Origin: Gallionella sp.
GTDB taxonomy: Bacteria; Pseudomonadota; Gammaproteobacteria; Burkholderiales; Gallionellaceae
Reading direction: 5' to 3'
Assembly (NCBI GenBank): GCA_028688275.1
Contig: JAQTYN010000021.1
Span: forward strand, 1-54,778
DNA: 54,778 nucleotides
The position numbers and the translations under genes were made by a program. Shown here piece by piece: positions 1 to 54,778 of the stretch. The notes beneath the pieces are model-generated. The model worked only from the letters and a program-made list of their open reading frames with translations, searched no databases and was not told the origin of the DNA. How positions within the stretch are numbered: position 1 is the first letter of the stretch; every line of letters begins with the position of its first letter.

Positions 1-157
1 CGGTACGACGCTCCTTGCTCTCCCACGGGCTTGATGTCCCAGAGGGGTATCGAACTGCCGTACCGAACCAGATAAGATTAACTAACAAAAAACTAACCTT
101 GTCTAGCAAACTAAGCATACAAGGGGTTAGGGGAGAGGGTTTGCGCACATTTTCCCC

Positions 158-439
158 TCACAACCTTGCTTTTAAATCTTCATAAACATCATCTCTCGTC
201 GCCACCGACATAATAGTCAGTACATGCGTTTCATCGTTGACGTGGTAAATCAAGCGAAATTGCGGGGTGGTGATTTTGATTTTGTAGCAATCGGGAAGCT
301 CGCGTAGCGCATCGTTGGTGTTGCGCGGTTGATGCAAGCGTTCTTTGGCGAACTTATCTTTGAAACGCCGTTTGACGCTGCCATCCAACTTTGCCCATTC
401 TTTCTCGGCTTCTGGATGAATGGCTAATTCATAAGTCAT
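158..439 (-). CDS. RelE/ParE-family toxin
   Basis: A 93-residue protein of the RelE/ParE toxin superfamily, whose RelE members are ribosome-dependent mRNA interferases. Seen here: an N-terminal strand (TYELAIHPEAEKEW), a basic helical stretch with KRRFKDKF, the central LPDCYKIKI strand and the FRLIYHV core that is typical of RelE. The length is usual for the family. The ATG at 439 lies inside the 3' end of the upstream antitoxin gene (11-base overlap), so the two are probably translationally coupled. The pair sits beyond the end of the histidine operon, with an unknown gene next to it, which suggests a mobile accessory cassette. The family call is firm; activity is inferred. Confidence 0.85.
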   Translation of the reverse strand: MTYELAIHPEAEKEWAKLDGSVKRRFKDKFAKERLHQPRNTNDALRELPDCYKIKITTPQFRLIYHVNDETHVLTIMSVATRDDVYEDLKARL

Positions 440-680
440 CCAACTTCACCTTGCGAGCGGTGCTTAAAGTCGATAACCGAGATTTGGCGCGGGTTTCCGC
501 GATGCGATCCGCCACCGCATCCAGCATCGCATCCATCAATTTAGGCGAAAGCAAATAGCCCGCTGGTTTGTTGTGACTCAGGATGGCGACGGCGTGATCT
601 TCGTCCTTCGCCCGCTTGAGGATGCGCGTAGGGGATGCGCGCAGCTCGGCGATCGTGATGCCTGCATAAACGGTAGTCAT
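429..680 (-). CDS. RelB/StbD-like antitoxin
   Basis: An 83-residue partner of the toxin that follows it. The N-terminal half (ITIAELRASPTRILKRAKDE, then HAVAILSHNKPAGYLLSP) is the Phd/YefM/StbD-type DNA-binding fold, and the C-terminal tail is charged and probably toxin-binding. In this family the antitoxin represses its own operon, alone or as a complex with toxin. The ATG at 680 is preceded by AAGGAG at a good distance. Antitoxin-first order with overlapping coding regions is the usual arrangement for RelB/StbD modules. Whether it belongs to the StbD or the YefM branch cannot be settled by eye. Confidence 0.82.
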   Translation of the reverse strand: MTTVYAGITIAELRASPTRILKRAKDEDHAVAILSHNKPAGYLLSPKLMDAMLDAVADRIAETRAKSRLSTLSTARKVKLDDL

Positions 681-751
681 GGTTTCGCTCCTTAAAGATG
701 CGGTGAATTTTGGGTAATTCTAACCTAAAACGACACCCATGCCCCCATGTC

Positions 752-831
752 GTAGCCCGTATGTAGCGCAAGCGAAATGCGGGGTTGGTCGCGCAGGGTT
801 CCCGTATTGCGCTACGCTGTGTATGGGCTAC
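752..831. repeat. Palindromic repeat with imperfect arms
   Basis: Two copies of a GTAGCCCGTATGTAGCGCAA-like unit face each other, the second read as its complement and ending in TATGGGCTAC, about 20 bases apart. The transcript would fold into a long imperfect hairpin. It lies between the antitoxin gene and the next minus-strand gene and looks like a REP/BIME-type dispersed element. No second copy was found in this window. Confidence 0.6.
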
Positions 832-1841
832 AGGGATGTTTTATGCGGATTAACAGCATATTCCTTCGATACCATGCCTAACTGACGATTTCCCACTACT
901 GTTGCATTAACCCAAATACTTTTAGTTGGTAATCTCCGAATGTGTCCTCTACGCAAGTGAATTCGTGGGGAAGAGTGTGTGCCGCCTTTTTCGGAGGCAT
1001 TGGTTTTGTTGTCTTGGAAGTCTAGCGTCAACACTTTGAATTCAAAGAGTGGAGGCTTTCCTTTTGATGTTCGTTTTTTGTTTAATGCGTGAGATGCGGG
1101 AATTGTTTCGGTGCATACATTGCTGCAAGATAGTATTTCAACCAAGCCCATAATTGCTTTCATTTCGTCATGGCTGTCCTGTTGCGCTGTTGCCATTACA
1201 TAATTCAACCCCTCTTCTTGCTCAAGTTGATCTGCATATTCAGGCATTAAGTCTATTGGATACGCTTCTAAGGGGTGCATTTTAGAACCCTTTGGAAATT
1301 TTCCTTCATAGATTTCTTGGGTCATATTTAGCGCATTGTTGTTAGCAACGACTTTCCTAGCGGGGATTACCAGCCCTAAAGGTGGTATGTCCCACTCCTT
1401 CTTTGAATCTCTATAAAACACGGGAATGATGGCTATTGCGCCGTCAGATGTGAGTAACTCATGCAGCTCCTCAGGTATTGGAAGCAACCAACTATAAGAG
1501 TGAAAATTAACCTCATTGATCTCAATCGCCAATGCAATCCGCTTAGTGCTTCTATCAAGCTCTTCCCCTCGCATTGCCAATGAACCATCTCCTAACCCTT
1601 CATTGGTTATGCTGAATTCTGCCGCGATAATCGGGTAAGGTAAACGAAAGACAGCTGGCAGTGCGCGAAGACCATCCTCGAACAACCCCCCGTTATCAGG
1701 TAAACGGAATTTTACAGCTTGTTTCAATAATTCGATGACTCGCAAAATGTTCTGGGATGTTTTGGGCATGTGAGGCAAGAACCTCGGCACACTTAGTTGC
1801 AAACTTTCAATTGCATGAGTGCAATAGTTAAGAGCTTCCAT
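828..1841 (-). CDS. Hypothetical protein, phage or plasmid-like
   Basis: A 337-residue soluble protein that I do not recognise with certainty. The ATG at 1841 has GGGAGG a few bases upstream. The N-terminal three quarters shows no known motif. The C-terminal segment is basic: PRIHLRRGHIRRLPTKSIW, then VNATVVGN. A similar RRGH...W...VG tail ends many hypothetical proteins of phages and mobile elements. There is no signal peptide or membrane segment. Codon use is less G+C-rich than in the his genes beside it. With the adjacent toxin-antitoxin pair it makes up an accessory stretch next to the histidine operon. Function unknown. Confidence 0.6.
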   Translation of the reverse strand: MEALNYCTHAIESLQLSVPRFLPHMPKTSQNILRVIELLKQAVKFRLPDNGGLFEDGLRALPAVFRLPYPIIAAEFSITNEGLGDGSLAMRGEELDRSTKRIALAIEINEVNFHSYSWLLPIPEELHELLTSDGAIAIIPVFYRDSKKEWDIPPLGLVIPARKVVANNNALNMTQEIYEGKFPKGSKMHPLEAYPIDLMPEYADQLEQEEGLNYVMATAQQDSHDEMKAIMGLVEILSCSNVCTETIPASHALNKKRTSKGKPPLFEFKVLTLDFQDNKTNASEKGGTHSSPRIHLRRGHIRRLPTKSIWVNATVVGNRQLGMVSKEYAVNPHKTSL

Positions 1842-1904
1842 TCATTACCTCCCAGATGATTATGTGGCAATTTTAAATTGCGAAATCGCGCGAATTTGTC
1901 GCAT

Positions 1905-2228
1905 CTACGCCTTCGGTCTAGCCGCCTTCTCCACTATCCCCGACACACCTTCGCGTCGAGCCAATTCTTGTAACACATCCGCCGCACTGAGTCCGTGGTG
2001 CGCTAATAACACCATGCTGTGAAACCACAGGTCGGCGACTTCATAGACCAGATGTTGCGCATCGCCTTCTTTGCTGGCGAGGATGACTTCGGTGGCTTCT
2101 TCGCCGATTTTTTTCAGGATTGCGTCTTCGCCTTTGTGGAACAGTTTGGCGACGTAGGAGCTGTCGGGGGCGGCGTGTTTGCGGGTTGCTAGTATTTCAG
2201 TCAGGCGGGGGAGGATGTCTTGGTTCAT
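1905..2228 (-). CDS. hisE: Phosphoribosyl-ATP pyrophosphatase
   Basis: A 107-residue MazG-like enzyme that hydrolyses phosphoribosyl-ATP to phosphoribosyl-AMP and pyrophosphate, the second step of histidine synthesis. The all-helical family pattern is clear: [20 protein letters not shown], then [11 protein letters not shown] and [16 protein letters not shown], with acidic residues that bind magnesium. The reading frame is open further upstream, but the start is set at 2228, where ATG overlaps the hisI stop (ATGA). It is the last gene of the his run. It is separate from hisI, unlike the fused HisIE of enteric bacteria. Confidence 0.93.
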
Positions 2229-2875
2229 GGTTGTTTGTGATAAATATCGTCTGGGGATTTGAGGACGGCTTCGACGGTGTGCCACGCGCCGTTTTCGAGT
2301 TTGCGGTAGAAGCAGCTTTCGCGCCCTGTGTGGCAGGCGATGCCGCCGTGTTGTTCGATTTGCAGCAAAATCACGTCGGCATCGCAGTCGAGGCGGATTT
2401 CTTTGACGGTTTGGGTGTGTCCCGATTCTTCGCCTTTGCGCCATAATTTGCCGCGTGAGCGCGACCAATACACGGCAACGCCTTTATCGACGGTGAGTTG
2501 CAACGCCTCGCGGTTCATCCACGCTACCATTAAAACCCGCCCCGTTTCGGCATCTTGGGCGATGGCAGGGACGAGTCCGTCGGGTGACCAGGTGATTTCG
2601 TTAAGCCACTTCAATTTATCTGAGGCTATCATTTTAGACTCCAAATACAGCGTATCAGGACAAATATCCTGTTCATGCGGCCATGAAACTGTGCCATATA
2701 AAACCGTGACTTGTTTAAAGTAATCAATGTCTTGCAATTCTTTGAAGACACCAAAATTTAATAACGACTGGCAATCATAAATGCCTTGTTGACCGTTGGT
2801 GAATCCCAATAGCAAATGATAATCATCCTGTGCTTTAACGGATTTTATGCGTGGATTCCTAGGAACGGTCGACAT
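2225..2875 (-). CDS. hisI: DUF2442 domain fused to phosphoribosyl-AMP cyclohydrolase
   Basis: Residues from about 85 onward are a full HisI, which opens the ring of phosphoribosyl-AMP in the third step of histidine synthesis. It contains the zinc and magnesium signature DCDAD, the [14 protein letters not shown] cysteines and WMNREAL. Residues 1-81 are extra and match DUF2442: [15 protein letters not shown], then [20 protein letters not shown], comparable to the separate DUF2442 gene at 41311. The ATG at 2875 lies 4 bases after hisF, with GAGG upstream, so the long form should be translated. A second ATG at residue 82 (position 2632) has GGAG six bases ahead and would give a normal 135-residue HisI. 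Both products may be made. HisI-HisE fusions are well known, but I know of no DUF2442-HisI fusion. Confidence 0.9.
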
Positions 2876-2879
2876 GGTT

Positions 2880-3638
2880 TTACAACCTCACCTCTATGCC
2901 TTGTGCTGCCATATAGGCTTTGGCTTGTTGCACGGTGTATTCGCCGAAGTGGAAAATACTGGCCGCCAGCACGGCATCTGCGCCGCCCAACGTCACGCCG
3001 TCGGCTAAATGTTGCAGATTGCCTACGCCGCCGCTGGCGATGACGGGGATGTCCAGCGCGTCGGTTACCGCACGGGTTAAGCCTAAATCAAAGCCGCTTT
3101 TTTGCCCGTCTTTGTCCATGCTGGTGAGCAAAATTTCGCCAGCACCCAAGGCTTGAACTTGTTTTGCCCACTCAATCGCGTTCAGTCCCGTGTTTTTGCG
3201 CCCGCCGTGGGTGAACACTTCCCAGTTGCCTGCGGAGGTTTGTTTGGCATCAATCGCGACCACAATGCACTGCGAACCGTAGCGCGCTGACGCATCTGCC
3301 ACCAGTTGCGGATTGACGACCGCCGAGGTGTTCATGCTAACTTTGTCCGCGCCCGCATTGAGCAAGTTGCGCACGTCTTCGACCACGCGCACGCCGCCAC
3401 CGACCGTCAGCGGGATAAACACTTGCGAGGCGACTTGTTCGATGATGCGGAAGATGATGCCTCGGTCGTCGGAGCTGGCGGTGATGTCGAGGAAGGTCAG
3501 TTCGTCCGCGCCTTGGTCGTCATAGCGTTTGGCGATTTCCACGGGGTCGCCCGCGTCGCGCAGCGAGACAAAACTCACGCCTTTGACCACGCGACCCGCA
3601 GTTACATCCAAGCAGGGAATAATGCGTTTGGCTAACAT
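2880..3638 (-). CDS. hisF: Imidazole glycerol phosphate synthase, cyclase subunit
   Basis: A 252-residue (beta/alpha)8 barrel that uses ammonia delivered by HisH to convert PRFAR to imidazole glycerol phosphate and AICAR. Visible marks are [10 protein letters not shown] with the catalytic Asp near residue 11, LTVGGGVR, the second catalytic Asp in TSMDKDG, and PVIASGGVG for phosphate binding. The length is normal. The start chosen is the ATG at 3638, which overlaps the end of hisA by 7 bases; the frame is open upstream, but the extra residues are not HisF-like. The AICAR it releases feeds PurH, encoded at 39.4 kb. Confidence 0.97.
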
Positions 3639-4387
3639 TGGCGTGACTTCGCCATCAATTCGTCCGCCAAATCTTGCGCAGCACGTAAATCCAACGTGCC
3701 TTCGTAAATGGCGCGCCCAGTGATGGTGCCTGTAATGCCTTCGCCTGATACTGCACACAAAGCGCGCACATCGTCCAGATTCGTCACACCGCCGCTGGCG
3801 ATGACGGGTACGCGCAGCGGACGCGCTAATTCGACCGTGGCAGGAATGTTCACGCCTGACATCATGCCGTCACGCCCAATATCGGTGTAGATAATAGCTT
3901 CCACGCCGTAATCTTCAAAGCGTTTCGCCAAATCGCCAACTTCATGTCCCGTCAGTTTTGACCAGCCATTCACCGCGACTTTGCCGCCTTTGGCATCCAG
4001 CCCGACCATAATATGACCTGGGAAAGCATCGCAGGCTTCATGCAAAAAGCCTGGCACTTTGACCGCCGCTGTGCCGATGATGACGTAGGTCAAGCCTAAA
4101 TCAAGATAGCGTTCTATGGTTTCCAAATCGCGGATACCGCCGCCCAGTTGCACGGGAATGTCGGTGCCGACGGCTTGAATAATGCTGCGCACCGCCGCTT
4201 CATTTTTGGGCTTACCCGCAAATGCGCCATTCAAATCAACGAGATGCAAACGACGCGCACCTTGGTCTATCCAATGGCGCGCCATCGCAGCAGGGTCGTC
4301 AGAAAAAACTGTCGCACCTTCCATTTCACCTTGACGCAGGCGTACACAATTACCGTCTTTTAAATCAATCGCAGGAATAATCAACAT
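3632..4387 (-). CDS. hisA: ProFAR isomerase
   Basis: A 251-residue phosphoribosylformimino-AICAR ribotide isomerase, the Amadori rearrangement step of histidine synthesis. It is a half-barrel repeat protein related to HisF. Seen: [17 protein letters not shown] with the catalytic Asp near residue 8, [20 protein letters not shown] with the second catalytic Asp, and VIASGGV. Length and motifs are standard. It follows hisH after 17 bases and overlaps hisF by 7 bases, so these genes are almost certainly one transcript. Confidence 0.97.
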
Positions 4388-4404
4388 GGCAGTAGGTTAA
4401 AAAA

Positions 4405-5034
4405 TTAAGGATTCCATCGTACAAAGTTTTGCAGCAGTTTTAGCCCTGCTACATGGCTTTTCTCGGGGTGAAACTGTACCGCGAATAAATTATTTTGCGC
4501 CACCGCACACACAAAAGGCTGTGGATAGTCGCTGGTGGCTTGTACTAAATCGGCGTTTTGCGGCGCGACATAGTAGCTGTGAACGTAATAAAAACGGGCA
4601 TCTTGGGCGATACCGTCCCACAAAGGATGGACGCGTGTTTGATGCACTTGATTCCAACCCATGTGCGGGACTTTGAGCTTGTTGCCTTGCGCATCCGTCA
4701 GCGGATGGGGGAAGCGTAACACCTCGCCTTTAAACAAACCCAAGCCCGCCACATCGCCTTCCGCGCTGTGTTCAAACAACATTTGCAGCCCGATGCAAAT
4801 CCCCAAAAAAGGTTTGGTATGTGCCGCGTCAATCACTGCGTCGCGCAAGCCGCGTGCGGTGAGTTCACGCATACAATCGGGCATCGCGCCTTGTCCAGGG
4901 AAAATCACGCGTTCGGCTTGCGCGATGACTTGCGCATCGTCGGTCACCACCACTTCCACATCGGGTGCGACATGGCGCATGGCTTGTTCCACCGAGCGCA
5001 AATTGCCCATGCCGTAATCAATAATCGCAATCAT
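4405..5034 (-). CDS. hisH: Imidazole glycerol phosphate synthase, glutaminase subunit
   Basis: A 209-residue class I glutamine amidotransferase that supplies ammonia to HisF. The nucleophile cysteine is in GICIGLQMLF, the catalytic His/Glu pair in FAVQFHPEKS, and the N-terminal IAIIDYGMGNLRS matches the family. The ATG at 5034 shares its A with the hisB stop (TGATG). A GTG one codon earlier is possible but less likely. Partner and pathway follow from the neighbouring hisA and hisF. Confidence 0.97.
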   Translation of the reverse strand: MIAIIDYGMGNLRSVEQAMRHVAPDVEVVVTDDAQVIAQAERVIFPGQGAMPDCMRELTARGLRDAVIDAAHTKPFLGICIGLQMLFEHSAEGDVAGLGLFKGEVLRFPHPLTDAQGNKLKVPHMGWNQVHQTRVHPLWDGIAQDARFYYVHSYYVAPQNADLVQATSDYPQPFVCAVAQNNLFAVQFHPEKSHVAGLKLLQNFVRWNP

Positions 5035-5621
5035 CACAGCGTTCCTTTGGTGGAGGGCATCATGCCGCTCATGCGCGGATCGCTTTCCAACGCCATGCGC
5101 AAGGCGCGCCCGAAGGCTTTGAAAATCGTTTCGGCTTGGTGATGGGCATTTTTGCCCGCCAAATTGTCAATGTGCAAACTGACCAGCGCGTGATTCACAA
5201 AACCTTGGAAAAATTCGTGGAACAAATCCACATCGAATTCGCCAATTTGGCTGCGGGTAAAATTGCAATTGAACACCAGTCCTGGGCGACCCGATAGGTC
5301 AATCACCACGCGCGACAAGGCTTCGTCCAGCGGGACGTAGGCATGACCATAACGGGTGATGCCTTTTTTATCGCCGACTGCTTTTTGAAACGCTTGACCC
5401 AAGGTGATGCCGAGATCTTCCACGGTGTGATGCGCGTCGATATGTAAATCGCCGTGCGCCACAATGTCCAAATCAATCAAGCCGTGCCGAGCGATTTGAT
5501 CCAACATGTGGTCAAGGAAAGGCAAGCCCGTGGCAAATTTTGCTGTGCCAGAGCCGTCTAAATTTAAAGAAACCGTGATTTGGGTTTCTAGGGTATTACG
5601 GGAAATAGTGGCGATACGCAT
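5034..5621 (-). CDS. hisB: Imidazoleglycerol-phosphate dehydratase
   Basis: A 195-residue monofunctional dehydratase that makes imidazole acetol phosphate, the substrate of HisC. The two metal-binding His/Glu motifs of the duplicated fold are present: [10 protein letters not shown] and [15 protein letters not shown], plus [15 protein letters not shown]. It lacks the N-terminal histidinol phosphatase domain of enteric HisB, so that activity must be encoded elsewhere. It is separated from hisC by a repeat-bearing gap of about 120 bases and overlaps hisH by one base. Confidence 0.97.
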
Positions 5622-5637
5622 AGTGTGTATGAGCGGT

Positions 5638-5754
5638 TAGTTGCTAGTCGTTAGTCTCTAGTGGGTGGTCATTAGCTGCTAGTTGTGAGTCATTAAGTTG
5701 GGGGAAAGCGTAGTGCATCCACTGTGACACCTAACGACTAAAAACTAGCAGCTA
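5638..5754. repeat. Inverted TAG(T/C)TGCTAG...TCGTTAG repeat
   Basis: The left arm TAGTTGCTAGTCGTTAG (5638-5654) is answered by CTAACGACTAAAAACTAGCA and following bases (5731-5754) in inverse orientation, differing by a 7-base indel. Two or three degenerate copies of the same unit lie between. The right arm supplies the last codon and stop of hisC. A related inverted pair lies at 37003-37115, so this is a dispersed family in this genome. Confidence 0.6.
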
Positions 5755-6839
5755 TAGCGCGTAACCTCTTCCAATGCAGTCAAAAACTGCACATTTTCTG
5801 CGGGGGTGCCTATCGTCACCCGCAAGCAGTCAGTCAGTGCGGGATGTCCGCCATTGAGATTTTTAATCAAAATGTTGCGCGCTTTCAACGCGTTAAACAC
5901 GGCGGTGGCATTGGCGACGCGGAACAACAAAAAGTTAGCTTGGCTGGGAAAAACTTGCACGCCCGACAACGCGCCCAATTGCGCCAACAGGATGCTGCGA
6001 TCTTGTTTCAGTTGCGCGGCTTGTTGTAACAGCACGTCGTGGTGATCCAGTAACTTTGAGGCAACCAGTTGCGGTAGTACACCGACATTATAGGGTAAAC
6101 GCAACTTGTCCAACTCGTTCAGCCAGGTGGCACTGCCCACCAAAAATCCTAAACGCAGTCCCGCCATGCCCAGCTTGGAGAAGGTGCGCATCACTAATAA
6201 ATTCGGGAATTCCGACAAGCGCGGTACAAAGCTATCGTCGGCAAAGGCGTAATACGCTTCATCCACCACCACCAAGCCCGTCGCTGCGCGCAAAATTTGC
6301 TCAATGTCGGCGGCGGAAAATAAATTACCTGTGGGATTGTTGGGGTAGGCCAAGAAAATCAGCGCGGGTTGTTCTCGTTCAATCGCTGCCAACATCGCAG
6401 GCAAATCTAGCGAAAAGTCTGCCGCCAAGGGCACGCCAACATAGCGCATGCCAATAAACGTGGCGATCATTTTGTACATCACAAAAGATGGCTCAACACT
6501 TAATAAAGTGGCATTGGGCTGATTCACCGCCATCGCCAACAATTGAATAATTTCGTCCGAGCCATTGCCCAGCAAGACATCCATGCCATCAGGCAAGTTG
6601 AGTAAGTCGCGAATTTGTTGCTTTAAGGCAGCGGGGTTGGGATCGGGATAGCGATTAACAGGCGCGTTTGCTACCAAAGCGGCGATTTCATCACGTAATG
6701 CCTGTGGAACGAGATAGGGATTTTCCATCGCATCCAGCTTAATAAAGCCGTCACTAACAGGAACGTGATAAGCGTGCAAAGCAAGAATTTCTGGACGAAT
6801 CAGGCGATTCACCAAAGCAGCAACAGAAACAGATGACAT
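5745..6839 (-). CDS. hisC: Histidinol-phosphate aminotransferase
   Basis: A 364-residue fold-type I PLP enzyme that converts imidazole acetol phosphate and glutamate to histidinol phosphate. Diagnostic parts are LDAMENPY near the N terminus, [33 protein letters not shown], and [14 protein letters not shown] with the Schiff-base lysine. The ATG at 6839 is preferred over an in-frame TTG three codons earlier. The stop codon lies in a dispersed repeat. It is the first gene of the his run here; hisG and hisD are not in the window. Confidence 0.96.
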
Positions 6840-6945
6840 GAAGGACAACGCTGAAAAAGTGATTAAGGGAAAATCAGTGCGCAGCTTACCACAGGACAGC
6901 TGTGGGAATAGTCGCTAATGGGCAAAAAATTATCCTTTTTATCAT

Positions 6946-6969
6946 CCTCACCCTCATTTGAGCGTGAGG
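6946..6969 (-). terminator. Possible hairpin after queF
   Basis: Arms of 10 bases with one mismatch (CCTCACGCTC / GAGGGTGAGG) close an AAAT loop just past the queF stop. The T-run comes about 18 bases after the stem, so it is not a classic intrinsic terminator. It could end queF transcription or mark a repeat. Confidence 0.35.
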
Positions 6970-6987
6970 CATCGGGGTAAAGTAAGG

Positions 6988-7407
6988 TTAACCGCGTGTA
7001 TTGGATGAACCTGAGAACTGGCTCAATTCCACAAACGGTGCAGGCTGCCAGCCCGCTTGACGATGTTCCGCAACCACATTGGTAAAGATCCCGCCGCGCA
7101 CGTAAAATTTGGCGGTCAGGCGCATAAAGCGTGGCTGTGTCGCCGCCACCAAATCATCCAAAATGCGATTGGTCACATCTTCGTGGAAATGCCCTTCTTC
7201 GCGGAATGACCACATATACAGCTTCAAACTTTTCAACTCCACGCATTGCTGATCGGCGATGTAATCCAAAATCAAGGTCGCGAAATCAGGCTGCCCTGTT
7301 TTAGGACACAGGCACGTGAATTCTGGGATTTCCATGTGAATATGGTAATCACGGTTGGGATTGGGGTTGGGAAAGGTTTCTAAGGCTTTGTTAGGCTGAG
7401 TGGTCAT
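6988..7407 (-). CDS. queF: NADPH-dependent preQ0 reductase (type I QueF)
   Basis: A 139-residue reductase that turns 7-cyano-7-deazaguanine into preQ1 in queuosine synthesis. The nucleophile Cys and proton-donor Asp lie in [14 protein letters not shown]. The QueF substrate motif is [13 protein letters not shown], and HFHED follows. The length and single T-fold unit fit the short Bacillus-type (YkvM) enzyme rather than the double-length form common in enteric bacteria. A TATAAT box is present on the minus strand at 7439-7444. No other queuosine genes are nearby. Confidence 0.95.
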
Positions 7408-7438
7408 GGTGCTAATAGGCTACATTGAATGGGGGAGC

Positions 7439-7444
7439 ATTATA
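7439..7444 (-). promoter_or_regulatory. Candidate -10 box of queF
   Basis: A perfect TATAAT on the minus strand, 32 bases before the queF ATG. No convincing -35 was found at 16-18 bases, so confidence is moderate. Confidence 0.4.
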
Positions 7445-7494
7445 GCGTTTTCACCTTTTAGGCATGGCGTTTTGTGACTAGATTCGTGCCGAGT

Positions 7495-9669
7495 TTACTT
7501 GTCTTTCAGCACCACCGTACTCCCTACCTCTCCCGCCGCTAAACGTTTTGCGTGATAGGCGGCAAGCGGATCATCGGGATATTGCAACGTCAATTGTTGA
7601 AAAACGGCGGCGGCTTCGGGAGACTGTGTGTCCATCAGGGCGTAAGCCGCGAGGTAGGCGATGATATGCGGTTGCGCAGCTTGTTCGGCGGTGAGGGGTT
7701 CAAAGGCGGCGATGGGTTCGCTTTTGCCTTTGAGTACCAAGTTGCCCGCAGGTCGCCCGATAAAATGTTTGCACTGCGCAACCGTTGCACCACTGACACA
7801 CACGCGTGTGCCGAGTTGTTTGTTGATGCTTTCCAAGCGGGCGGCGGTGTTAATGGGATCGCCCAGTGCGCGGTAATCCAGCATGGTTTTGCCGCCAAAA
7901 TTCCCCACCAGCACCTGTCCCGTATTCACGCCTATACGGGTTTTGCCAAAGGGAATGCCGAGTGCCTGTTGGCGGAGGCTGCATTCCTGACCAAAGCGAT
8001 CCATTGCCAAGGCGCAGGACAAAGCGCGTGCGGCATGATCGACTTGCGTCAACGGGGCGGAGAACATCACTGCTACGGCATCGCCCACAATACGATCCAG
8101 CGTGCCGTCATGCTGAAAGACAATTTGGATCATGCCTTCCAGATATTCGTTAATCAATTCAGACAGTTGTTCGGGTGGGTATTTTTCCATCAAGGATGTA
8201 AAACCCGCCAAGTCGCTCATCACAAACGAACATTCGCGATAGGCGGTATTGAGTTCCAATTGCTGCGGGTTGTCTTGTAAAAACTTGACCCGATTGGGCG
8301 ACACATAACGCGAAAATGCGTTGCGTATCCAGCGTTGCTCGCTCTCGGTTTGCACATAGCGCGGCACGACGAGGGTGAGGAACAGCCCAATCATCGCCAG
8401 TGCGGGATAGAAGGGGTCAAGCAATAAATGCTGTTGCGTGAACAACCAAAGGGAAAAAGCAAACAGTCCCGCTACCAGCACGCTGGTCACCAACACCGAC
8501 CAAATGGGGCGGAAACGCGCCAACATCCAGCCCAGCAGTAACGCGCCAAGTAATAAAGTCGTGCCCAGCCATTCTTTTTCCCACGCGGGACGCAATAGAC
8601 TGTGACCTGCCAAAACTTGTTCAACCAATTGCACGTGCCCTTCGACCCCTGGAATCAATTCGCCTAGGGGGCTGAACGCCGTATCCCCTAAGCCTTTGGC
8701 GGTTGCGCCGATAAATACGATGTGATCTTTGATTTGATTGGGATTTACCTGACCCGACAGCAAGGTTGAAGCTGAAATATAACGCGCGGGAGCTAAAGGA
8801 CGAAAGTGCAGCCAAGCACGCCCATCTTCCATGGTCGGTACAAAAACGTCATCGCCTAAATCTACGCCGACGATGCCTGGGGTTTTGGCAAACGCGTTTT
8901 TCGCCGTGACGTGGATGGATAAATTCTCTTTCCCTGCAAATAGACGCAAAGCTTCTAATCCCAAGCTGGGATAAAGTCGGTCTTTAACCTGATAAAGCAA
9001 GGGAATCGCCCTCAATACTCCGTCGCTACTTGGTTCAAGTGAAATAGAGCCACTGCCTTGGGCTGCGTCAGTCAATATAGGTAAGCTGGTTAAACCGCCG
9101 CCATAATGGGGCAGCCATTCACGATGATCGCCGCCAAAGCTAAGGAAGCGGGCTTTTTCAGGGGGGAGGAGAGGGCTTTTAGCGACTGCCTCAATGGGAA
9201 AGCCCAGTACAACCGTGCTACGCGCAAAGCTGTTTGCCAGCACGCGGTCATATTCGGGCAGGTGTTTCAACTGCGCTTGCAAAGCGGGCTGATCGGGAAA
9301 GCGTGCGGCAATTTGTTCTGGAGACGTGCGATCAGCTTCGGGGAAAATTAAATCCAGCGCGATGACACTCGCACCCATGGCGGTGAGCTGGTCGATCATT
9401 TGAGCCAATACCGTGCGTGACCACGGCCATTGTCCTAGTTTGCGGAGGCTTTCATCGTCGATGGCAATGACGCGAACAGGTAAATCTGCTTGATAGCTGC
9501 GTGGAGCCAAAGATTGCAATTGGTCAAATGCGTTGACGCGAATGCGCGCCCGAAAAGCAGGGTCGCTGATTTGTATCCATAACGCGATGCCGATAAACAG
9601 TGCGGGTAAAGCTACCCGCATCAGAAAAGCCCGTAAACGAGGTAAACGTGTACGCTGAAGAGCTGACAT
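7495..9669 (-). CDS. CHASE2-domain adenylate/guanylate cyclase
   Basis: A 724-residue membrane receptor cyclase. After one N-terminal membrane segment (about residues 15-32), a periplasmic CHASE2 sensor spans about 40-350 (VRVIAIDDESLRKLGQWPW, and HIVFIGATAKGLGD near its end). Three membrane helices follow (about 360-440), then a short linker and a class III cyclase domain at about 475-665. The two metal aspartates are seen in DLAGFTSL (near 486) and IVGDAVAVMF (near 530), and DYRALGDPINTAARLES carries the base- and ribose-contacting residues. The C-terminal tail is short and helical. Most such enzymes make cAMP. It follows the FecR gene after 6 bases, and FecR-CHASE2-cyclase clusters recur in proteobacteria. 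The periplasmic ligand is unknown. Confidence 0.92.
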   Translation of the reverse strand: MSALQRTRLPRLRAFLMRVALPALFIGIALWIQISDPAFRARIRVNAFDQLQSLAPRSYQADLPVRVIAIDDESLRKLGQWPWSRTVLAQMIDQLTAMGASVIALDLIFPEADRTSPEQIAARFPDQPALQAQLKHLPEYDRVLANSFARSTVVLGFPIEAVAKSPLLPPEKARFLSFGGDHREWLPHYGGGLTSLPILTDAAQGSGSISLEPSSDGVLRAIPLLYQVKDRLYPSLGLEALRLFAGKENLSIHVTAKNAFAKTPGIVGVDLGDDVFVPTMEDGRAWLHFRPLAPARYISASTLLSGQVNPNQIKDHIVFIGATAKGLGDTAFSPLGELIPGVEGHVQLVEQVLAGHSLLRPAWEKEWLGTTLLLGALLLGWMLARFRPIWSVLVTSVLVAGLFAFSLWLFTQQHLLLDPFYPALAMIGLFLTLVVPRYVQTESEQRWIRNAFSRYVSPNRVKFLQDNPQQLELNTAYRECSFVMSDLAGFTSLMEKYPPEQLSELINEYLEGMIQIVFQHDGTLDRIVGDAVAVMFSAPLTQVDHAARALSCALAMDRFGQECSLRQQALGIPFGKTRIGVNTGQVLVGNFGGKTMLDYRALGDPINTAARLESINKQLGTRVCVSGATVAQCKHFIGRPAGNLVLKGKSEPIAAFEPLTAEQAAQPHIIAYLAAYALMDTQSPEAAAVFQQLTLQYPDDPLAAYHAKRLAAGEVGSTVVLKDK

Positions 9670-9675
9670 GACTGC

Positions 9676-10476
9676 TTAGAATTTTCTCGCCGCAGGAGGT
9701 GGGGGGGGCGGTGCGCCTGCTCCCCCCATGCCACCCATTCCGCCACCTGCCCCGCCCATGCCAGGCCCACCCATGCCACCGCCCATTCCTCCCATTCCAT
9801 TGGGTGCACCACCATGCCCACCTGGCGTACCACCATGCCCGCCAGGCGCACCATGCCCCGCATGACCGCCACCGTGTTTACCTAGGTCTATACGCCCCCC
9901 CACCGACGGTTTAGGAATCGCATTCGCGCTGATGACGGCGGCACTATTACCTGCACTGACTTCAACCATGCCGCCTGCATTGGCAATTTCCACCAGCCCT
10001 TGATCCACGCTGACTTGCAGTATGTTGTCGAGTTGTACCGAGTATTCCGTGCCACGCACACCCAAGTTCGCAAGGCGGGTTTTGAGTAGGTAATTGCGCT
10101 TGTCAATTTGTCCCGTGAGCGTGTGCATCACGCCGTTGAGCAAGCTGAATTGAGCGCGGTCACCTTTGCCTTTTTCATAGTGATAATCGTCAATGGCGAA
10201 TTTCGTGTCACGGTATAAGGTCAGCAACGTGCCATCGGCAAAACGCAGTTGCACTTGCCCGTCACCTGTGACGAGGGTGTCGCCGCTGAAGAGTTCGGCA
10301 TGATTGGCAGGCACGCGCTTTTCCGTGCCATGCAGAATCTCAACTTTGCCCGATACCGCCAAAATCGTTGCCGCCACTTCGGCGGCGTGCGCGGTGAATG
10401 TCAAGCAAAGCAACATGATGCCAAACGTGCGCCAAGCCCATTGCCAAGCGTTTAAGTGCGTGCTATTCGTTTTCAT
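9676..10476 (-). CDS. FecR-domain exported protein with Gly/His/Met-rich tail
   Basis: A 266-residue exported protein. A signal peptide (about residues 1-28) ends at TFTAHA. A FecR domain follows: VSGKVEILHGTEKRVPA, then GDTLVTGDGQVQLRFADGT and GVRGTEYSV, as in FecR proteins that lie beside CHASE2 cyclases. The last third is low complexity: repeated GGHGG and GGMGG units, then six prolines and AARKF. This could be a metal-binding or flexible wall-spanning segment. The ATG at 10476 overlaps the upstream TPR/barrel gene by 14 bases; the open frame before it carries no plausible start. Probable periplasmic sensor or partner for the cyclase encoded downstream (inference). Confidence 0.85.
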   Translation of the reverse strand: MKTNSTHLNAWQWAWRTFGIMLLCLTFTAHAAEVAATILAVSGKVEILHGTEKRVPANHAELFSGDTLVTGDGQVQLRFADGTLLTLYRDTKFAIDDYHYEKGKGDRAQFSLLNGVMHTLTGQIDKRNYLLKTRLANLGVRGTEYSVQLDNILQVSVDQGLVEIANAGGMVEVSAGNSAAVISANAIPKPSVGGRIDLGKHGGGHAGHGAPGGHGGTPGGHGGAPNGMGGMGGGMGGPGMGGAGGGMGGMGGAGAPPPPPPAARKF

Positions 10477-11881
10477 TGTCAAAATCCCATTTAAGTTGGA
10501 AGGAAAAGGTATTGCGAATGTAGTCATACAAGGCAAGATTGGAAACATTGTGCGTATAGGTGTAGCGGGGAAGTACATGCCAGTGCGGCGCAAGAGCATA
10601 ATCAGCGGCGATGGCAGCCGCATATTGCGCATCATTGCGGAAGATGCCAAACAGCGTATCTATTGCACCATGGCGATGTTGCTCGTATGCCAGCCCCGCA
10701 GAAAGTGAGACATCGGAATTCAACACCCACTGGCGACCCACATTGACCCCCACAATGGCAAAGTTTAAAGACGGTTTAGTCAGGTCTTGCGCGCTTTCTC
10801 GCCCCGCATAGATGCCATAGAGCATCTGTGTGGTGTCCATCGTGGATTGATAATTTACGCCAAACAAAGTGCGCACCGCATTACTCGTGGTGGCGGTCGG
10901 ATATTCAAACGTGAGCCGTTGGATATAAGCACCTAGATTGGCATGGTCATTGACAGGATGTAGCCAATTGAGACGACCCCCTTGAGATTTGCGATAGGTT
11001 GCGTTGCTGACCATGTAATTTTGCATCAACCATGTCGCGCCGATGTACGCCGAGCCTGCGCGTTTAATCACCCCTAAATTTAAGTTGGCGGATCCTTCTG
11101 TGACATCTTTGCGATAATGATTGATACCTTGATGGAGGCTGCCATCCCCTGTCAACCACGTGCTGTCATTCCACGCTTGACGCACCGACAGCCCCGCGTC
11201 TAGCGTACCCAGCATATCTCCCCCTTTAGTCGATGTGCCTAATGAGGTGGATTGCATGACTAATTTTGGTACGGGTGGTTTGCCTTTTGCTCCAGGTGCC
11301 ATAATGGTTACAGGAACCATCACAGAGGTCAGATTCGGCCCTCCCGTCACGTTATCATCCCAACCTGCCCCCGCCGCAAGATAGCCGCTCACAGATGTGG
11401 TACTCGAACCCGTATTGCTCGAAAGTAGTGTGCGAATTTGTTCGACTTCTTGTTGTTGTGTGGTACTTAGTTTGGCGGTGGCAAGCGGGGCTAACAACGC
11501 CTGCGTCGCCGCTGTATTGCCGCGTTCCGTGCTGATTCGCGCCGTTTTTAAGCGTACCTCGACATTGTCTGGATCAGCAATCAGCACCCGTTCAAAGGCA
11601 AATAAGGCATCCCCCGCTCGTCCCATCTGATACCAAGCCTGCCCCAGCAGATAGTCATATTCGGGATTCCCCGAAAACTGAAGCAAGTTAGGTTCGAGCA
11701 ACGCCGCCGCTTGCGTTGCCTGTCCCGCTGCCAACAATCGCCGCGCCGTTTCTAAATCAGGTGAGACTGTTTCAGCATGAACTAAGGGAGAAAAGCACAT
11801 CGCCAACACCCAAAGATATTTGCGTGGTGCATCAGGTAAGGTCATACCATGTATCAGCATTCGATTTGGAGAGGTCTTCAT
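10463..11881 (-). CDS. TPR plus outer-membrane beta-barrel protein
   Basis: A 472-residue exported protein. The signal peptide runs from MKTSPNRM to FSPLVHA (about residues 1-36). Two or three TPR-like helical repeats follow (TARRLLAAGQATQAAALL; YDYLLGQAWYQMGRAGDALF). The C-terminal half, from about 175, is rich in alternating aromatic strands and ends in FSFQLKWDFDNENE, typical of outer-membrane barrels with an N-terminal TPR domain such as the Slam/DUF560-like group. It is the first gene of the cluster with FecR and the CHASE2 cyclase, and all three overlap or nearly abut. The start at 11881 has no strong Shine-Dalgarno; an ATG seven codons later is possible. Role unknown; perhaps a surface pore or anchor for the signalling system. 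Confidence 0.75.
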   Translation of the reverse strand: MKTSPNRMLIHGMTLPDAPRKYLWVLAMCFSPLVHAETVSPDLETARRLLAAGQATQAAALLEPNLLQFSGNPEYDYLLGQAWYQMGRAGDALFAFERVLIADPDNVEVRLKTARISTERGNTAATQALLAPLATAKLSTTQQQEVEQIRTLLSSNTGSSTTSVSGYLAAGAGWDDNVTGGPNLTSVMVPVTIMAPGAKGKPPVPKLVMQSTSLGTSTKGGDMLGTLDAGLSVRQAWNDSTWLTGDGSLHQGINHYRKDVTEGSANLNLGVIKRAGSAYIGATWLMQNYMVSNATYRKSQGGRLNWLHPVNDHANLGAYIQRLTFEYPTATTSNAVRTLFGVNYQSTMDTTQMLYGIYAGRESAQDLTKPSLNFAIVGVNVGRQWVLNSDVSLSAGLAYEQHRHGAIDTLFGIFRNDAQYAAAIAADYALAPHWHVLPRYTYTHNVSNLALYDYIRNTFSFQLKWDFDNENE

Positions 11882-12078
11882 ATGCTGATGAGGGGGAGAG
11901 TTAAGGTGGGTGCAAGCATTATAACAAGCTAATCGTGACAGGATAAAGACCACTTGGGCAGTAATTGTGTTACAACTTTGTCATAATAGTAAGGCGTGAT
12001 AACGTACTCCGCTTGTGAGTAGCATTGCCCCAAGGGCTGACGTATAGTGCGCAGCTATGAATCGACCAAGGAATTCCT

Positions 12079-12945
12079 GTGCAAACTGAATCACCCTCCC
12101 AACCAGAAGCCGCGCTGTACGTGGTCGCCACGCCCATCGGCAATTTGCGTGACATCACTTTGCGCGCCATCGACATCCTCAGCACGGTCGATGTCGTGGC
12201 GGCAGAAGACACACGCAATACTGCCCACCTGCTCGCTCACCATCATATTCGCGCCAAACAACTGATCGCCGTGCATCAACACAATGAACGCGGTGCGGCG
12301 GACAGACTCATCGCCTTGCTGCAATCGGGACAAAGTGTGGCGTTTGTCAGCGATGCGGGCACACCCGCCGTCAGCGACCCTGGTGCGTTATTGGTGCAAG
12401 CGGTGCGCGCGGCAGGATTGCGCGTCATTCCTATTCCTGGCGCGAGTGCCGTGGTATCGGCTTTGTCTGCCTCAGGCTTGGTCGATGCGCATTTCTTGTT
12501 CTATGGATTTTTGCCCAACAAATCGGCGGCGCGGTGCAGCGTATTGCAAGGATTAATCGCCCATCCCTACACCTTGGTGTTTTATGAAGCCCCGCACCGC
12601 ATCGTCGAATGCGTCGCCGATTTATGCACGGTATTCGGTGGCGATCGACAAATTGTGTTGGCACGCGAAGTGACAAAATTATTTGAAACCATCCATGCCT
12701 GCCGCCTAGATGCCGCCAGCGCGTGGCTGCAATCCGATGCCAACCAACAGCGCGGCGAATTCGTGGTGCTGGTGTCAGGTGCCTTACCGCAAACAGGATT
12801 GTCGCTAGCATCTCGTCAGATGCTGACCGTCTTATTAGCCGAGTTGCCGCTCAAGCAAGCCGTACAACTCACCGCCCAGATCAGCGGCGAGAGTCGCAAA
12901 GAGCTGTATCAATTGGCGTTGGATATGAAGGACGCGTCAGAATAG
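12079..12945 (+). CDS. rsmI: 16S rRNA 2'-O-methyltransferase (C1402)
   Basis: A 288-residue tetrapyrrole-methylase-fold enzyme that methylates the ribose of C1402 in the decoding centre of 16S rRNA. Motifs seen: LYVVATPIGNLRDIT, VAAEDTRNTAHLL, VSDAGTPAVSDPG (SAM site) and FYGFLP. It starts with GTG at 12079 behind AAGGAATT. It is divergent from the TPR/barrel gene. No lpoA or rnpB gene, which often neighbour rsmI in gammaproteobacteria, was found beside it. Confidence 0.96.
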   Translation: MQTESPSQPEAALYVVATPIGNLRDITLRAIDILSTVDVVAAEDTRNTAHLLAHHHIRAKQLIAVHQHNERGAADRLIALLQSGQSVAFVSDAGTPAVSDPGALLVQAVRAAGLRVIPIPGASAVVSALSASGLVDAHFLFYGFLPNKSAARCSVLQGLIAHPYTLVFYEAPHRIVECVADLCTVFGGDRQIVLAREVTKLFETIHACRLDAASAWLQSDANQQRGEFVVLVSGALPQTGLSLASRQMLTVLLAELPLKQAVQLTAQISGESRKELYQLALDMKDASE

Positions 12946-12990
12946 CATTCTGATACTAAACGTTATTTTCCACACTTAGTTGCCTCCACG

Positions 12991-13012
12991 GGATTTGCCC
13001 AACAGCAAATCC
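12991..13012 (+). promoter_or_regulatory. Hairpin abutting the haemoglobin promoter
   Basis: Eight-base perfect arms GGATTTGC / GCAAATCC with a six-base loop. It ends exactly where the TTGACA box begins. It has no T-run, so it is not a clear terminator for rsmI. It could be an operator or a DNA cruciform. Confidence 0.4.
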
Positions 13013-13041
13013 TTGACAGGTTCTGTCACAATCAATAACAT
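13013..13041 (+). promoter_or_regulatory. Sigma70 promoter of the haemoglobin-reductase operon
   Basis: TTGACA at 13013-13018, 17-base spacer, TAACAT at 13036-13041. Within the spacer region GACAGGTTCTGTC is an inverted repeat overlapping the -35, a plausible regulator site. The leader to the ATG at 13169 would be about 120 bases. Confidence 0.55.
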
Positions 13042-13168
13042 ATATATAGGATAAATGTTATGTGTCGTGCATTTCGCGACGCAGCGCAGACATCCTTATC
13101 GCTTTCTTTAATCCAGAATAGGTTGCATACCTGTTATGGAAAACCCACCCCTCACTCCAAGGAAAATT

Positions 13169-13531
13169 ATGAGCTTGTACGAAGAAATTGGCGGCGAAGC
13201 TGCCGTAAACGCCGCTGTAGATATTTTTTATCGCAAAGTATTGAAAGATGCTCGCATCAACTACTTCTTTACCGATGTCGATATGGTACGACAAGCCGCC
13301 AAACAAAAAGCCTTTTTGACCATGGCATTCGGCGGCCCTCATAGCTACACAGGCGAAGATATGCGTAAAGGTCACGCACACTTGGTCGCACGCGGCTTGA
13401 ACGACAGTCATTTTGATGCGGTGATGGAAAACATTGCTGCCACGTTGACGGAATTGAATGTACCCGCCAACCTGATTGCCCAAGCAGCCGCCATCGCAGA
13501 AAGCACACGCAACGACGTGCTCGGCAAGTAA
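13169..13531 (+). CDS. Group I truncated haemoglobin
   Basis: A 120-residue 2-on-2 haemoglobin of the TrHbN type. Seen: SLYEEIGGEAAVNAAV, the helix-B Tyr near residue 21 (DIFYRKVL), the FFTDVDM turn, the FGGPHSYTGEDM stretch before helix F, and the likely proximal His at about 69 in MRKGHAHL. The start at 13169 has AAGGA seven bases ahead; an ATG 11 codons earlier is open but has no such site. The neighbour 12 bases downstream is an NAD(P)H reductase. TrHbN proteins commonly detoxify nitric oxide to nitrate, or bind oxygen, and need a reductase. Confidence 0.93.
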   Translation: MSLYEEIGGEAAVNAAVDIFYRKVLKDARINYFFTDVDMVRQAAKQKAFLTMAFGGPHSYTGEDMRKGHAHLVARGLNDSHFDAVMENIAATLTELNVPANLIAQAAAIAESTRNDVLGK

Positions 13532-13543
13532 GCAAGTCTGTCT

Positions 13544-14497
13544 ATGCCTAATATCCTTTACGCTGGACAGTCCTACACGTGCGAAGGGCAATCCGTACTG
13601 GATTGCCTGACGGCGCAAGGTGTTAGTATCCCCGCCTCTTGTCGTGCAGGATCTTGTCAAACTTGTTTGATGTGCGCGGTCAGCGGCACACTGCCTAAGC
13701 AATCTCAGCGTGGATTAAAGCCCACTTTGGTGGCACAACATTATTTCAAAGCCTGTTCCTGCTATCCAGAGACAGACCTCGAAGTCCAACTCCCCAATAC
13801 CGCGTTAGGCAAAATTGACGCGCAAGTTGTTAGCCTAGACGCGCTCAATAACGAAATTATCGGCGTACGCCTCCGCCCCGTTTCACCCTTCCCCTATCAC
13901 GCGGGACAGTTTATCAACCTCTATCAAAACGACAGTACCGCCCGCTGCTATTCCTTGGCCAGTGTGCCGAGCATAGACGACACCTTGACTCTACACGTGC
14001 GACGCGTGCCCAATGGCGTGGTCAGCAACTGGATTGCGGATCAACTCAAGGTCGGTGATACCGTCGCGATTTCAGCGGCATCAGGTGATTGTTTTTATGT
14101 CGCAGGGCAACCCGCGCAAAACATACTGTTGGTTGGCACAGGCTCAGGACTCGCGCCGCTGTATGGCATCGTGCGCGACGCGCTGCAACAAGGTCATCAG
14201 GGCGACATCGGCTTGTATCACGGCAGCACGCAGATTGCGGGGCTGTACTTGGTTGAGGCACTGCGCGACTTAGCGCAAGCGCATCCTAATTTTCACTACA
14301 TCCCTTGCATCTCGGATGAAGTGCCGCCTGCGGATTACCGTCATGGCATGGTGCTAGACGTGGTGTTGAAAGACTTGCCCGACCTAAAAGGGTATCGCGT
14401 GTTTTTATGTGGCAATCCCAATATGGTCAAAGCTGCGCAACAAGAAGCCTTCTTCGCGGGCGCATCCTTGCGTGACATTTTTGCCGATCCGTTTTAA
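13544..14497 (+). CDS. 2Fe-2S ferredoxin/FAD/NAD(P)H oxidoreductase
   Basis: A 317-residue electron-transfer chain in one protein. The N-terminal plant-type ferredoxin has cysteines 33, 38, 41 and 71 (ASCRAGSCQTCLM, then KACSC). An FAD domain follows with RCYSLAS, then a NAD(P)H domain with LLVGTGSGLAP and a C-terminal FLCGNPNMV. This is the architecture of phenol/benzoate oxygenase reductases and of CDP-6-deoxyhexose dehydrase reductase, but neither an oxygenase nor a sugar gene is nearby. The only close partner is the truncated haemoglobin 12 bases upstream, so keeping its haem iron reduced is the likeliest role (inference). Confidence 0.9.
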   Translation: MPNILYAGQSYTCEGQSVLDCLTAQGVSIPASCRAGSCQTCLMCAVSGTLPKQSQRGLKPTLVAQHYFKACSCYPETDLEVQLPNTALGKIDAQVVSLDALNNEIIGVRLRPVSPFPYHAGQFINLYQNDSTARCYSLASVPSIDDTLTLHVRRVPNGVVSNWIADQLKVGDTVAISAASGDCFYVAGQPAQNILLVGTGSGLAPLYGIVRDALQQGHQGDIGLYHGSTQIAGLYLVEALRDLAQAHPNFHYIPCISDEVPPADYRHGMVLDVVLKDLPDLKGYRVFLCGNPNMVKAAQQEAFFAGASLRDIFADPF

Positions 14498-14530
14498 TCT
14501 CGCCCCCTGACAGCATACGGGGGGAAAGAA

Positions 14531-15187
14531 ATGGAAAAGGAATTTTGGATCACACGCTGGGCACAACAAGAAATCGGCTTTCATCTGCCAGAAGTCAATC
14601 CGCATTTGCTCCAACACTGGACGACCCTCGCGCCTCACTCGAGTCACCATGTCTTTGTGCCACTGTGTGGCAAAACCCGCGACATGGTTTGGCTGCGACA
14701 ACAAGGCTGCACGGTGTTGGGCGTGGAACTCAGCGACCTCGCGGTGGCTGCCTTCTTTGCGGAAAATGGTCACACCCCGCAAGCCATTCCTCACCCCGCC
14801 TTTGACACTCACGAAGCCGACGGCATACGCCTACTCTGCGGCGACTTCTTCGACTTAACCCCCGACGATATGGCCGACGTGACCGTCGTGTATGACCGCG
14901 CCTCCATGGTCGCTTTGCCGCCCGACATGCGCACACGCTACGTGCGACACCTCCTCCACATCCTGCCCGCAGGCGCACAAATCCTGCTCGTCACATTTGA
15001 CTACCCCCAAGCCGCCATGTCAGGTCCGCCCTTTGCGGTTTCCCCCGACGAAGTGCTCGCTCACTATCGTGCACACGCCGATGTGCAAATGCTCGCCCAA
15101 CAAGATGTCCTCGCCGAGAACCCTCGCTTCCAACAACGCGGCATCGACCGCTTGTTTGAGAATATCTTCCTAATCAGAAAATACTAA
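14531..15187 (+). CDS. tpm: Thiopurine S-methyltransferase family protein
   Basis: A 218-residue SAM-dependent methyltransferase of the TPMT class. Characteristic segments: FWITRWAQQEIGFHLPEVNP, HVFVPLCGKTRDMVWLRQQG (SAM site) and VYDRASMVALPP. In bacteria, members methylate selenium and tellurium species and thiols; the substrate here is unknown. It has a good GGGGGAAAG site before the ATG and lies 33 bases after the reductase gene, perhaps in the same transcript. Length is as expected. Confidence 0.94.
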   Translation: MEKEFWITRWAQQEIGFHLPEVNPHLLQHWTTLAPHSSHHVFVPLCGKTRDMVWLRQQGCTVLGVELSDLAVAAFFAENGHTPQAIPHPAFDTHEADGIRLLCGDFFDLTPDDMADVTVVYDRASMVALPPDMRTRYVRHLLHILPAGAQILLVTFDYPQAAMSGPPFAVSPDEVLAHYRAHADVQMLAQQDVLAENPRFQQRGIDRLFENIFLIRKY

Positions 15188-15517
15188 GCGGTTCATCAAA
15201 GACCATTCGTCCAATCTCACCTCAATAAGCGATGGCTTGCAGCACAGCGAATCGCGCTTACGATGAACTTGCAAAAAGAGGACGTGGATCTTCCTTTTTT
15301 AGGTTCGCGCTTAAGTCTGGATGTCCTATTGCTTTTGTGTCATTATCTGTTGCCGCTTCCTGAGTTGCTTGGTTTGCAAGATAAAGACAATTACACCTCT
15401 GGCGAGGTTGCATCGTAATTAAATCAAATGGTTATTGCTTTTTCGTGGGGGTTGTTGTCTCCCGAAACGTGAGTGCTGCGCAGTTGGGTTATTTTGATAA
15501 TACAAGGAGAGAAAGAC
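15188..15517. other. Intergenic region with a 51-codon ORF
   Basis: This 330-base gap holds one short plus-strand ORF, 15263-15418, starting MNLQKEDVDLPFLGSRL. It has a hydrophobic leucine-rich middle and ends TSGEVAS. There is no good ribosome site ahead of it and I do not recognise it. It may be a small protein or a gene remnant. No repeat or terminator was seen. Confidence 0.3.
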
Positions 15518-15895
15518 ATGCAAAAACAATCAGTCGCAATCGTTGGCTTGGGTAGAGTGGGTTCCGTTTTTCTGGAAAAATTACTAGGGCAATCCGACAA
15601 GGGAATTGCAATCATCGCGGTTGCGGAAAAAGGGGAGACGGCAGGTGCTGCACTCGCCAAAGCACATGGGATAGACAATTTCACTTTGGATCAATTGATT
15701 GCCAAAAGTACCAATATTGACATTCTGTTTGAACTCACAGGATCGGCTGATGTGCGTCAGGAGCTTAGGGATAAGTTGATGGCTTCGGGCAATCATCACA
15801 CGGTGATTGCCACGGAAGGCATTGCTTCATTGATTTGGGTGTTGATTTCTGACGGTGAAAACTTGCCCGATGTGCATGGAAAAACAGGTTATTGA
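15518..15895 (+). CDS. Small Rossmann-fold NAD(P)-binding protein
   Basis: A 125-residue protein consisting almost only of a dinucleotide-binding domain: QSVAIVGLGRVGSVFLEKLL has the GxGxxG loop, and the following strands (IAIIAVAEKG, IDILFELTGS) resemble the N-terminal domain of homoserine dehydrogenase or Gfo/Idh oxidoreductases. No catalytic domain follows. The ATG at 15518 is behind AAGGAGAG; the frame is open 15 codons earlier. It may be a stand-alone NAD(P) sensor, or the remains of a larger enzyme. No neighbour gives a pathway. Confidence 0.75.
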   Translation: MQKQSVAIVGLGRVGSVFLEKLLGQSDKGIAIIAVAEKGETAGAALAKAHGIDNFTLDQLIAKSTNIDILFELTGSADVRQELRDKLMASGNHHTVIATEGIASLIWVLISDGENLPDVHGKTGY

Positions 15896-16027
15896 TCGTC
15901 CACTGCGCGCCACCATGCGTTCAAAAATGTAGCTTGTATGAAGTGAGTGGGGTCAGAGAGCATCCTCATCACTGCGCGACATATAGGCTGCCGACCTCAA
16001 TAGCTGATAGTCTGTTTCTAAATTTAT

Positions 16028-16162
16028 TTATCCTAAACGAGTGATCCTGTTTTCCGCTAAACCCATTCCCTGTGCAAAGTAGGCTGCACTTCGTGGGTTC
16101 TTACTGTCACGAATTGCCCAATCAATATCGCGTTCGTAGCGGTTTATTTTCTTATGGCCCAC
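16028..16162 (-). pseudogene. Possible C-terminal gene remnant
   Basis: A minus-strand frame of 44 codons reads HKKINRYERDIDWAIRDSKN, then PRSAAYFAQGMGLAENRITR and a stop. It has a protein-like composition. A stop codon lies just before its only start (a GTG at 16162), which overlaps the divergent lpxH start. It looks like the end of a lost gene rather than a functional one. Not identified. Confidence 0.3.
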
Positions 16163-16864
16163 ATCCTATTCATTTCCGACCTTCATCTCTCCGCTGACCA
16201 ACCCGATATCACGGCGGCATTTGGGCGTTTCATCTCCAACCACGCACCGCACGCGGAGGCAGTGTATATCTTGGGGGATTTATTTGAATACTGGGCGGGG
16301 GATGATGATTTGGGTGAGTTGTTTCATCGGGAAATCATCGCTGCGTTGCGCACAATACCGCAATTTTTTGTGATGCGCGGCAATCGTGATGTGTTGCTAG
16401 GTACGGCGTTTGCTGAAGCGACGGGCGCGACCTTGTTGGATGATCCAACGTTAATTGACTTGTATGGCACACCCACCTTGCTCAGTCATGGCGATTTGCT
16501 GTGTACCGATGACCACGCTTATCAACAATTTCGCACCCAAGTGCATAGTGCGGATTTTCAACAAGACTTTCTCGCTAAACCCTTAGTCGAGCGCAAAGCA
16601 TGGATTACGCAGCTTCGCGCCCGCAGTCAGCAGGAAAAACAAAGCAAAACCAGCGCGATTATGGATGTGAACGACCTCGCCGTTGACGATTTGTTACGTC
16701 AACACGGCTATCCCCGTTTGATACACGGCCACACTCACCGCCCCGATTTTCACCTCCATCACGTTGATGACCACCGTTGCGAACGCTGGGTGTTAGCAGA
16801 TTGGCACGCGCAAGGCTCCGTATTGCGTTGTGATAAGACTGGATGTCGAGTGGTGTCGTGCTAA
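16154..16864 (+). CDS. lpxH: UDP-2,3-diacylglucosamine pyrophosphatase
   Basis: A 236-residue calcineurin-like phosphoesterase that cleaves UDP-2,3-diacylglucosamine to lipid X in lipid A synthesis, peripheral to the inner membrane. All metal-binding motifs are present: FISDLHLSA, LGDLFEYWAGDD, MRGNRDVLL, LSHGDLLCTDD and IHGHTHRPD. Length is normal. It stands alone, followed after 63 bases by a TVP38-type membrane protein. Confidence 0.96.
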   Translation: MAHILFISDLHLSADQPDITAAFGRFISNHAPHAEAVYILGDLFEYWAGDDDLGELFHREIIAALRTIPQFFVMRGNRDVLLGTAFAEATGATLLDDPTLIDLYGTPTLLSHGDLLCTDDHAYQQFRTQVHSADFQQDFLAKPLVERKAWITQLRARSQQEKQSKTSAIMDVNDLAVDDLLRQHGYPRLIHGHTHRPDFHLHHVDDHRCERWVLADWHAQGSVLRCDKTGCRVVSC

Positions 16865-16927
16865 AGCCGCGTTTGACCGCATGTCATTCGGCATATACTG
16901 CGCGCTCACCTCTCACCTATTGAGTTC

Positions 16928-17500
16928 ATGAAACGTTTTTTATTTCGATACAAACGCTTGTTGGCGGTGGCGATGTTTTTGGGTGTATTGCTGGCCATAT
17001 TTCAGTTGTCAGGGCTGCGTGGTCACTTCAATTTGGTTTTTTTGCAACAGCAAATCTTGGCGAGTCGCGGTACGGGGCTATTGATTTTTGTGATGTTGTT
17101 TGCTTTGGGGAATTTAATTCAAATTCCTGGCTGGATATTTCTGGCGGCAGCTGTACTGACCATGGGGCAAGTATGGGGTGGGCTGGCAACGTATTTCGCC
17201 GCGACAGTGTCTTGTCTATTTACCTTCGTCGTCATTCGAGGCATAGGCGGCGACGCGCTCCGCACGCTGAAAAGTCCGCTGGCAACACGATTGATGCGTC
17301 AATTGGATACGCACCCCATACGCAGCGTGGTGTTGCTACGGATGTTATTTCAAACCGTCCCCGCGCTGAACTATGCCCTTGCCTTGTCGGGAATTTCATT
17401 CTGGAAATACTTGGTCGGTACTTTGCTCGGACTACCCTTGCCCATTGCATTGTATTGCCTGTTCTTTGATTATTTAGCCAAAGCCTTGAAGTGGTTATAA
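16928..17500 (+). CDS. TVP38/TMEM64-family membrane protein
   Basis: A 190-residue inner-membrane protein related to DedA/VTT proteins. Hydrophobic helices fall at about 12-30, 48-65, 70-88, 92-112, 130-150 and 160-185. The family core is present: LIQIPGWIFLAAAVLTMGQVWGG, with reentrant-loop glycines, then R-x-x-PxxxxNYALALSGIS-like FQTVPALNYALALSG. Relatives act as lipid scramblases or transport undecaprenyl phosphate, but the substrate here is not known. It lies after lpxH and before the rhodanese gene. Confidence 0.85.
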   Translation: MKRFLFRYKRLLAVAMFLGVLLAIFQLSGLRGHFNLVFLQQQILASRGTGLLIFVMLFALGNLIQIPGWIFLAAAVLTMGQVWGGLATYFAATVSCLFTFVVIRGIGGDALRTLKSPLATRLMRQLDTHPIRSVVLLRMLFQTVPALNYALALSGISFWKYLVGTLLGLPLPIALYCLFFDYLAKALKWL

Positions 17501-17608
17501 ATGCAGGGAAAATTTGGGGCATTTCCCTCGTCGAACTTTACGTTTAAAGTGGACATCCGCAGATAAATTGCGCAAAATTCGCCCCCCGTTAAAACGAGTA
17601 AGAAAAGC

Positions 17609-17926
17609 ATGACAAACTTCAAAAATATCAACGTGTCAGAGTTAGAAGCCATGTTGGCAAAAGGCAATGTACGCTTGCTGGATGTGCGCACTGAGGCAGA
17701 AACGGCACGCGGGATGATTCCTCGTGGCGAAAAGCTGCCCCTGCATTTATTGCCGATTCAGCTTAATGGCATGGGCAAAAATGCGACGATCGTGTTTTAT
17801 TGCCAAGTCGGTGGGCGTTCTGCACAGGCTGCTGCGTTTGCTGCTTCAAATGGTTACACGGATGTGTATAACTTGCAAGGCGGCATTTTGGCTTGGGCGC
17901 AAGCTGGCTTGCCTTTGGCGGCATAA
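17609..17926 (+). CDS. Rhodanese-like sulfurtransferase
   Basis: A 105-residue single-domain rhodanese. LLDVRTEAETARGMIP opens the domain, and the active loop is FYCQVGGRSAQAA, with the persulfide-forming Cys near residue 69. GYTDVYNLQGGILAWAQAGLP closes it. Cytosolic, with no signal peptide. Its TAA stop overlaps the ATG of tusA (TAATG), which implies coupled translation and sulfur handed from rhodanese to TusA. Such pairs are frequent in sulfur-oxidising bacteria and in tRNA-thiolation pathways. Confidence 0.93.
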   Translation: MTNFKNINVSELEAMLAKGNVRLLDVRTEAETARGMIPRGEKLPLHLLPIQLNGMGKNATIVFYCQVGGRSAQAAAFAASNGYTDVYNLQGGILAWAQAGLPLAA

Positions 17927-18159
17927 TGCACCGCGTCGATGTCGAGCTAGACGTGCGCCAATTGGCATGTCCTTTGCCTATTCTGCGCGCCAAAAAGGCT
18001 TTGTCCACCATGAGTAGCGGTCAGGTGATCCGCATTGTGGCAACCGATCCTGAGTCCCCGAAAGATTTTGAGGTATTTTGCCGCCAAACGCGCAATGAGT
18101 TGCTGTCCTCCAGCGCGCAAGGAGAGGAATTTACCTTTCTCATTCGCCGCGTCACATGA
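17926..18159 (+). CDS. tusA: TusA/SirA-family sulfur carrier
   Basis: A 77-residue TusA-like protein. DVRQLACPLPILRAKKAL contains the CPxP motif whose Cys (near residue 14) carries the persulfide. The VIRIVATDPESPKDFEVFC stretch and the FLIRR end match the family. The start at 17926 overlaps the rhodanese stop. It may serve tRNA 2-thiolation or, in sulfur oxidisers, cytoplasmic sulfur transfer to the Dsr/Hdr systems; neither system is in this window. Confidence 0.92.
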   Translation: MHRVDVELDVRQLACPLPILRAKKALSTMSSGQVIRIVATDPESPKDFEVFCRQTRNELLSSSAQGEEFTFLIRRVT

Positions 18160-18214
18160 GTTGCATGAAATTTATATCGCGCCCGTGTTTGCAACCTATC
18201 CTAGGTCAGCAAGA

Positions 18215-18607
18215 ATGACGCATTTTCAAGCAATTATGCGTTTGCCCATTATTAAATTTCTGGGTGTAGGGGCGTTAAATACCCTGTTCGGTTACGGTCT
18301 GTATGCGGGCTTGGTACTGGCGCATGTCCCTTATTTAATCGCCCTGTTGATGGCAACGGTAGCAGGGGTCACGTTTAATTACTTTAGCTTTGGGCGTATG
18401 GTATTCAAGGCGAATGGCGGCTGGTGGGTGTTCGGTAAGTTTATCGTTGCCTACAGTGTGGTGTATATCATGAATGCGTTTTTGCTCGACAAGCTGACGC
18501 ACGATTTCGGTCTCAATCCCTATTGGGGGCAATTGGTTTGTTTACCTGCCAATGTGGGCGTAAGTTGGGGTTTGATGCGCTACTGGGTTTATAAAAAAGA
18601 TGAATGA
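18215..18607 (+). CDS. GtrA-family membrane protein
   Basis: A 130-residue protein with four membrane helices and the GtrA hallmarks: IIKFLGVGALNTLFGYGLY, AGVTFNYFSFGRMVF and VSWGLMRYWVYKK. GtrA proteins are thought to flip or help flip lipid-linked sugars. Start at 18215; a second ATG seven codons later is also possible. It overlaps the following GT2 gene by 8 bases, as in gtrA-gtrB pairs, and precedes an ArnT-like transferase, giving a complete lipid-linked glycosylation set. Confidence 0.88.
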   Translation: MTHFQAIMRLPIIKFLGVGALNTLFGYGLYAGLVLAHVPYLIALLMATVAGVTFNYFSFGRMVFKANGGWWVFGKFIVAYSVVYIMNAFLLDKLTHDFGLNPYWGQLVCLPANVGVSWGLMRYWVYKKDE

Positions 18608-19589
18608 AATAAAGAATAATAAACGCATTAGCATCGTTACGCCTTGCTACAACGAAGCGGACAATATTGACGAGCTTTGCCAGCGTATTACCGCCGTCAT
18701 GAGTTCGTTGCCCTATCAATACGACCATATCCTGATCGACAATTGTTCCACCGATGAAACGGTGGCAAAAATCAAAGAAAAAGCCGCGCGAGACAAACGC
18801 ATTAAGTTGATCGTCAATGCGCGCAATTTTGGACATATACGCTCACCTTTCCATGCGATTTTGCAGTCCGATGCGGACGCGTGCGTACTCATTGCCGCTG
18901 ACTTGCAAGACCCACCCGAAATGATTGTGGAGTTCGTGCGTAAGTGGGAGCAAGGCTATAAAACGGTTTTGGCGGTGAAGCCAGAAAGCGAAGAGTCATC
19001 GCTGATGTTTTATCTGCGCAAAACTTATTACCGTTTTATCACCCGAATTTCCGAAGTGCCGCTGGTGCAAAATGCGACGGGGGCAGGGCTGTTTGACCGC
19101 GTGGTGCTGGATACGCTACGTCGCATCAATGATCCCTACCCGTATTTTCGCGGCTTGCTGTGCGAGATAGGCTTTCCAATCGCGGTGGTGCCGTTTAAGC
19201 AGCCCCGCAGACAACGCGGCATCACCAAAAATAATTTTTACACCCTGTATGACATCGCCATGCTGGGGATTACCAATCACTCCAAAGTGCCTCTGCGGCT
19301 AATGACCATCAGTGGTTTTATTTTGGCACTCTTGAGTCTGATGGTGGCGTTTTTCTTTTTGGTTGCGAAGTTATTGTACTGGGATGCTTTTCAGTTGGGT
19401 ACAGCTCCCATTGTGATTGGTATTTTCTTTTTTGGGGCAGTACAAGCTTTCTTTATTGGTTTATTGGGCGAATACATAGGCTCGATTCATACTCAAGTGC
19501 GCAATATGCCCTTGGTGGTAGAGATGGAAAGAGTGAATTTTGAACCTAGTGATTTGTCCGCTCACCCCTCGCGTCACACCGAGCTGTGA
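18600..19589 (+). CDS. GT2 polyprenyl-phosphate glycosyltransferase (GtrB-like)
   Basis: A 329-residue family 2 glycosyltransferase with a C-terminal membrane anchor. The catalytic part has ISIVTPCYNEADNIDELC, HILIDNCSTDET, LIAADLQDPPEM (DXD-like) and the KQPRRQRG loop. Two hydrophobic segments lie at about 240-262 and 275-300 (GFILALLSLMVAFFFL; IGIFFFGAVQAFFIGLLGEY). This matches GtrB/DPM1/ArnC-type enzymes that load a sugar onto undecaprenyl phosphate. It overlaps gtrA and lies 31 bases before the ArnT-like gene. The sugar is unknown. Confidence 0.92.
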   Translation: MNEIKNNKRISIVTPCYNEADNIDELCQRITAVMSSLPYQYDHILIDNCSTDETVAKIKEKAARDKRIKLIVNARNFGHIRSPFHAILQSDADACVLIAADLQDPPEMIVEFVRKWEQGYKTVLAVKPESEESSLMFYLRKTYYRFITRISEVPLVQNATGAGLFDRVVLDTLRRINDPYPYFRGLLCEIGFPIAVVPFKQPRRQRGITKNNFYTLYDIAMLGITNHSKVPLRLMTISGFILALLSLMVAFFFLVAKLLYWDAFQLGTAPIVIGIFFFGAVQAFFIGLLGEYIGSIHTQVRNMPLVVEMERVNFEPSDLSAHPSRHTEL

Positions 19590-19620
19590 CCGTTTTGACT
19601 TTGCTTATTGAGGATCTCTC

Positions 19621-21009
19621 TTGAAAATAAACCGCACTTCCTTGCTGTTATGGCTGGCCGCACTCAGCTTTTTGCCCGCATTAGGCTTTTACATGGTGGG
19701 CGAAGAAGGCAGCTATACCATCATCGCGCTGGAAATGTGGCATAGCAAAGCTTGGCTGCTGCAAACGATTTATGGCGAAAATTTGTATCGTCCCCCTTTG
19801 ATTACTTGGCTGATGTTGCCGATTACCGCCCTGACGGGCTGGGCGCATGTGTTGGTGGCATTGCGTATTGTCACCGTGGCGGCGACCTTGGGCATGGCGG
19901 CGTGGTTGTATTGGTTGTCACGCAGATTGTTTGGGGACAAGGCTTTCGCGCTCTTTGCTGCGTTGAGTTTATTGTCGCTGGCGGATTTATTGCTGTATCG
20001 CGGCTGGCTGTCTTACACTGATCCTTTGTTTGGCTTCTTTATTTTTGGGGCAATCGCCTGTCTGTGGGTAGCCTGTACGGAACGGCATAAAGGCTGGTTA
20101 GCGTTGTCCGTTTTGATGATAGGCTGCGCACTCCTCACCAAAGTATTCACCGCCTATATTTTTTATGCCACCGCGCTGTTGGCATTGTTTTGGCAACGTC
20201 CCTATCGTGCTTTCTTGCTGTCACCTGCCGCCTTGTTGATTTTAGGAACATCGCTCATCGTGCCTTACATTTGGTTTGCCAGCTTGCCGCAACTCAGTGG
20301 GCAAAGCGGCTCCATGACGAACGAAATTTTACGTAAACTTTCCGCACAAGATGGCATGGCTTACGTGCAACGGCTGTTCACTTACCCATTGGAAACCTTG
20401 ATGTGGCTGGCACCCGCGCCGCTGTTGGCGGGCTATCTGAGCTTGCGCAAACGTGTGCAACAGGAACCGATGCCTGCGCATTTTCAAACGGCGTGTTGGA
20501 TCGTCGCCTTGTCCATCTTGCCTTATTGGTTAGCACCACAAGGCGCAATTCGTTATCTTGTGCCTGTTTATCCTTTGATTGCCTTGGTCAGTGCGCGCTT
20601 AATTTGGCGCAGCGGTGCGAATGGGCAGCAATTAGCGTTGCGTTGGTTTGCTGGGCTGATTGCGGTGAAATGGCTGTTCGTGCTGGTGTTGTTCCCCTAT
20701 TACCAAAGCCATTATCGCGGGGAAAATTACGTCAAAACCGCGCACCAGCTGCATCAAAAAACGGCGGGTTATCCCTTGTATGCCAATGACGTGCGCTCCA
20801 TCGGGCTCAATATCATCGGGCAACTGGACTTAGATCGCTTGCCCCAACCCCTGATTTATACCCCGCCTGCTGACTGGGATAATGGCTTTTTATTGACGGG
20901 GGATGCGACCCATCAGGGCAGCCAATTCGTCGAAAAGATAGTCGTGGCAAAAGATGAAATTTACCTATTTTGTCGTGGCGCAGCTTGTTTGAGTGTTGCA
21001 CATCCTTAG
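19621..21009 (+). CDS. ArnT/PMT-like (GT39/GT83) membrane glycosyltransferase
   Basis: A 462-residue polytopic protein with about 10-12 membrane helices. The first periplasmic loop has the acidic pair GEEGSY in place of the usual DE site, followed by LYRPPLITWLMLP, the ArnT-like segment that holds the lipid carrier. The C terminus is a short periplasmic domain (about residues 365-462). The start is a TTG at 19621 after GAGG; the next ATG would remove the first helix. As the last gene of the gtrA-GT2 set it probably transfers the lipid-linked sugar to lipid A or another cell-surface acceptor. The acceptor is unknown. Confidence 0.82.
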   Translation: MKINRTSLLLWLAALSFLPALGFYMVGEEGSYTIIALEMWHSKAWLLQTIYGENLYRPPLITWLMLPITALTGWAHVLVALRIVTVAATLGMAAWLYWLSRRLFGDKAFALFAALSLLSLADLLLYRGWLSYTDPLFGFFIFGAIACLWVACTERHKGWLALSVLMIGCALLTKVFTAYIFYATALLALFWQRPYRAFLLSPAALLILGTSLIVPYIWFASLPQLSGQSGSMTNEILRKLSAQDGMAYVQRLFTYPLETLMWLAPAPLLAGYLSLRKRVQQEPMPAHFQTACWIVALSILPYWLAPQGAIRYLVPVYPLIALVSARLIWRSGANGQQLALRWFAGLIAVKWLFVLVLFPYYQSHYRGENYVKTAHQLHQKTAGYPLYANDVRSIGLNIIGQLDLDRLPQPLIYTPPADWDNGFLLTGDATHQGSQFVEKIVVAKDEIYLFCRGAACLSVAHP

Positions 21010-21160
21010 CCACAGGAACGAACTTGTGCCAAGAAACGAGACGCATCCTCGTATGCTCGCCCGAACGAAGGGGGAAGTTTCATCTGGCGATAAGGAAGCT
21101 CTCGATTTATCGGCGGTCATTACAGCTTATAAACTGGAATCCAGTCCAAATAAAACATAA

Positions 21161-21182
21161 TGCCCCCGCGAAGGCGGGGGCA
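21161..21182. repeat. GC-rich perfect hairpin (TGCCCCCGC / GCGGGGGCA)
   Basis: Nine-base perfect arms around GAAG. A close relative, TTCCCGCGAAGGCGGGAA, is at 39222-39239, so this is one of the CCCGCGAAGGCGGG repeats scattered in proteobacterial genomes. It may double as a terminator for the convergent genes, although no T-run follows. Confidence 0.55.
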
Positions 21183-21195
21183 CGGAGCTAGGGAA

Positions 21196-21333
21196 ACGCT
21201 GATTAAATCCGTTCGCCCTGAGCCGAGAGCTTGTCGAACGGTCGAAAGGTGGGTGGATTTAACACACTGATTTTATTAAATCTTCCATTCATGGTTCGAC
21301 TGGCTCGCCACAAACGGAAGACTTAATCAGTGT
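21196..21333. repeat. Inverted pair of GTTCGTGGTGAGC...GTCGAAC repeats, locus 1
   Basis: A left unit (CGTTCGCCCTGAGC, then GCTTGTCGAACGG) and a right unit (GGTTCGACTGGCTCGCCACA, then AACGG) face each other inside outer arms ACGCTGATTAA / CTTAATCAGTGT. The same pair occurs at 46499-46600 and 51474-51603. Each copy is intergenic. Confidence 0.7.
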
Positions 21334-21377
21334 CCCCCTAGATTAACCAGTCAATTATATTGAGTTATTGCTACAAC

Positions 21378-23480
21378 CTAATTGTGGTAGAAAGCAACCA
21401 AACCCGCAGTGGGATCTATGTACACGACATCGTTCTTTCCATCGCTGTTGATGTCTCCAGTCACCAAGCCGTGTAAGTTGTTCAACGAATAGTTTGGTAT
21501 TGGATACAGGAATTCGGCCTGCATCGTGCCATTTGCCAGTTGTTGATAGGTTCCCATCATTCCCCACCCATTATGCAGTGTGATGATGTCTTTGCGTCCA
21601 TCGCCTGTAATATCGGCGATTTCGATAGCACTAGGAATATCATAAGAGGTATAGCTAACAGCGGGATTGATTGTGCCGAGCAAGCCTTGTGAGAAAACGC
21701 CTATCATTGAACTCGGTCTGTTGCCGCCATAGGTGACAACAATGTCATTTAAAGTGTCGCCCGTAACATCTCCGACTGCCACGCCCCAAATAGGCAGTAC
21801 GCCAGCAATGGTGTAATAAACGGGGGCGTTGAAAATGCCCGCCACGGTTTGAGTGAGTACCCCGACGGATGTTCCCGAGACGACAATGTCGATTAACCCG
21901 TCATTATTCACATCCCCAACATCAAGGTCAGTCGCACCCGTTATAGGGTAAGGCACGGATGCATTGAGTGTTCCCCCTACATTTTGTAGCCAAATGCTGG
22001 CGGTTAATCCACTACCAACGCCGACAATATCTTGCTTGCCATCGTTATTGAGGTCTGCAATGCGTATCTTCCCAGAATCGAGTGATGCGTAAACGACACC
22101 TGGATTCAGTCCACCTAAGGCATTTTGAGTCATGACTTCAATGCCACAACCTGTATTTCCGATAGCAACATCTTGTTTGCCATCATTGTTAATATCACCC
22201 ACTGCCACGCTGGTGGCACGACAGCTAATCGTACTGGTTGTTGCGTAAAGGATAGGGGGGTTTAATCCCCCTGTCGCATTTTGAATAAATACCAACAGTT
22301 TATAGTCTGTGGGGGCGGCAAGGCCAGTTATTACTGATGCTGATGAAGTGGTCACGACCACATCATTTTTGCCATCACCGTTTACATCACCAATGGCAAC
22401 ACCTTCCGTAGGAGAGCCTATGGTGGTTGTGCGCGGATTCATTAAAACACTGGCATTGGTGGTAAAACTCCAGGTGTAATTGCTTACTAAAGGATTGCCT
22501 GCTAAGTCCTTAACCCCATTTGTGATAGTCGCGGTATAAGTGGTCAGTGGTGCAAGACGCGCAGTCGGGGTAAATGCAGCCGTCAAGCCAGAATAAGTTA
22601 CGGTTCCTGCAACGGGCAGTCCCGTGCCGTCTGTGATTCTAAATGTGGATGCCGTGACTGTAGCGGGATCAATAGGCTCGCTAAAGGTAGCTGAAATCGT
22701 CGAGGACGCAGCAAGTGTGTTTGAATTGCTGAGTGGATTGGTCGATAAAACGCTAGGCGGAAGGGTATCAGGCAGTGCCGTGAGTACAAGATGTATGGTT
22801 GAGCCATTAGCTTGTTGAATGTCTGACGAAATAGGGGTGAGACGACCATTAACATCGATTCTGTATCGGTCTTGGGTCGTGGTGAGCAACACCCCTAGTG
22901 TGTTATAGGACCTATCCATCATGTTAACAATTGCCGTATTGGCAGTGTCCGCCTCAATCACAAAGCTCATGACATCCTTGCCAGTAGGCACGGTCTTCGT
23001 ACTATCAAAAAAATTATTTAAAGTACCCATCGAACCTGTATTCCCAACTTTTACTTGGGCGGGAATAACAGGGGGGCTGATATACACACTGTAATCGCCA
23101 CCTGTAATCGCTCTGCCGAGTGGCACATAGTTTGCGTCATAGTAATCAATCGCGTTGCCTGTGATGACGGAGGGGAGGCAATTAGTAAGATTAATTGTCT
23201 GCGTCGATGCGACAGACACGCCTGAAACGCCTTCAAACACGGCTGAAGCGGGCATTAAATTAACCATGCCAGCGTTGCCGCTACATGAACCAGAGACGAC
23301 GTAATTCGCTAATGAACCGCGTGCAATATAGGCATTCATCCCATTTTGCAGGGGAAAAGAGAGTGTTGAAACAACCGCTGCACTGGGAGCCGCTGAGCCG
23401 CCACCCCCTCCGCCACCACATCCCACTAATGTCAAGACAGACAAAAAGACCAAGACCATCCCGCTATTTTTAATGTTCAT
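21378..23480 (-). CDS. FG-GAP/VCBS-repeat lipoprotein with Big_5 domain
   Basis: A 700-residue lipoprotein. The signal peptide ends at LTLVGC, with the lipidated Cys near residue 21 followed by a glycine run. Residues of about 35-235 are unassigned. A bacterial Ig-like domain (SbsA/Big_5 type) spans about 240-345: PPSVLSTNPLSNSNTL, then ATFSEPIDPATVTASTFRI. The rest is about seven FG-GAP repeats with calcium-binding DVNGDGKNDVVV-like loops, forming a beta-propeller. Likely outer-membrane attached and surface-exposed, for adhesion or binding. It stands alone between repeats; no partner is evident. Confidence 0.85.
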   Translation of the reverse strand: MNIKNSGMVLVFLSVLTLVGCGGGGGGGSAAPSAAVVSTLSFPLQNGMNAYIARGSLANYVVSGSCSGNAGMVNLMPASAVFEGVSGVSVASTQTINLTNCLPSVITGNAIDYYDANYVPLGRAITGGDYSVYISPPVIPAQVKVGNTGSMGTLNNFFDSTKTVPTGKDVMSFVIEADTANTAIVNMMDRSYNTLGVLLTTTQDRYRIDVNGRLTPISSDIQQANGSTIHLVLTALPDTLPPSVLSTNPLSNSNTLAASSTISATFSEPIDPATVTASTFRITDGTGLPVAGTVTYSGLTAAFTPTARLAPLTTYTATITNGVKDLAGNPLVSNYTWSFTTNASVLMNPRTTTIGSPTEGVAIGDVNGDGKNDVVVTTSSASVITGLAAPTDYKLLVFIQNATGGLNPPILYATTSTISCRATSVAVGDINNDGKQDVAIGNTGCGIEVMTQNALGGLNPGVVYASLDSGKIRIADLNNDGKQDIVGVGSGLTASIWLQNVGGTLNASVPYPITGATDLDVGDVNNDGLIDIVVSGTSVGVLTQTVAGIFNAPVYYTIAGVLPIWGVAVGDVTGDTLNDIVVTYGGNRPSSMIGVFSQGLLGTINPAVSYTSYDIPSAIEIADITGDGRKDIITLHNGWGMMGTYQQLANGTMQAEFLYPIPNYSLNNLHGLVTGDINSDGKNDVVYIDPTAGLVAFYHN

Positions 23481-23676
23481 TTATATTCCAATATTGTTGG
23501 GGAAAAGCAAAGATTTCAGGCAATCTACATAGACCTTTGATCTGGTCTGGGTATTGCGAAGCGCGCAGTGTAATCTCAAAATGTACTACGTTCAAGGTTC
23601 GAACTGGGGGTAGAATCAAATTTCAATATCCTGTCGCAATATTCATTGCGACACGTTTTGATATTAGGTACTCACC

Positions 23677-24441
23677 ATGACCATCGCACTCCTGCCTCCC
23701 ACGTACCTTGACCCTGCTTATCTTGCTGAAGCCGTGCAGCAACAGGGTTATGGCGTACTGAGTCCGAACGGATTCAGTGCTTTTATTGCCCACCCCTTAT
23801 CAGATTGGATGAGGTTGAAACCCAGCTGGAATCAGTTGCCTCCCGATCAGTTTTTGAAAGATGGGGGCAGTTATCGGCAGCGACGACATGCCAGTTTCCA
23901 AGTGACGGCGGACACCGTCACACTCGTCCCGCATCGCGCGCATTATCAGCCGCTGGCGTACAACGCCTTGCATGGCGGCATGTTGCGCCTATTCGATCCC
24001 ATGTTGCCCGATACGATTGCACCCCCTGTGTGGTCGGCTTTGTTGTGCAGCCTCGCTCAGGTCTGTTCCGTCCTCAAAGGCGAGCAAACTTGGTTTGTTG
24101 AGGCACATCAATTTCGCATCGACACTTTGCACGGCATCGGTCGCCCCACCCCAGAAGGTGCGCATCGAGATGGCGTAGATTTTGTGGCGATTTTGTTGGT
24201 CGGGCGCGAACAGGTTAGCGGGGGCGAAAGTCGGATTTTTGAAGCCCAGGGACGGCATGGCGAGCGTTTTACCTTGATGGAAGCAGGGACGCTGTTGTTG
24301 CTGGACGACCATCGCGTCATCCATGAATCCACCCCGATTCAACCCACCGCCGCAGGCGGGCATCGCGATACCTTGGTACTGACTTTTAGATCGGGAGGGT
24401 TTTTAGAACCAGCTAAGGACGATAATGTGGATCGAAGTTGA
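23677..24441 (+). CDS. 2OG-Fe(II) dioxygenase (PF10014-like)
   Basis: A 254-residue protein of the 2OG-Fe_Oxy_2 group, which includes amino-acid hydroxylases such as the Bacillus isoleucine dioxygenase. The iron triad is visible: HxD in GAHRDGVDFV (about 163-165) and the distal His in LDDHRVIHESTPI (about 213-217). The 2-oxoglutarate-binding Arg is probably in HRDTLVLTFR. YRQRRHASF near residue 68 is also conserved. Cytosolic, monocistronic by its surroundings. The substrate may be a free amino acid (inference). Confidence 0.85.
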   Translation: MTIALLPPTYLDPAYLAEAVQQQGYGVLSPNGFSAFIAHPLSDWMRLKPSWNQLPPDQFLKDGGSYRQRRHASFQVTADTVTLVPHRAHYQPLAYNALHGGMLRLFDPMLPDTIAPPVWSALLCSLAQVCSVLKGEQTWFVEAHQFRIDTLHGIGRPTPEGAHRDGVDFVAILLVGREQVSGGESRIFEAQGRHGERFTLMEAGTLLLLDDHRVIHESTPIQPTAAGGHRDTLVLTFRSGGFLEPAKDDNVDRS

Positions 24442-24670
24442 AGCTATGGCGAAATACCCCTTTGGGATGTAAATTCGCCGTTCTGCACACATCTGTCCCC
24501 TGTGCTGTTTATCCTTTGATGAGCACTTGTCAAAGCATGGGATAAAGCGTTTAATTCTGTCCGCATTGCGCCGCATGAAAGGGGTTATTCCTTCGACTTC
24601 AAAAAAACTATGCTGGCTGGGTTGCACGGCACTTTTTCCATTTAATACATATATTTAGGCTTCATACCAA

Positions 24671-25642
24671 GTGTCTACTGATTTCAGTGTTACCAAGTTC
24701 CTCCGTTGGACAACTGTTGGTGTCATGCTTATGTTCGTAGTCTATGCTGGCATAATAATAGCTGCCACTTGGCCAATCTCCGAACTTTCAATTGCAAAGG
24801 TTGGTACATTCGGTGATAGTTTCGGTCCGTTAACTTCTTTATTCACTGGCCTTGGTTTTGCTGGTCTGCTTGCCACAGTGTTTCTTCAGCGAGAAGAATT
24901 GAAACTGAATCGCAGCGAACTGAAAGAAACTCGAAGTGAGATTCAGCTACAAAACCAGACGTTTCACCGTCAACGATTTGAGGATGCTTTCTACCAGATG
25001 TTAAAGCTTTACAAAGATAACTTGCGTGAGTTGTCTACCAGACCGCATGAAGGTGATTCTCACAGAGTCTCAGGTATCGATGCACTGAAATTCCTAAACA
25101 CAAAATTTGAAAAGGCATGGGATAAGCATTTGTTTCACAAATTCCCTGAGGAGGAAGGCGAACGTAGCGAGTACCTCTACGTTCTTGTTTCAACCATTAA
25201 GTCTGTTTTTGTTCGACAGACTAGATATGTCGAAACGCTATCGAGCATTCTCGTCCTCATAGAGGATGAGTGCACACCATCCGACCGAAAAGAAACATAC
25301 TGGCGGATACTTGCATCACAACTCACTTCTTATGAAATCAAGTATCTGTTCTACCAAGCACTAATAGCTCCTGAATTCACGCCGCTTAGGAACATGATGT
25401 TTCAATCAACAGTTCTTCAAGACAGACTCGCCACGTTAGATATTCCCGACCCTCATCGAAGAAGCTTTGAAGCCATCTGGAACATCAAGCTGCCCAAGAT
25501 GAGAAATCAATTTACATCACCACTTTCCAGCGCGCAAATTAAAATGGCACGCAAACTGATACAGAAGAGACGGAATGAAGAGCTCGCACACGGGCACGAC
25601 ACGAAGGACGGCGTGGAATCGAGCATCAATGTGTCTCCATGA
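24671..25642 (+). CDS. PutAbiC-type phage abortive infection protein
   Basis: A 323-residue protein with two N-terminal membrane helices (about 12-33 and 50-68). FGDSFGPLTSLFTGLGFAGL and the following HRQRFEDAFYQMLKLYKDNL, after a short coiled coil, match the putative phage abortive infection family (PF16872). The C-terminal half is helical and basic. The start is a GTG at 24671, and the extra frame before it is closed. Base composition is lower in G+C than the flanks, consistent with transfer. The mechanism of this family is not known; a membrane-bound sensor or toxin is a guess. No companion defence gene lies beside it. Confidence 0.75.
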   Translation: MSTDFSVTKFLRWTTVGVMLMFVVYAGIIIAATWPISELSIAKVGTFGDSFGPLTSLFTGLGFAGLLATVFLQREELKLNRSELKETRSEIQLQNQTFHRQRFEDAFYQMLKLYKDNLRELSTRPHEGDSHRVSGIDALKFLNTKFEKAWDKHLFHKFPEEEGERSEYLYVLVSTIKSVFVRQTRYVETLSSILVLIEDECTPSDRKETYWRILASQLTSYEIKYLFYQALIAPEFTPLRNMMFQSTVLQDRLATLDIPDPHRRSFEAIWNIKLPKMRNQFTSPLSSAQIKMARKLIQKRRNEELAHGHDTKDGVESSINVSP

Positions 25643-25969
25643 AACCAAACCCAGCGGTCGTCCCCATTCGCTTCGCTCTCTGGGCACAGCGTGGTGAGGC
25701 TGCGCGGCGGTCTGTTAAGTCTTCGTAGGACACATTCCTTCGTGCCGTATGTCGCTACTCTTTACTCATCATCATTCGGTGTAACACCCCCCGCTTCTCA
25801 CAAAACCAAATAGTTAGCACTCTATTTCTAGTCGTCATTTAATCTCCCTCAACAACATCCGCTTTACTTTCAAACGCCTGTTTGATACGCTCGCCCGCTG
25901 TTTTGCGAGGTCGCATTTAACCCATTTTTGCCGTTTGCTTTCTGCGGGCGGTTTTTTCAGGATACTCAC
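25643..25969. other. Intergenic region before the RND operon
   Basis: This 327-base stretch has no gene that I can support. It contains some degenerate GC-rich stretches (around 25675-25710) and AT-rich sequence near 25800-25880, probably holding the promoter of the efflux operon, but no clear -35/-10 pair was found. No terminator was seen. Confidence 0.4.
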
Positions 25970-27109
25970 ATGAAATTCCCAATTGTACTGATGGCGGCAT
26001 TATTGACCGCGTGTGGCGGTGGCGATAAACCCGCAGCGGGTCCAGCAGGTGCGGCGATGCCACCACCTGAAGTGGATGTCATCACGGTCAGTCGTGGCAG
26101 TGCGACGTTGACGCAGGATTTGCCAGGGCGGTTGCAGGCGTTTCGCACGGCGCAGGTGCGTGCGCGCGTAGAAGGGGTGATTGAAAAGCGGGTTTTTGAG
26201 GAAGGGAGCGAAGTGAAAGCGGGGCAGTCGTTGTTCCATATCAATGCGCGCACCCACCAAGCGGCATTGGAATCGGCTAAAGCAGATTTGCTCATCGCCC
26301 AGCAAACCGTGGCGCGCTATCAACCTTTGCTGGTCATCAAAGCCGTCAGCCAACAGGAATTTGATTGGGCGGCGGCAAAAGTAAAGCAAGCGCAAGCTGC
26401 GTTAACGCGTGCCGAAGAAGATATGGAAAATTCCCATGTTCCCGCCGCTATTTCGGGGCATATCGGGCGCAGTCTCGTCACAGAAGGTGCGTTTGTGGGC
26501 AAAGGCGAAGCCACTTTATTGGCGACGATTGAGCAGCTTGATCCAATTTACGCCAACTTTACCCAATCGGGCGGGGATTTATTGCGCTTGCAACAGGCGA
26601 TTAAGCAAGGCAAATTAAAACGCAGCGACTCAGCCAGCGTGGAATTGTTGTTGGAAGACGGCAGCGTGTATCCCGCTAAAGGCAAATTGTTTTTCACCGA
26701 TTTAGCCGTGGATCCCAGCACGGGCGCGGTATCGGTGCGGGCGGAATTCCCTAATCCTAATCGCGATTTGTTGCCTGGTATGTTTGTCCGCGTACGCTTC
26801 CCGCAAGCGGTATCCGAAAACGCGCTGCGTGTGCCACAACGTGCGGTGCAAGCCAACGGCCAAGGGCAGTTTGTGATGGTGGTGAATGCGGAAGGCAAAG
26901 CCACACCGCAGCCAATTAAAACCAGCGGCATGTCTGGTACGGATTTTATCGTTGCGGATGGGCTAAAAGGCGGCGAACAAGTGATTGTCAATGGCTTGCA
27001 AAAAGCTCGCCCTGGTACGGTGGTCAAACCCGTGCCTTTGGGGGCACCCGCTTCTGGTGTAGCACCTAGCTCAAGCGTTGTAGCCACTGGACGCATGGCG
27101 CACTATTGA
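25970..27109 (+). CDS. RND efflux periplasmic adaptor (AcrA/MexA-like)
   Basis: A 379-residue membrane-fusion lipoprotein that bridges the pump and outer-membrane channel. The signal peptide ends at the lipobox LLTAC. The first lipoyl half is VRARVEGVIEKRVFEEGSEVKAGQSLF. A helical hairpin follows at about 85-150, then GHIGRSLVTEGAFVGKGEAT, the second lipoyl half. The beta-barrel and membrane-proximal domains contain LPGMFVRVRFP and VPQRAVQ. The ATG at 25970 is chosen because it begins the signal peptide. The pump gene follows after 294 bases of repeat-bearing DNA. Confidence 0.95.
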   Translation: MKFPIVLMAALLTACGGGDKPAAGPAGAAMPPPEVDVITVSRGSATLTQDLPGRLQAFRTAQVRARVEGVIEKRVFEEGSEVKAGQSLFHINARTHQAALESAKADLLIAQQTVARYQPLLVIKAVSQQEFDWAAAKVKQAQAALTRAEEDMENSHVPAAISGHIGRSLVTEGAFVGKGEATLLATIEQLDPIYANFTQSGGDLLRLQQAIKQGKLKRSDSASVELLLEDGSVYPAKGKLFFTDLAVDPSTGAVSVRAEFPNPNRDLLPGMFVRVRFPQAVSENALRVPQRAVQANGQGQFVMVVNAEGKATPQPIKTSGMSGTDFIVADGLKGGEQVIVNGLQKARPGTVVKPVPLGAPASGVAPSSSVVATGRMAHY

Positions 27110-27132
27110 TTCGGCCAAGTGAAGTTTGAAGC

Positions 27133-27164
27133 ATATGTGAAAATTTTCGCTATATTTCACATAT
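27133..27164. promoter_or_regulatory. Candidate TetR-type operator palindrome
   Basis: Perfect 10-base arms ATATGTGAAA / TTTCACATAT with a 12-base AT-rich spacer, just downstream of the adaptor gene and ahead of the pump gene. It has no GC stem or T-run, so it is not a terminator. The TetR-family regulator at the operon end is the obvious candidate binder. Confidence 0.45.
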
Positions 27165-27217
27165 AGTTATCTGCGAAAAAGTTCAAACATAATCTGGCCG
27201 TATCTATAGTGTTCAGT

Positions 27218-27315
27218 CCCCTCGCCCGCTTGCGGGAGAGGGTTGGGGAGAGGGTAATTTTGATTTTGGGGCACGCTCCCTCTCCCCTGCCCCTCTCCCA
27301 CGAGTGGGCGAGGGG
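27218..27315. repeat. CCCCTC(G/T)CCC...GGGAGAGGG palindromic repeat, locus 1
   Basis: An inverted repeat whose arms are CCCCTCGCCCGCTTGCGGG and CCCACGAGTGGGCGAGGGG, with inner copies of GGGGAGAGGG / CCCTCTCCCC. It lies between adaptor and pump genes. Related units lie at 30552, 34493, 39273 and 43756. Confidence 0.7.
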
Positions 27316-27403
27316 AGTAAAAGCAAAGTGTTGCACAGATTTTTACCTTAAGTTGATGCTGGTTCCCGCATCTGCTGTTATGTTCACTAATCGGTAAGCT
27401 ATT

Positions 27404-30400
27404 ATGTTTGCAAAGTTTTTTATTGACCGCCCCATTTTTGCATGGGTCATCGCGCTGATTATCTTGTTGGGCGGCGGTTTGGCGTTGTACAAACTGCCTG
27501 TCGCGCAATATCCTGCCGTCGCGCCGCCCGCGTTGTCTGTCTCGATTACCTATCCTGGGGCATCGGCGCAAGTGATTGAGGAAACCACGGTCGCACTGCT
27601 GGAACAGGAAATGAACGGCATCGAGCATTTGCGCTATTTGGAATCCGCTTCGGAATTAGGCACGGGCAGCATTACCCTGACTTTTGAAACAGGCACGAAT
27701 CTTGATTTGGCGGCGGTAGAAACCCAAAATCGCATCAAACGTGTCGAAGCGCGCTTGCCCGACGAAGTCCGTCGCCTAGGCATTACCGTCGCCAAAACCG
27801 CGCGTAACTATGTGATGTTTATCTCGCTCTTTTCACCCGATAAAAGTTTGGATGAAGTGGCGTTAGGCAGCTACGTCAGTGCGTCGGTTCTGGACAGCAT
27901 CCGTCGTGTGCCAGGTGTGGGCGAAGCCTTGTTATTCGGCACGGAATACTCCATGCGCTTGTGGTTGCAACCTGAAAAATTGCAAAGCTACAACCTTTCA
28001 CCCGCCGATGTGTCACGTGCGGTGCGGGCGCAAAATTCGCAATTGGCGACGGGGGAATTAGGACAATTGCCGTCCGCCAAAGGGCAAGAACTTAACGCCG
28101 TGATCGTCACCCGCAGCCGTTTATCTTCGCCCGAAGAATTTGGCAATATCATCATTCGCACCAATCCAGACGGCTCGTCCTTGCGAGTCAAAGATGTGGC
28201 ACGGGTGGAATTGGGCGCGCAGGAGTATTCACGTTCGGCGCGCATCGACGGACAACCTGCCGCGAATATCGCCATTCGGCTAACGCCTGATGCCAATGCG
28301 CTGAAAACGGTCGCGGCGGTCAATGCCAAAATGACCGAATTAGCCCCGTTTTTCCCCAAAGGCATTAGTTGGGTCGTGCCTTACGACACCTCAAAATTTA
28401 TCGACATTTCCATCAAAGAAGTGCTGAAAAGTCTCGCCGAAGCTTTGTTGCTGGTGGTGTTGGTGATGTATTTGTTCTTGGAAAATGCCCGTGCCACGCT
28501 GATTCCCGCCATTGTGATTCCCATCGCCTTGGTGGGCGCGCTGGTCGGGCTGTTTTTGCTGGGTTATTCGATTAACGTGCTGACCCTGTTTGCCATGGTG
28601 TTGGCAATCGGCATTGTGGTCGATGATGCCATTGTGGTGGTGGAAAACGTCGAGCGGATTATGCGCACCGAAGGCTTGTCGCCGCGTGATGCCACCCGCA
28701 AGGCGATGGATCAAATCGTCGGTGCGATTATCGCGATTACCTTGGTGTTGTCGGCGGTATTTATTCCGATGGCGTTTTTCTCAGGATCCACGGGGGCGAT
28801 TTATCGCCAGTTTGCCGTCACGTTGGTGTTGACCATGTGTTTCTCGGCGTTGATGGCGTTGACCCTGACACCCGCGCTGTGTGCCACCTTGCTGAAACAT
28901 GATGCGGTGGTGGCGGAACATCATGGCTTCTTTGGCTGGTTTAATCGCTTTTTTGCTCGCATGACCGCAGGCTATACCGCCAGTGTGCAAAAAATTATCC
29001 AAAAGACAGGACGTTATCTGGTGGTGTATGGCGTGATTTTTGTGGCGATGGGCGGGCTATTTACGCAATTGCCAGGGAGCTTTTTGCCCCAAGAAGATCA
29101 AGGCTACTTTGTCAATATGGTGCAGCTCCCACCAGGTGCGACGCAGCAACGTACTTTGGAAGTCTTGAGCCAAGTAGAAGACTATTACCGCAAATTGCCT
29201 GAAGTGGAGCATGTCATTGGCATCGCGGGCTTCTCGTTCTTTGGTCGTGGGCAAAATGCCGCGATTGCGTTTGTGCGACTCAAAGATTGGGATCAACGCA
29301 AATCCGAAGAGAGTTCGTCTCTGAGTATTGTTGGCAAAGCCAATGCGGCATTTTCGCGCATCAAACAAGCCATGATTTTTGCCATTAACCCCCCCCCGAT
29401 TCCTGAGTTGGCGGCGGTAGGTGGCTTCGATTTTCGCTTGCAAGATCGCGGTGGCATGGGGCGAGAAAAGTTGCTGGAAGCGCGCCAATTGGTGTTGGGA
29501 TTGGCTTCCAAGAGTCCCATCTTGGCGGGCGTGCGCCCAGAAGGACAAGAAGCCAGCGCGCAATTGTTATTGGACATTGACCGCCTAAAAGCGGAAGCAC
29601 TCGGCGTGTCCATGACCGATTTGAATGACACCTTGCAAACCACCTTGGGCGTGGCGTACATCAATGACTTTGTGCGCCAGGGACGCGTGTTACGGGTGCA
29701 AATGCAGGCGGATGCGAGTCTGCGCCGCACGCCACAAGATATTTTGAAGTTGTCGATACGCAACAACAAAGGGCAAATGGTGGCTTTGTCAGAATTAGCC
29801 ACACCACGTTGGATCGTTGGCGCGCCGAAGTTGGATCGCTACAACAGCTTGCCTGCGATGAAAGTATCAGGCGGTGCTGCCCCAGGTCGCAGTACGGGTG
29901 AAGCGGTGGCGGAAATGGAAAAAATCGCCAAGCAGTTGCCGCCTGGGTTTGGCTTTGAATGGTCGGGGACTTCTTACGAAGAACGCCAATCAGGTTCGCA
30001 AGCCCCCGCACTGTTCGCTATTTCGCTATTCGTGGTGTTCTTATGTTTAGCGGCGTTGTACGAAAGTTGGTCGATTCCGTTTGCGGTGTTGTTAGTGGTG
30101 CCGCTGGGGATTTTCGGTGCGGTGTTGGCGGTGTATTTGCGTGAGTTACCCAATGACGTGTATTTCAAAGTGGGCTTAATAGCGATTATCGGTTTGTCAT
30201 CCAAAAATGCGATTTTAATTATCGAGTTCGCGCGTAAGTTGCAAGACGAAGGCATGAGCTTGATGGACGCAATATTAGAATCTTGTCGATTGCGATTTAG
30301 ACCGATTTTGATGACCTCCATCGCGTTTATCGTGGGTGTGTTGCCGTTGGCAATTTCCACAGGCGCGGGCGCGCAAAGCCGTCACGCCATCGGTACGGGC

Positions 30401-30517
30401 GTAATGGGCGGGATGATTGCTGCCACCGTGTTAGCGGTGTTTTTCGTTCCCGTATTCTTTGTGGTGGTCCGCCGCATCTTCCCTGGTCATGCCCGTACAG
30501 GAGCGCATCATGAATAA
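27404..30517 (+). CDS. RND efflux inner-membrane pump (AcrB/MexB, HAE1)
   Basis: A 1037-residue proton-driven drug exporter with 12 membrane helices. It has the full family layout: FFIDRPIFAWVIALIILLGG at the N terminus, the proton-relay aspartates D407 and D408 in VVDDAIVVVENVERIM, FFSGSTGAIYRQFAVTLVLT, two large periplasmic loops, and the TM10 lysine region GLSSKNAILIIEFAR. It overlaps the outer-membrane factor gene by 8 bases. Substrate range cannot be read from the sequence; HAE1 pumps usually expel hydrophobic drugs. Confidence 0.97.
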   Translation: MFAKFFIDRPIFAWVIALIILLGGGLALYKLPVAQYPAVAPPALSVSITYPGASAQVIEETTVALLEQEMNGIEHLRYLESASELGTGSITLTFETGTNLDLAAVETQNRIKRVEARLPDEVRRLGITVAKTARNYVMFISLFSPDKSLDEVALGSYVSASVLDSIRRVPGVGEALLFGTEYSMRLWLQPEKLQSYNLSPADVSRAVRAQNSQLATGELGQLPSAKGQELNAVIVTRSRLSSPEEFGNIIIRTNPDGSSLRVKDVARVELGAQEYSRSARIDGQPAANIAIRLTPDANALKTVAAVNAKMTELAPFFPKGISWVVPYDTSKFIDISIKEVLKSLAEALLLVVLVMYLFLENARATLIPAIVIPIALVGALVGLFLLGYSINVLTLFAMVLAIGIVVDDAIVVVENVERIMRTEGLSPRDATRKAMDQIVGAIIAITLVLSAVFIPMAFFSGSTGAIYRQFAVTLVLTMCFSALMALTLTPALCATLLKHDAVVAEHHGFFGWFNRFFARMTAGYTASVQKIIQKTGRYLVVYGVIFVAMGGLFTQLPGSFLPQEDQGYFVNMVQLPPGATQQRTLEVLSQVEDYYRKLPEVEHVIGIAGFSFFGRGQNAAIAFVRLKDWDQRKSEESSSLSIVGKANAAFSRIKQAMIFAINPPPIPELAAVGGFDFRLQDRGGMGREKLLEARQLVLGLASKSPILAGVRPEGQEASAQLLLDIDRLKAEALGVSMTDLNDTLQTTLGVAYINDFVRQGRVLRVQMQADASLRRTPQDILKLSIRNNKGQMVALSELATPRWIVGAPKLDRYNSLPAMKVSGGAAPGRSTGEAVAEMEKIAKQLPPGFGFEWSGTSYEERQSGSQAPALFAISLFVVFLCLAALYESWSIPFAVLLVVPLGIFGAVLAVYLRELPNDVYFKVGLIAIIGLSSKNAILIIEFARKLQDEGMSLMDAILESCRLRFRPILMTSIAFIVGVLPLAISTGAGAQSRHAIGTGVMGGMIAATVLAVFFVPVFFVVVRRIFPGHARTGAHHE

Positions 30518-32000
30518 ATATATCGACAAAAACATAACGCCATGCGCGATTCCCTCTCCCCCAGCCCCTCTCCCGCTTGCGGGCGAGGGGAGCCAGTGCG
30601 GTGGTGGGTATAGATTGGCTGGTGTATTCGGTCTTTTGTTGCTAACAGGCTGCGCCTTAACACCCGACTACCAACGCCCTGCCGCGCCTGTTTCGGCAAA
30701 ATGGGTGAATCCCGCTGCGCAAGCTCCCAAGTTGGCTGATTTTGAGACGAATTTCCAAGATGATCGCCTGAAAAAACTGATTCAAGTCGCATTGGAAAAC
30801 AATCGTGATTTGCGTATTGCCACGGCGCGTATTACCGAAGCGCGGGCGTTGTATGGCATACAACAAGCGGATGTGCTGCCTAATGTTACTGTTTACGGTA
30901 GCCGCACCGCTTCGTTGTCTCCCGCCAGCACGTCGTTTACGGGCAAAGCATTTCAAGCCAATCGCTATGACGTGGGTTTGAGTTTGGTCTCGTATGAGTT
31001 GGATTTTTGGGGGCGCGTCGGTCATTTGAATGAAGCCGCGAAAGCAAGTTTTTTTGCGACCCAAGCTGCACAGCAAGCCTTTCGCTTGTCCTTGATCGCC
31101 GAGGTGGTGAACAGCTATTTGGCGAGCGTGGAGCTGCGCGAACGCGTGGCATTGACCGATACCACGGTGCAAGCTCGTGCCACCAGCCGTGAATTGATAA
31201 ACCAACGTCGCATCATGGGCGTGTCCAGCGACTTGGATTTTTTACAAGCGGATGGGGTATATCAAGCGGCTTTGGCGGAGCAAGCCAATTTACAACGTCA
31301 ACTCAGCGTGGCCGAAAATGCTTTGGAGATGCTGATAGGCAAATCTGTTGCTGACATTAAAGACTTGCCCGCAGGTCGTCCTTTGGCAGCGCAAGCTATT
31401 CAGCCCGCCATGTTTGCCGATTTACCTGCCGAAGTGTTGTTGCAACGACCCGACGTGATGGCGGCGGAGCAAAAGCTGATCGCTGCCCATGCCAGTGTCG
31501 GTGCGGCACGCGTGGCATTTTTGCCGCGTATCAGCTTAACGGGTGGATTCGGCACAGCAAGTCGTACCTTGACGGGGTTATTTGGTGCCAATAGTCAGGC
31601 ATGGAACTTCCAGCCGATGATGAGTTTGCCCTTGTTTGATGCGGGTCGTAGCGAAGGCAATGTTGATTTGGCAAAAGCGCGTGAAGTGGTCGCCGTGGCA
31701 GAATACGAAAAAACCATCCAACTGGCTTTCCGCGAAGTAGCGGATTTACTGAGTGCACGAGAAAATTACGCCAAACAGCTCTCCGCCCAACAAGCGAATC
31801 AAGACACGCAGCAGCAGCGGCTGAAATTGGTCGAAGCGCGCTTTAACGCGGGCGTGTCCAGCCATTTAGAAGTGTTGGATGCGCAGCGCGAATGTTATGC
31901 CGCCGAACAAACTACGCTACAAGTTCGCCGCGCTGCGTTGGTCGCCAATACCCAGTTGTACAAAGCCCTCGCGGGAGCTAACCAAGTGACGCAACCATGA
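30510..32000 (+). CDS. RND outer-membrane channel lipoprotein (OprM/NodT-like) with repeat-derived N terminus
   Basis: A 496-residue TolC-type trimeric channel of the OprM/NodT group. Two repeated OEP domains are seen: LKKLIQVALENNRDLRIATA, ADLPAEVLLQRPDVMAAEQ and LGANSQAWNFQPMMSLPLFD-like segments. The lipobox is LLLTGC. The start at 30510 has AGGAG and overlaps the pump gene. Residues of about 14-28 (IPSPPAPLPLAGEGS) come from a dispersed palindromic repeat, placing an unusual proline-rich insert ahead of the hydrophobic signal core. A TTG at 30615 could restart without it, but would leave a very short n-region. The stop overlaps the TetR gene start. Confidence 0.93.
   Translation: MNKYIDKNITPCAIPSPPAPLPLAGEGSQCGGGYRLAGVFGLLLLTGCALTPDYQRPAAPVSAKWVNPAAQAPKLADFETNFQDDRLKKLIQVALENNRDLRIATARITEARALYGIQQADVLPNVTVYGSRTASLSPASTSFTGKAFQANRYDVGLSLVSYELDFWGRVGHLNEAAKASFFATQAAQQAFRLSLIAEVVNSYLASVELRERVALTDTTVQARATSRELINQRRIMGVSSDLDFLQADGVYQAALAEQANLQRQLSVAENALEMLIGKSVADIKDLPAGRPLAAQAIQPAMFADLPAEVLLQRPDVMAAEQKLIAAHASVGAARVAFLPRISLTGGFGTASRTLTGLFGANSQAWNFQPMMSLPLFDAGRSEGNVDLAKAREVVAVAEYEKTIQLAFREVADLLSARENYAKQLSAQQANQDTQQQRLKLVEARFNAGVSSHLEVLDAQRECYAAEQTTLQVRRAALVANTQLYKALAGANQVTQP
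30552..30590. repeat. CCCTCTCCC...GAGGGG repeat inside the OMF gene, locus 2
   Basis: The CCCCTCTCCCGCTTGCGGGC arm and its relatives match the repeat at 27218-27315. It contributes about 13 in-frame codons to the signal-peptide region of the outer-membrane factor. Confidence 0.75.
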
Positions 32001-32623
32001 CCCAAGCACAGGAACAAACACGAGACCGACTGCTGACCGTCGCACGCCAAGTATTTTCGGAAGTGGGCTTTCAAAATGCCACAGTGCGTGAAATTTGCCG
32101 CCGTGCCGATGCCAATGTCGCCGCCGTCAATTATCACTTTGGCAGCAAAGATGGCTTGTTAGCCGAAGCTTTAAATTTCACCCAACTCAAAACCCTACAA
32201 ACGGAAAATGCCGAAGCGGATGCTTGCCCAAAAGTACGCTTGCGCTTGTTTATTCACGCGTTCCTATCCATGTTGCTTGACGATGACCATCCTTCTTCAC
32301 CTTGTCAAATTATGGCGCGTGAACTTGCCAATCCCTCGCCCGCGCTTGACCAAATTGTGCGTGATGCCCTCGCACCTTTACACGCTTTTTTAGACCAGTT
32401 GGTACACGAAATCGTCGGTGATGCCGTCACTGACATGCAACGTCGTTGCGTGGTGTCCAGTATTTTTGGGCAATGCGTACACTACAGCCACGCCCGCCCC
32501 GTACTACAACGCCTACATCCAGAACTTTGTTATGATGCCGCTGAAATTGCCGCCATCGCCGATCATATCGCTACGTTTTCTTTGGCAGGGATGAGTGGCA
32601 TCAGTCTAAGCGTGAAAAAATAA
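31997..32623 (+). CDS. TetR-family regulator (CecR/YbiH-like, DUF1956)
   Basis: A 208-residue repressor. The N-terminal HTH is RDRLLTVARQVFSEVGFQNA followed by TVREICRRADANVAAVNYHFGSKDGLL. The C-terminal ligand domain (PCQIMARELANPSPALDQIV; SSIFGQCVHYSHARPVL) is of the DUF1956 type found in CecR. The ATG overlaps the preceding stop (ATGA), so it is cotranscribed with the efflux genes it presumably controls. The palindrome at 27133-27164 is a candidate operator. Confidence 0.92.
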   Translation: MTQAQEQTRDRLLTVARQVFSEVGFQNATVREICRRADANVAAVNYHFGSKDGLLAEALNFTQLKTLQTENAEADACPKVRLRLFIHAFLSMLLDDDHPSSPCQIMARELANPSPALDQIVRDALAPLHAFLDQLVHEIVGDAVTDMQRRCVVSSIFGQCVHYSHARPVLQRLHPELCYDAAEIAAIADHIATFSLAGMSGISLSVKK

Positions 32624-32690
32624 GGCGAGGACACGCCGATCGAGCGTTAAGCAATTAACACGGAAGCAATCAAACTTGAGGGGAAATTTA

Positions 32691-33092
32691 ATGTTAGAAC
32701 GGCTTAAAGATTACAAAGAACTGATCGCCATCATCATTTTTTTCCTCAGCGGGGTGTTTTGGCTGCAAAGCACCTTCCCCAGCAAGAATGAAATGAAAAC
32801 CGAACTGGTCTCTATTCGCTGTTTGTTGGACAGCTATATGAAATTGACTCAATTGCAAATTCTCAGCCAAGAGCAAGATAAGCAAGTCAATGAATTACGG
32901 CAAAAGCTCACTCAAGTCCCACCCGACAACGTCAGCGGCGGTCTGGCCATCTCACCCGCCATGCGGGCAGAGTTTGAACAATTGAAGCTTGATTACGCCA
33001 CCAGCAGAAATCAATTGGGACAAACGACGCGGGATATGGCGAAAATACGCGATGAATTGGCGCGGGGCGTGTGTGGAAAGGTGGCACTATGA
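32691..33092 (+). CDS. Single-pass membrane coiled-coil protein
   Basis: A 133-residue protein of unknown function. One N-terminal membrane helix (IAIIIFFLSGVFWLQSTF, about 12-29) is followed by heptad-rich, probably coiled-coil stretches (LTQLQILSQEQDKQVNELRQ; RAEFEQLKLDYATSRNQLG). The ATG at 32691 follows GAGGGGAAATTT; a TTG five codons earlier is in frame. The next gene starts within its stop (ATGA), so the two form a translationally coupled pair. Confidence 0.65.
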   Translation: MLERLKDYKELIAIIIFFLSGVFWLQSTFPSKNEMKTELVSIRCLLDSYMKLTQLQILSQEQDKQVNELRQKLTQVPPDNVSGGLAISPAMRAEFEQLKLDYATSRNQLGQTTRDMAKIRDELARGVCGKVAL

Positions 33093-33574
33093 ACAAGATT
33101 ATCTTGGCGATTTTCACTCTGGCTCTGTTTTCCCAGCAGGCAAGCAGTGCCACGCTAAACGAGCTCATCAATAAAAACATCGGGGACGCGACGCAATCCT
33201 TTGACAAAATGCGCACGACAGCACTGCAACCCGCCAGCGCAGTGCAACTTTGGGTGCATGTCCGAGGCGATAGCCAAATAGCACTCGCACAAGAAATCTT
33301 GGCGCAAGTTGCCAAAACCACCTTCAAACAACAAATCGTCGAACAGAAACCGATTCAAAAAGTAGAGGCTGTGCCGCCCAAAAGCCAGTTGCGCTATTTT
33401 AAGAAACAAAACCAAGCGCAAGCTCAGGAGCTGTTTGATATGTTGCGCCAGCTGATTCCAGAACTCGAACTCAGTGATGTGTCGAGCAAATACGAAAAAG
33501 CGGGCTGGATCCGATCGGGGCATTTTGAGTTGTGGCTGGCACCAGATTTGACTAAGCTCCAGTCTCAGCCCTAA
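33089..33574 (+). CDS. Exported protein of unknown function
   Basis: A 161-residue protein with a clear signal peptide (MNKIILAIFTLALFSQQASS, cut near 20-21) and no membrane helix thereafter. The mature part reads LWVHVRGDSQIALAQEILAQ and later RYFKKQNQAQAQELFDMLRQ and HFELWLAPDL; this looks like a small alpha/beta domain, but I do not recognise the family. It is coupled to the membrane coiled-coil gene and converges on the ABC-F gene with only 4 bases between stops. The pair may form a periplasmic complex (inference). Confidence 0.6.
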   Translation: MNKIILAIFTLALFSQQASSATLNELINKNIGDATQSFDKMRTTALQPASAVQLWVHVRGDSQIALAQEILAQVAKTTFKQQIVEQKPIQKVEAVPPKSQLRYFKKQNQAQAQELFDMLRQLIPELELSDVSSKYEKAGWIRSGHFELWLAPDLTKLQSQP

Positions 33575-33578
33575 TCCA

Positions 33579-35513
33579 TCACCCCGCTGCTTCCAAACTC
33601 ATTTCCAGTTCCAGCCAGCTTTCTTCTAATGCCGAGACTTTGGTTTCCAAGGTTTCGCGTTTGGCATTGAGTTGGGTGATAAAGTCGGGACTACGGGCGG
33701 TGTAGGTGTTGGGATCGCCGAGTTGTTGGTGAATATCCGCCAATTCGGTTTGGGCTTGATTGAGTTCCACTTCCAGTTTATTCAGCTTGGATTGCACGGC
33801 TTTGCGGTTGAACTTCGGTGCGGCTTTGGGTTTTTCCACCTTAACGGCTTGCACGGTTTCACGCGGGCGGCGGGCTTCAATCCACACTTTATAATCTTCC
33901 AAATCGCCATCGAACAAGGCCGCATTGCCATCGGCGACCAACCACAATTCGTCTGCCACGGCGCGGATCAAGCTGCGATCATGTGACACCAACACCACCG
34001 CGCCCGTGTACTCTTCCAACGCCAAGGTCAGCGCGTCGCGCATGTCCAAATCCAGATGGTTGGTCGGTTCGTCCAATAACAGCAAATGCGGCTTTTGCCA
34101 CGCCAATAACGCCAACGCCAGCCGACTTTTTTCGCCGCCTGAAAAACTCGCCACGGGGCGGTCTTCGCTGTCGCCCGCCAAGCCAAAGCGTCCCAAAAAC
34201 GTGCGCAACGCCAAGGTCGTTTCCTTGGGCGCGAGGCGTTCCATGTGTTGCAACGGGGTCGCTGCGCTGTCGAGGTTTTCCAGTTGATGTTGGGCGAAAT
34301 AGCCGATACGCACATCGGGCGTGAGTTCCAATCGTCCCGAAGTCGCCGCCAATTCACCCACTAACAATTTGATTAAAGTGGACTTTCCCGCACCATTCGG
34401 ACCGAGCAAGGCAATGCGCGCCCCAGCACGCAACAGCAAATCGACGTTTTGAAATAAAATTTTCGATGGACGCTCGCGCAGTGAATCCTTATCCCTCTCG
34501 CCCGCTTGCGGGAGAGAGTCGGAGAGAGGGAGGCGGGCATCCCCGCCTGAGCCGTAACCAAACCCCATTTTGTCCGCCCGCAACAACAAATCAGGGCTGC
34601 GTTCTGGGGCTTCGATTTCCAGTTCAAAATGTCCGTCGCTGACGTGGGCGGGGGCGATGCGGGTCAAGCGTTCCAAGGCTTTGACGCGGCTTTGCGCTTG
34701 TTTGGCTTTGGTGGCTTTAGCGCGGAAGCGGCGCACGAAATCTTCCAAATGGGCGATTTTGGCTTGTTGAGTTTGAAAGGCTTGGTTTTGCTGCGTGATT
34801 TTTTCGGCGCGGGCGCGTTCAAAATCGTCGTAATCGCCCGCATAACTGTCGATCACGCAGTCATGGACGTGCGCGATGCGATTCACCGTGGCGTTGAGAA
34901 ATTCGCGGTCATGCGACACCAACAAAATGCTGCCCGCATAACGCGCCAAATACTGTTCCAACCACAAAATCGCCTCTAAATCCAAGTGATTGGTCGGCTC
35001 GTCCAACAGCAACAAATCCGCACGGTGCATCAACGCCCGCGCCAAATTCAAGCGCATCCGCCACCCGCCCGAAAAACTTTGCACGGGGCGTTGCAAACTG
35101 TCGGTGTCAAAACCCAAGCCATTCAACAACTGCGCGGCGCGGGCAGGTGCGCCATAACCATCAATGGATTCAAACAGATGCTGCGCTTCAAACCATGCCG
35201 CATCGTGCTGTTCCCGCGCCAAAGTTTTTTCCAATGATCGCAGTTGTACATCGCCGTCCAGCACAAATTCCAGCGCGGATTGGTCTGAACTGATGATTTC
35301 CTGTTCCACAAAGGCGATGGTTTTGCCGCTTTGCATCGACAGCTCACCGCCGTCAGGCTTGATTTCGCCGCGTATCAAACGGAATAACGTCGATTTGCCA
35401 CAGCCATTTTTGCCCACCAGCCCCAGCCGTTGATTGGCAAAAACCTGCAAATTCGCCTGTTGCAACAGCGGAATCCCGCCCTGTAGATAAGTTAAATTAA
35501 GTATGTTTAGCAT
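33579..35513 (-). CDS. ABC-F ATPase, YheS-like, with repeat-derived insertion
   Basis: A 644-residue soluble ABC-F protein; the family acts on the ribosome as translation factors. It has two ATPase domains without membrane segments. Domain 1: GLVGKNGCGKSTLF, SFSGGWRMRL, LLLLDEPTNHLD. Linker at about 230-300. Domain 2: ALLGPNGAGKSTLI, SFSGGEKSRLAL, LLLLDEPTNHLD. A C-terminal coiled coil lies at about 565-640. The N terminus (LNILNLTYLQGGIPLLQQ) resembles YheS. About 28 extra residues (RLPLSDSLPQAGERDKDS and neighbours, near 317-345) at the first strand of domain 2 are encoded by a palindromic repeat that keeps the frame. Whether this alters function is unknown. Confidence 0.93.
   Translation of the reverse strand: MLNILNLTYLQGGIPLLQQANLQVFANQRLGLVGKNGCGKSTLFRLIRGEIKPDGGELSMQSGKTIAFVEQEIISSDQSALEFVLDGDVQLRSLEKTLAREQHDAAWFEAQHLFESIDGYGAPARAAQLLNGLGFDTDSLQRPVQSFSGGWRMRLNLARALMHRADLLLLDEPTNHLDLEAILWLEQYLARYAGSILLVSHDREFLNATVNRIAHVHDCVIDSYAGDYDDFERARAEKITQQNQAFQTQQAKIAHLEDFVRRFRAKATKAKQAQSRVKALERLTRIAPAHVSDGHFELEIEAPERSPDLLLRADKMGFGYGSGGDARLPLSDSLPQAGERDKDSLRERPSKILFQNVDLLLRAGARIALLGPNGAGKSTLIKLLVGELAATSGRLELTPDVRIGYFAQHQLENLDSAATPLQHMERLAPKETTLALRTFLGRFGLAGDSEDRPVASFSGGEKSRLALALLAWQKPHLLLLDEPTNHLDLDMRDALTLALEEYTGAVVLVSHDRSLIRAVADELWLVADGNAALFDGDLEDYKVWIEARRPRETVQAVKVEKPKAAPKFNRKAVQSKLNKLEVELNQAQTELADIHQQLGDPNTYTARSPDFITQLNAKRETLETKVSALEESWLELEMSLEAAG
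34493..34548. repeat. CCCTCTCxCCCGCTTGCGGGAGAG repeat inside yheS-like gene, locus 3
   Basis: The palindrome at 34493-34530 belongs to the same family as 27218-27315, followed by a small GGCGGG/CCCGCC hairpin at 34532-34548. It sits within the ABC-F coding region and stays in frame on the minus strand. Confidence 0.75.
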
Positions 35514-35673
35514 GGGGGGATGATAACAGAGGCGAGGGTATATCTTGAATGAGTGAAGCGGGTTGCAGCGAGGTTGTGTACAAGATGTCTCATAAAGTCG
35601 GTATTGAGCAAGAAGCAGTCGCAGCCATGGTTTATAGTGCAGCGAACACCGTTCACAATATTAAGGAGTTGAG

Positions 35674-35955
35674 ATGAAATACGTTTTAATTATTCACGAA
35701 GTTGCGGATTATCTTGTGTGGAAGCGGATTTTTGACCATGCCGCCGAGTTGCGGAGAAACGCGGGGGAAATTCGCTACCAATTGTTGCGCGATGAACGTG
35801 ATGCGGATCGTATCGTTCATTTTTCAGAATGGTCATCTTTGGACGTTGCGCGGCGTTTTTTTGAGTCGCCTGAGTTGGTCAAAATTAGGGAAAATGCAGG
35901 TGTGAAAGCCCCGCATTTTCTGTATTTAACCGAGTTGGCGCACGGGGTGTTATAG
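35674..35955 (+). CDS. ABM-like dimeric alpha/beta-barrel protein
   Basis: A 93-residue cytosolic protein with the ferredoxin-like strand-helix pattern of antibiotic-biosynthesis monooxygenase/NIPSNAP-type proteins: YVLIIHEVADYLVWKRIFDH, then RYQLLRDERDADRIVHFSEW and ARRFFESPELVKIRENAG. The ATG at 35674 follows AAGGAG. It is a lone gene between the divergent ABC-F gene and the convergent prepilin gene. Function is unknown; in this fold the roles range from haem degradation to small-molecule oxidation. Confidence 0.6.
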   Translation: MKYVLIIHEVADYLVWKRIFDHAAELRRNAGEIRYQLLRDERDADRIVHFSEWSSLDVARRFFESPELVKIRENAGVKAPHFLYLTELAHGVL

Positions 35956-36098
35956 CGGGTATCGTCCGCAATAAATCTGGTTTGGAAACTCAGTTGATGG
36001 TCAATTTGCTAGGTTTCATCGTATGAATGCCGATTTACCCCCATCAATGCCGTTTCTAGCAGTCTGCCAGATTCAATGTGGGGGTAAAGGGGAAATGC

Positions 36099-36770
36099 TT
36101 ACACGCCCATACAAACCAAATAGGGCGCGCTTTCATCTATTGCGGCGGTGGCGGTCGCACTGGTGTTGACGGGAGAACCCATGGGGACGGCCATCATCAT
36201 GCCGCCTGCGGTATTGCCGTCGTCTAAGGTGATGTCCAGCGGTTTGACGAACTTGCCCGCGATATTGTCGGAGCAGATCAAGTACGTACCTCGAATGGCG
36301 GCATTATTGCTGTCTTTTATCAGCGCATTCGCCACCACGGCCGTGCCACTTTGCACGCCCACCTTGCCATTGGCGGCATTGTTGGGTAAATAAGTGCTGC
36401 TGGTGGTATCGGTGGCACCTGATAGCAAACCCGCCAGACGGACATGTTGCCAAAATACAAACGCTTCACTGGCCGTCGTCGTGTCATTCCATGTGCCGTT
36501 GATGATGCCGTTGCCCAAGGTGGCGGTGGTGGTGGCATTTGTACCGTTGATATGGGTTGCGGCATTGGCATCATCGCCAGGCAAGGCTTTGAATCTATCT
36601 TGATAGGTGTAAATAAACACGGGGATATTACGAAAATCGGTGGCAAGATTTTTGACTTTCGCACTATTGATAAGCTCTTGACCTTTGAGTACCCCACCGA
36701 GTAACAAGCCAATAATGACCAGTACTACAGCAATTTCGATCAAGGTAAAACCAGTTTGATGGCGTTGCAT
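36099..36770 (-). CDS. Type IV prepilin-like protein
   Basis: A 223-residue pilin or pseudopilin. A short basic leader (MQRHQTG) is cut by prepilin peptidase before FTLIEIAVVLVIIGLLLGG, with Glu at mature position 5. The hydrophobic alpha-1 helix continues into VLKGQELINSAKVKNLATDF and RNIPVFIYTYQDRFKALPGDD, a form seen in many environmental proteobacteria. The C-terminal half is Thr/Asn/Ala-rich with a likely disulfide (YLICSD and YLVCMG). AAGGAG lies before the ATG. No pilus assembly genes are nearby, so it may be a minor pilin or a stand-alone filament subunit. Confidence 0.9.
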   Translation of the reverse strand: MQRHQTGFTLIEIAVVLVIIGLLLGGVLKGQELINSAKVKNLATDFRNIPVFIYTYQDRFKALPGDDANAATHINGTNATTTATLGNGIINGTWNDTTTASEAFVFWQHVRLAGLLSGATDTTSSTYLPNNAANGKVGVQSGTAVVANALIKDSNNAAIRGTYLICSDNIAGKFVKPLDITLDDGNTAGGMMMAVPMGSPVNTSATATAAIDESAPYLVCMGV

Positions 36771-37156
36771 ATCCTATTCTCCTTAATAAAGAATTACACA
36801 TAAAAAAGTTGCGAAACCTTCGCAACAGATCGCCATCAAAGCGTGCAAATTCAATCCCTTATCAGGCGTATTGATTTTAGCGCAGATAAAAACGAAAAAG
36901 GAAAGTTTTTTGAGATTTATGAAAAAATGATGGTTTAGCTGACTTCATGGCAAGCGAATCAGCGGACAGGTAAGGTGTTGCGTATAAATAATCAGGTATT
37001 GAGTCGTTAGTTTTTAGTGAGCAGGGTGACTCATATGAATAAATCGCAAAAAATTGTATATCCGCTGCGCGTATCCGCCATGCCAAATTAAAACTATCAA
37101 CTAAAAACCAACGACTAACAGCTTATAATCCTACGTTTAACCCCGAATTTGAAAGC
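36771..37156. other. Divergent intergenic region with inverted repeat
   Basis: This 386-base region lies between the divergent prepilin and ung genes. Besides the inverted repeat at 37003-37115 it is AT-rich and must hold the two promoters, but no convincing -35/-10 pair was found. No gene seen. Confidence 0.5.
37003..37115. repeat. Inverted GTCGTTAGTTTTTAGT repeat
   Basis: Arms GTCGTTAGTTTTTAGT (37003-37018) and ACTAAAAACCAACGAC (37100-37115) match with one mismatch around an 81-base centre. The arm shares CGTTAG, TTTTTAG and ACTAAAAA with the repeat at 5638-5754, so both are members of one dispersed, MITE-like family. Confidence 0.6.
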
Positions 37157-37831
37157 ATGGCTATGGAAACTTCTTGGCGACCGATACTGATTGAAGAAAC
37201 GCATCAACCCTACTTCAAGGCATTACAGCACTTTGTCGCTCAAGAGCGCGCGCAGTTCACTGTTTTTCCCCCCACAGCAGAAGTCTTTTCAGCGTTGCAT
37301 CTCACCCCTTACGAGCGGGTGAGCGTTTTTATCTTAGGTCAAGATCCCTATCACGATGATGGGCAGGCGCATGGCTTGTGCTTTTCGGTACGCCCTAATA
37401 TCCCTACGCCGCCGTCTTTAATGAATATTTTCAAAGAATTGCAAGCGGATCTGGGCTGTAAAATACCCGATAATGGTTATTTAGTGCCATGGGCGCAACA
37501 AGGGGTGCTGTTGCTCAATGCGGTGTTGACCGTGCGGGCGCATCAAGCCAATTCGCATAAAGATCAAGGCTGGGAAACCTTTACCGACGCGGTGATTCGG
37601 GCGGTGAATGCTAAAACGGATCGTGTGGTATTTGTCTTGTGGGGTGCTTATGCGCGCAAGAAAATTAGCCTCATTGACCAAACTCGCCACGTCGTCATTG
37701 AATCACCTCATCCCTCGCCCTTGTCAGCTCACCGAGGCTTTTTGGGGAGCCGTCCCTTTTCAAAAATCAATGCCGCATTGCGGGAGGTGGGGAAGACCGA
37801 AATTGATTGGCAGATTGCGGATATTTCATAG
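37157..37831 (+). CDS. ung: Uracil-DNA glycosylase
   Basis: A 224-residue family 1 uracil-DNA glycosylase that removes uracil from DNA at the start of base excision repair. The water-activating loop is GQDPYHDDGQAHGLCFS (Asp near 63), followed by PPSLMNIFKEL and LLLNAVLTV with the uracil-binding Asn. The minor-groove loop is ESPHPSPLSAHRGFLGSRPF, with catalytic His. Normal length. Stands alone, 118 bases before dusB. Confidence 0.97.
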   Translation: MAMETSWRPILIEETHQPYFKALQHFVAQERAQFTVFPPTAEVFSALHLTPYERVSVFILGQDPYHDDGQAHGLCFSVRPNIPTPPSLMNIFKELQADLGCKIPDNGYLVPWAQQGVLLLNAVLTVRAHQANSHKDQGWETFTDAVIRAVNAKTDRVVFVLWGAYARKKISLIDQTRHVVIESPHPSPLSAHRGFLGSRPFSKINAALREVGKTEIDWQIADIS

Positions 37832-37948
37832 ACAGGCGTGCAGATGTGGTTTTGCGCACACAATAAAAATTTTGTGCTCAGTCAGTTCATGTTTCTTCGT
37901 CCGCTTGCTTTATAATTCGCCCCCTTCACAGATTCATCCCCCTCCAAC

Positions 37949-38956
37949 ATGCGTATCGGCCCTTATCAACTTAAAAATAATCTGATTGTCGCGCCTATGG
38001 CTGGCGTGACGGATAGACCTTTCCGCATGTTATGCAAACGCATGGGCGCGGGCATGGCGGTGAGCGAGATGGTGGCATCGAATTCGCTGTTGTATGGCTC
38101 AGAAAAAACCTTGCGCCGTGCCAATCATGAAGGCGAAGTCGATCCGATTTCGGTGCAAATTGTGGGCGCAGATCCTGCGATGTTGGCGCGTGCGGCGCAG
38201 CATAACGTCGATCATGGCGCGCAGATTATTGACATCAATATGGGTTGCCCCGCGAAGAAAATTTGCAATGTGATGGCAGGTTCGGCGTTGTTGCAAAATG
38301 AACCGCTGGTCCAAACCTTGTTGGAAGCCGTGGTCAATGCGGTCGATGTGCCTGTTACCTTAAAAATTCGCACGGGCTGGGATCGGCATAATCGCAACGC
38401 GGTCAATATCGCCAAAATCGCGGAAGCGTCGGGCATTCAAGCCTTGGCGATTCACGGGCGCACCCGCGCTTGCGCCTATATGGGCGACGCGGAATACGAC
38501 ACCATCGCCGAAGTCAAAGCCAATGTGAACATTCCCATCATCGCCAACGGCGACATCACCACGCCCGAAAAAGCGCGCCATGTATTGGAATACGCCAAAG
38601 TCGATGCGGTGATGATCGGTCGTGCCGCGCAAGGTCGCCCTTGGTTATTTCGCGAAATCGAACATTTCTTAAAGACGGGCGAGCATTTGCCGCCACCTGC
38701 CGTCACGGAAATTCATGAAGTATTGGTCGGACATGTGCAAGAGTTGTATAACTTTTATGGCGAACTGAGCGGACTGCGCATTGCGCGCAAGCATATTTCT
38801 TGGTACACCAAAGGCTTGGTTGGCTCAGCGGCGTTTCGTCACCAAATGAATAAACTGGACACGCCCGATGGACAAATGGCGGCAGTGAATGAATTTTTCT
38901 TAGAGCAGGCCGAACGCGGCACGCACTTGCATTATGTGGAGGGTTTGGCAGCATGA
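37949..38956 (+). CDS. dusB: tRNA-dihydrouridine synthase B
   Basis: A 335-residue FMN enzyme that reduces a uridine in the D-loop of tRNA. VAPMAGVTDRPFRMLCKRMG opens the barrel. The catalytic Cys is in DINMGCPAKKICN (near residue 99), with KIRTGWD, IHGRTRACAYMG, PIIANGDI and VMIGRAAQGRPW following. Its stop overlaps the fis start (ATGA), the usual dusB-fis arrangement of beta- and gammaproteobacteria, where fis is translated from the dusB transcript. Confidence 0.97.
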   Translation: MRIGPYQLKNNLIVAPMAGVTDRPFRMLCKRMGAGMAVSEMVASNSLLYGSEKTLRRANHEGEVDPISVQIVGADPAMLARAAQHNVDHGAQIIDINMGCPAKKICNVMAGSALLQNEPLVQTLLEAVVNAVDVPVTLKIRTGWDRHNRNAVNIAKIAEASGIQALAIHGRTRACAYMGDAEYDTIAEVKANVNIPIIANGDITTPEKARHVLEYAKVDAVMIGRAAQGRPWLFREIEHFLKTGEHLPPPAVTEIHEVLVGHVQELYNFYGELSGLRIARKHISWYTKGLVGSAAFRHQMNKLDTPDGQMAAVNEFFLEQAERGTHLHYVEGLAA

Positions 38957-39204
38957 TCGAGCATCCCATCAACGAAAACGACATGGCGCGCTATGTGCGA
39001 CAAGCGTTAAGCGAATACTTCCAACATCTGGACGGCGAACAACCCAGCAGCGAGTTATACGACATGGTGATGAACTGTGTGGAAAAACCCTTGCTGGAAA
39101 TGGTATTGGCGCACGCAGGCGGCAAACAGACCCGCGCGTCAGAAATTTTAGGCATCAACCGCAATACCCTGCGCAAAAAAATGCTGCAACATGGGATTGA
39201 GTAA
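38953..39204 (+). CDS. fis: DNA-binding protein Fis
   Basis: An 83-residue nucleoid-associated regulator, slightly shorter than the E. coli form. The C-terminal HTH is GGKQTRASEILGINRNTLRK, and LLEMVLAHA precedes it as in other Fis proteins. The N-terminal beta-hairpin arm, which contacts recombinases in the enteric protein, is short. It is translationally coupled to dusB. It probably affects supercoiling and rRNA promoters. Confidence 0.95.
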   Translation: MIEHPINENDMARYVRQALSEYFQHLDGEQPSSELYDMVMNCVEKPLLEMVLAHAGGKQTRASEILGINRNTLRKKMLQHGIE

Positions 39205-39221
39205 ATCTTAAAACCACGTCT

Positions 39222-39239
39222 TTCCCGCGAAGGCGGGAA
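39222..39239. repeat. TTCCCGCGAAGGCGGGAA hairpin
   Basis: Seven-base arms around GAAG, just after fis. It is a close relative of the hairpin at 21161-21182 and could terminate dusB-fis, although no T-run follows. Confidence 0.5.
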
Positions 39240-39272
39240 TCCAGTGATTTAAGAATTCCTAGCGACTTGACT

Positions 39273-39373
39273 CCTTCCCCCTAGCAGGGGGAAGGGTGGG
39301 ATGGGGGTTGATGGTTCGTTACAAGTGAGCGTTCCTACCCCCACCCTAACCCTCCCCCTGCTAGGGGGAGGGG
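39273..39373. repeat. CCTTCCCCCT...AGGGGGAAGG repeat, locus 4
   Basis: Two palindromic units (CCTTCCCCCTAGCAGGGGGA and CCTCCCCCTGCTAGGGGGAG) flank GGGTGGGATGGGGGTTG and CCCCCACCCTAACC, an inverted pair. Intergenic between fis and purH. It belongs to the same broad class as loci 1-3 and 5. Confidence 0.7.
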
Positions 39374-39438
39374 ACTGTGTAGCTGGAATGACGGTTAAAT
39401 AAACCCACATCAAACATTTTTAACTTTTGGAATCCATC

Positions 39439-41004
39439 ATGGCAACGATTAAACAAGCCCTCCTCAGCGTGTCGGACAAGTCTGGCGTACTCGAATTTGC
39501 ACAAGGGCTGCATCAACTTGGCATCAAATTACTTTCTACAGGCGGCACGGCGAAGTTGTTGCAAGACAACGGCATTCCCGTCACGGAAGTCGCGGATTAC
39601 ACAGGATTTCCTGAAATGTTGGACGGGCGCGTGAAGACCTTGCAACCTAAAGTCCACGCAGGGATTTTGGCGCGTCGCGATGTGGTCGAACACGTTGCCA
39701 CGCTGGCGCAGCACGCGATTCCCACCATAGATTTGGTGGTGGTGAATTTGTACCCCTTCGCCGCGACCATCGCCAAACCCAATTGCAGCATGGAAGACGC
39801 GATTGAAAACATCGACATCGGCGGCCCTACCATGGTGCGCGCCGCAGCGAAAAATTACGCCCATGTTGCCATTGTGACGGACCCAATTGACTACGCCGAC
39901 GTGTTGGCAGAATTGCAAACCAACGCTTGCCAAGTGTCCGCAGCGACCTGTTTCGATTTGGCGAAAAAAGCCTTTTCCCACACTGCAGCTTACGACAGCG
40001 CGATCAGCAACTATCTGACCACCTTGTCCGCCGATGGCACAAAAACGCAATTCCCTGCGCAAATCAATTTCAACTTCGCCAAAGTGCAAGACATGCGCTA
40101 CGGTGAAAACCCGCACCAAAACGCCGCGTTCTACCGCGATTTGAACCCCGTGTCGGGCAGTATTTCCGACTACACCCAAGTGCAAGGCAAAGAACTGTCC
40201 TACAACAACATTGGCGACGCGGATGCGGCGTGGGAATTGGTCAAAACCTTCGATCAACCCGCCTGCGTCATCGTCAAACACGCCAATCCGTGCGGCGTGG
40301 CGATTGCCGACACCGCGTTGAACGCCTACAAATTGGCGTATGCGACCGACACCACTTCCGCGTTCGGCGGCATCATCGCATTTAACCGCGAACTGGACGA
40401 AGCGAGTGCTGTTGCCATCACCACCAACCAATTTGTCGAAGTCATCATCGCCCCATCCGCTTCCGAAGCCGCGTTGAAAATCACCGCCGCCAAGCAAAAC
40501 GTGCGCGTGCTGACCGTGCCTTTGTCCAATGCTTACAACGCACTAGACTTCAAACGCGTCGGCGGTGGCTTGTTGGTACAAACGCCAGATTCACTGAATG
40601 TCCAAGCCAGCCAATTGCGCGTGGTCACGAAAGCCCAACCCGATGCCGCCCAATTGCAAGACCTGCTGTTCGCGTGGCGCGTGGCGAAATACGTCAAATC
40701 CAACGCCATCGTATTCTGCAAAAACGGCCAAACCTTGGGCGTAGGCGCGGGACAAATGAGCCGCGTGGACAGCACCAAAATCGCCGCCATCAAAGCGCAA
40801 AACGCGGGGTTGTCATTGGTCGGCTCCGTCGTCGCATCAGACGCATTCTTCCCCTTCCGCGACGGCTTGGATGTCCTAGCCCAAGCAGGCGCAAAAGCCG
40901 TGATTCAACCAGGCGGCTCCATGCGCGATGCTGAAGTCATTGCTGCGGCGGATGAACACGGCATTGCGATGGTCTATACGGGGTATCGCCACTTCCGCCA
41001 TTAA
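39439..41004 (+). CDS. purH: AICAR transformylase/IMP cyclohydrolase
   Basis: A 521-residue bifunctional enzyme for the last two steps of IMP synthesis. The N-terminal IMP cyclohydrolase has [34 protein letters not shown] and HAGIL. The C-terminal AICAR transformylase has [22 protein letters not shown] and [12 protein letters not shown], with [10 protein letters not shown] near the end. The ATG at 39439 is preferred over an upstream TTG. It recycles AICAR released by HisF. Upstream is a repeat-filled gap after fis; downstream, a cassette of toxin-antitoxin-like genes separates it from purD. Confidence 0.97.
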
Positions 41005-41033
41005 GTCATTGCGCCCCTGATTCGGAGAGATTT

Positions 41034-41303
41034 ATGCCAACCATTAGTATGTTCTACGGCATTTTGGTTTTGATGTTTTACCGAGATAATCGGCGGCATC
41101 ATCTGCCACATATTCACGCTCGCTATCAGGGTGAAGAGGCGGCTATTTCGATAGGCGACGGCGATATTTTGGAAGGCAAGCTACCGCCGAAACAGCTCAA
41201 AATGGTGCAGGCGTGGATCGAGATTCACAAAGAAGAATTGATGGTGGATTGGGAGTTAGCGGTGAACGGCGAAGACCCATTTAGAATCGCGCCGCTACAG
41301 TGA
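41034..41303 (+). CDS. DUF4160 protein
   Basis: An 89-residue protein with the DUF4160 pattern: GILVLMFYRDNRRHHLPHIH, then RYQGEEAAISIGDGDILEGK and VQAWIEIHKEELMVDWELA. DUF4160 genes are often followed by DUF2442 genes, as here, and the pair is suspected to be a toxin-antitoxin-like unit. The function has not been shown as far as I know. It starts 30 bases after purH, behind GGAGAG. Confidence 0.85.
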   Translation: MPTISMFYGILVLMFYRDNRRHHLPHIHARYQGEEAAISIGDGDILEGKLPPKQLKMVQAWIEIHKEELMVDWELAVNGEDPFRIAPLQ

Positions 41304-41310
41304 GGTGAAT

Positions 41311-41559
41311 ATGTTGCTTGATGTTGTGAAGGTCAAAACTACACTCGATTTCCAGCTTGAACTCAGCTTTCAGAATGGCGAGCAACGCCGTTTTGATATG
41401 CGCCCTTTACTGACCATGCGCCCGTGGAATCGCATCGCTACTGAAAAATTGTTTCATCGTGCAGCCGTTGAATATGGCACGGTGGTCTGGCCTGGCGAAA
41501 TCGACATTGCACCTGAAACGTTGTATGACGATTCGGTGGCAATTAAGGTCGCACTATGA
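41311..41559 (+). CDS. DUF2442 protein
   Basis: An 82-residue DUF2442 protein: LELSFQNGEQRRFDMRPLL, then VEYGTVVWPGEIDIAPETLY. It is the free-standing counterpart of the domain fused to HisI at 2225-2875. The ATG at 41311 lies six bases after GAGG; a GTG two codons earlier is possible. It follows DUF4160 closely and its stop overlaps the start of a truncated nucleotidyltransferase. In the pair it is likely to be the smaller, antitoxin-like partner (inference). Confidence 0.85.
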   Translation: MLLDVVKVKTTLDFQLELSFQNGEQRRFDMRPLLTMRPWNRIATEKLFHRAAVEYGTVVWPGEIDIAPETLYDDSVAIKVAL

Positions 41560-41642
41560 TTTCCGAGCAAACCATCCTCCACGCTGCGCAGTTATTGGAT
41601 GAAGCCGCGAAACCCGCCAAAATTACTTTGTTTGGCTCTTAA
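41556..41642 (+). pseudogene. Truncated nucleotidyltransferase (MNT-type) stub
   Basis: An ATG overlapping the DUF2442 stop begins a 28-codon frame reading ILHAAQLLDEAAKPAKITLF and GS, then TAA. KITLFGS is the start of the catalytic GS loop of minimal nucleotidyltransferases of MNT/HEPN modules, which normally continues YARG with the metal aspartates. Nothing recognisable follows in any frame, so the gene is cut off at the motif. Confidence 0.6.
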
Positions 41643-41709
41643 CACACGCGAGCATGGCGTTAATTTATGCAAATTGGTAAGATGCTCCGACTTACTTTGA
41701 GAGGTGTTT

Positions 41710-41979
41710 ATGCAAACCGTTAGACTTTCCACCAAGGGGCAATTCGTGATTCCCAATGAAATGCGCAAAAGCCACCATCTTGCGGTTGGGGCGGAATTTG
41801 CGATTTCGTTTGTGGGCAATGAGATTCGTTTGACCCCGTTACCGATGTTCCCTGTGACCACGGTAGATGATGTGGCGGGTGTGCTATCTAGGCGTGGCGC
41901 GAAGAAAACCGATGAGAAAGTCACGCGTGCGAAGATTGCTAAAATGTTGAAGGCGCGGGACACGGCGACACGCGAATGA
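41710..41979 (+). CDS. AbrB/MazE-type antitoxin
   Basis: An 89-residue swapped-hairpin DNA-binding antitoxin: QTVRLSTKGQFVIPNEMRK and IRLTPLPMFP. The C-terminal part (DDVAGVLSRRGAKKTDEK) is the toxin-binding tail. The ATG at 41710 has GAGGTG upstream. It overlaps the vapC start (ATGA-like, 4 bases). It should repress its own promoter. This is the usual AbrB-PIN module. Confidence 0.9.
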   Translation: MQTVRLSTKGQFVIPNEMRKSHHLAVGAEFAISFVGNEIRLTPLPMFPVTTVDDVAGVLSRRGAKKTDEKVTRAKIAKMLKARDTATRE

Positions 41980-42383
41980 TCGCGCTCGATACCAATATCT
42001 TGGTCCGTCTGTTGCTGAATGATGATGCGGCGCAGTGCAAGCAAGCGCGGGAGTTGTTGAATCGCCCAGCGATTTATACCGCACCACCGACCGTGATACT
42101 TGAGTTGGTCTGGGTACTGGAAAGTGAAGACTTTAGTCGCGATGAAATTTTACAAGGCTTGCACACCTTGTTCGGTTTGCCAAATTTCAAACCCAAGTCG
42201 TTCGAGGCGTTGTGTCATGCGATTAAGTGGTATGAATCGGGCATGGATTTTGGCGACGCGCTGCATTTGGCGTTGAGTGAAGGTGACGAGGCTTTCGTCA
42301 CATTTGATAAAGCCTTCGGAAAAGTGGCAACAAAATACGACACTACGCCAGCGGTACAAGTGTTGCGCCGTTCGGTGAAATAA
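41976..42383 (+). CDS. vapC: PIN-domain toxin (VapC family)
   Basis: A 135-residue PIN-domain ribonuclease. The acidic metal-binding residues are seen in IALDTNILVRLLLNDD (Asp5), VILELVWVLES (Glu), DFGDALHLAL (Asp) and FVTFDKAFGK (Asp). VapC toxins cleave tRNA or rRNA. The start overlaps the antitoxin stop by 4 bases. The module lies directly before purD. Confidence 0.93.
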   Translation: MIALDTNILVRLLLNDDAAQCKQARELLNRPAIYTAPPTVILELVWVLESEDFSRDEILQGLHTLFGLPNFKPKSFEALCHAIKWYESGMDFGDALHLALSEGDEAFVTFDKAFGKVATKYDTTPAVQVLRRSVK

Positions 42384-42428
42384 TTGATTTTGTAGGCGTG
42401 GATTTGTGCCTACTATGTGACAAATGCA

Positions 42429-42447
42429 GCGGGCTTCTGCCCGTTTT
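42429..42447 (+). terminator. Weak terminator-like hairpin after vapC
   Basis: CGGGC (42430-42434) and GCCCG (42439-42443) around TTCT, with a G-T outer pair, followed by TTTT. A short stem, but the placement between vapC and purD is right. Confidence 0.4.
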
Positions 42448-42461
42448 ACGTTGAGGTTGTG

Positions 42462-43736
42462 ATGAAAATTTTAGTAATCGGTTCAGGTGGTCGGGAGCAC
42501 GCGTTGGCTTGGCGGTTGGCACAGGCGGATAAAGTGCAAAAAGTGTTTGTCGCGCCTGGGAATGCGGGCACGGCGTTGGAAGAGGGTGTGGAAAATGTCG
42601 AGCTGCATCAGGTTGCCGATTTGTTGGCATTTGCGCAGCGCGAGCATATTTATCTGACCGTGGTGGGGCCTGAAGCTCCGTTGGCGGCGGGGGTGGTGGA
42701 TGCGTTTCGTGCGGCTGGGTTGAAGATTTTTGGTCCGACCAAGGCGGCGGCGCAGTTGGAATCGTCCAAGGATTTTGCCAAGGCGTTTATGGTGCGGCAC
42801 AACATTCCGACCGCGTTTTACGAAACCTTTAGCGACGTGACCGCCGCGCACGCCTACATCGACAAACATGGCGCGCCGATTGTGATTAAGGCGGATGGCT
42901 TGGCAGCGGGCAAGGGCGTGGTGGTGGCGATGTCCTTGGACGAGGCGCATCAGGCGGTGGAAATGATGTTGTCCGACAATAAGTTAGGCGATGCGGGCGC
43001 ACGCGTGGTGATTGAAGAATTTTTGACGGGCGAAGAAGCCAGTTTTATTGTCATGGCGGATGGCAAAAATGTGCTGGCATTGGCAACCAGCCAAGATCAC
43101 AAACGGTTGAAAGATGCGGATCAAGGGCCCAATACGGGCGGCATGGGCGCGTATTCGCCCGCACCCGTGGTCACCCCCGCGATTCATGCGCGTGCGTTGC
43201 GCGAGGTGATTCAGCCTGTGATGCACGGCATGGAGCAGGAAGGGCATCTTTACACGGGCTTTTTGTACGCGGGCTTGATGATTTCGCCTGACGGTTCGTT
43301 GAAAGTGTTGGAATTCAACTGCCGCATGGGCGACCCCGAAACCCAGCCGATTATGATGCGTTTGAAGAGCGATTTGCTGAATCTGGTCGAACACGCGGTG
43401 AATGGCACGTTGGATCAAGTCGAAGTGGAATGGGATCGACGTACTGCGTTGGGCGTGGTGATGGCGGCAGCGAATTACCCCGACACCCCGCGCAAAGGCG
43501 ATGTGATTAGCGGCTTGCCCAAAGCCACGGAAGATGCGCATGTGTTCCACGCAGGTACGACTTTGCAAAACGGCAAAGTCGTTACCAGCGGCGGGCGGGT
43601 GTTGTGTGTCACCGCCTTGGGCGAAAACGTCAAAATCGCGCAACGCCGTGCGTATCAAGTCGCGGATGAAATTCAATTCGACGGCTGCCAAATGCGCCGC
43701 GACATTGGCTATCGGGCGATTGGGCATCGGGGGTGA
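42462..43736 (+). CDS. purD: Phosphoribosylamine-glycine ligase
   Basis: A 424-residue ATP-grasp enzyme that makes glycinamide ribonucleotide, the second step of purine synthesis. It starts KILVIGSGGREHALAWRLAQ. The ATP-grasp parts are APIVIKADGLAAGKGVVVA, GEEASFIVMADG and the GPNTGGMGAYSPAP loop, with LEFNCRMGDPETQ for metals. The ATG at 42462 follows GAGG; a longer frame exists but is not PurD-like. Usually adjacent to purH, here separated by the toxin-antitoxin cassette. Confidence 0.97.
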   Translation: MKILVIGSGGREHALAWRLAQADKVQKVFVAPGNAGTALEEGVENVELHQVADLLAFAQREHIYLTVVGPEAPLAAGVVDAFRAAGLKIFGPTKAAAQLESSKDFAKAFMVRHNIPTAFYETFSDVTAAHAYIDKHGAPIVIKADGLAAGKGVVVAMSLDEAHQAVEMMLSDNKLGDAGARVVIEEFLTGEEASFIVMADGKNVLALATSQDHKRLKDADQGPNTGGMGAYSPAPVVTPAIHARALREVIQPVMHGMEQEGHLYTGFLYAGLMISPDGSLKVLEFNCRMGDPETQPIMMRLKSDLLNLVEHAVNGTLDQVEVEWDRRTALGVVMAAANYPDTPRKGDVISGLPKATEDAHVFHAGTTLQNGKVVTSGGRVLCVTALGENVKIAQRRAYQVADEIQFDGCQMRRDIGYRAIGHRG

Positions 43737-43755
43737 TGCGTGCTGGCTAGAATAT

Positions 43756-43860
43756 CCCCTCCCCCTTGCAGGGGGAGGGTTAGGGTGGGGGTAGAATGCT
43801 TCACCTGTAGCGCAACCTTTCAACCCCCATCCCAGTTGCCCCCTCGCTTTGCTCTCCCCC
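43756..43860. repeat. CCCCTCCCCCTTGCAGGGGGAGGG repeat, locus 5
   Basis: A palindrome CCCTCCCCC/GGGGGAGGG (43757-43779) with GGGTGGGGG and the complementary CCCCCATCCC (43832-43842) some 40 bases on. Intergenic between purD and tsaC, like the copy at 39273-39373. Confidence 0.65.
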
Positions 43861-43906
43861 GCTGCCAGAGTGAAGGAGTTCGGGTTGCTTCGAGACGCTG
43901 CTAATC

Positions 43907-44452
43907 ATGCGCCATCCCAATCCCCGCATCCTTGCCGCGCATCTGGCACGCGGCGGGCTGATCGCTTATCCCACTGAATCGTGTTACGGCTTGGGCTGCG
44001 ATCCCGCCAATTACCGCGCCGTGCAACGTTTGTTGCGTCTCAAACAACGTCCGCAACACAAAGGCTTAATTCTCATCGCCGCCCGCTACGCGCAAGTCGA
44101 TTGCTATTTGCAACCCCTTGCCACCGAAGCCCAATTACAAGCCGCAGGCGCAAAAGTCATTACCTATCTGATGCCCACGCGTACGATTGCTCCACGCCAT
44201 TTGCGCGGCAAGCATGAAACATTGGCGGTGCGTTTCACCGCTCATCCTTTTGCCCGCCAACTCTGCCGTCAGTTACCGCACGCGCTGGTCTCCACCAGTG
44301 CCAATCGCAGCGGCAGCCGTTCGATCAAAACCTATGCCGAATGCCAACGCCAATTTGGTCGTCAAGTTTGGGTACTACGCGGACAAATTGGCAAGCGTAA
44401 AAACCCTTCAACCATACGTTATTGGAATAGCGACATTAAGCTGCGGGGGTAA
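43907..44452 (+). CDS. tsaC: Threonylcarbamoyl-AMP synthase
   Basis: A 181-residue YrdC/TsaC-type enzyme that makes threonylcarbamoyl-AMP for the t6A modification of tRNA. Seen: GGLIAYPTESCYGLGCDPAN, LKQRPQHKGLILIA and HALVSTSANRSGS, which hold the ATP and threonine site. The short length, without a C-terminal Sua5 domain, defines TsaC. The start is the ATG at 43907. It lies 170 bases after purD, past a palindromic repeat. Confidence 0.95.
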   Translation: MRHPNPRILAAHLARGGLIAYPTESCYGLGCDPANYRAVQRLLRLKQRPQHKGLILIAARYAQVDCYLQPLATEAQLQAAGAKVITYLMPTRTIAPRHLRGKHETLAVRFTAHPFARQLCRQLPHALVSTSANRSGSRSIKTYAECQRQFGRQVWVLRGQIGKRKNPSTIRYWNSDIKLRG

Positions 44453-44527
44453 ATACTATCCGCTAGGGCAGAGGGTTTGTCCGATGTAAAATTTGTGCGG
44501 CGCGTCACACGCGGCTACAATGCCGCC

Positions 44528-45088
44528 ATGTCAGAATTCAACCTCACCCACCATTTTCTCATCGCCATGCCCACCATTAAGGAGGGCTTTTTTGCGGGCG
44601 CGCTAACCTATATTTGCGAGCACAACGAAAACGGCGCGCTGGGGATTATCATCAATCGCCCTATCAGCCTCACGATAGGGGAAATGTTCGATCAAATCAA
44701 CATTCCATTGCTCAACGCCGAGCTGGAAAAAATGCCTGTGTATTTCGGCGGCCCCGTACAAACCGAGCGTGGCTTTGTGCTGCACGATGCGCTGGGCGAG
44801 TGGCAATCTACTTTGCGCATTACCGATACATTGGCATTGACGACCTCCAAAGATATTTTGGATGCATTAGGTGCGGATCAAGGCCCGAAGAATGTGTTGA
44901 TTTCCTTGGGTTATGCGGGCTGGGATCAAGGTCAATTGGAGCATGAAATCACCCAAAACACCTGGCTGACCGTACCCGCCAATCCGCATATTTTGTTTGA
45001 ACTGCCGCCTGAAGAACGACTGGCGGCGGCCATGGCATTGTTGGGTGTGGATTATCTGTCGCTAGTCGAGGAGGCGGGACATGCTTGA
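44528..45088 (+). CDS. yqgE: YqgE/AlgH family protein
   Basis: A 186-residue UPF0301 protein. [20 protein letters not shown] opens the fold, followed by [12 protein letters not shown] and [16 protein letters not shown], both strongly conserved. The molecular function is not established; AlgH was first described as an alginate regulator in Pseudomonas. The ATG at 44528 is chosen because it precedes the conserved start. It overlaps ruvX by 8 bases, part of the yqgE-ruvX-pyrB run usual in gammaproteobacteria. Confidence 0.93.
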
Positions 45089-45542
45089 TGCAGGTGCGCC
45101 TGTCGTCATCCCTCAAGGTACGGTACTGGCGTTTGACTTCGGCACGAAACGCATCGGCATCGCGCAAGGCAATTCGCTGTTGCAAAACGCACATCCCCTC
45201 ACCACCATCCACGACGAAAAAACCGACTCGCGTTTTGCGAAAATCGGCGCACTGATTGCGGAATGGCAACCTGTCGCGCTGGTGGTGGGCATTCCCTGTC
45301 ACGATGATGGCGAAGCACACGAACTCACCGCGCTCTGCCGCCGTTTTGCCAACCGCCTCAACGGGCGATTTCGCTTACCCATCGTGTTGGTCGATGAACG
45401 CTACACCTCGACGGCAGCCAGTGAACAACTCACCCTCGCGGGCGTGTATGGCAGAAAGCAAAAGCCACTGCTGGATCAATATGCCGCGCAACAAATCCTC
45501 CAAGCCTATTTTGACGAACCCTCTGCGGGAATAAGACTATGA
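45081..45542 (+). CDS. ruvX: RuvX/YqgF resolvase-like nuclease
   Basis: A 153-residue RNase H-fold nuclease needed for 5' processing of pre-16S rRNA in bacteria, and long considered a Holliday-junction resolvase. The conserved acidic site begins at [34 protein letters not shown] and [14 protein letters not shown] follow, and [14 protein letters not shown] closes. It overlaps yqgE and shares its stop with the pyrB start (ATGA). Confidence 0.95.
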
Positions 45543-46492
45543 GAAATCCTCAACTGAATCAAGACGGTGAGCTGCAACACTTGCTGAGCACGGAAGGCTT
45601 ACCTGCGCGCATCATGCGCGATATTTTGGATAAAGCCGCCACGTTTTTAGATGGCAGCGATCAGCCCGAAATTCGCAAAGTACCGTTGCTGCATGGCAAA
45701 TCGGTGTTCAATATCTTTTTTGAAAACAGCACGCGCACCCGCACCACCTTTGAAATTGCCGCTAAACGCCTGTCCGCCGATGTGGTGAATTTGAACATCG
45801 GCTCGTCTTCCACCAGCAAAGGCGAAACGTTGCTGGATACCGTCGATAATCTCTGTGCGATGCACGCTGATATGTTCGTGGTGCGCCATTCCCAAAGTGG
45901 CGCGGCACATCTGATTGCCCGCCACGTCGCCCCCGAAATTCACGTCATCAACGCGGGCGATGGTCGTCATGCCCACCCCACGCAAGCCTTGCTGGATATG
46001 TTCACCATACGGCATTACAAAAAAGAGTTTCACAATTTGCGCGTGGCGATTGTCGGCGATGTGCTGCATTCCCGCGTGGCGCGCTCGCAAATCCACGCCC
46101 TGACTACCTTGGGCGTGCCCGAAGTCCGTGTGATTGCGCCCAAAACGCTATTACCCACCATGGTGGAAAATCTGGGCGTGCACGTGTATCACGACATGGC
46201 GAAAGGCTTGCGAGATGTCGATGTGATTTTGATGCTGCGCTTGCAAAACGAACGGATGCAAGGCGCGCTGCTGCCTTCGGCGCAGGAATACTTCAAACAT
46301 TACGGGCTGACCGAAGAGAAGCTGAGCTACGCCAAACCCGATGCCATCGTTATGCACCCAGGCCCGATGAATCGCGGCGTGGAAATTGACTCTGCTGTGG
46401 CAGATGGTCCGAACTCAGTGATTTTGTCGCAAGTGACGTTTGGTATCGCCGTGCGTATGGCGGTGATGAGCACGCTGGCGGGCGGGAGATGA
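45539..46492 (+). CDS. pyrB: Aspartate carbamoyltransferase catalytic subunit
   Basis: A 317-residue enzyme that joins carbamoyl phosphate and aspartate, the first committed step of pyrimidine synthesis. The carbamoyl-phosphate site is [32 protein letters not shown], the [11 protein letters not shown] loop and [13 protein letters not shown] are also present. The N terminus is extended by about 10 residues, as in class A (Pseudomonas-type) enzymes that bind a dihydroorotase-like partner, encoded by the following gene. No pyrR or pyrI was found. Confidence 0.97.
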
Positions 46493-46498
46493 TGAAAT

Positions 46499-46600
46499 TT
46501 AAACCGTTCGCCCTGAGCTTGTCGAAGGGTGGACTATTTGAATAGGTTTGTCTTATGAAACATGCCATTCATAGTTCGACAAGCTCACCACGAACGGTAT
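46499..46600. repeat. Inverted pair of GTTCGTGGTGAGC...GTCGAAC repeats, locus 2
   Basis: CCGTTCGCCCTGAGCTTGTC (from 46504) and AGTTCGACAAGCTCACCACG (from 46573) face each other. Intergenic between pyrB and pyrX. Same family as loci 21196 and 51474. Confidence 0.75.
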
Positions 46601-46652
46601 GTTCATTCGGTGTTTTACTCAATTTTTTTAATTTGCAGGAATCCGTGCTGCT

Positions 46653-47927
46653 ATGAATATCCATATCAAAAATGGGCGTGTGATCGACCCAAAAAATCAG
46701 CTAGATGCCGTGCGCGACGTATTTATCGCCGCAGGCAAAATTGCCGCCATTGGCAACGCCCCTGAGGGTTTTGTTGCCAGCCAAACTTTGGATGCCACAG
46801 GATTAGTCGTCATCCCAGGGCTGATCGACCTATCCGCTCGGCTGCGCGAACCTGGCAACGAATATATGGCGACGCTGGAATCCGAAATGTCTGCCGCCGT
46901 CGCGGGGGGGGTAACCAGTTTATCTTGCCCACCCGATACCGATCCGCCGCTGGATGAACCTGGCTTGGTGGAAATGTTGAAATACCGCGCGAAGAATTTG
47001 CATCAAGCCCGCGTCTATCCCATTGGCGCATTGACCACGGGCTTGAAAGGTCAGGAATTGACTGAAATGGCGGAATTGGTTGATGCAGGTTGCGTGGCAT
47101 TTAGCCAAGCCAACGCGCCGCTGACCGACACCCGCGTGTTGCTGCGCGCCATGCAATACGCAGCGACTTTCGACTTCCCCTTGTGGCTGCATCCGCAAGA
47201 TTATTTCTTGTCCAAAAATGGTGTGGCGCATGATGGTGAAGTGGCGACGCGCTGCGGCTTGGCGGCAATTCCTGTGTGTGCTGAAACCATTGCGCTGGCG
47301 ACCATGTTGACCTTGATGCGCGAAACGGGCGCACGCCTGCACATCGGACGAATTTCCAGTGCGGCGGGCGTAGAGATGATCCGCGCCGCCAAGCGGGAAG
47401 GCTTGCCGCTGACCTGTGATATGTCCATCAACCATCTGCACTTGTCCGAAATGGACATCGGCTTTTTTGATTCCAACTGCCATTTGATTCCGCCACTACG
47501 CAGCTTGCGTGACCGCGACGCCCTGCGCGCAGGACTGCTGGACGGCACGATAGATGCGATTTGCTCGAATCACAGCCCCGTGGATGAAGATGCCAAACAA
47601 CTGCCCTTTGCCGAATCCGAAGCAGGTGCGACGGGCTTAGAGCTGTTGTTGCCGATGGTGTTGAAATGGGCCAATCAGGTTTCGTTGCCGCTGAGCGATG
47701 CCATCAGCAAAGCCACGCTGCAACCTGCCCGCATTTTAGGTTTGGATGCAGGTCACCTCAGCGTAGGCGCGTCCGCCGATTTGTGTATTTTCAACCCCGA
47801 AGCCGACTGGGAAATCAAACCCGCCGCCCTCAAGAGCCAAGGCAAAAACACCCCGTTTAATGGCATGAATGTACAGGGGAAAGTATGCTTCACGCTGGTG
47901 GAAGGGTTGGTGGTGTATCAGATATAG
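46653..47927 (+). CDS. pyrX: Non-catalytic dihydroorotase-like PyrX (PyrC')
   Basis: A 424-residue amidohydrolase homologue. Active dihydroorotases have HxH in the first metal site, but here DLSARLREPG gives S61 and R63 instead. The third site LHIGRISSAAG has Arg where His is expected, and the Asp of DHAPH is replaced in ICSNHSPVDED. So it cannot bind zinc in the usual way. In Pseudomonas, such a protein assembles with class A PyrB and is required for its stability but not for catalysis. Its place after pyrB, with a repeat between them, supports the same role. A true dihydroorotase must be elsewhere. Confidence 0.9.
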   Translation: MNIHIKNGRVIDPKNQLDAVRDVFIAAGKIAAIGNAPEGFVASQTLDATGLVVIPGLIDLSARLREPGNEYMATLESEMSAAVAGGVTSLSCPPDTDPPLDEPGLVEMLKYRAKNLHQARVYPIGALTTGLKGQELTEMAELVDAGCVAFSQANAPLTDTRVLLRAMQYAATFDFPLWLHPQDYFLSKNGVAHDGEVATRCGLAAIPVCAETIALATMLTLMRETGARLHIGRISSAAGVEMIRAAKREGLPLTCDMSINHLHLSEMDIGFFDSNCHLIPPLRSLRDRDALRAGLLDGTIDAICSNHSPVDEDAKQLPFAESEAGATGLELLLPMVLKWANQVSLPLSDAISKATLQPARILGLDAGHLSVGASADLCIFNPEADWEIKPAALKSQGKNTPFNGMNVQGKVCFTLVEGLVVYQI

Positions 47928-47928
47928 C

Positions 47929-48501
47929 ATGGCAAAATGTATTTCCATCTGGTGGCTATTGCTTTCGGTTGCAGCAATCATACTGTCACTATTGCCAAAT
48001 AGCTGGATGGGAATTCGTTTTGAATCAGCGTTGCTTAACTATTCGTTTTTGCTTTGTGTTTTGTTAGCGATTCCCGCTTCAATACTGTTTGGAATTCATG
48101 TGTGGCTATCTGGTGTGGCGCGGTGGGTGAGCAAGATTGTATGCTGCTTGATCCTATCTGTTTTGCTGCTCATCCCCCTTATGTTCATCATTTCCGACAT
48201 CGCTGATATTGCCGAAGCAGGTCAGGACACAAGTTTTGAGAAAATGGACGACCAGATCATACATGGGCATCACTATCGTTTGTACAGAACAAACGGTGGC
48301 GCAACAACTAGCTTTGGCTTGGTATTGCGTCAAGAAAGCGAATCTTTTCTTGGCATGAAAAGAGTTGGCGTTATTAAAACTGCCTACCCTGCAAGTGATG
48401 CAAAGCTTGAAATTATGCCTTCTGGTCTTGCTCGCCTAACAATGCAACCATATGGTGATGGCAAGCAGTTAGGCGAAGTTTTTGAATTTAAACCTGAGTG
48501 A
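47929..48501 (+). CDS. Membrane protein of unknown function
   Basis: A 190-residue protein with three N-terminal membrane helices (about 6-23, 40-64 and 73-95: ISIWWLLLSVAAIILSLL; FLLCVLLAIPASILFGIHV; KIVCCLILSVLLLIPLMF). A soluble C-terminal domain follows at about 105-190, probably outside, containing HHYRLYRTNGGATTSFGLVL. The start at 47929 follows the pyrX stop directly. I do not recognise a family. Codon use is more AT-rich than that of pyrX, suggesting an acquired gene. Confidence 0.6.
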   Translation: MAKCISIWWLLLSVAAIILSLLPNSWMGIRFESALLNYSFLLCVLLAIPASILFGIHVWLSGVARWVSKIVCCLILSVLLLIPLMFIISDIADIAEAGQDTSFEKMDDQIIHGHHYRLYRTNGGATTSFGLVLRQESESFLGMKRVGVIKTAYPASDAKLEIMPSGLARLTMQPYGDGKQLGEVFEFKPE

Positions 48502-48538
48502 TAGTGCATTCTATATTCGGTTTTTTGGGAGTTTAGCC

Positions 48539-49384
48539 ATGACAAACAAACATATCGCCCAACAACATCACGCGACGTTTGAAAGCGTTCGCCATTTGGA
48601 TAGCGATGGCAATGAATTTTGGCTGGCACGTCAATTGGCGAAAGTGTTGGAATACTCTGAATATCGTCACTTCCTTCCCGTCATAGAACGTGCCCGTGAA
48701 GCATGCCAGAACAGCGGACAAGTGGTGACTGACCATTTCGAGGACATCCTCGAAATGGTCGAAATTGGTTCTGGCGCACAACGCGAATTATCCAATGTGC
48801 ACTTATCCCGCTACGCCTGTTACCTGATTGTGCAAAATGGTGATCCTAGCAAGCCTGTCATTGCCAATGGTCAATCGTATTTCGCCATGCAGACGCGGCG
48901 GCAGGAGCTTGCGGAGGATGCAAAATTTACTCAGCTGAATGAGGATGAAAAGCGTCTCGCGATTCGCAATGAATTAGCCACGCACAACAAATATCTGGCG
49001 GCCGCAGCCAAAGAGGCGGGCGTGGAAACCCCGCTGGACTATGCTATTTTTCAGGATCACGGCTATAAAGGATTATACGGCGGCTTGAGCAACAAAGATA
49101 TTCACACCCGTAACGGCTTGAAAAAGAGCCAAAAAATTCTTGACCACATGGGTAGCACCGAATTGGCCGCCAATTTATTCCGTGCCACGCAAACCGAAGA
49201 AAAATTGCGGCGCGATCAAGTGCAGGGCAAGGTACACGCGAACCAAACCCATCACGAAGTGGGGCGCAAGGTGCGCGAAACCATCGCAGAGCTGGGCGGC
49301 ACCATGCTTGAACATCTGCCCAAGCCCGATGCTAGCATTCAGCAAATTGAATCTGCCAAAAAGAAACTGGCAAAGCAAAAATAA
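48539..49384 (+). CDS. dinD: DinD-like DNA-damage-inducible protein
   Basis: A 281-residue protein of the DinD family with an N-terminal BRO-N-type domain: NEFWLARQLAKVLEYSEYRH, then VHLSRYACYLIVQNGDPSKP. The middle part (FAMQTRRQELAEDAKFTQL) and the C-terminal ARNGLKKSQKILDHMGSTEL-like GLKKSQKILDHMGSTELAAN match E. coli DinD, which is LexA-regulated and interferes with RecA-dependent strand exchange. No LexA box (CTGT-N8-ACAG) was found upstream. DinD genes frequently travel on mobile elements. Confidence 0.85.
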   Translation: MTNKHIAQQHHATFESVRHLDSDGNEFWLARQLAKVLEYSEYRHFLPVIERAREACQNSGQVVTDHFEDILEMVEIGSGAQRELSNVHLSRYACYLIVQNGDPSKPVIANGQSYFAMQTRRQELAEDAKFTQLNEDEKRLAIRNELATHNKYLAAAAKEAGVETPLDYAIFQDHGYKGLYGGLSNKDIHTRNGLKKSQKILDHMGSTELAANLFRATQTEEKLRRDQVQGKVHANQTHHEVGRKVRETIAELGGTMLEHLPKPDASIQQIESAKKKLAKQK

Positions 49385-49441
49385 AGTGCGTGACAACACC
49401 CCCCAACCGAACTTTTTGAATTTAAACCCTAATCAATCTCT

Positions 49442-51469
49442 ATGAATCCCTTACTCGATTTTTCTGGCTTACCCCGCTTTGCAGATATTCTGCCTGAACA
49501 CGTTGCCCCCGCGATCGACCAATTGCTCGCCGACAGCCGCACGCTAATTGCGCGTTTATTGGCAGACACCACCCCACCCACTTGGCAAAATTTTGTTGTG
49601 CCGATGGAAGATGCCCACGAACGTTTATCGCGGGCGTGGGGGCCTGTGGGGCATTTGAATGCGGTGATGAATTCGCCTGAATTACGTGAAGTGTATAACG
49701 CCAATTTGCCGAAAATGACCCAGTATTACGCTGAGTTAGGGCAAAATCTGGCGTTGTTCGACAAGTTCAAAGCCTTGCGTAATAGTGCAGAATTCAACAC
49801 CTTAAGTGCGGCGCGTCAAAAGATTATCGAAAACGAATTACGCGATTTTCGCTTGGGCGGCGCGGAATTGCCTGACGCTGAAAAAGCGCGCTATTTGGCG
49901 ATCCAAGAACGCCAGTCCGAATTGTCATCGCGTTTTTCCGACAATATCTTGGATGCAACCAATGACTACAGCTTGGTGATTGAGCAGTCAGATGAGTTGT
50001 CAGGCTTACCCGCTGATGTGTTGCAAACCGCGCAAGAAGCGGCAACGGCGGCAGGTAAAACAGGTTGGTTGTTTACCTTGAAAGCCCCGTCGTATATGCC
50101 TGTGATGCAGTTTTCTGACAACCGTGCACTGCGCGAAACGCTGTATCGCGCTTACAGTATGCGGGCAAGTGAGTTTGGTAAAGCGGAATGGGACAATAGC
50201 CCGTTGATGACAGAAATCGTCGCATTGCGCGCCGAAGAAGCGAAATTGTTGGGTTTTGATAACTTTGGTGAATTGTCGCTGGCGGCAAAAATGGCGGACA
50301 CGCCAGCACAGGTGGTGGAATTTATGCGCAAACTGGCGCAGCGTGCGCGACCATTTGCCGAGCAAGATATGGCGGAATTACGCGAATTTGCGCGTAGAAG
50401 TTTGGGCATGGCGGAGCTGCATTCTTGGGACATCGGCTATGTCAGCGAAAAGCTGCGCGAAAAACGCTATGCGTTCTCCGAACAAGAAGTCAAAGCCTAC
50501 TTCCCAGAAGACACCGTGTTGACGGGCATGTTCAAGCTGATTGAAACCTTGTATGGCTTAACCATCCAAGCAGGTAGCGCGCCTGTGTGGCATGAAACCG
50601 TGCGTTTCTTCGATATTCTGAATGCGCAAGGTCAACGTATCGGGCAATTTTATTTGGATATGTACGCCCGCAGCAGCAAGCGCGGCGGCGCGTGGATGGA
50701 TGATGTGATTACCCGCCGTCGCTTAGCATCGGGTGAGATTCAAACCCCTGTCGCTTATTTGAATTGCAATTTCTCCGCACCTGTGGGCGGCAAGCCTGCG
50801 CAATTTACCCACGACGAAGTCATTACCCTGTTCCACGAATTCGGTCACGGCTTACACCATTTGTTGACCGAAGGCGAAGATTTAGCGGTATCGGGTATCA
50901 ATGGCGTGGAATGGGATGCGGTGGAATTGCCCAGTCAGTTTATGGAAAACTTCTGCTGGGAATGGGATGTGGTGCGAGATATGAGCCGCCATCAAGACAC
51001 TGGCGAGTCCTTGCCCCGTGAATTATTCGACAAAATGTTGATGGCGAAAAATTTTCAAAGCGGCTTGCAAACCCTGCGCCAGATTGAATTCGCGCTATTC
51101 GATATGCTAATGCACAGCCAATTCGAGGCAGGTGGCGGCAAAACGATCTTGCAACTGCTGGACGAAGTGCGTCGCGAAGTCGCCGTGCTGATCCCGCCCG
51201 ATTTCAATCGCTTCCCCAACAGCTTCTCGCACATCTTCGCGGGCGGCTATGCAGCGGGCTATTACAGCTACAAATGGGCAGAAGTGCTGTCCGCCGATGC
51301 GTACAGTTTGTTTGAAGAACACGGCATACTCAATGCGGAAGTTGGGGCACGCTTCCGTGCCGAAGTGTTGGCGGTGGGTGGCTCTCGTCCCGCCATGCAA
51401 TCTTTTATCGCCTTCCGAGGGCGCGAACCAGATATTGACGCGCTGTTGCGGCACAACGGATTGCATTAG
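49442..51469 (+). CDS. prlC: Oligopeptidase A (M3 family)
   Basis: A 675-residue cytosolic zinc metallopeptidase of the thimet family, which degrades short peptides and lipoprotein signal peptides. The zinc site is LFHEFGHGLHHLL (HEFGH at 465-469), with the third ligand Glu about 28 residues on, in WDAVELPSQFMENF. YLNCNFSAP and AGYYSYKWAEVLSADAY are also conserved. The length is normal. The ATG at 49442 is the only convincing start. It follows dinD after 57 bases. Confidence 0.97.
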   Translation: MNPLLDFSGLPRFADILPEHVAPAIDQLLADSRTLIARLLADTTPPTWQNFVVPMEDAHERLSRAWGPVGHLNAVMNSPELREVYNANLPKMTQYYAELGQNLALFDKFKALRNSAEFNTLSAARQKIIENELRDFRLGGAELPDAEKARYLAIQERQSELSSRFSDNILDATNDYSLVIEQSDELSGLPADVLQTAQEAATAAGKTGWLFTLKAPSYMPVMQFSDNRALRETLYRAYSMRASEFGKAEWDNSPLMTEIVALRAEEAKLLGFDNFGELSLAAKMADTPAQVVEFMRKLAQRARPFAEQDMAELREFARRSLGMAELHSWDIGYVSEKLREKRYAFSEQEVKAYFPEDTVLTGMFKLIETLYGLTIQAGSAPVWHETVRFFDILNAQGQRIGQFYLDMYARSSKRGGAWMDDVITRRRLASGEIQTPVAYLNCNFSAPVGGKPAQFTHDEVITLFHEFGHGLHHLLTEGEDLAVSGINGVEWDAVELPSQFMENFCWEWDVVRDMSRHQDTGESLPRELFDKMLMAKNFQSGLQTLRQIEFALFDMLMHSQFEAGGGKTILQLLDEVRREVAVLIPPDFNRFPNSFSHIFAGGYAAGYYSYKWAEVLSADAYSLFEEHGILNAEVGARFRAEVLAVGGSRPAMQSFIAFRGREPDIDALLRHNGLH

Positions 51470-51473
51470 GAAC

Positions 51474-51603
51474 TCACTGATTTAATCTTCCGTTCGTGGT
51501 GAGCCTGTCGAACCATGAGCGGAAGATTAGACGAAATCCAGAATAAATATGTGTATCCTTCGACTGTTCGACAAACTCACGGCTCAGGACGAACGGATTT
51601 TAT
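51474..51603. repeat. Inverted pair of GTTCGTGGTGAGC...GTCGAAC repeats, locus 3
   Basis: TTCCGTTCGTGGTGAGCCTG and following (51488-51530) and GACTGTTCGACAAACTCACG and following (51561-51598) face each other. The left unit is preceded by CACTGATTTAATC, the outer arm also seen at 21300-21333. Confidence 0.75.
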
Positions 51604-51726
51604 CCGCACTTCCTGATTCACCTTGAAGGATAGATAAATGCCAATCCCCCTTTGCATATTTGCAACAGACAATCATACCCTTTGTTGCAAAAAAACCACA
51701 CAACCTTGAACGCTTGTCATAAAACT

Positions 51727-51754
51727 TTGACAAGGACAAGCGGTGTTCTATACA
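51727..51754 (+). promoter_or_regulatory. Sigma70 promoter of the Cyc2-like gene
   Basis: TTGACA at 51727-51732, 16-base spacer, TATACA at 51749-51754. The leader to the ATG at 51891 is about 130 bases and includes a CCCCT / AGGGG hairpin at about 51763-51779, a possible regulatory or stabilising structure. Confidence 0.6.
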
Positions 51755-51890
51755 GTGCGCCCCTAGTGAACGCAGGGGGGTCTTGCAATCACTGGTGGGA
51801 TGGCGAAGCTGGTTGAGAAGCTCTCAAGCATGATTAACTGCAAAATACTGTTCTACGAACCTAAATTTAAGATTAACTAAGGAAAAGATA

Positions 51891-53180
51891 ATGAAAAAAA
51901 TCGTTCTGTCATTGGCTGGCGTAATGGCTGCTATTGCATTCGCACCAGAAGCAGCTGCTGTTCCAGTATTCGCACGTCAAACTGGCATGGCTTGCTCCGC
52001 ATGTCACTTCCAACATTTCCCATTGCTGAATGGTTTCGGTCGTGCATTTAAGTCCGCTGGTTTCACCATGATGGGCGCACAAGGTAAAGTTGAAACTGCT
52101 GAAGGCGAACACGGCGCAACTTTGTCCTTGCCTAATAATTTAAACTTGGGCGTATTGACTACAACAGGTTATGAATCTGTAAGCGGTGCGACTGCCAACA
52201 CGGGTGGTGGCAATTCAGCTTGGTTCGTTCCTGGTTCAGGTGGTGAATTGTCCTTGTTTATGGGCGGTCGTGTTGCTGAATTCGCTGGTTTCTTGAGCGA
52301 AGTAGGTTTGGGTGCAAAAGCGGGTGGTACTGGTGTAGGTGCAGCTAAACTGGCATTGTTGTTCCCAGTTGGCGATATGCGCGTAGGCGTAGTGGCACAC
52401 ACCAGCAATGGTCAAGGTGTGGCATACAGTTTCGAAACATTGAATACTGGTGCGGTTAATACACACAAAATGACTGCATTGAATGGTAATAACCAAGGTG
52501 CTGCGGTTCCTCTTGGATCCAGCAATCATACTGGTGTTTATTCTGCTTCTCAATACTTAGGCACTGCAACTGCTGCAACGGGGCTGTCTTTGGTTGCTGT
52601 AAACGACGGCTTGGGTTTCATCAACATCGGCAAGTATGATATGGCTCCAGTTGGCACTGCTGCTGCTGGTGCATTGCCTTTGACTTACGTTCGTATTGCT
52701 GGTTTGTTTGAAGCAGCGGGTTTTGACATGGGTGTTGGTCTGCAATCTTTCAGCGGCACATCTAAAGTAGCTGTTGGTGCAGAATCTAAAGCAACGGTAA
52801 TCGACTTCCAAGCTCAAGGTGAAGTTTCTGGTATGGGCTTAGGTGTTTACGCATCTTACGGTTCTGCACCAAGCACTGCCGCTATTGGTGGTAACGTGCT
52901 GAACCCATTGAATTTGTCCAAACGTTCTTCCTTCAACATTGGTGCTGAATTGGGTATCATTCCTCATACAGCAACATTGCAATTGGGCTTGCGTTCAGGT
53001 AAAAACGGTGGCGCAGCTGGTGCTGACGGCGACAATGCATTCTTGATCGGTGGTACTTATGAATTGGCTCAAAACATCGAGTTGAGTCTGACTAGCACTT
53101 CCCAATCGGGTAGCGCATGGAATGCCGCAGGCGTTGTTGGTAAGACAATGACTAGCTTGATGATGGAAGCATTGTTCTAA
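51891..53180 (+). CDS. Cyc2-like outer-membrane monohaem cytochrome-porin
   Basis: A 429-residue exported protein. The signal peptide (about 1-23) ends at PEAAA. One CxxCH haem-c site follows (C35-S-A-C38-H39) in FARQTGMACSACHFQHFPLL, then NGFGRAFKSAGFTM. The remaining residues, from about 80, are alternating strands of a roughly 16-stranded barrel, ending in MEALF with a terminal Phe as barrel proteins do. This arrangement is that of Cyc2, the iron oxidase of several neutrophilic and acidophilic iron oxidisers, although many family members have no tested function. Codon use (many GGT/GCT), a strong promoter and a terminator suggest high expression. No other electron-transfer gene lies nearby. 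Confidence 0.85.
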   Translation: MKKIVLSLAGVMAAIAFAPEAAAVPVFARQTGMACSACHFQHFPLLNGFGRAFKSAGFTMMGAQGKVETAEGEHGATLSLPNNLNLGVLTTTGYESVSGATANTGGGNSAWFVPGSGGELSLFMGGRVAEFAGFLSEVGLGAKAGGTGVGAAKLALLFPVGDMRVGVVAHTSNGQGVAYSFETLNTGAVNTHKMTALNGNNQGAAVPLGSSNHTGVYSASQYLGTATAATGLSLVAVNDGLGFINIGKYDMAPVGTAAAGALPLTYVRIAGLFEAAGFDMGVGLQSFSGTSKVAVGAESKATVIDFQAQGEVSGMGLGVYASYGSAPSTAAIGGNVLNPLNLSKRSSFNIGAELGIIPHTATLQLGLRSGKNGGAAGADGDNAFLIGGTYELAQNIELSLTSTSQSGSAWNAAGVVGKTMTSLMMEALF

Positions 53181-53225
53181 GCAACATGACACGGTTCGCC
53201 GTGTTGTAGTGGCATAGAAACAGGA

Positions 53226-53250
53226 AAGGGAGACTTCGGTCTCCCTTTTT
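53226..53250 (+). terminator. Intrinsic terminator of the Cyc2-like gene
   Basis: Perfect 9-base stem AAGGGAGAC / GTCTCCCTT with a TTCG tetraloop, then TTT. It begins 45 bases after the stop codon. Confidence 0.9.
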
Positions 53251-53268
53251 GCGTTTCCCTTACCCCTT

Positions 53269-53336
53269 CGTAGGAGCGCAATTCATTGCGCGATAGCCCC
53301 TCACAATTCCCTTCGCGCAATTTGTGCGCTCCTACG
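53269..53336. repeat. REP-type inverted pair, upstream of RAYT
   Basis: Arms CGTAGGAGCGCAATTCATTG and CGCGCAATTTGTGCGCTCCT (continuing ACG) form a long imperfect hairpin. The same unit recurs at 53868-53933 on the other side of the transposase gene. Confidence 0.85.
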
Positions 53337-53409
53337 TTATGAAACCAAATCATATTCGTAAGCGTACAATTCATGCCTCAAAAATCCATAAGCAAAATAG
53401 AATTTCCCC

Positions 53410-53853
53410 ATGAATTCAACCGCTCCATCTCATAGTCGCAACCTCCGCATTGGTCGAATTTCGTTGCCCAATCAAATTTATCATGTCACCGTCGCAACGC
53501 AATCGCGGGAACAGGTATTTGCCGATTTTGCGGCAGGTTCGGTGGCGGCGAGGTGTTTGTATAACCAACCGAATCATCTTCAAACGCTGTGCTACGTCGT
53601 CATGCCAGATCACCTGCATTGGTTGTTTCAACTCGGCAGTACCGCAACGCTATCGCAAGTCGTTCGTGCATATAAAGCTAAAGTTTCAATTTCATTAGGA
53701 CGACACATCTGGCAAGCTGGATTTTATGATCATGCGTTGCGCGTGGAAGAGGATGTCATAGAGGTGGCTCGCTATATCGTCTCTAATCCACTACGTGCAG
53801 GTTTATGTCGAAAGTTGGGAGATTACCCATTCTGGAATGCAGTGTGGTTATAA
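53410..53853 (+). CDS. REP-associated tyrosine transposase (RAYT, Y1_Tnp)
   Basis: A 147-residue HUH-type single-strand nuclease of the RAYT/TnpA-REP group. The HUH residues are in VVMPDHLHWLF (H68 and H70) and the nucleophile is Tyr122 in ARYIVSNPLRAGL. The GRISLPNQIYHVTVATQSRE start and WQAGFYDHALR are also typical. RAYTs process single-stranded REP hairpins and are thought to spread them. Two REP pairs flank the gene within 75 bases on each side, giving a compact REPtron. The start at 53410 is the first ATG. Confidence 0.93.
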   Translation: MNSTAPSHSRNLRIGRISLPNQIYHVTVATQSREQVFADFAAGSVAARCLYNQPNHLQTLCYVVMPDHLHWLFQLGSTATLSQVVRAYKAKVSISLGRHIWQAGFYDHALRVEEDVIEVARYIVSNPLRAGLCRKLGDYPFWNAVWL

Positions 53854-53867
53854 CTATCCAAATCCAT

Positions 53868-53933
53868 TGTAGGAGCGAAATTCAATGCGCAAAAGAGGTT
53901 GCGGGCTATCGCGCAATAAATTGCGCTCCTACA
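53868..53933. repeat. REP-type inverted pair, downstream of RAYT
   Basis: TGTAGGAGCGAAATTCAATG and GCAATAAATTGCGCTCCTAC (plus A) form the mirror of the copy at 53269-53336. Both contain the core GCGCGATAGC in the centre. Confidence 0.85.
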
Positions 53934-54089
53934 GCATCCGCATTAACGAGCAATGGCGTATTTGTTTTTGGCTATGTCATCATTAATTGTTGAAGTAAAT
54001 TGCATTATTTAACTTGTGCAATATAATCAATACATTATGATTTTGTGGTGACTGCAAAAAACCTGTATCTACAAGGTTCTCGCGACCAC

Positions 54090-54104
54090 CACTATTTAAT
54101 AGTG
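54090..54104. promoter_or_regulatory. Palindrome upstream of higA
   Basis: Perfect 7-base arms CACTATT / AATAGTG around one base, 74 bases before the higA ATG. HigA antitoxins bind short palindromes in their own promoters, so this is a candidate operator (inference). Confidence 0.4.
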
Positions 54105-54177
54105 ACATAGCCTTGTTTTTATTTTGAGGCTGGTCTTGCCAGTCGAGTTGAAATTATTGATTATCACTGAGGTTGCT

Positions 54178-54501
54178 ATGAATAAATTACCTAACATCCA
54201 CCCAGGCGAAGTGTTGCGCGAAGAGTTTCTCATCCCGCTGGGAATTTCCCAATACCGTCTCGCCAAAGAAATCGGGGTGACCGAGGCGCGTATTTCGGGT
54301 ATTTGCACGGGAAAACGAGCGATTATTGCCGATACCGCGCCGCGATTGGCAGCTCTTTTTGGCACGTCATCGGCGTTTTGGATGGGATTACAAGCCGATT
54401 TTGACACCGAAGCCGCAGCTGCTGATTTGGTGAATGTGTTGGGGAAAATTCACCGTTTTGAGTTTTTAGACACTGGCAAGGCGGCGTGTTGCGCGATGTA
54501 G
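54178..54501 (+). CDS. higA: HigA-type antitoxin without toxin
   Basis: A 107-residue HTH protein of the HigA family: IHPGEVLREEFLIPLGISQY, then RLAKEIGVTEARISGICTGK and FWMGLQADFD. In HigBA loci the toxin gene precedes the antitoxin. Here the gap upstream has no HigB frame, and nothing RelE/HigB-like follows. The ATG at 54178 is behind GAGG. It is an orphan antitoxin or an independent regulator. The frame stays open for 46 codons after its TAG, which may be chance. Confidence 0.88.
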   Translation: MNKLPNIHPGEVLREEFLIPLGISQYRLAKEIGVTEARISGICTGKRAIIADTAPRLAALFGTSSAFWMGLQADFDTEAAAADLVNVLGKIHRFEFLDTGKAACCAM

Positions 54502-54740
54502 TTGCGTCAGGCTAATCCACGGGAGATTAAACGTTATGCAAAACTTAAAGAGAGAACGATCATCTCAACCGCCATGATTCGGCTACACGATAATTTATGC
54601 GCCAGTATTTGTGCAATCTGCTTGAAATTTAACATTCCCTATTGAATAAAGGCCAGCAATTCTCAATTCAAAAATGCTTGATATGCAAACGGGCCCCAAA
54701 GGGGTACAAAGTGGTTGTGGCATAAATTAAGGAGAATATC

Positions 54741-54778
54741 TTGACCTCCCCGACCGTTACGAATTTCAAATTTAGCAG
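54741..54778 (+). CDS. Start of a gene cut by the window end
   Basis: A TTG at 54741 with AAGGAG ten bases ahead opens a frame reading TSPTVTNFKFS up to the window end. The strong ribosome site suggests a real gene, but too little is present to name it. Confidence 0.4.
   Translation, partial: MTSPTVTNFKFS

Follow-up and report, generated by a model that had tools for sequence, protein, structure and literature searches.

REP and BIME elements of enterobacteria and pseudomonads are hairpin units that occur in high copy, also as inverted pairs, near stop codons. The palindromic elements of Rickettsia (RPE), the subject of work by Ogata in 2002 and by Claverie and Ogata in 2003, reportedly lie in frame in unrelated proteins that are likely functional. 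A further class is given in the catalogue of Di Nocera 2013 (PMC3733652), in which REPs tagged by GTAG or CGTC occur as singles and inverted dimers, mostly extragenic just after gene ends, with some copies intragenic; dimers or groups make up over half of the intragenic inserts and encode 20-30 residues, the host genes include tRNA synthetases and repair genes, and recB of two Xanthomonas species carries different REPs at about the same site. The same catalogue gives MITEs terminal inverted repeats of 15-30 nt around a longer body (PMC3733652). An earlier note on a stretch of Gallionella DNA had claimed that a palindromic repeat is inserted in frame in two protein genes, by a process that appeared little described. 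The last part is too strong, since in-frame intragenic REPs outside Rickettsia stand already in the 2013 catalogue (PMC3733652). In-frame 41-nt palindromes in coding sequence are confirmed here as real and are wider than first claimed. The new part is that the same coding sites have repeatedly captured unrelated palindromes, in-frame REPs themselves being already known; among the literature matches listed (open-licence papers, titles and abstracts), none concerned unrelated palindromes reusing one coding site and none concerned signal-peptide palindromes.

The repeat element in the window and in the genome

The repeat was a REP-like palindrome of 41 nt with sharp edges, consisting of a hairpin, CTC[GT]CCC(G/A)CnnG(C/T)GGGAGAG, and a GGGGAGAGGG tail. 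The window, that is, the whole stretch of 54,778 nt analysed, holds the following features, where R1 is a covariance model built on 18 copies, both window gene copies among them:

27216..27256, + strand: 41-nt element, unit 1 of an intergenic inverted pair (R1 match)
27277..27317, − strand: 41-nt element, unit 2 of the same pair (R1 match)
27404..30517, + strand: RND pump gene (ORF; TAA at 30515-30517 overlaps the outer-membrane-factor start)
30510..32000, + strand: outer-membrane factor (OEP, PF02321) lipoprotein gene (ORF, Pfam, start context)
30552..30592, − strand: REP-like element in the outer-membrane-factor gene (R1 65.8 bits, E 2e-11; read as PSPPAPLPLAGEGS)
33579..35513, − strand: ABC-F ATPase gene, 644 aa (ORF, Pfam, relatives)
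34464..34547, − strand: net ABC-F insert, residues 323-350, 28 aa (orthologue alignment, predicted model)
34492..34532, + strand: REP-like element in the ABC-F gene (R1 52.8 bits, E 1e-8; − strand reading LPLSDSLPQAGERD)
39273..39375, no strand: inverted pair from another palindrome family, CCCTCCCCCTGCTAGGGGGAGGG, related to that of the 41-nt element (repeat search; marginal R1 match)
43746..43812, no strand: copy of the CCCTCCCCCTGCTAGGGGGAGGG family (repeat search)

R1 thus placed the element inside the outer-membrane-factor gene, as had been claimed. The claim also held for the ABC-F gene, with different limits, orthologues putting the net insert at 34464-34547. Both ORFs remain open across the element, which bears out the proposal that the frame is kept in each. 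The same repeat had been placed between genes at 27218, 39273 and 43756; it is present at the first as an inverted pair, and the other two places belong to the different CCCTCCCCCTGCTAGGGGGAGGG family, the R1 match at 39336-39375 being marginal (E 0.0086) and the R1 search of the window listing none at 43756. The literal pattern first given for the repeat, CCCTCTCCC and GGGAGAGGG separated by a gap of 3-30, had zero matches in the window, and an Rfam scan of the window gave no match at gathering thresholds.

With at most one mismatch, CTCNCCCNCNNGNGGGNGAG occurred at 127 places in the 3.16-Mb genome versus 0 for the reversed pattern used as control; 120 of these places were recovered within the sequence stretches retrieved. 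The 152 elements of the family fell into 126 clusters, which were singles and many +− pairs of ~90-120 nt. Non-coding clusters numbered 93, and of 88 distances between a non-coding element and a gene end, 66 were at most 73 nt (distances of 700 nt or more omitted). There were no conserved GTAG or CGTC bases within or beside the unit, and a bigger conserved unit enclosing the 41 nt was rejected, the flanks being without conservation. No transposase matched to the family was found, the search of the genome for Y1_Tnp yielding a single match (E 1e-5, 53470-53706). This RAYT-like match sits between the arms of a different, GTAGGAGCG-type repeat, and the gene was rejected as the transposase of the 41-nt family because its flanking repeats are of that type.

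Coding copies across the genome

The remaining 33 of the 126 clusters lay within reading frames or at their starts: 31 were assigned to 25 ORFs by coding score, and the other two are in the outer-membrane factor of the window and at the start of a HoxY-like gene. Host genes include LeuRS, ValRS, MetRS, CysRS, GatB, PurL, MutS and HrpA, and in an NCBIfam scan of 20 host proteins, 18 passed at least one curated cut-off. Solved relatives were compared at 10 sites in eight proteins (MetRS, GatB, MutS, KdsB, LeuRS, CysRS, PurL and HrpA), and at nine of the sites the residues were all or mostly missing from them. At MetRS residues 655-668 no net insert was demonstrated, because an unrelated linker of similar length stands there in the solved relative.

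The genome-wide frame scan proposed in the earlier note was carried out: strand and frame were kept in 30 of 30 clusters whose two flanks showed coding signal and were free of stops, and none was frame-shifted. The two arginine-rich frames of the six were used by 1 of 36 coding element reads, where 12 would be expected from an expectation of one third (p 9e-6). Among the 31 scored clusters, five lie in related haemagglutinin paralogues and hence are non-independent; when the paralogues were left out, the figure was 1 of 31 (p 6e-5). The net insert was 28 aa long in ABC-F; by eye, those of GatB and MutS were ~19 aa, and those at HrpA site 1 and in PurL 37-39 aa. Because these lengths vary, a constant insert length that would preserve any frame is unsupported.

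Insert in the ABC-F gene

The ABC-F insert is 84 nt, twice the length of the repeat itself. The orthologue comparison that had been proposed was run in 46 genus genomes with a match: the 28-aa insert was missing in 38, filled in five (this genome included) and partial in three, and the 38 orthologues without it aligned as residues 1-322 and about 351-643. In the predicted model, residues 322-348 have pLDDT below 50 and lie between strands 309-320 and 351-362; the insert is thus predicted to sit in a disordered loop, which supports the surface-loop placement first suggested. Inserts of the five species had a common non-repeat flank, SLRE or similar, and to this likeness repeated insertion and one old insertion lost several times fit equally well.

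The start of the outer-membrane-factor gene

The outer-membrane-factor ATG is preceded by CAGGAG and overlaps the RND pump gene's stop codon, and the element starts 34 nt beyond that stop. Its placement in the signal peptide, also part of the original claim, was seen directly in the sequence; the start-to-lipobox distance was 132 nt versus 36-48 nt in insert-free orthologues. From 56 genomes with a match, 50 N-termini were taken; 46 were read by script, three later (G011, G031 and G062, all short), and G010 was unreadable. An in-frame signal-peptide insert was present in 20 of the 49 readable orthologues and missing in 29, with G001, where another start is possible 75 nt ahead of the lipobox, counted as short. 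Eighteen of the 20 extended forms were measured, the measurement requiring an in-frame start and a Shine-Dalgarno-like motif; of the others, one (G074) was placed by eye and one (G003) starts at a contig edge. In the 18 measured, the palindrome began 18-55 nt after the ATG and the inverted-repeat arms were 8-29 nt.

The inserts lie just beyond the stop codon that overlaps the outer-membrane-factor start. About ten repeat families, assigned by eye, were found at this site, and dispersed-repeat status was checked for some of them. All 24 short forms tested had a stop codon in another frame overlapping the start, and the start of the HoxY-like gene, the second N-terminal case in the genome, overlaps a stop too (TGATG). 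Among control lipoproteins, inserts were present in 0 of 30 Pal genes and 0 of 30 adaptor genes (19 of the latter measured by motif and 11 by eye), giving Fisher probabilities of 1e-5 against each control and 8e-9 against both together. General tolerance of lipoprotein signal peptides is therefore unsupported as the cause of the series.

Site reuse and inheritance across the genus

The GatB site was filled in 11 of 30 genomes. One of these inserts (G022) is an unrelated palindrome, for which 0 of 100 shuffles were as good; that of G006 is non-palindromic; and six (G017, G075, G028, G015, G005 and G032) are alike and decayed, with 5-53 of 100 shuffles as good, and look like one inherited copy. 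HrpA site 437 was filled in 5 of 30. On a quick tree, in which the outer-membrane factor itself was included, 9 of 60 rows were dropped, much data was missing and support was weak in places, the outer-membrane-factor site needed at least 18 state changes and the ABC-F site 4; the sisters G015 and G075 carry different families. The outer-membrane-factor inserts of G061 and G021 are 96% identical over 113 nt, so that shared descent or exchange is also at work.

Origin of the in-frame inserts

The results above establish insertion by comparison with relatives, together with the keeping of frame, the bias among frames, the reuse of sites and the position. We consider it highly probable (roughly 0.86) that a REP-like element multiplied and entered coding sequence, that today's copies are the survivors, and that permissive sites took several families. 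A 41-nt element, alone or in inverted pairs of ~90-120 nt, would have multiplied in the genome, presumably by transposition, and would have entered genes as well. Purifying selection would act as the filter, leaving inserts whose net length is divisible by three, which occupy loops, linkers or the n-region of the signal peptide and whose reading falls in one of the four proline/glycine-rich frames, not in the two arginine-rich ones. Such inserts are probably translated as short peptides, which are probably disordered, as predicted for ABC-F only. The same permissive sites would, over the genus as a whole, be filled by several palindrome families, and aged inserts would decay while the frame stays open. 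The outer-membrane-factor palindrome would occupy the usual REP place, a few tens of bases beyond the upstream stop codon; as these genes overlap, this place falls within the next reading frame, where only in-frame inserts would survive.

One alternative is positive selection at the outer-membrane-factor site, where a hairpin immediately behind the pump's stop codon, at the start of the coupled gene, would protect or limit part of the operon mRNA, each lineage would capture any palindrome that it has and the peptide would be a by-product. About ten families at one site in 20 of 49 genomes, against 0 of 60 controls (one of them of the same operon), agree with it, as do the inverted repeats of all 18 measured inserts and the stops overlapping the start in the 24 short forms and the HoxY-like gene; yet the gene is open without an insert in 29 of 49 readable orthologues, the internal sites (ABC-F, GatB and HrpA) have no gene boundary, and small mobile palindromes are so common here that tolerance plus insertion pressure could look alike. 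Moreover, the shortest arms, 8-12 nt (G027, G028, G000 and G075), count as putative inverted repeats. We hold this reading to be rather unlikely, and only tentatively suggest its fuller form, that the outer-membrane-factor start is a conserved palindrome slot, in which selection for a hairpin at the gene overlap captures unrelated mobile palindromes in frame time after time, an RNA control element written into the signal peptide, with the internal sites as its neutral counterpart. Also doubtful is the view that the inserts are old and ancestral, were lost in many lineages, and reflect inheritance only where sites seem reused. The common SLRE-like flank in ABC-F, the six decayed GatB inserts and the near-identity of the G061 and G021 inserts are what it would predict, but single-insert ancestry for all fails because different families occupy one site: about ten (by eye) at the outer-membrane factor and an unrelated GatB palindrome in G022. 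The at least 18 and 4 state changes on the weakly supported quick tree, and the difference between the sisters G015 and G075, also speak against it.

Many N-terminal REPs are suspected in the 2013 catalogue to be extragenic, with mis-annotated starts (PMC3733652), and the outer-membrane-factor repeat might by analogy be non-coding, translation starting after it. An in-frame ATG, GTG or TTG follows the palindrome in 10 of the 18 measured forms (including TTG at 30615 here), and in G027 and G028 the repeat itself gives a ribosome-binding-like stretch. We regard a late start as improbable, however, as the other 8 have no such codon between palindrome and lipobox, 18 of the 20 extended forms have a Shine-Dalgarno-like in-frame start ahead of the palindrome (a motif that the measurement required), and this upstream start matches the short-form start position. 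Hardly credible is an origin in ordinary proline-rich linkers that resemble the repeat by chance or low complexity, or in assembly errors: the genome is in 112 contigs and assemblies go wrong at repeats, but the copies are whole 41-nt units, hairpin and tail, with E down to 1e-11. Chance resemblance was rejected on the copy count versus the reversed-pattern control of 0, the R1 E-values and the residues missing in solved relatives, and assembly error is disfavoured; frame keeping in 30 of 30 clusters, the residues missing in genus relatives and the same sites being filled in other assemblies count against both.

These copies amount to a set of insertion experiments made by nature, in frame and in core enzymes, bearing on loop tolerance, acceptable frames and decay into ordinary protein. 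Where predicted proteins contain peptides like LPSPASGRGVGGEG or PSPPTPLPQAGEG, these may be genuine parts and not annotation noise. With about ten families at one place, the outer-membrane-factor site makes the question of REP function versus tolerance testable; if the palindrome slot were real, the internal sites would be a steady supply of new protein segments.

Comparison with known systems

The element shares with RPE the in-frame insertion in unrelated protein genes and differs in host and, by description, in sequence and size; most copies here are extragenic. Like REP and BIME units, it is an imperfect palindrome of ~20-60 nt in high copy (here 41 nt, 127 places), found as singles and close inverted pairs, mainly extragenic near gene 3' ends; it differs in having no GTAG tag, no cognate RAYT found in the genome, and many coding copies. 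Bacterial MITEs, as the 2013 catalogue describes them, are likewise short, dispersed and non-autonomous in appearance, whereas the unit here is one hairpin with no conserved flank and appears to lack such terminal inverted repeats. Close in kind, too, are the REPs of Di Nocera 2013, which are also short palindromes, single or in inverted dimers, mostly extragenic, with tRNA synthetase and repair hosts. The present family differs in being without the GTAG/CGTC tag, in having 33 of 126 clusters coding, and in the avoidance of arginine-rich frames measured here. Many N-terminal cases are suspected extragenic in that catalogue, whereas here they are coding in at least eight orthologues; and where the nearest counterpart seen there is the remark on recB, about ten families reuse one site across the genus here.

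The 41-nt repeat and its copies inside genes

The main repeat, a REP-like palindrome, lies in frame within two genes of the window, the first of which overlaps the pump gene upstream of it:

27404..30517, forward strand: RND pump gene
30510..32000, forward strand: outer-membrane factor gene, repeat at 30552-30592
33579..35513, reverse strand: ABC-F gene, repeat at 34492-34532

An alignment and a covariance model built from 18 copies gave a hairpin, CCCCTC[GT]CCC(G/A)CnnG(C/T)GGGAGAGGGG, followed by GGGGAGAGGG, 41 nt in all and with sharp edges; no conserved bases were found outside it, except for weak conservation where it is often followed by another unit in inverted orientation. With up to one mismatch allowed, the hairpin pattern matched 127 places in the 3.16-Mb, 112-contig source genome, and the reversed pattern, used as a control, matched none. 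The exact pattern gave 108 matches there; counts in 36 further genus genomes ranged from 0 to 54, and of 24 genomes from other families of the order, 4 contained it.

The stretches around these copies held 152 elements grouped in 126 clusters, whose flanks were scored with a codon-usage model derived from 146 long ORFs of those stretches. By this score, 31 clusters in 25 ORFs lie in a frame that reads as coding on either flank; the outer-membrane factor of the window and the start of a HoxY-like gene bring the coding clusters to 33 of 126. Under a stricter rule, requiring a positive coding score and no stop within 240 nt in either flank, strand and frame were kept in all 30 clusters that passed and none was frame-shifted; of random inserts, one in three would be expected to preserve the frame. 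The in-frame insertion that the earlier note had described for two proteins therefore holds genome-wide. As identified with NCBIfam and Pfam, the hosts are mostly ordinary genes (18 of 20 proteins scanned passed a curated NCBIfam cut-off): LeuRS, ValRS, MetRS (twice) and CysRS; GatB, PurL, HrpA (twice), MutS, KdsB, Mpl, HypE and AcnA; both glycine-decarboxylase subunits, CusA, an RlmN-like enzyme (twice) and an RNB nuclease; and ABC transporters, a helicase-like protein and paralogous haemagglutinin-like (TPS) proteins. In the TPS paralogues at three loci (L101, L037, L050) the repeat occupies matching positions; gene and insert were therefore probably duplicated together.

The consensus has no stop in any of its six frames. 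When the 36 coding copies were each aligned to it, four proline/glycine-rich readings were used by 14, 11, 5 and 5 copies, and the two arginine-rich readings (LRERGWGR, PLSRKRARG) by 1 versus 12 by chance (p 9e-6), that single copy being the weakest match of all. Leaving out the five elements in haemagglutinin paralogues gave 1 of 31 (p 6e-5). We read this bias as selection on the encoded peptide, which would imply that the main repeat is translated.

Absence of the inserts from relatives

The added residues, as the earlier note had proposed, are lacking in most orthologues. Ten insert sites in eight proteins were aligned with solved relatives, and at nine the repeat residues were wholly or mostly missing, most cleanly in PurL (39 residues without counterpart), HrpA site 1 and MutS; at KdsB, LeuRS and HrpA site 2 the solved relative lacked about 9-11 residues. 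At the tenth, MetRS 655-668, it has an unrelated linker of similar length. For ABC-F residues 323-350, two nearly abutting aligned pieces flanked the gap in 38 of the 46 genus genomes with a match; 5 had an insert there (the source genome, G013, G075, G005 and G020) and 3 were partial. The turn had no insert at 24 of 29 readable loci. The nearest named relatives of the window's ABC-F protein, at about 78-80% identity, come from genome bins labelled Gallionellales, Gallionella or Gallionellaceae, plus one unassigned proteobacterial bin, so the source genome probably belongs to that group. Forty named relatives were drawn up; the insert was missing in 35 of the 36 that were readable. The exception, L117, shares its insert peptide with G005 and could come from the same organism. 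An AlphaFold2 prediction on 30 sequences gave a pLDDT around 90 over most of the core, falling below 50 at residues 322-348. This segment, flanked by two strands of the second ATPase domain, fits the proposed placement in a loop, here predicted to be disordered. All five ABC-F inserts (that of the window and L222-L225) share a non-repeat flank, SLRE (TLRE in one), accompanied in some by a small TCGC..GCGA-like palindrome.

Recurrent insertion at the same coding sites

The outer-membrane factor ATG has a Shine-Dalgarno sequence and overlaps the pump-gene stop. Orthologues were matched in 56 genomes and examined in 50, of which 49 were readable; none of these needed a frame shift. The signal peptide was short in 29 (36-48 nt from start to lipobox where measured) and extended in 20, whereas extensions occurred in 0 of 30 for both control lipoproteins, Pal and the adaptor of the same operon (Fisher 1e-5 each, 8e-9 together). 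Measurement of 18 extended forms presupposed an in-frame start, with a Shine-Dalgarno-like motif, ahead of the insert; within their inserts lie inverted repeats (arms of 8-29 nt) that start 18-55 nt past the ATG. By eye the inserts form about ten families: the main repeat, a CACGAAG type, a CCCCCTTTG type, several starting with GTAG, CGTCATTCCCGCG types, a GCAGATT type and others. Dispersal was tested for two, on both strands: the GCAGATT type had 21, 76, 24 and 35 matches in four carriers and the GTAGGAGCGGGCC type 48 in its carrier G017, versus 0 for each in the source genome. The sister genomes G015 and G075 have different families. Mapped on a quick tree built by concatenation for 51 genomes, the site required at least 13 changes for presence and 18 for family; as some alleles look exchanged or inherited, the number of families is the safest lower bound on independent insertions.

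For the window gene, translation might conceivably start at a TTG after the repeat. Among the 18 measured orthologues, 8 have no ATG, GTG or TTG between palindrome and lipobox, so the palindrome is most likely translated. At L201 (from G027) and L207 (from G028), a purine-rich part of the repeat directly precedes an in-frame start codon and, by sequence, could act as a ribosome-binding site.

In GatB, an insert of 8 or more residues occupies the same site in 11 of 30 genomes. Three of these (G000, G074, G016) have an intact palindrome of the main-repeat family and six share a decayed version; in G022 the palindrome is unrelated, and the insert of G006 is not palindromic. A GatB tree, itself weakly supported, requires 10 or more changes between these states. 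HrpA inserts occurred at core position 437 in 5 of 30 genomes and elsewhere at 201, 245, 406, 566-572 and 962-967. Compared with shuffles, the palindrome was clear for some of these inserts and not for others.

Position relative to gene ends

In the source genome, 66 of 88 distances from a gene stop to the next non-coding element were at most 73 nt. The outer-membrane factor palindromes lie about as far from the overlapping stop, yet already within the next gene. Just one more N-terminal coding case turned up in the source genome, the HoxY-like gene; its start, too, overlaps a stop (TGATG), and the repeat follows 39 nt downstream. We think that the usual REP position plus the gene overlap explain the outer-membrane factor site: a palindrome would settle at its usual distance past the upstream stop, and the overlap would put that place inside the next ORF.

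Other repeats in the window and comparison with known REPs

The repeats at 39273-39375 and 43746-43812, which the earlier note had equated with the intragenic one, form instead a distinct CCCTCCCCCTGCTAGGGGGAGGG palindrome family with the hairpin-plus-tail plan of the main repeat; a 31-nt piece of it (90%) lies in the G028 outer-membrane factor signal peptide. Arms resembling GTTCGACAAGCTC / GAGCTTGTCGAAC mark a third repeat, with copies at 21192-21332, 46503-46619 and 51468-51613, some of them inverted pairs. At 53270-53932, inverted copies of GTAGGAGCGCAATTCATTGCGCGA enclose an ORF that resembles a REP-associated tyrosine transposase; its Y1_Tnp match (53470-53706) is the only one in the source genome at E 1e-5, and the arrangement is a classic RAYT one for a family other than the main repeat.

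The process, likened earlier to that of Rickettsia and thought little described, had in fact been reported outside Rickettsia: Di Nocera et al. (2013; PMC3733652) describe in-frame REPs in the same kinds of host genes, and REPs at a like distance behind gene ends. Those intragenic REPs are tagged GTAG or CGTC, whereas the main repeat bears neither tag. As far as the open-licence literature matches listed can tell, the measured frame bias, the reuse of coding sites by unrelated palindromes across the genus and the tie of palindromes to overlapping gene boundaries are new.
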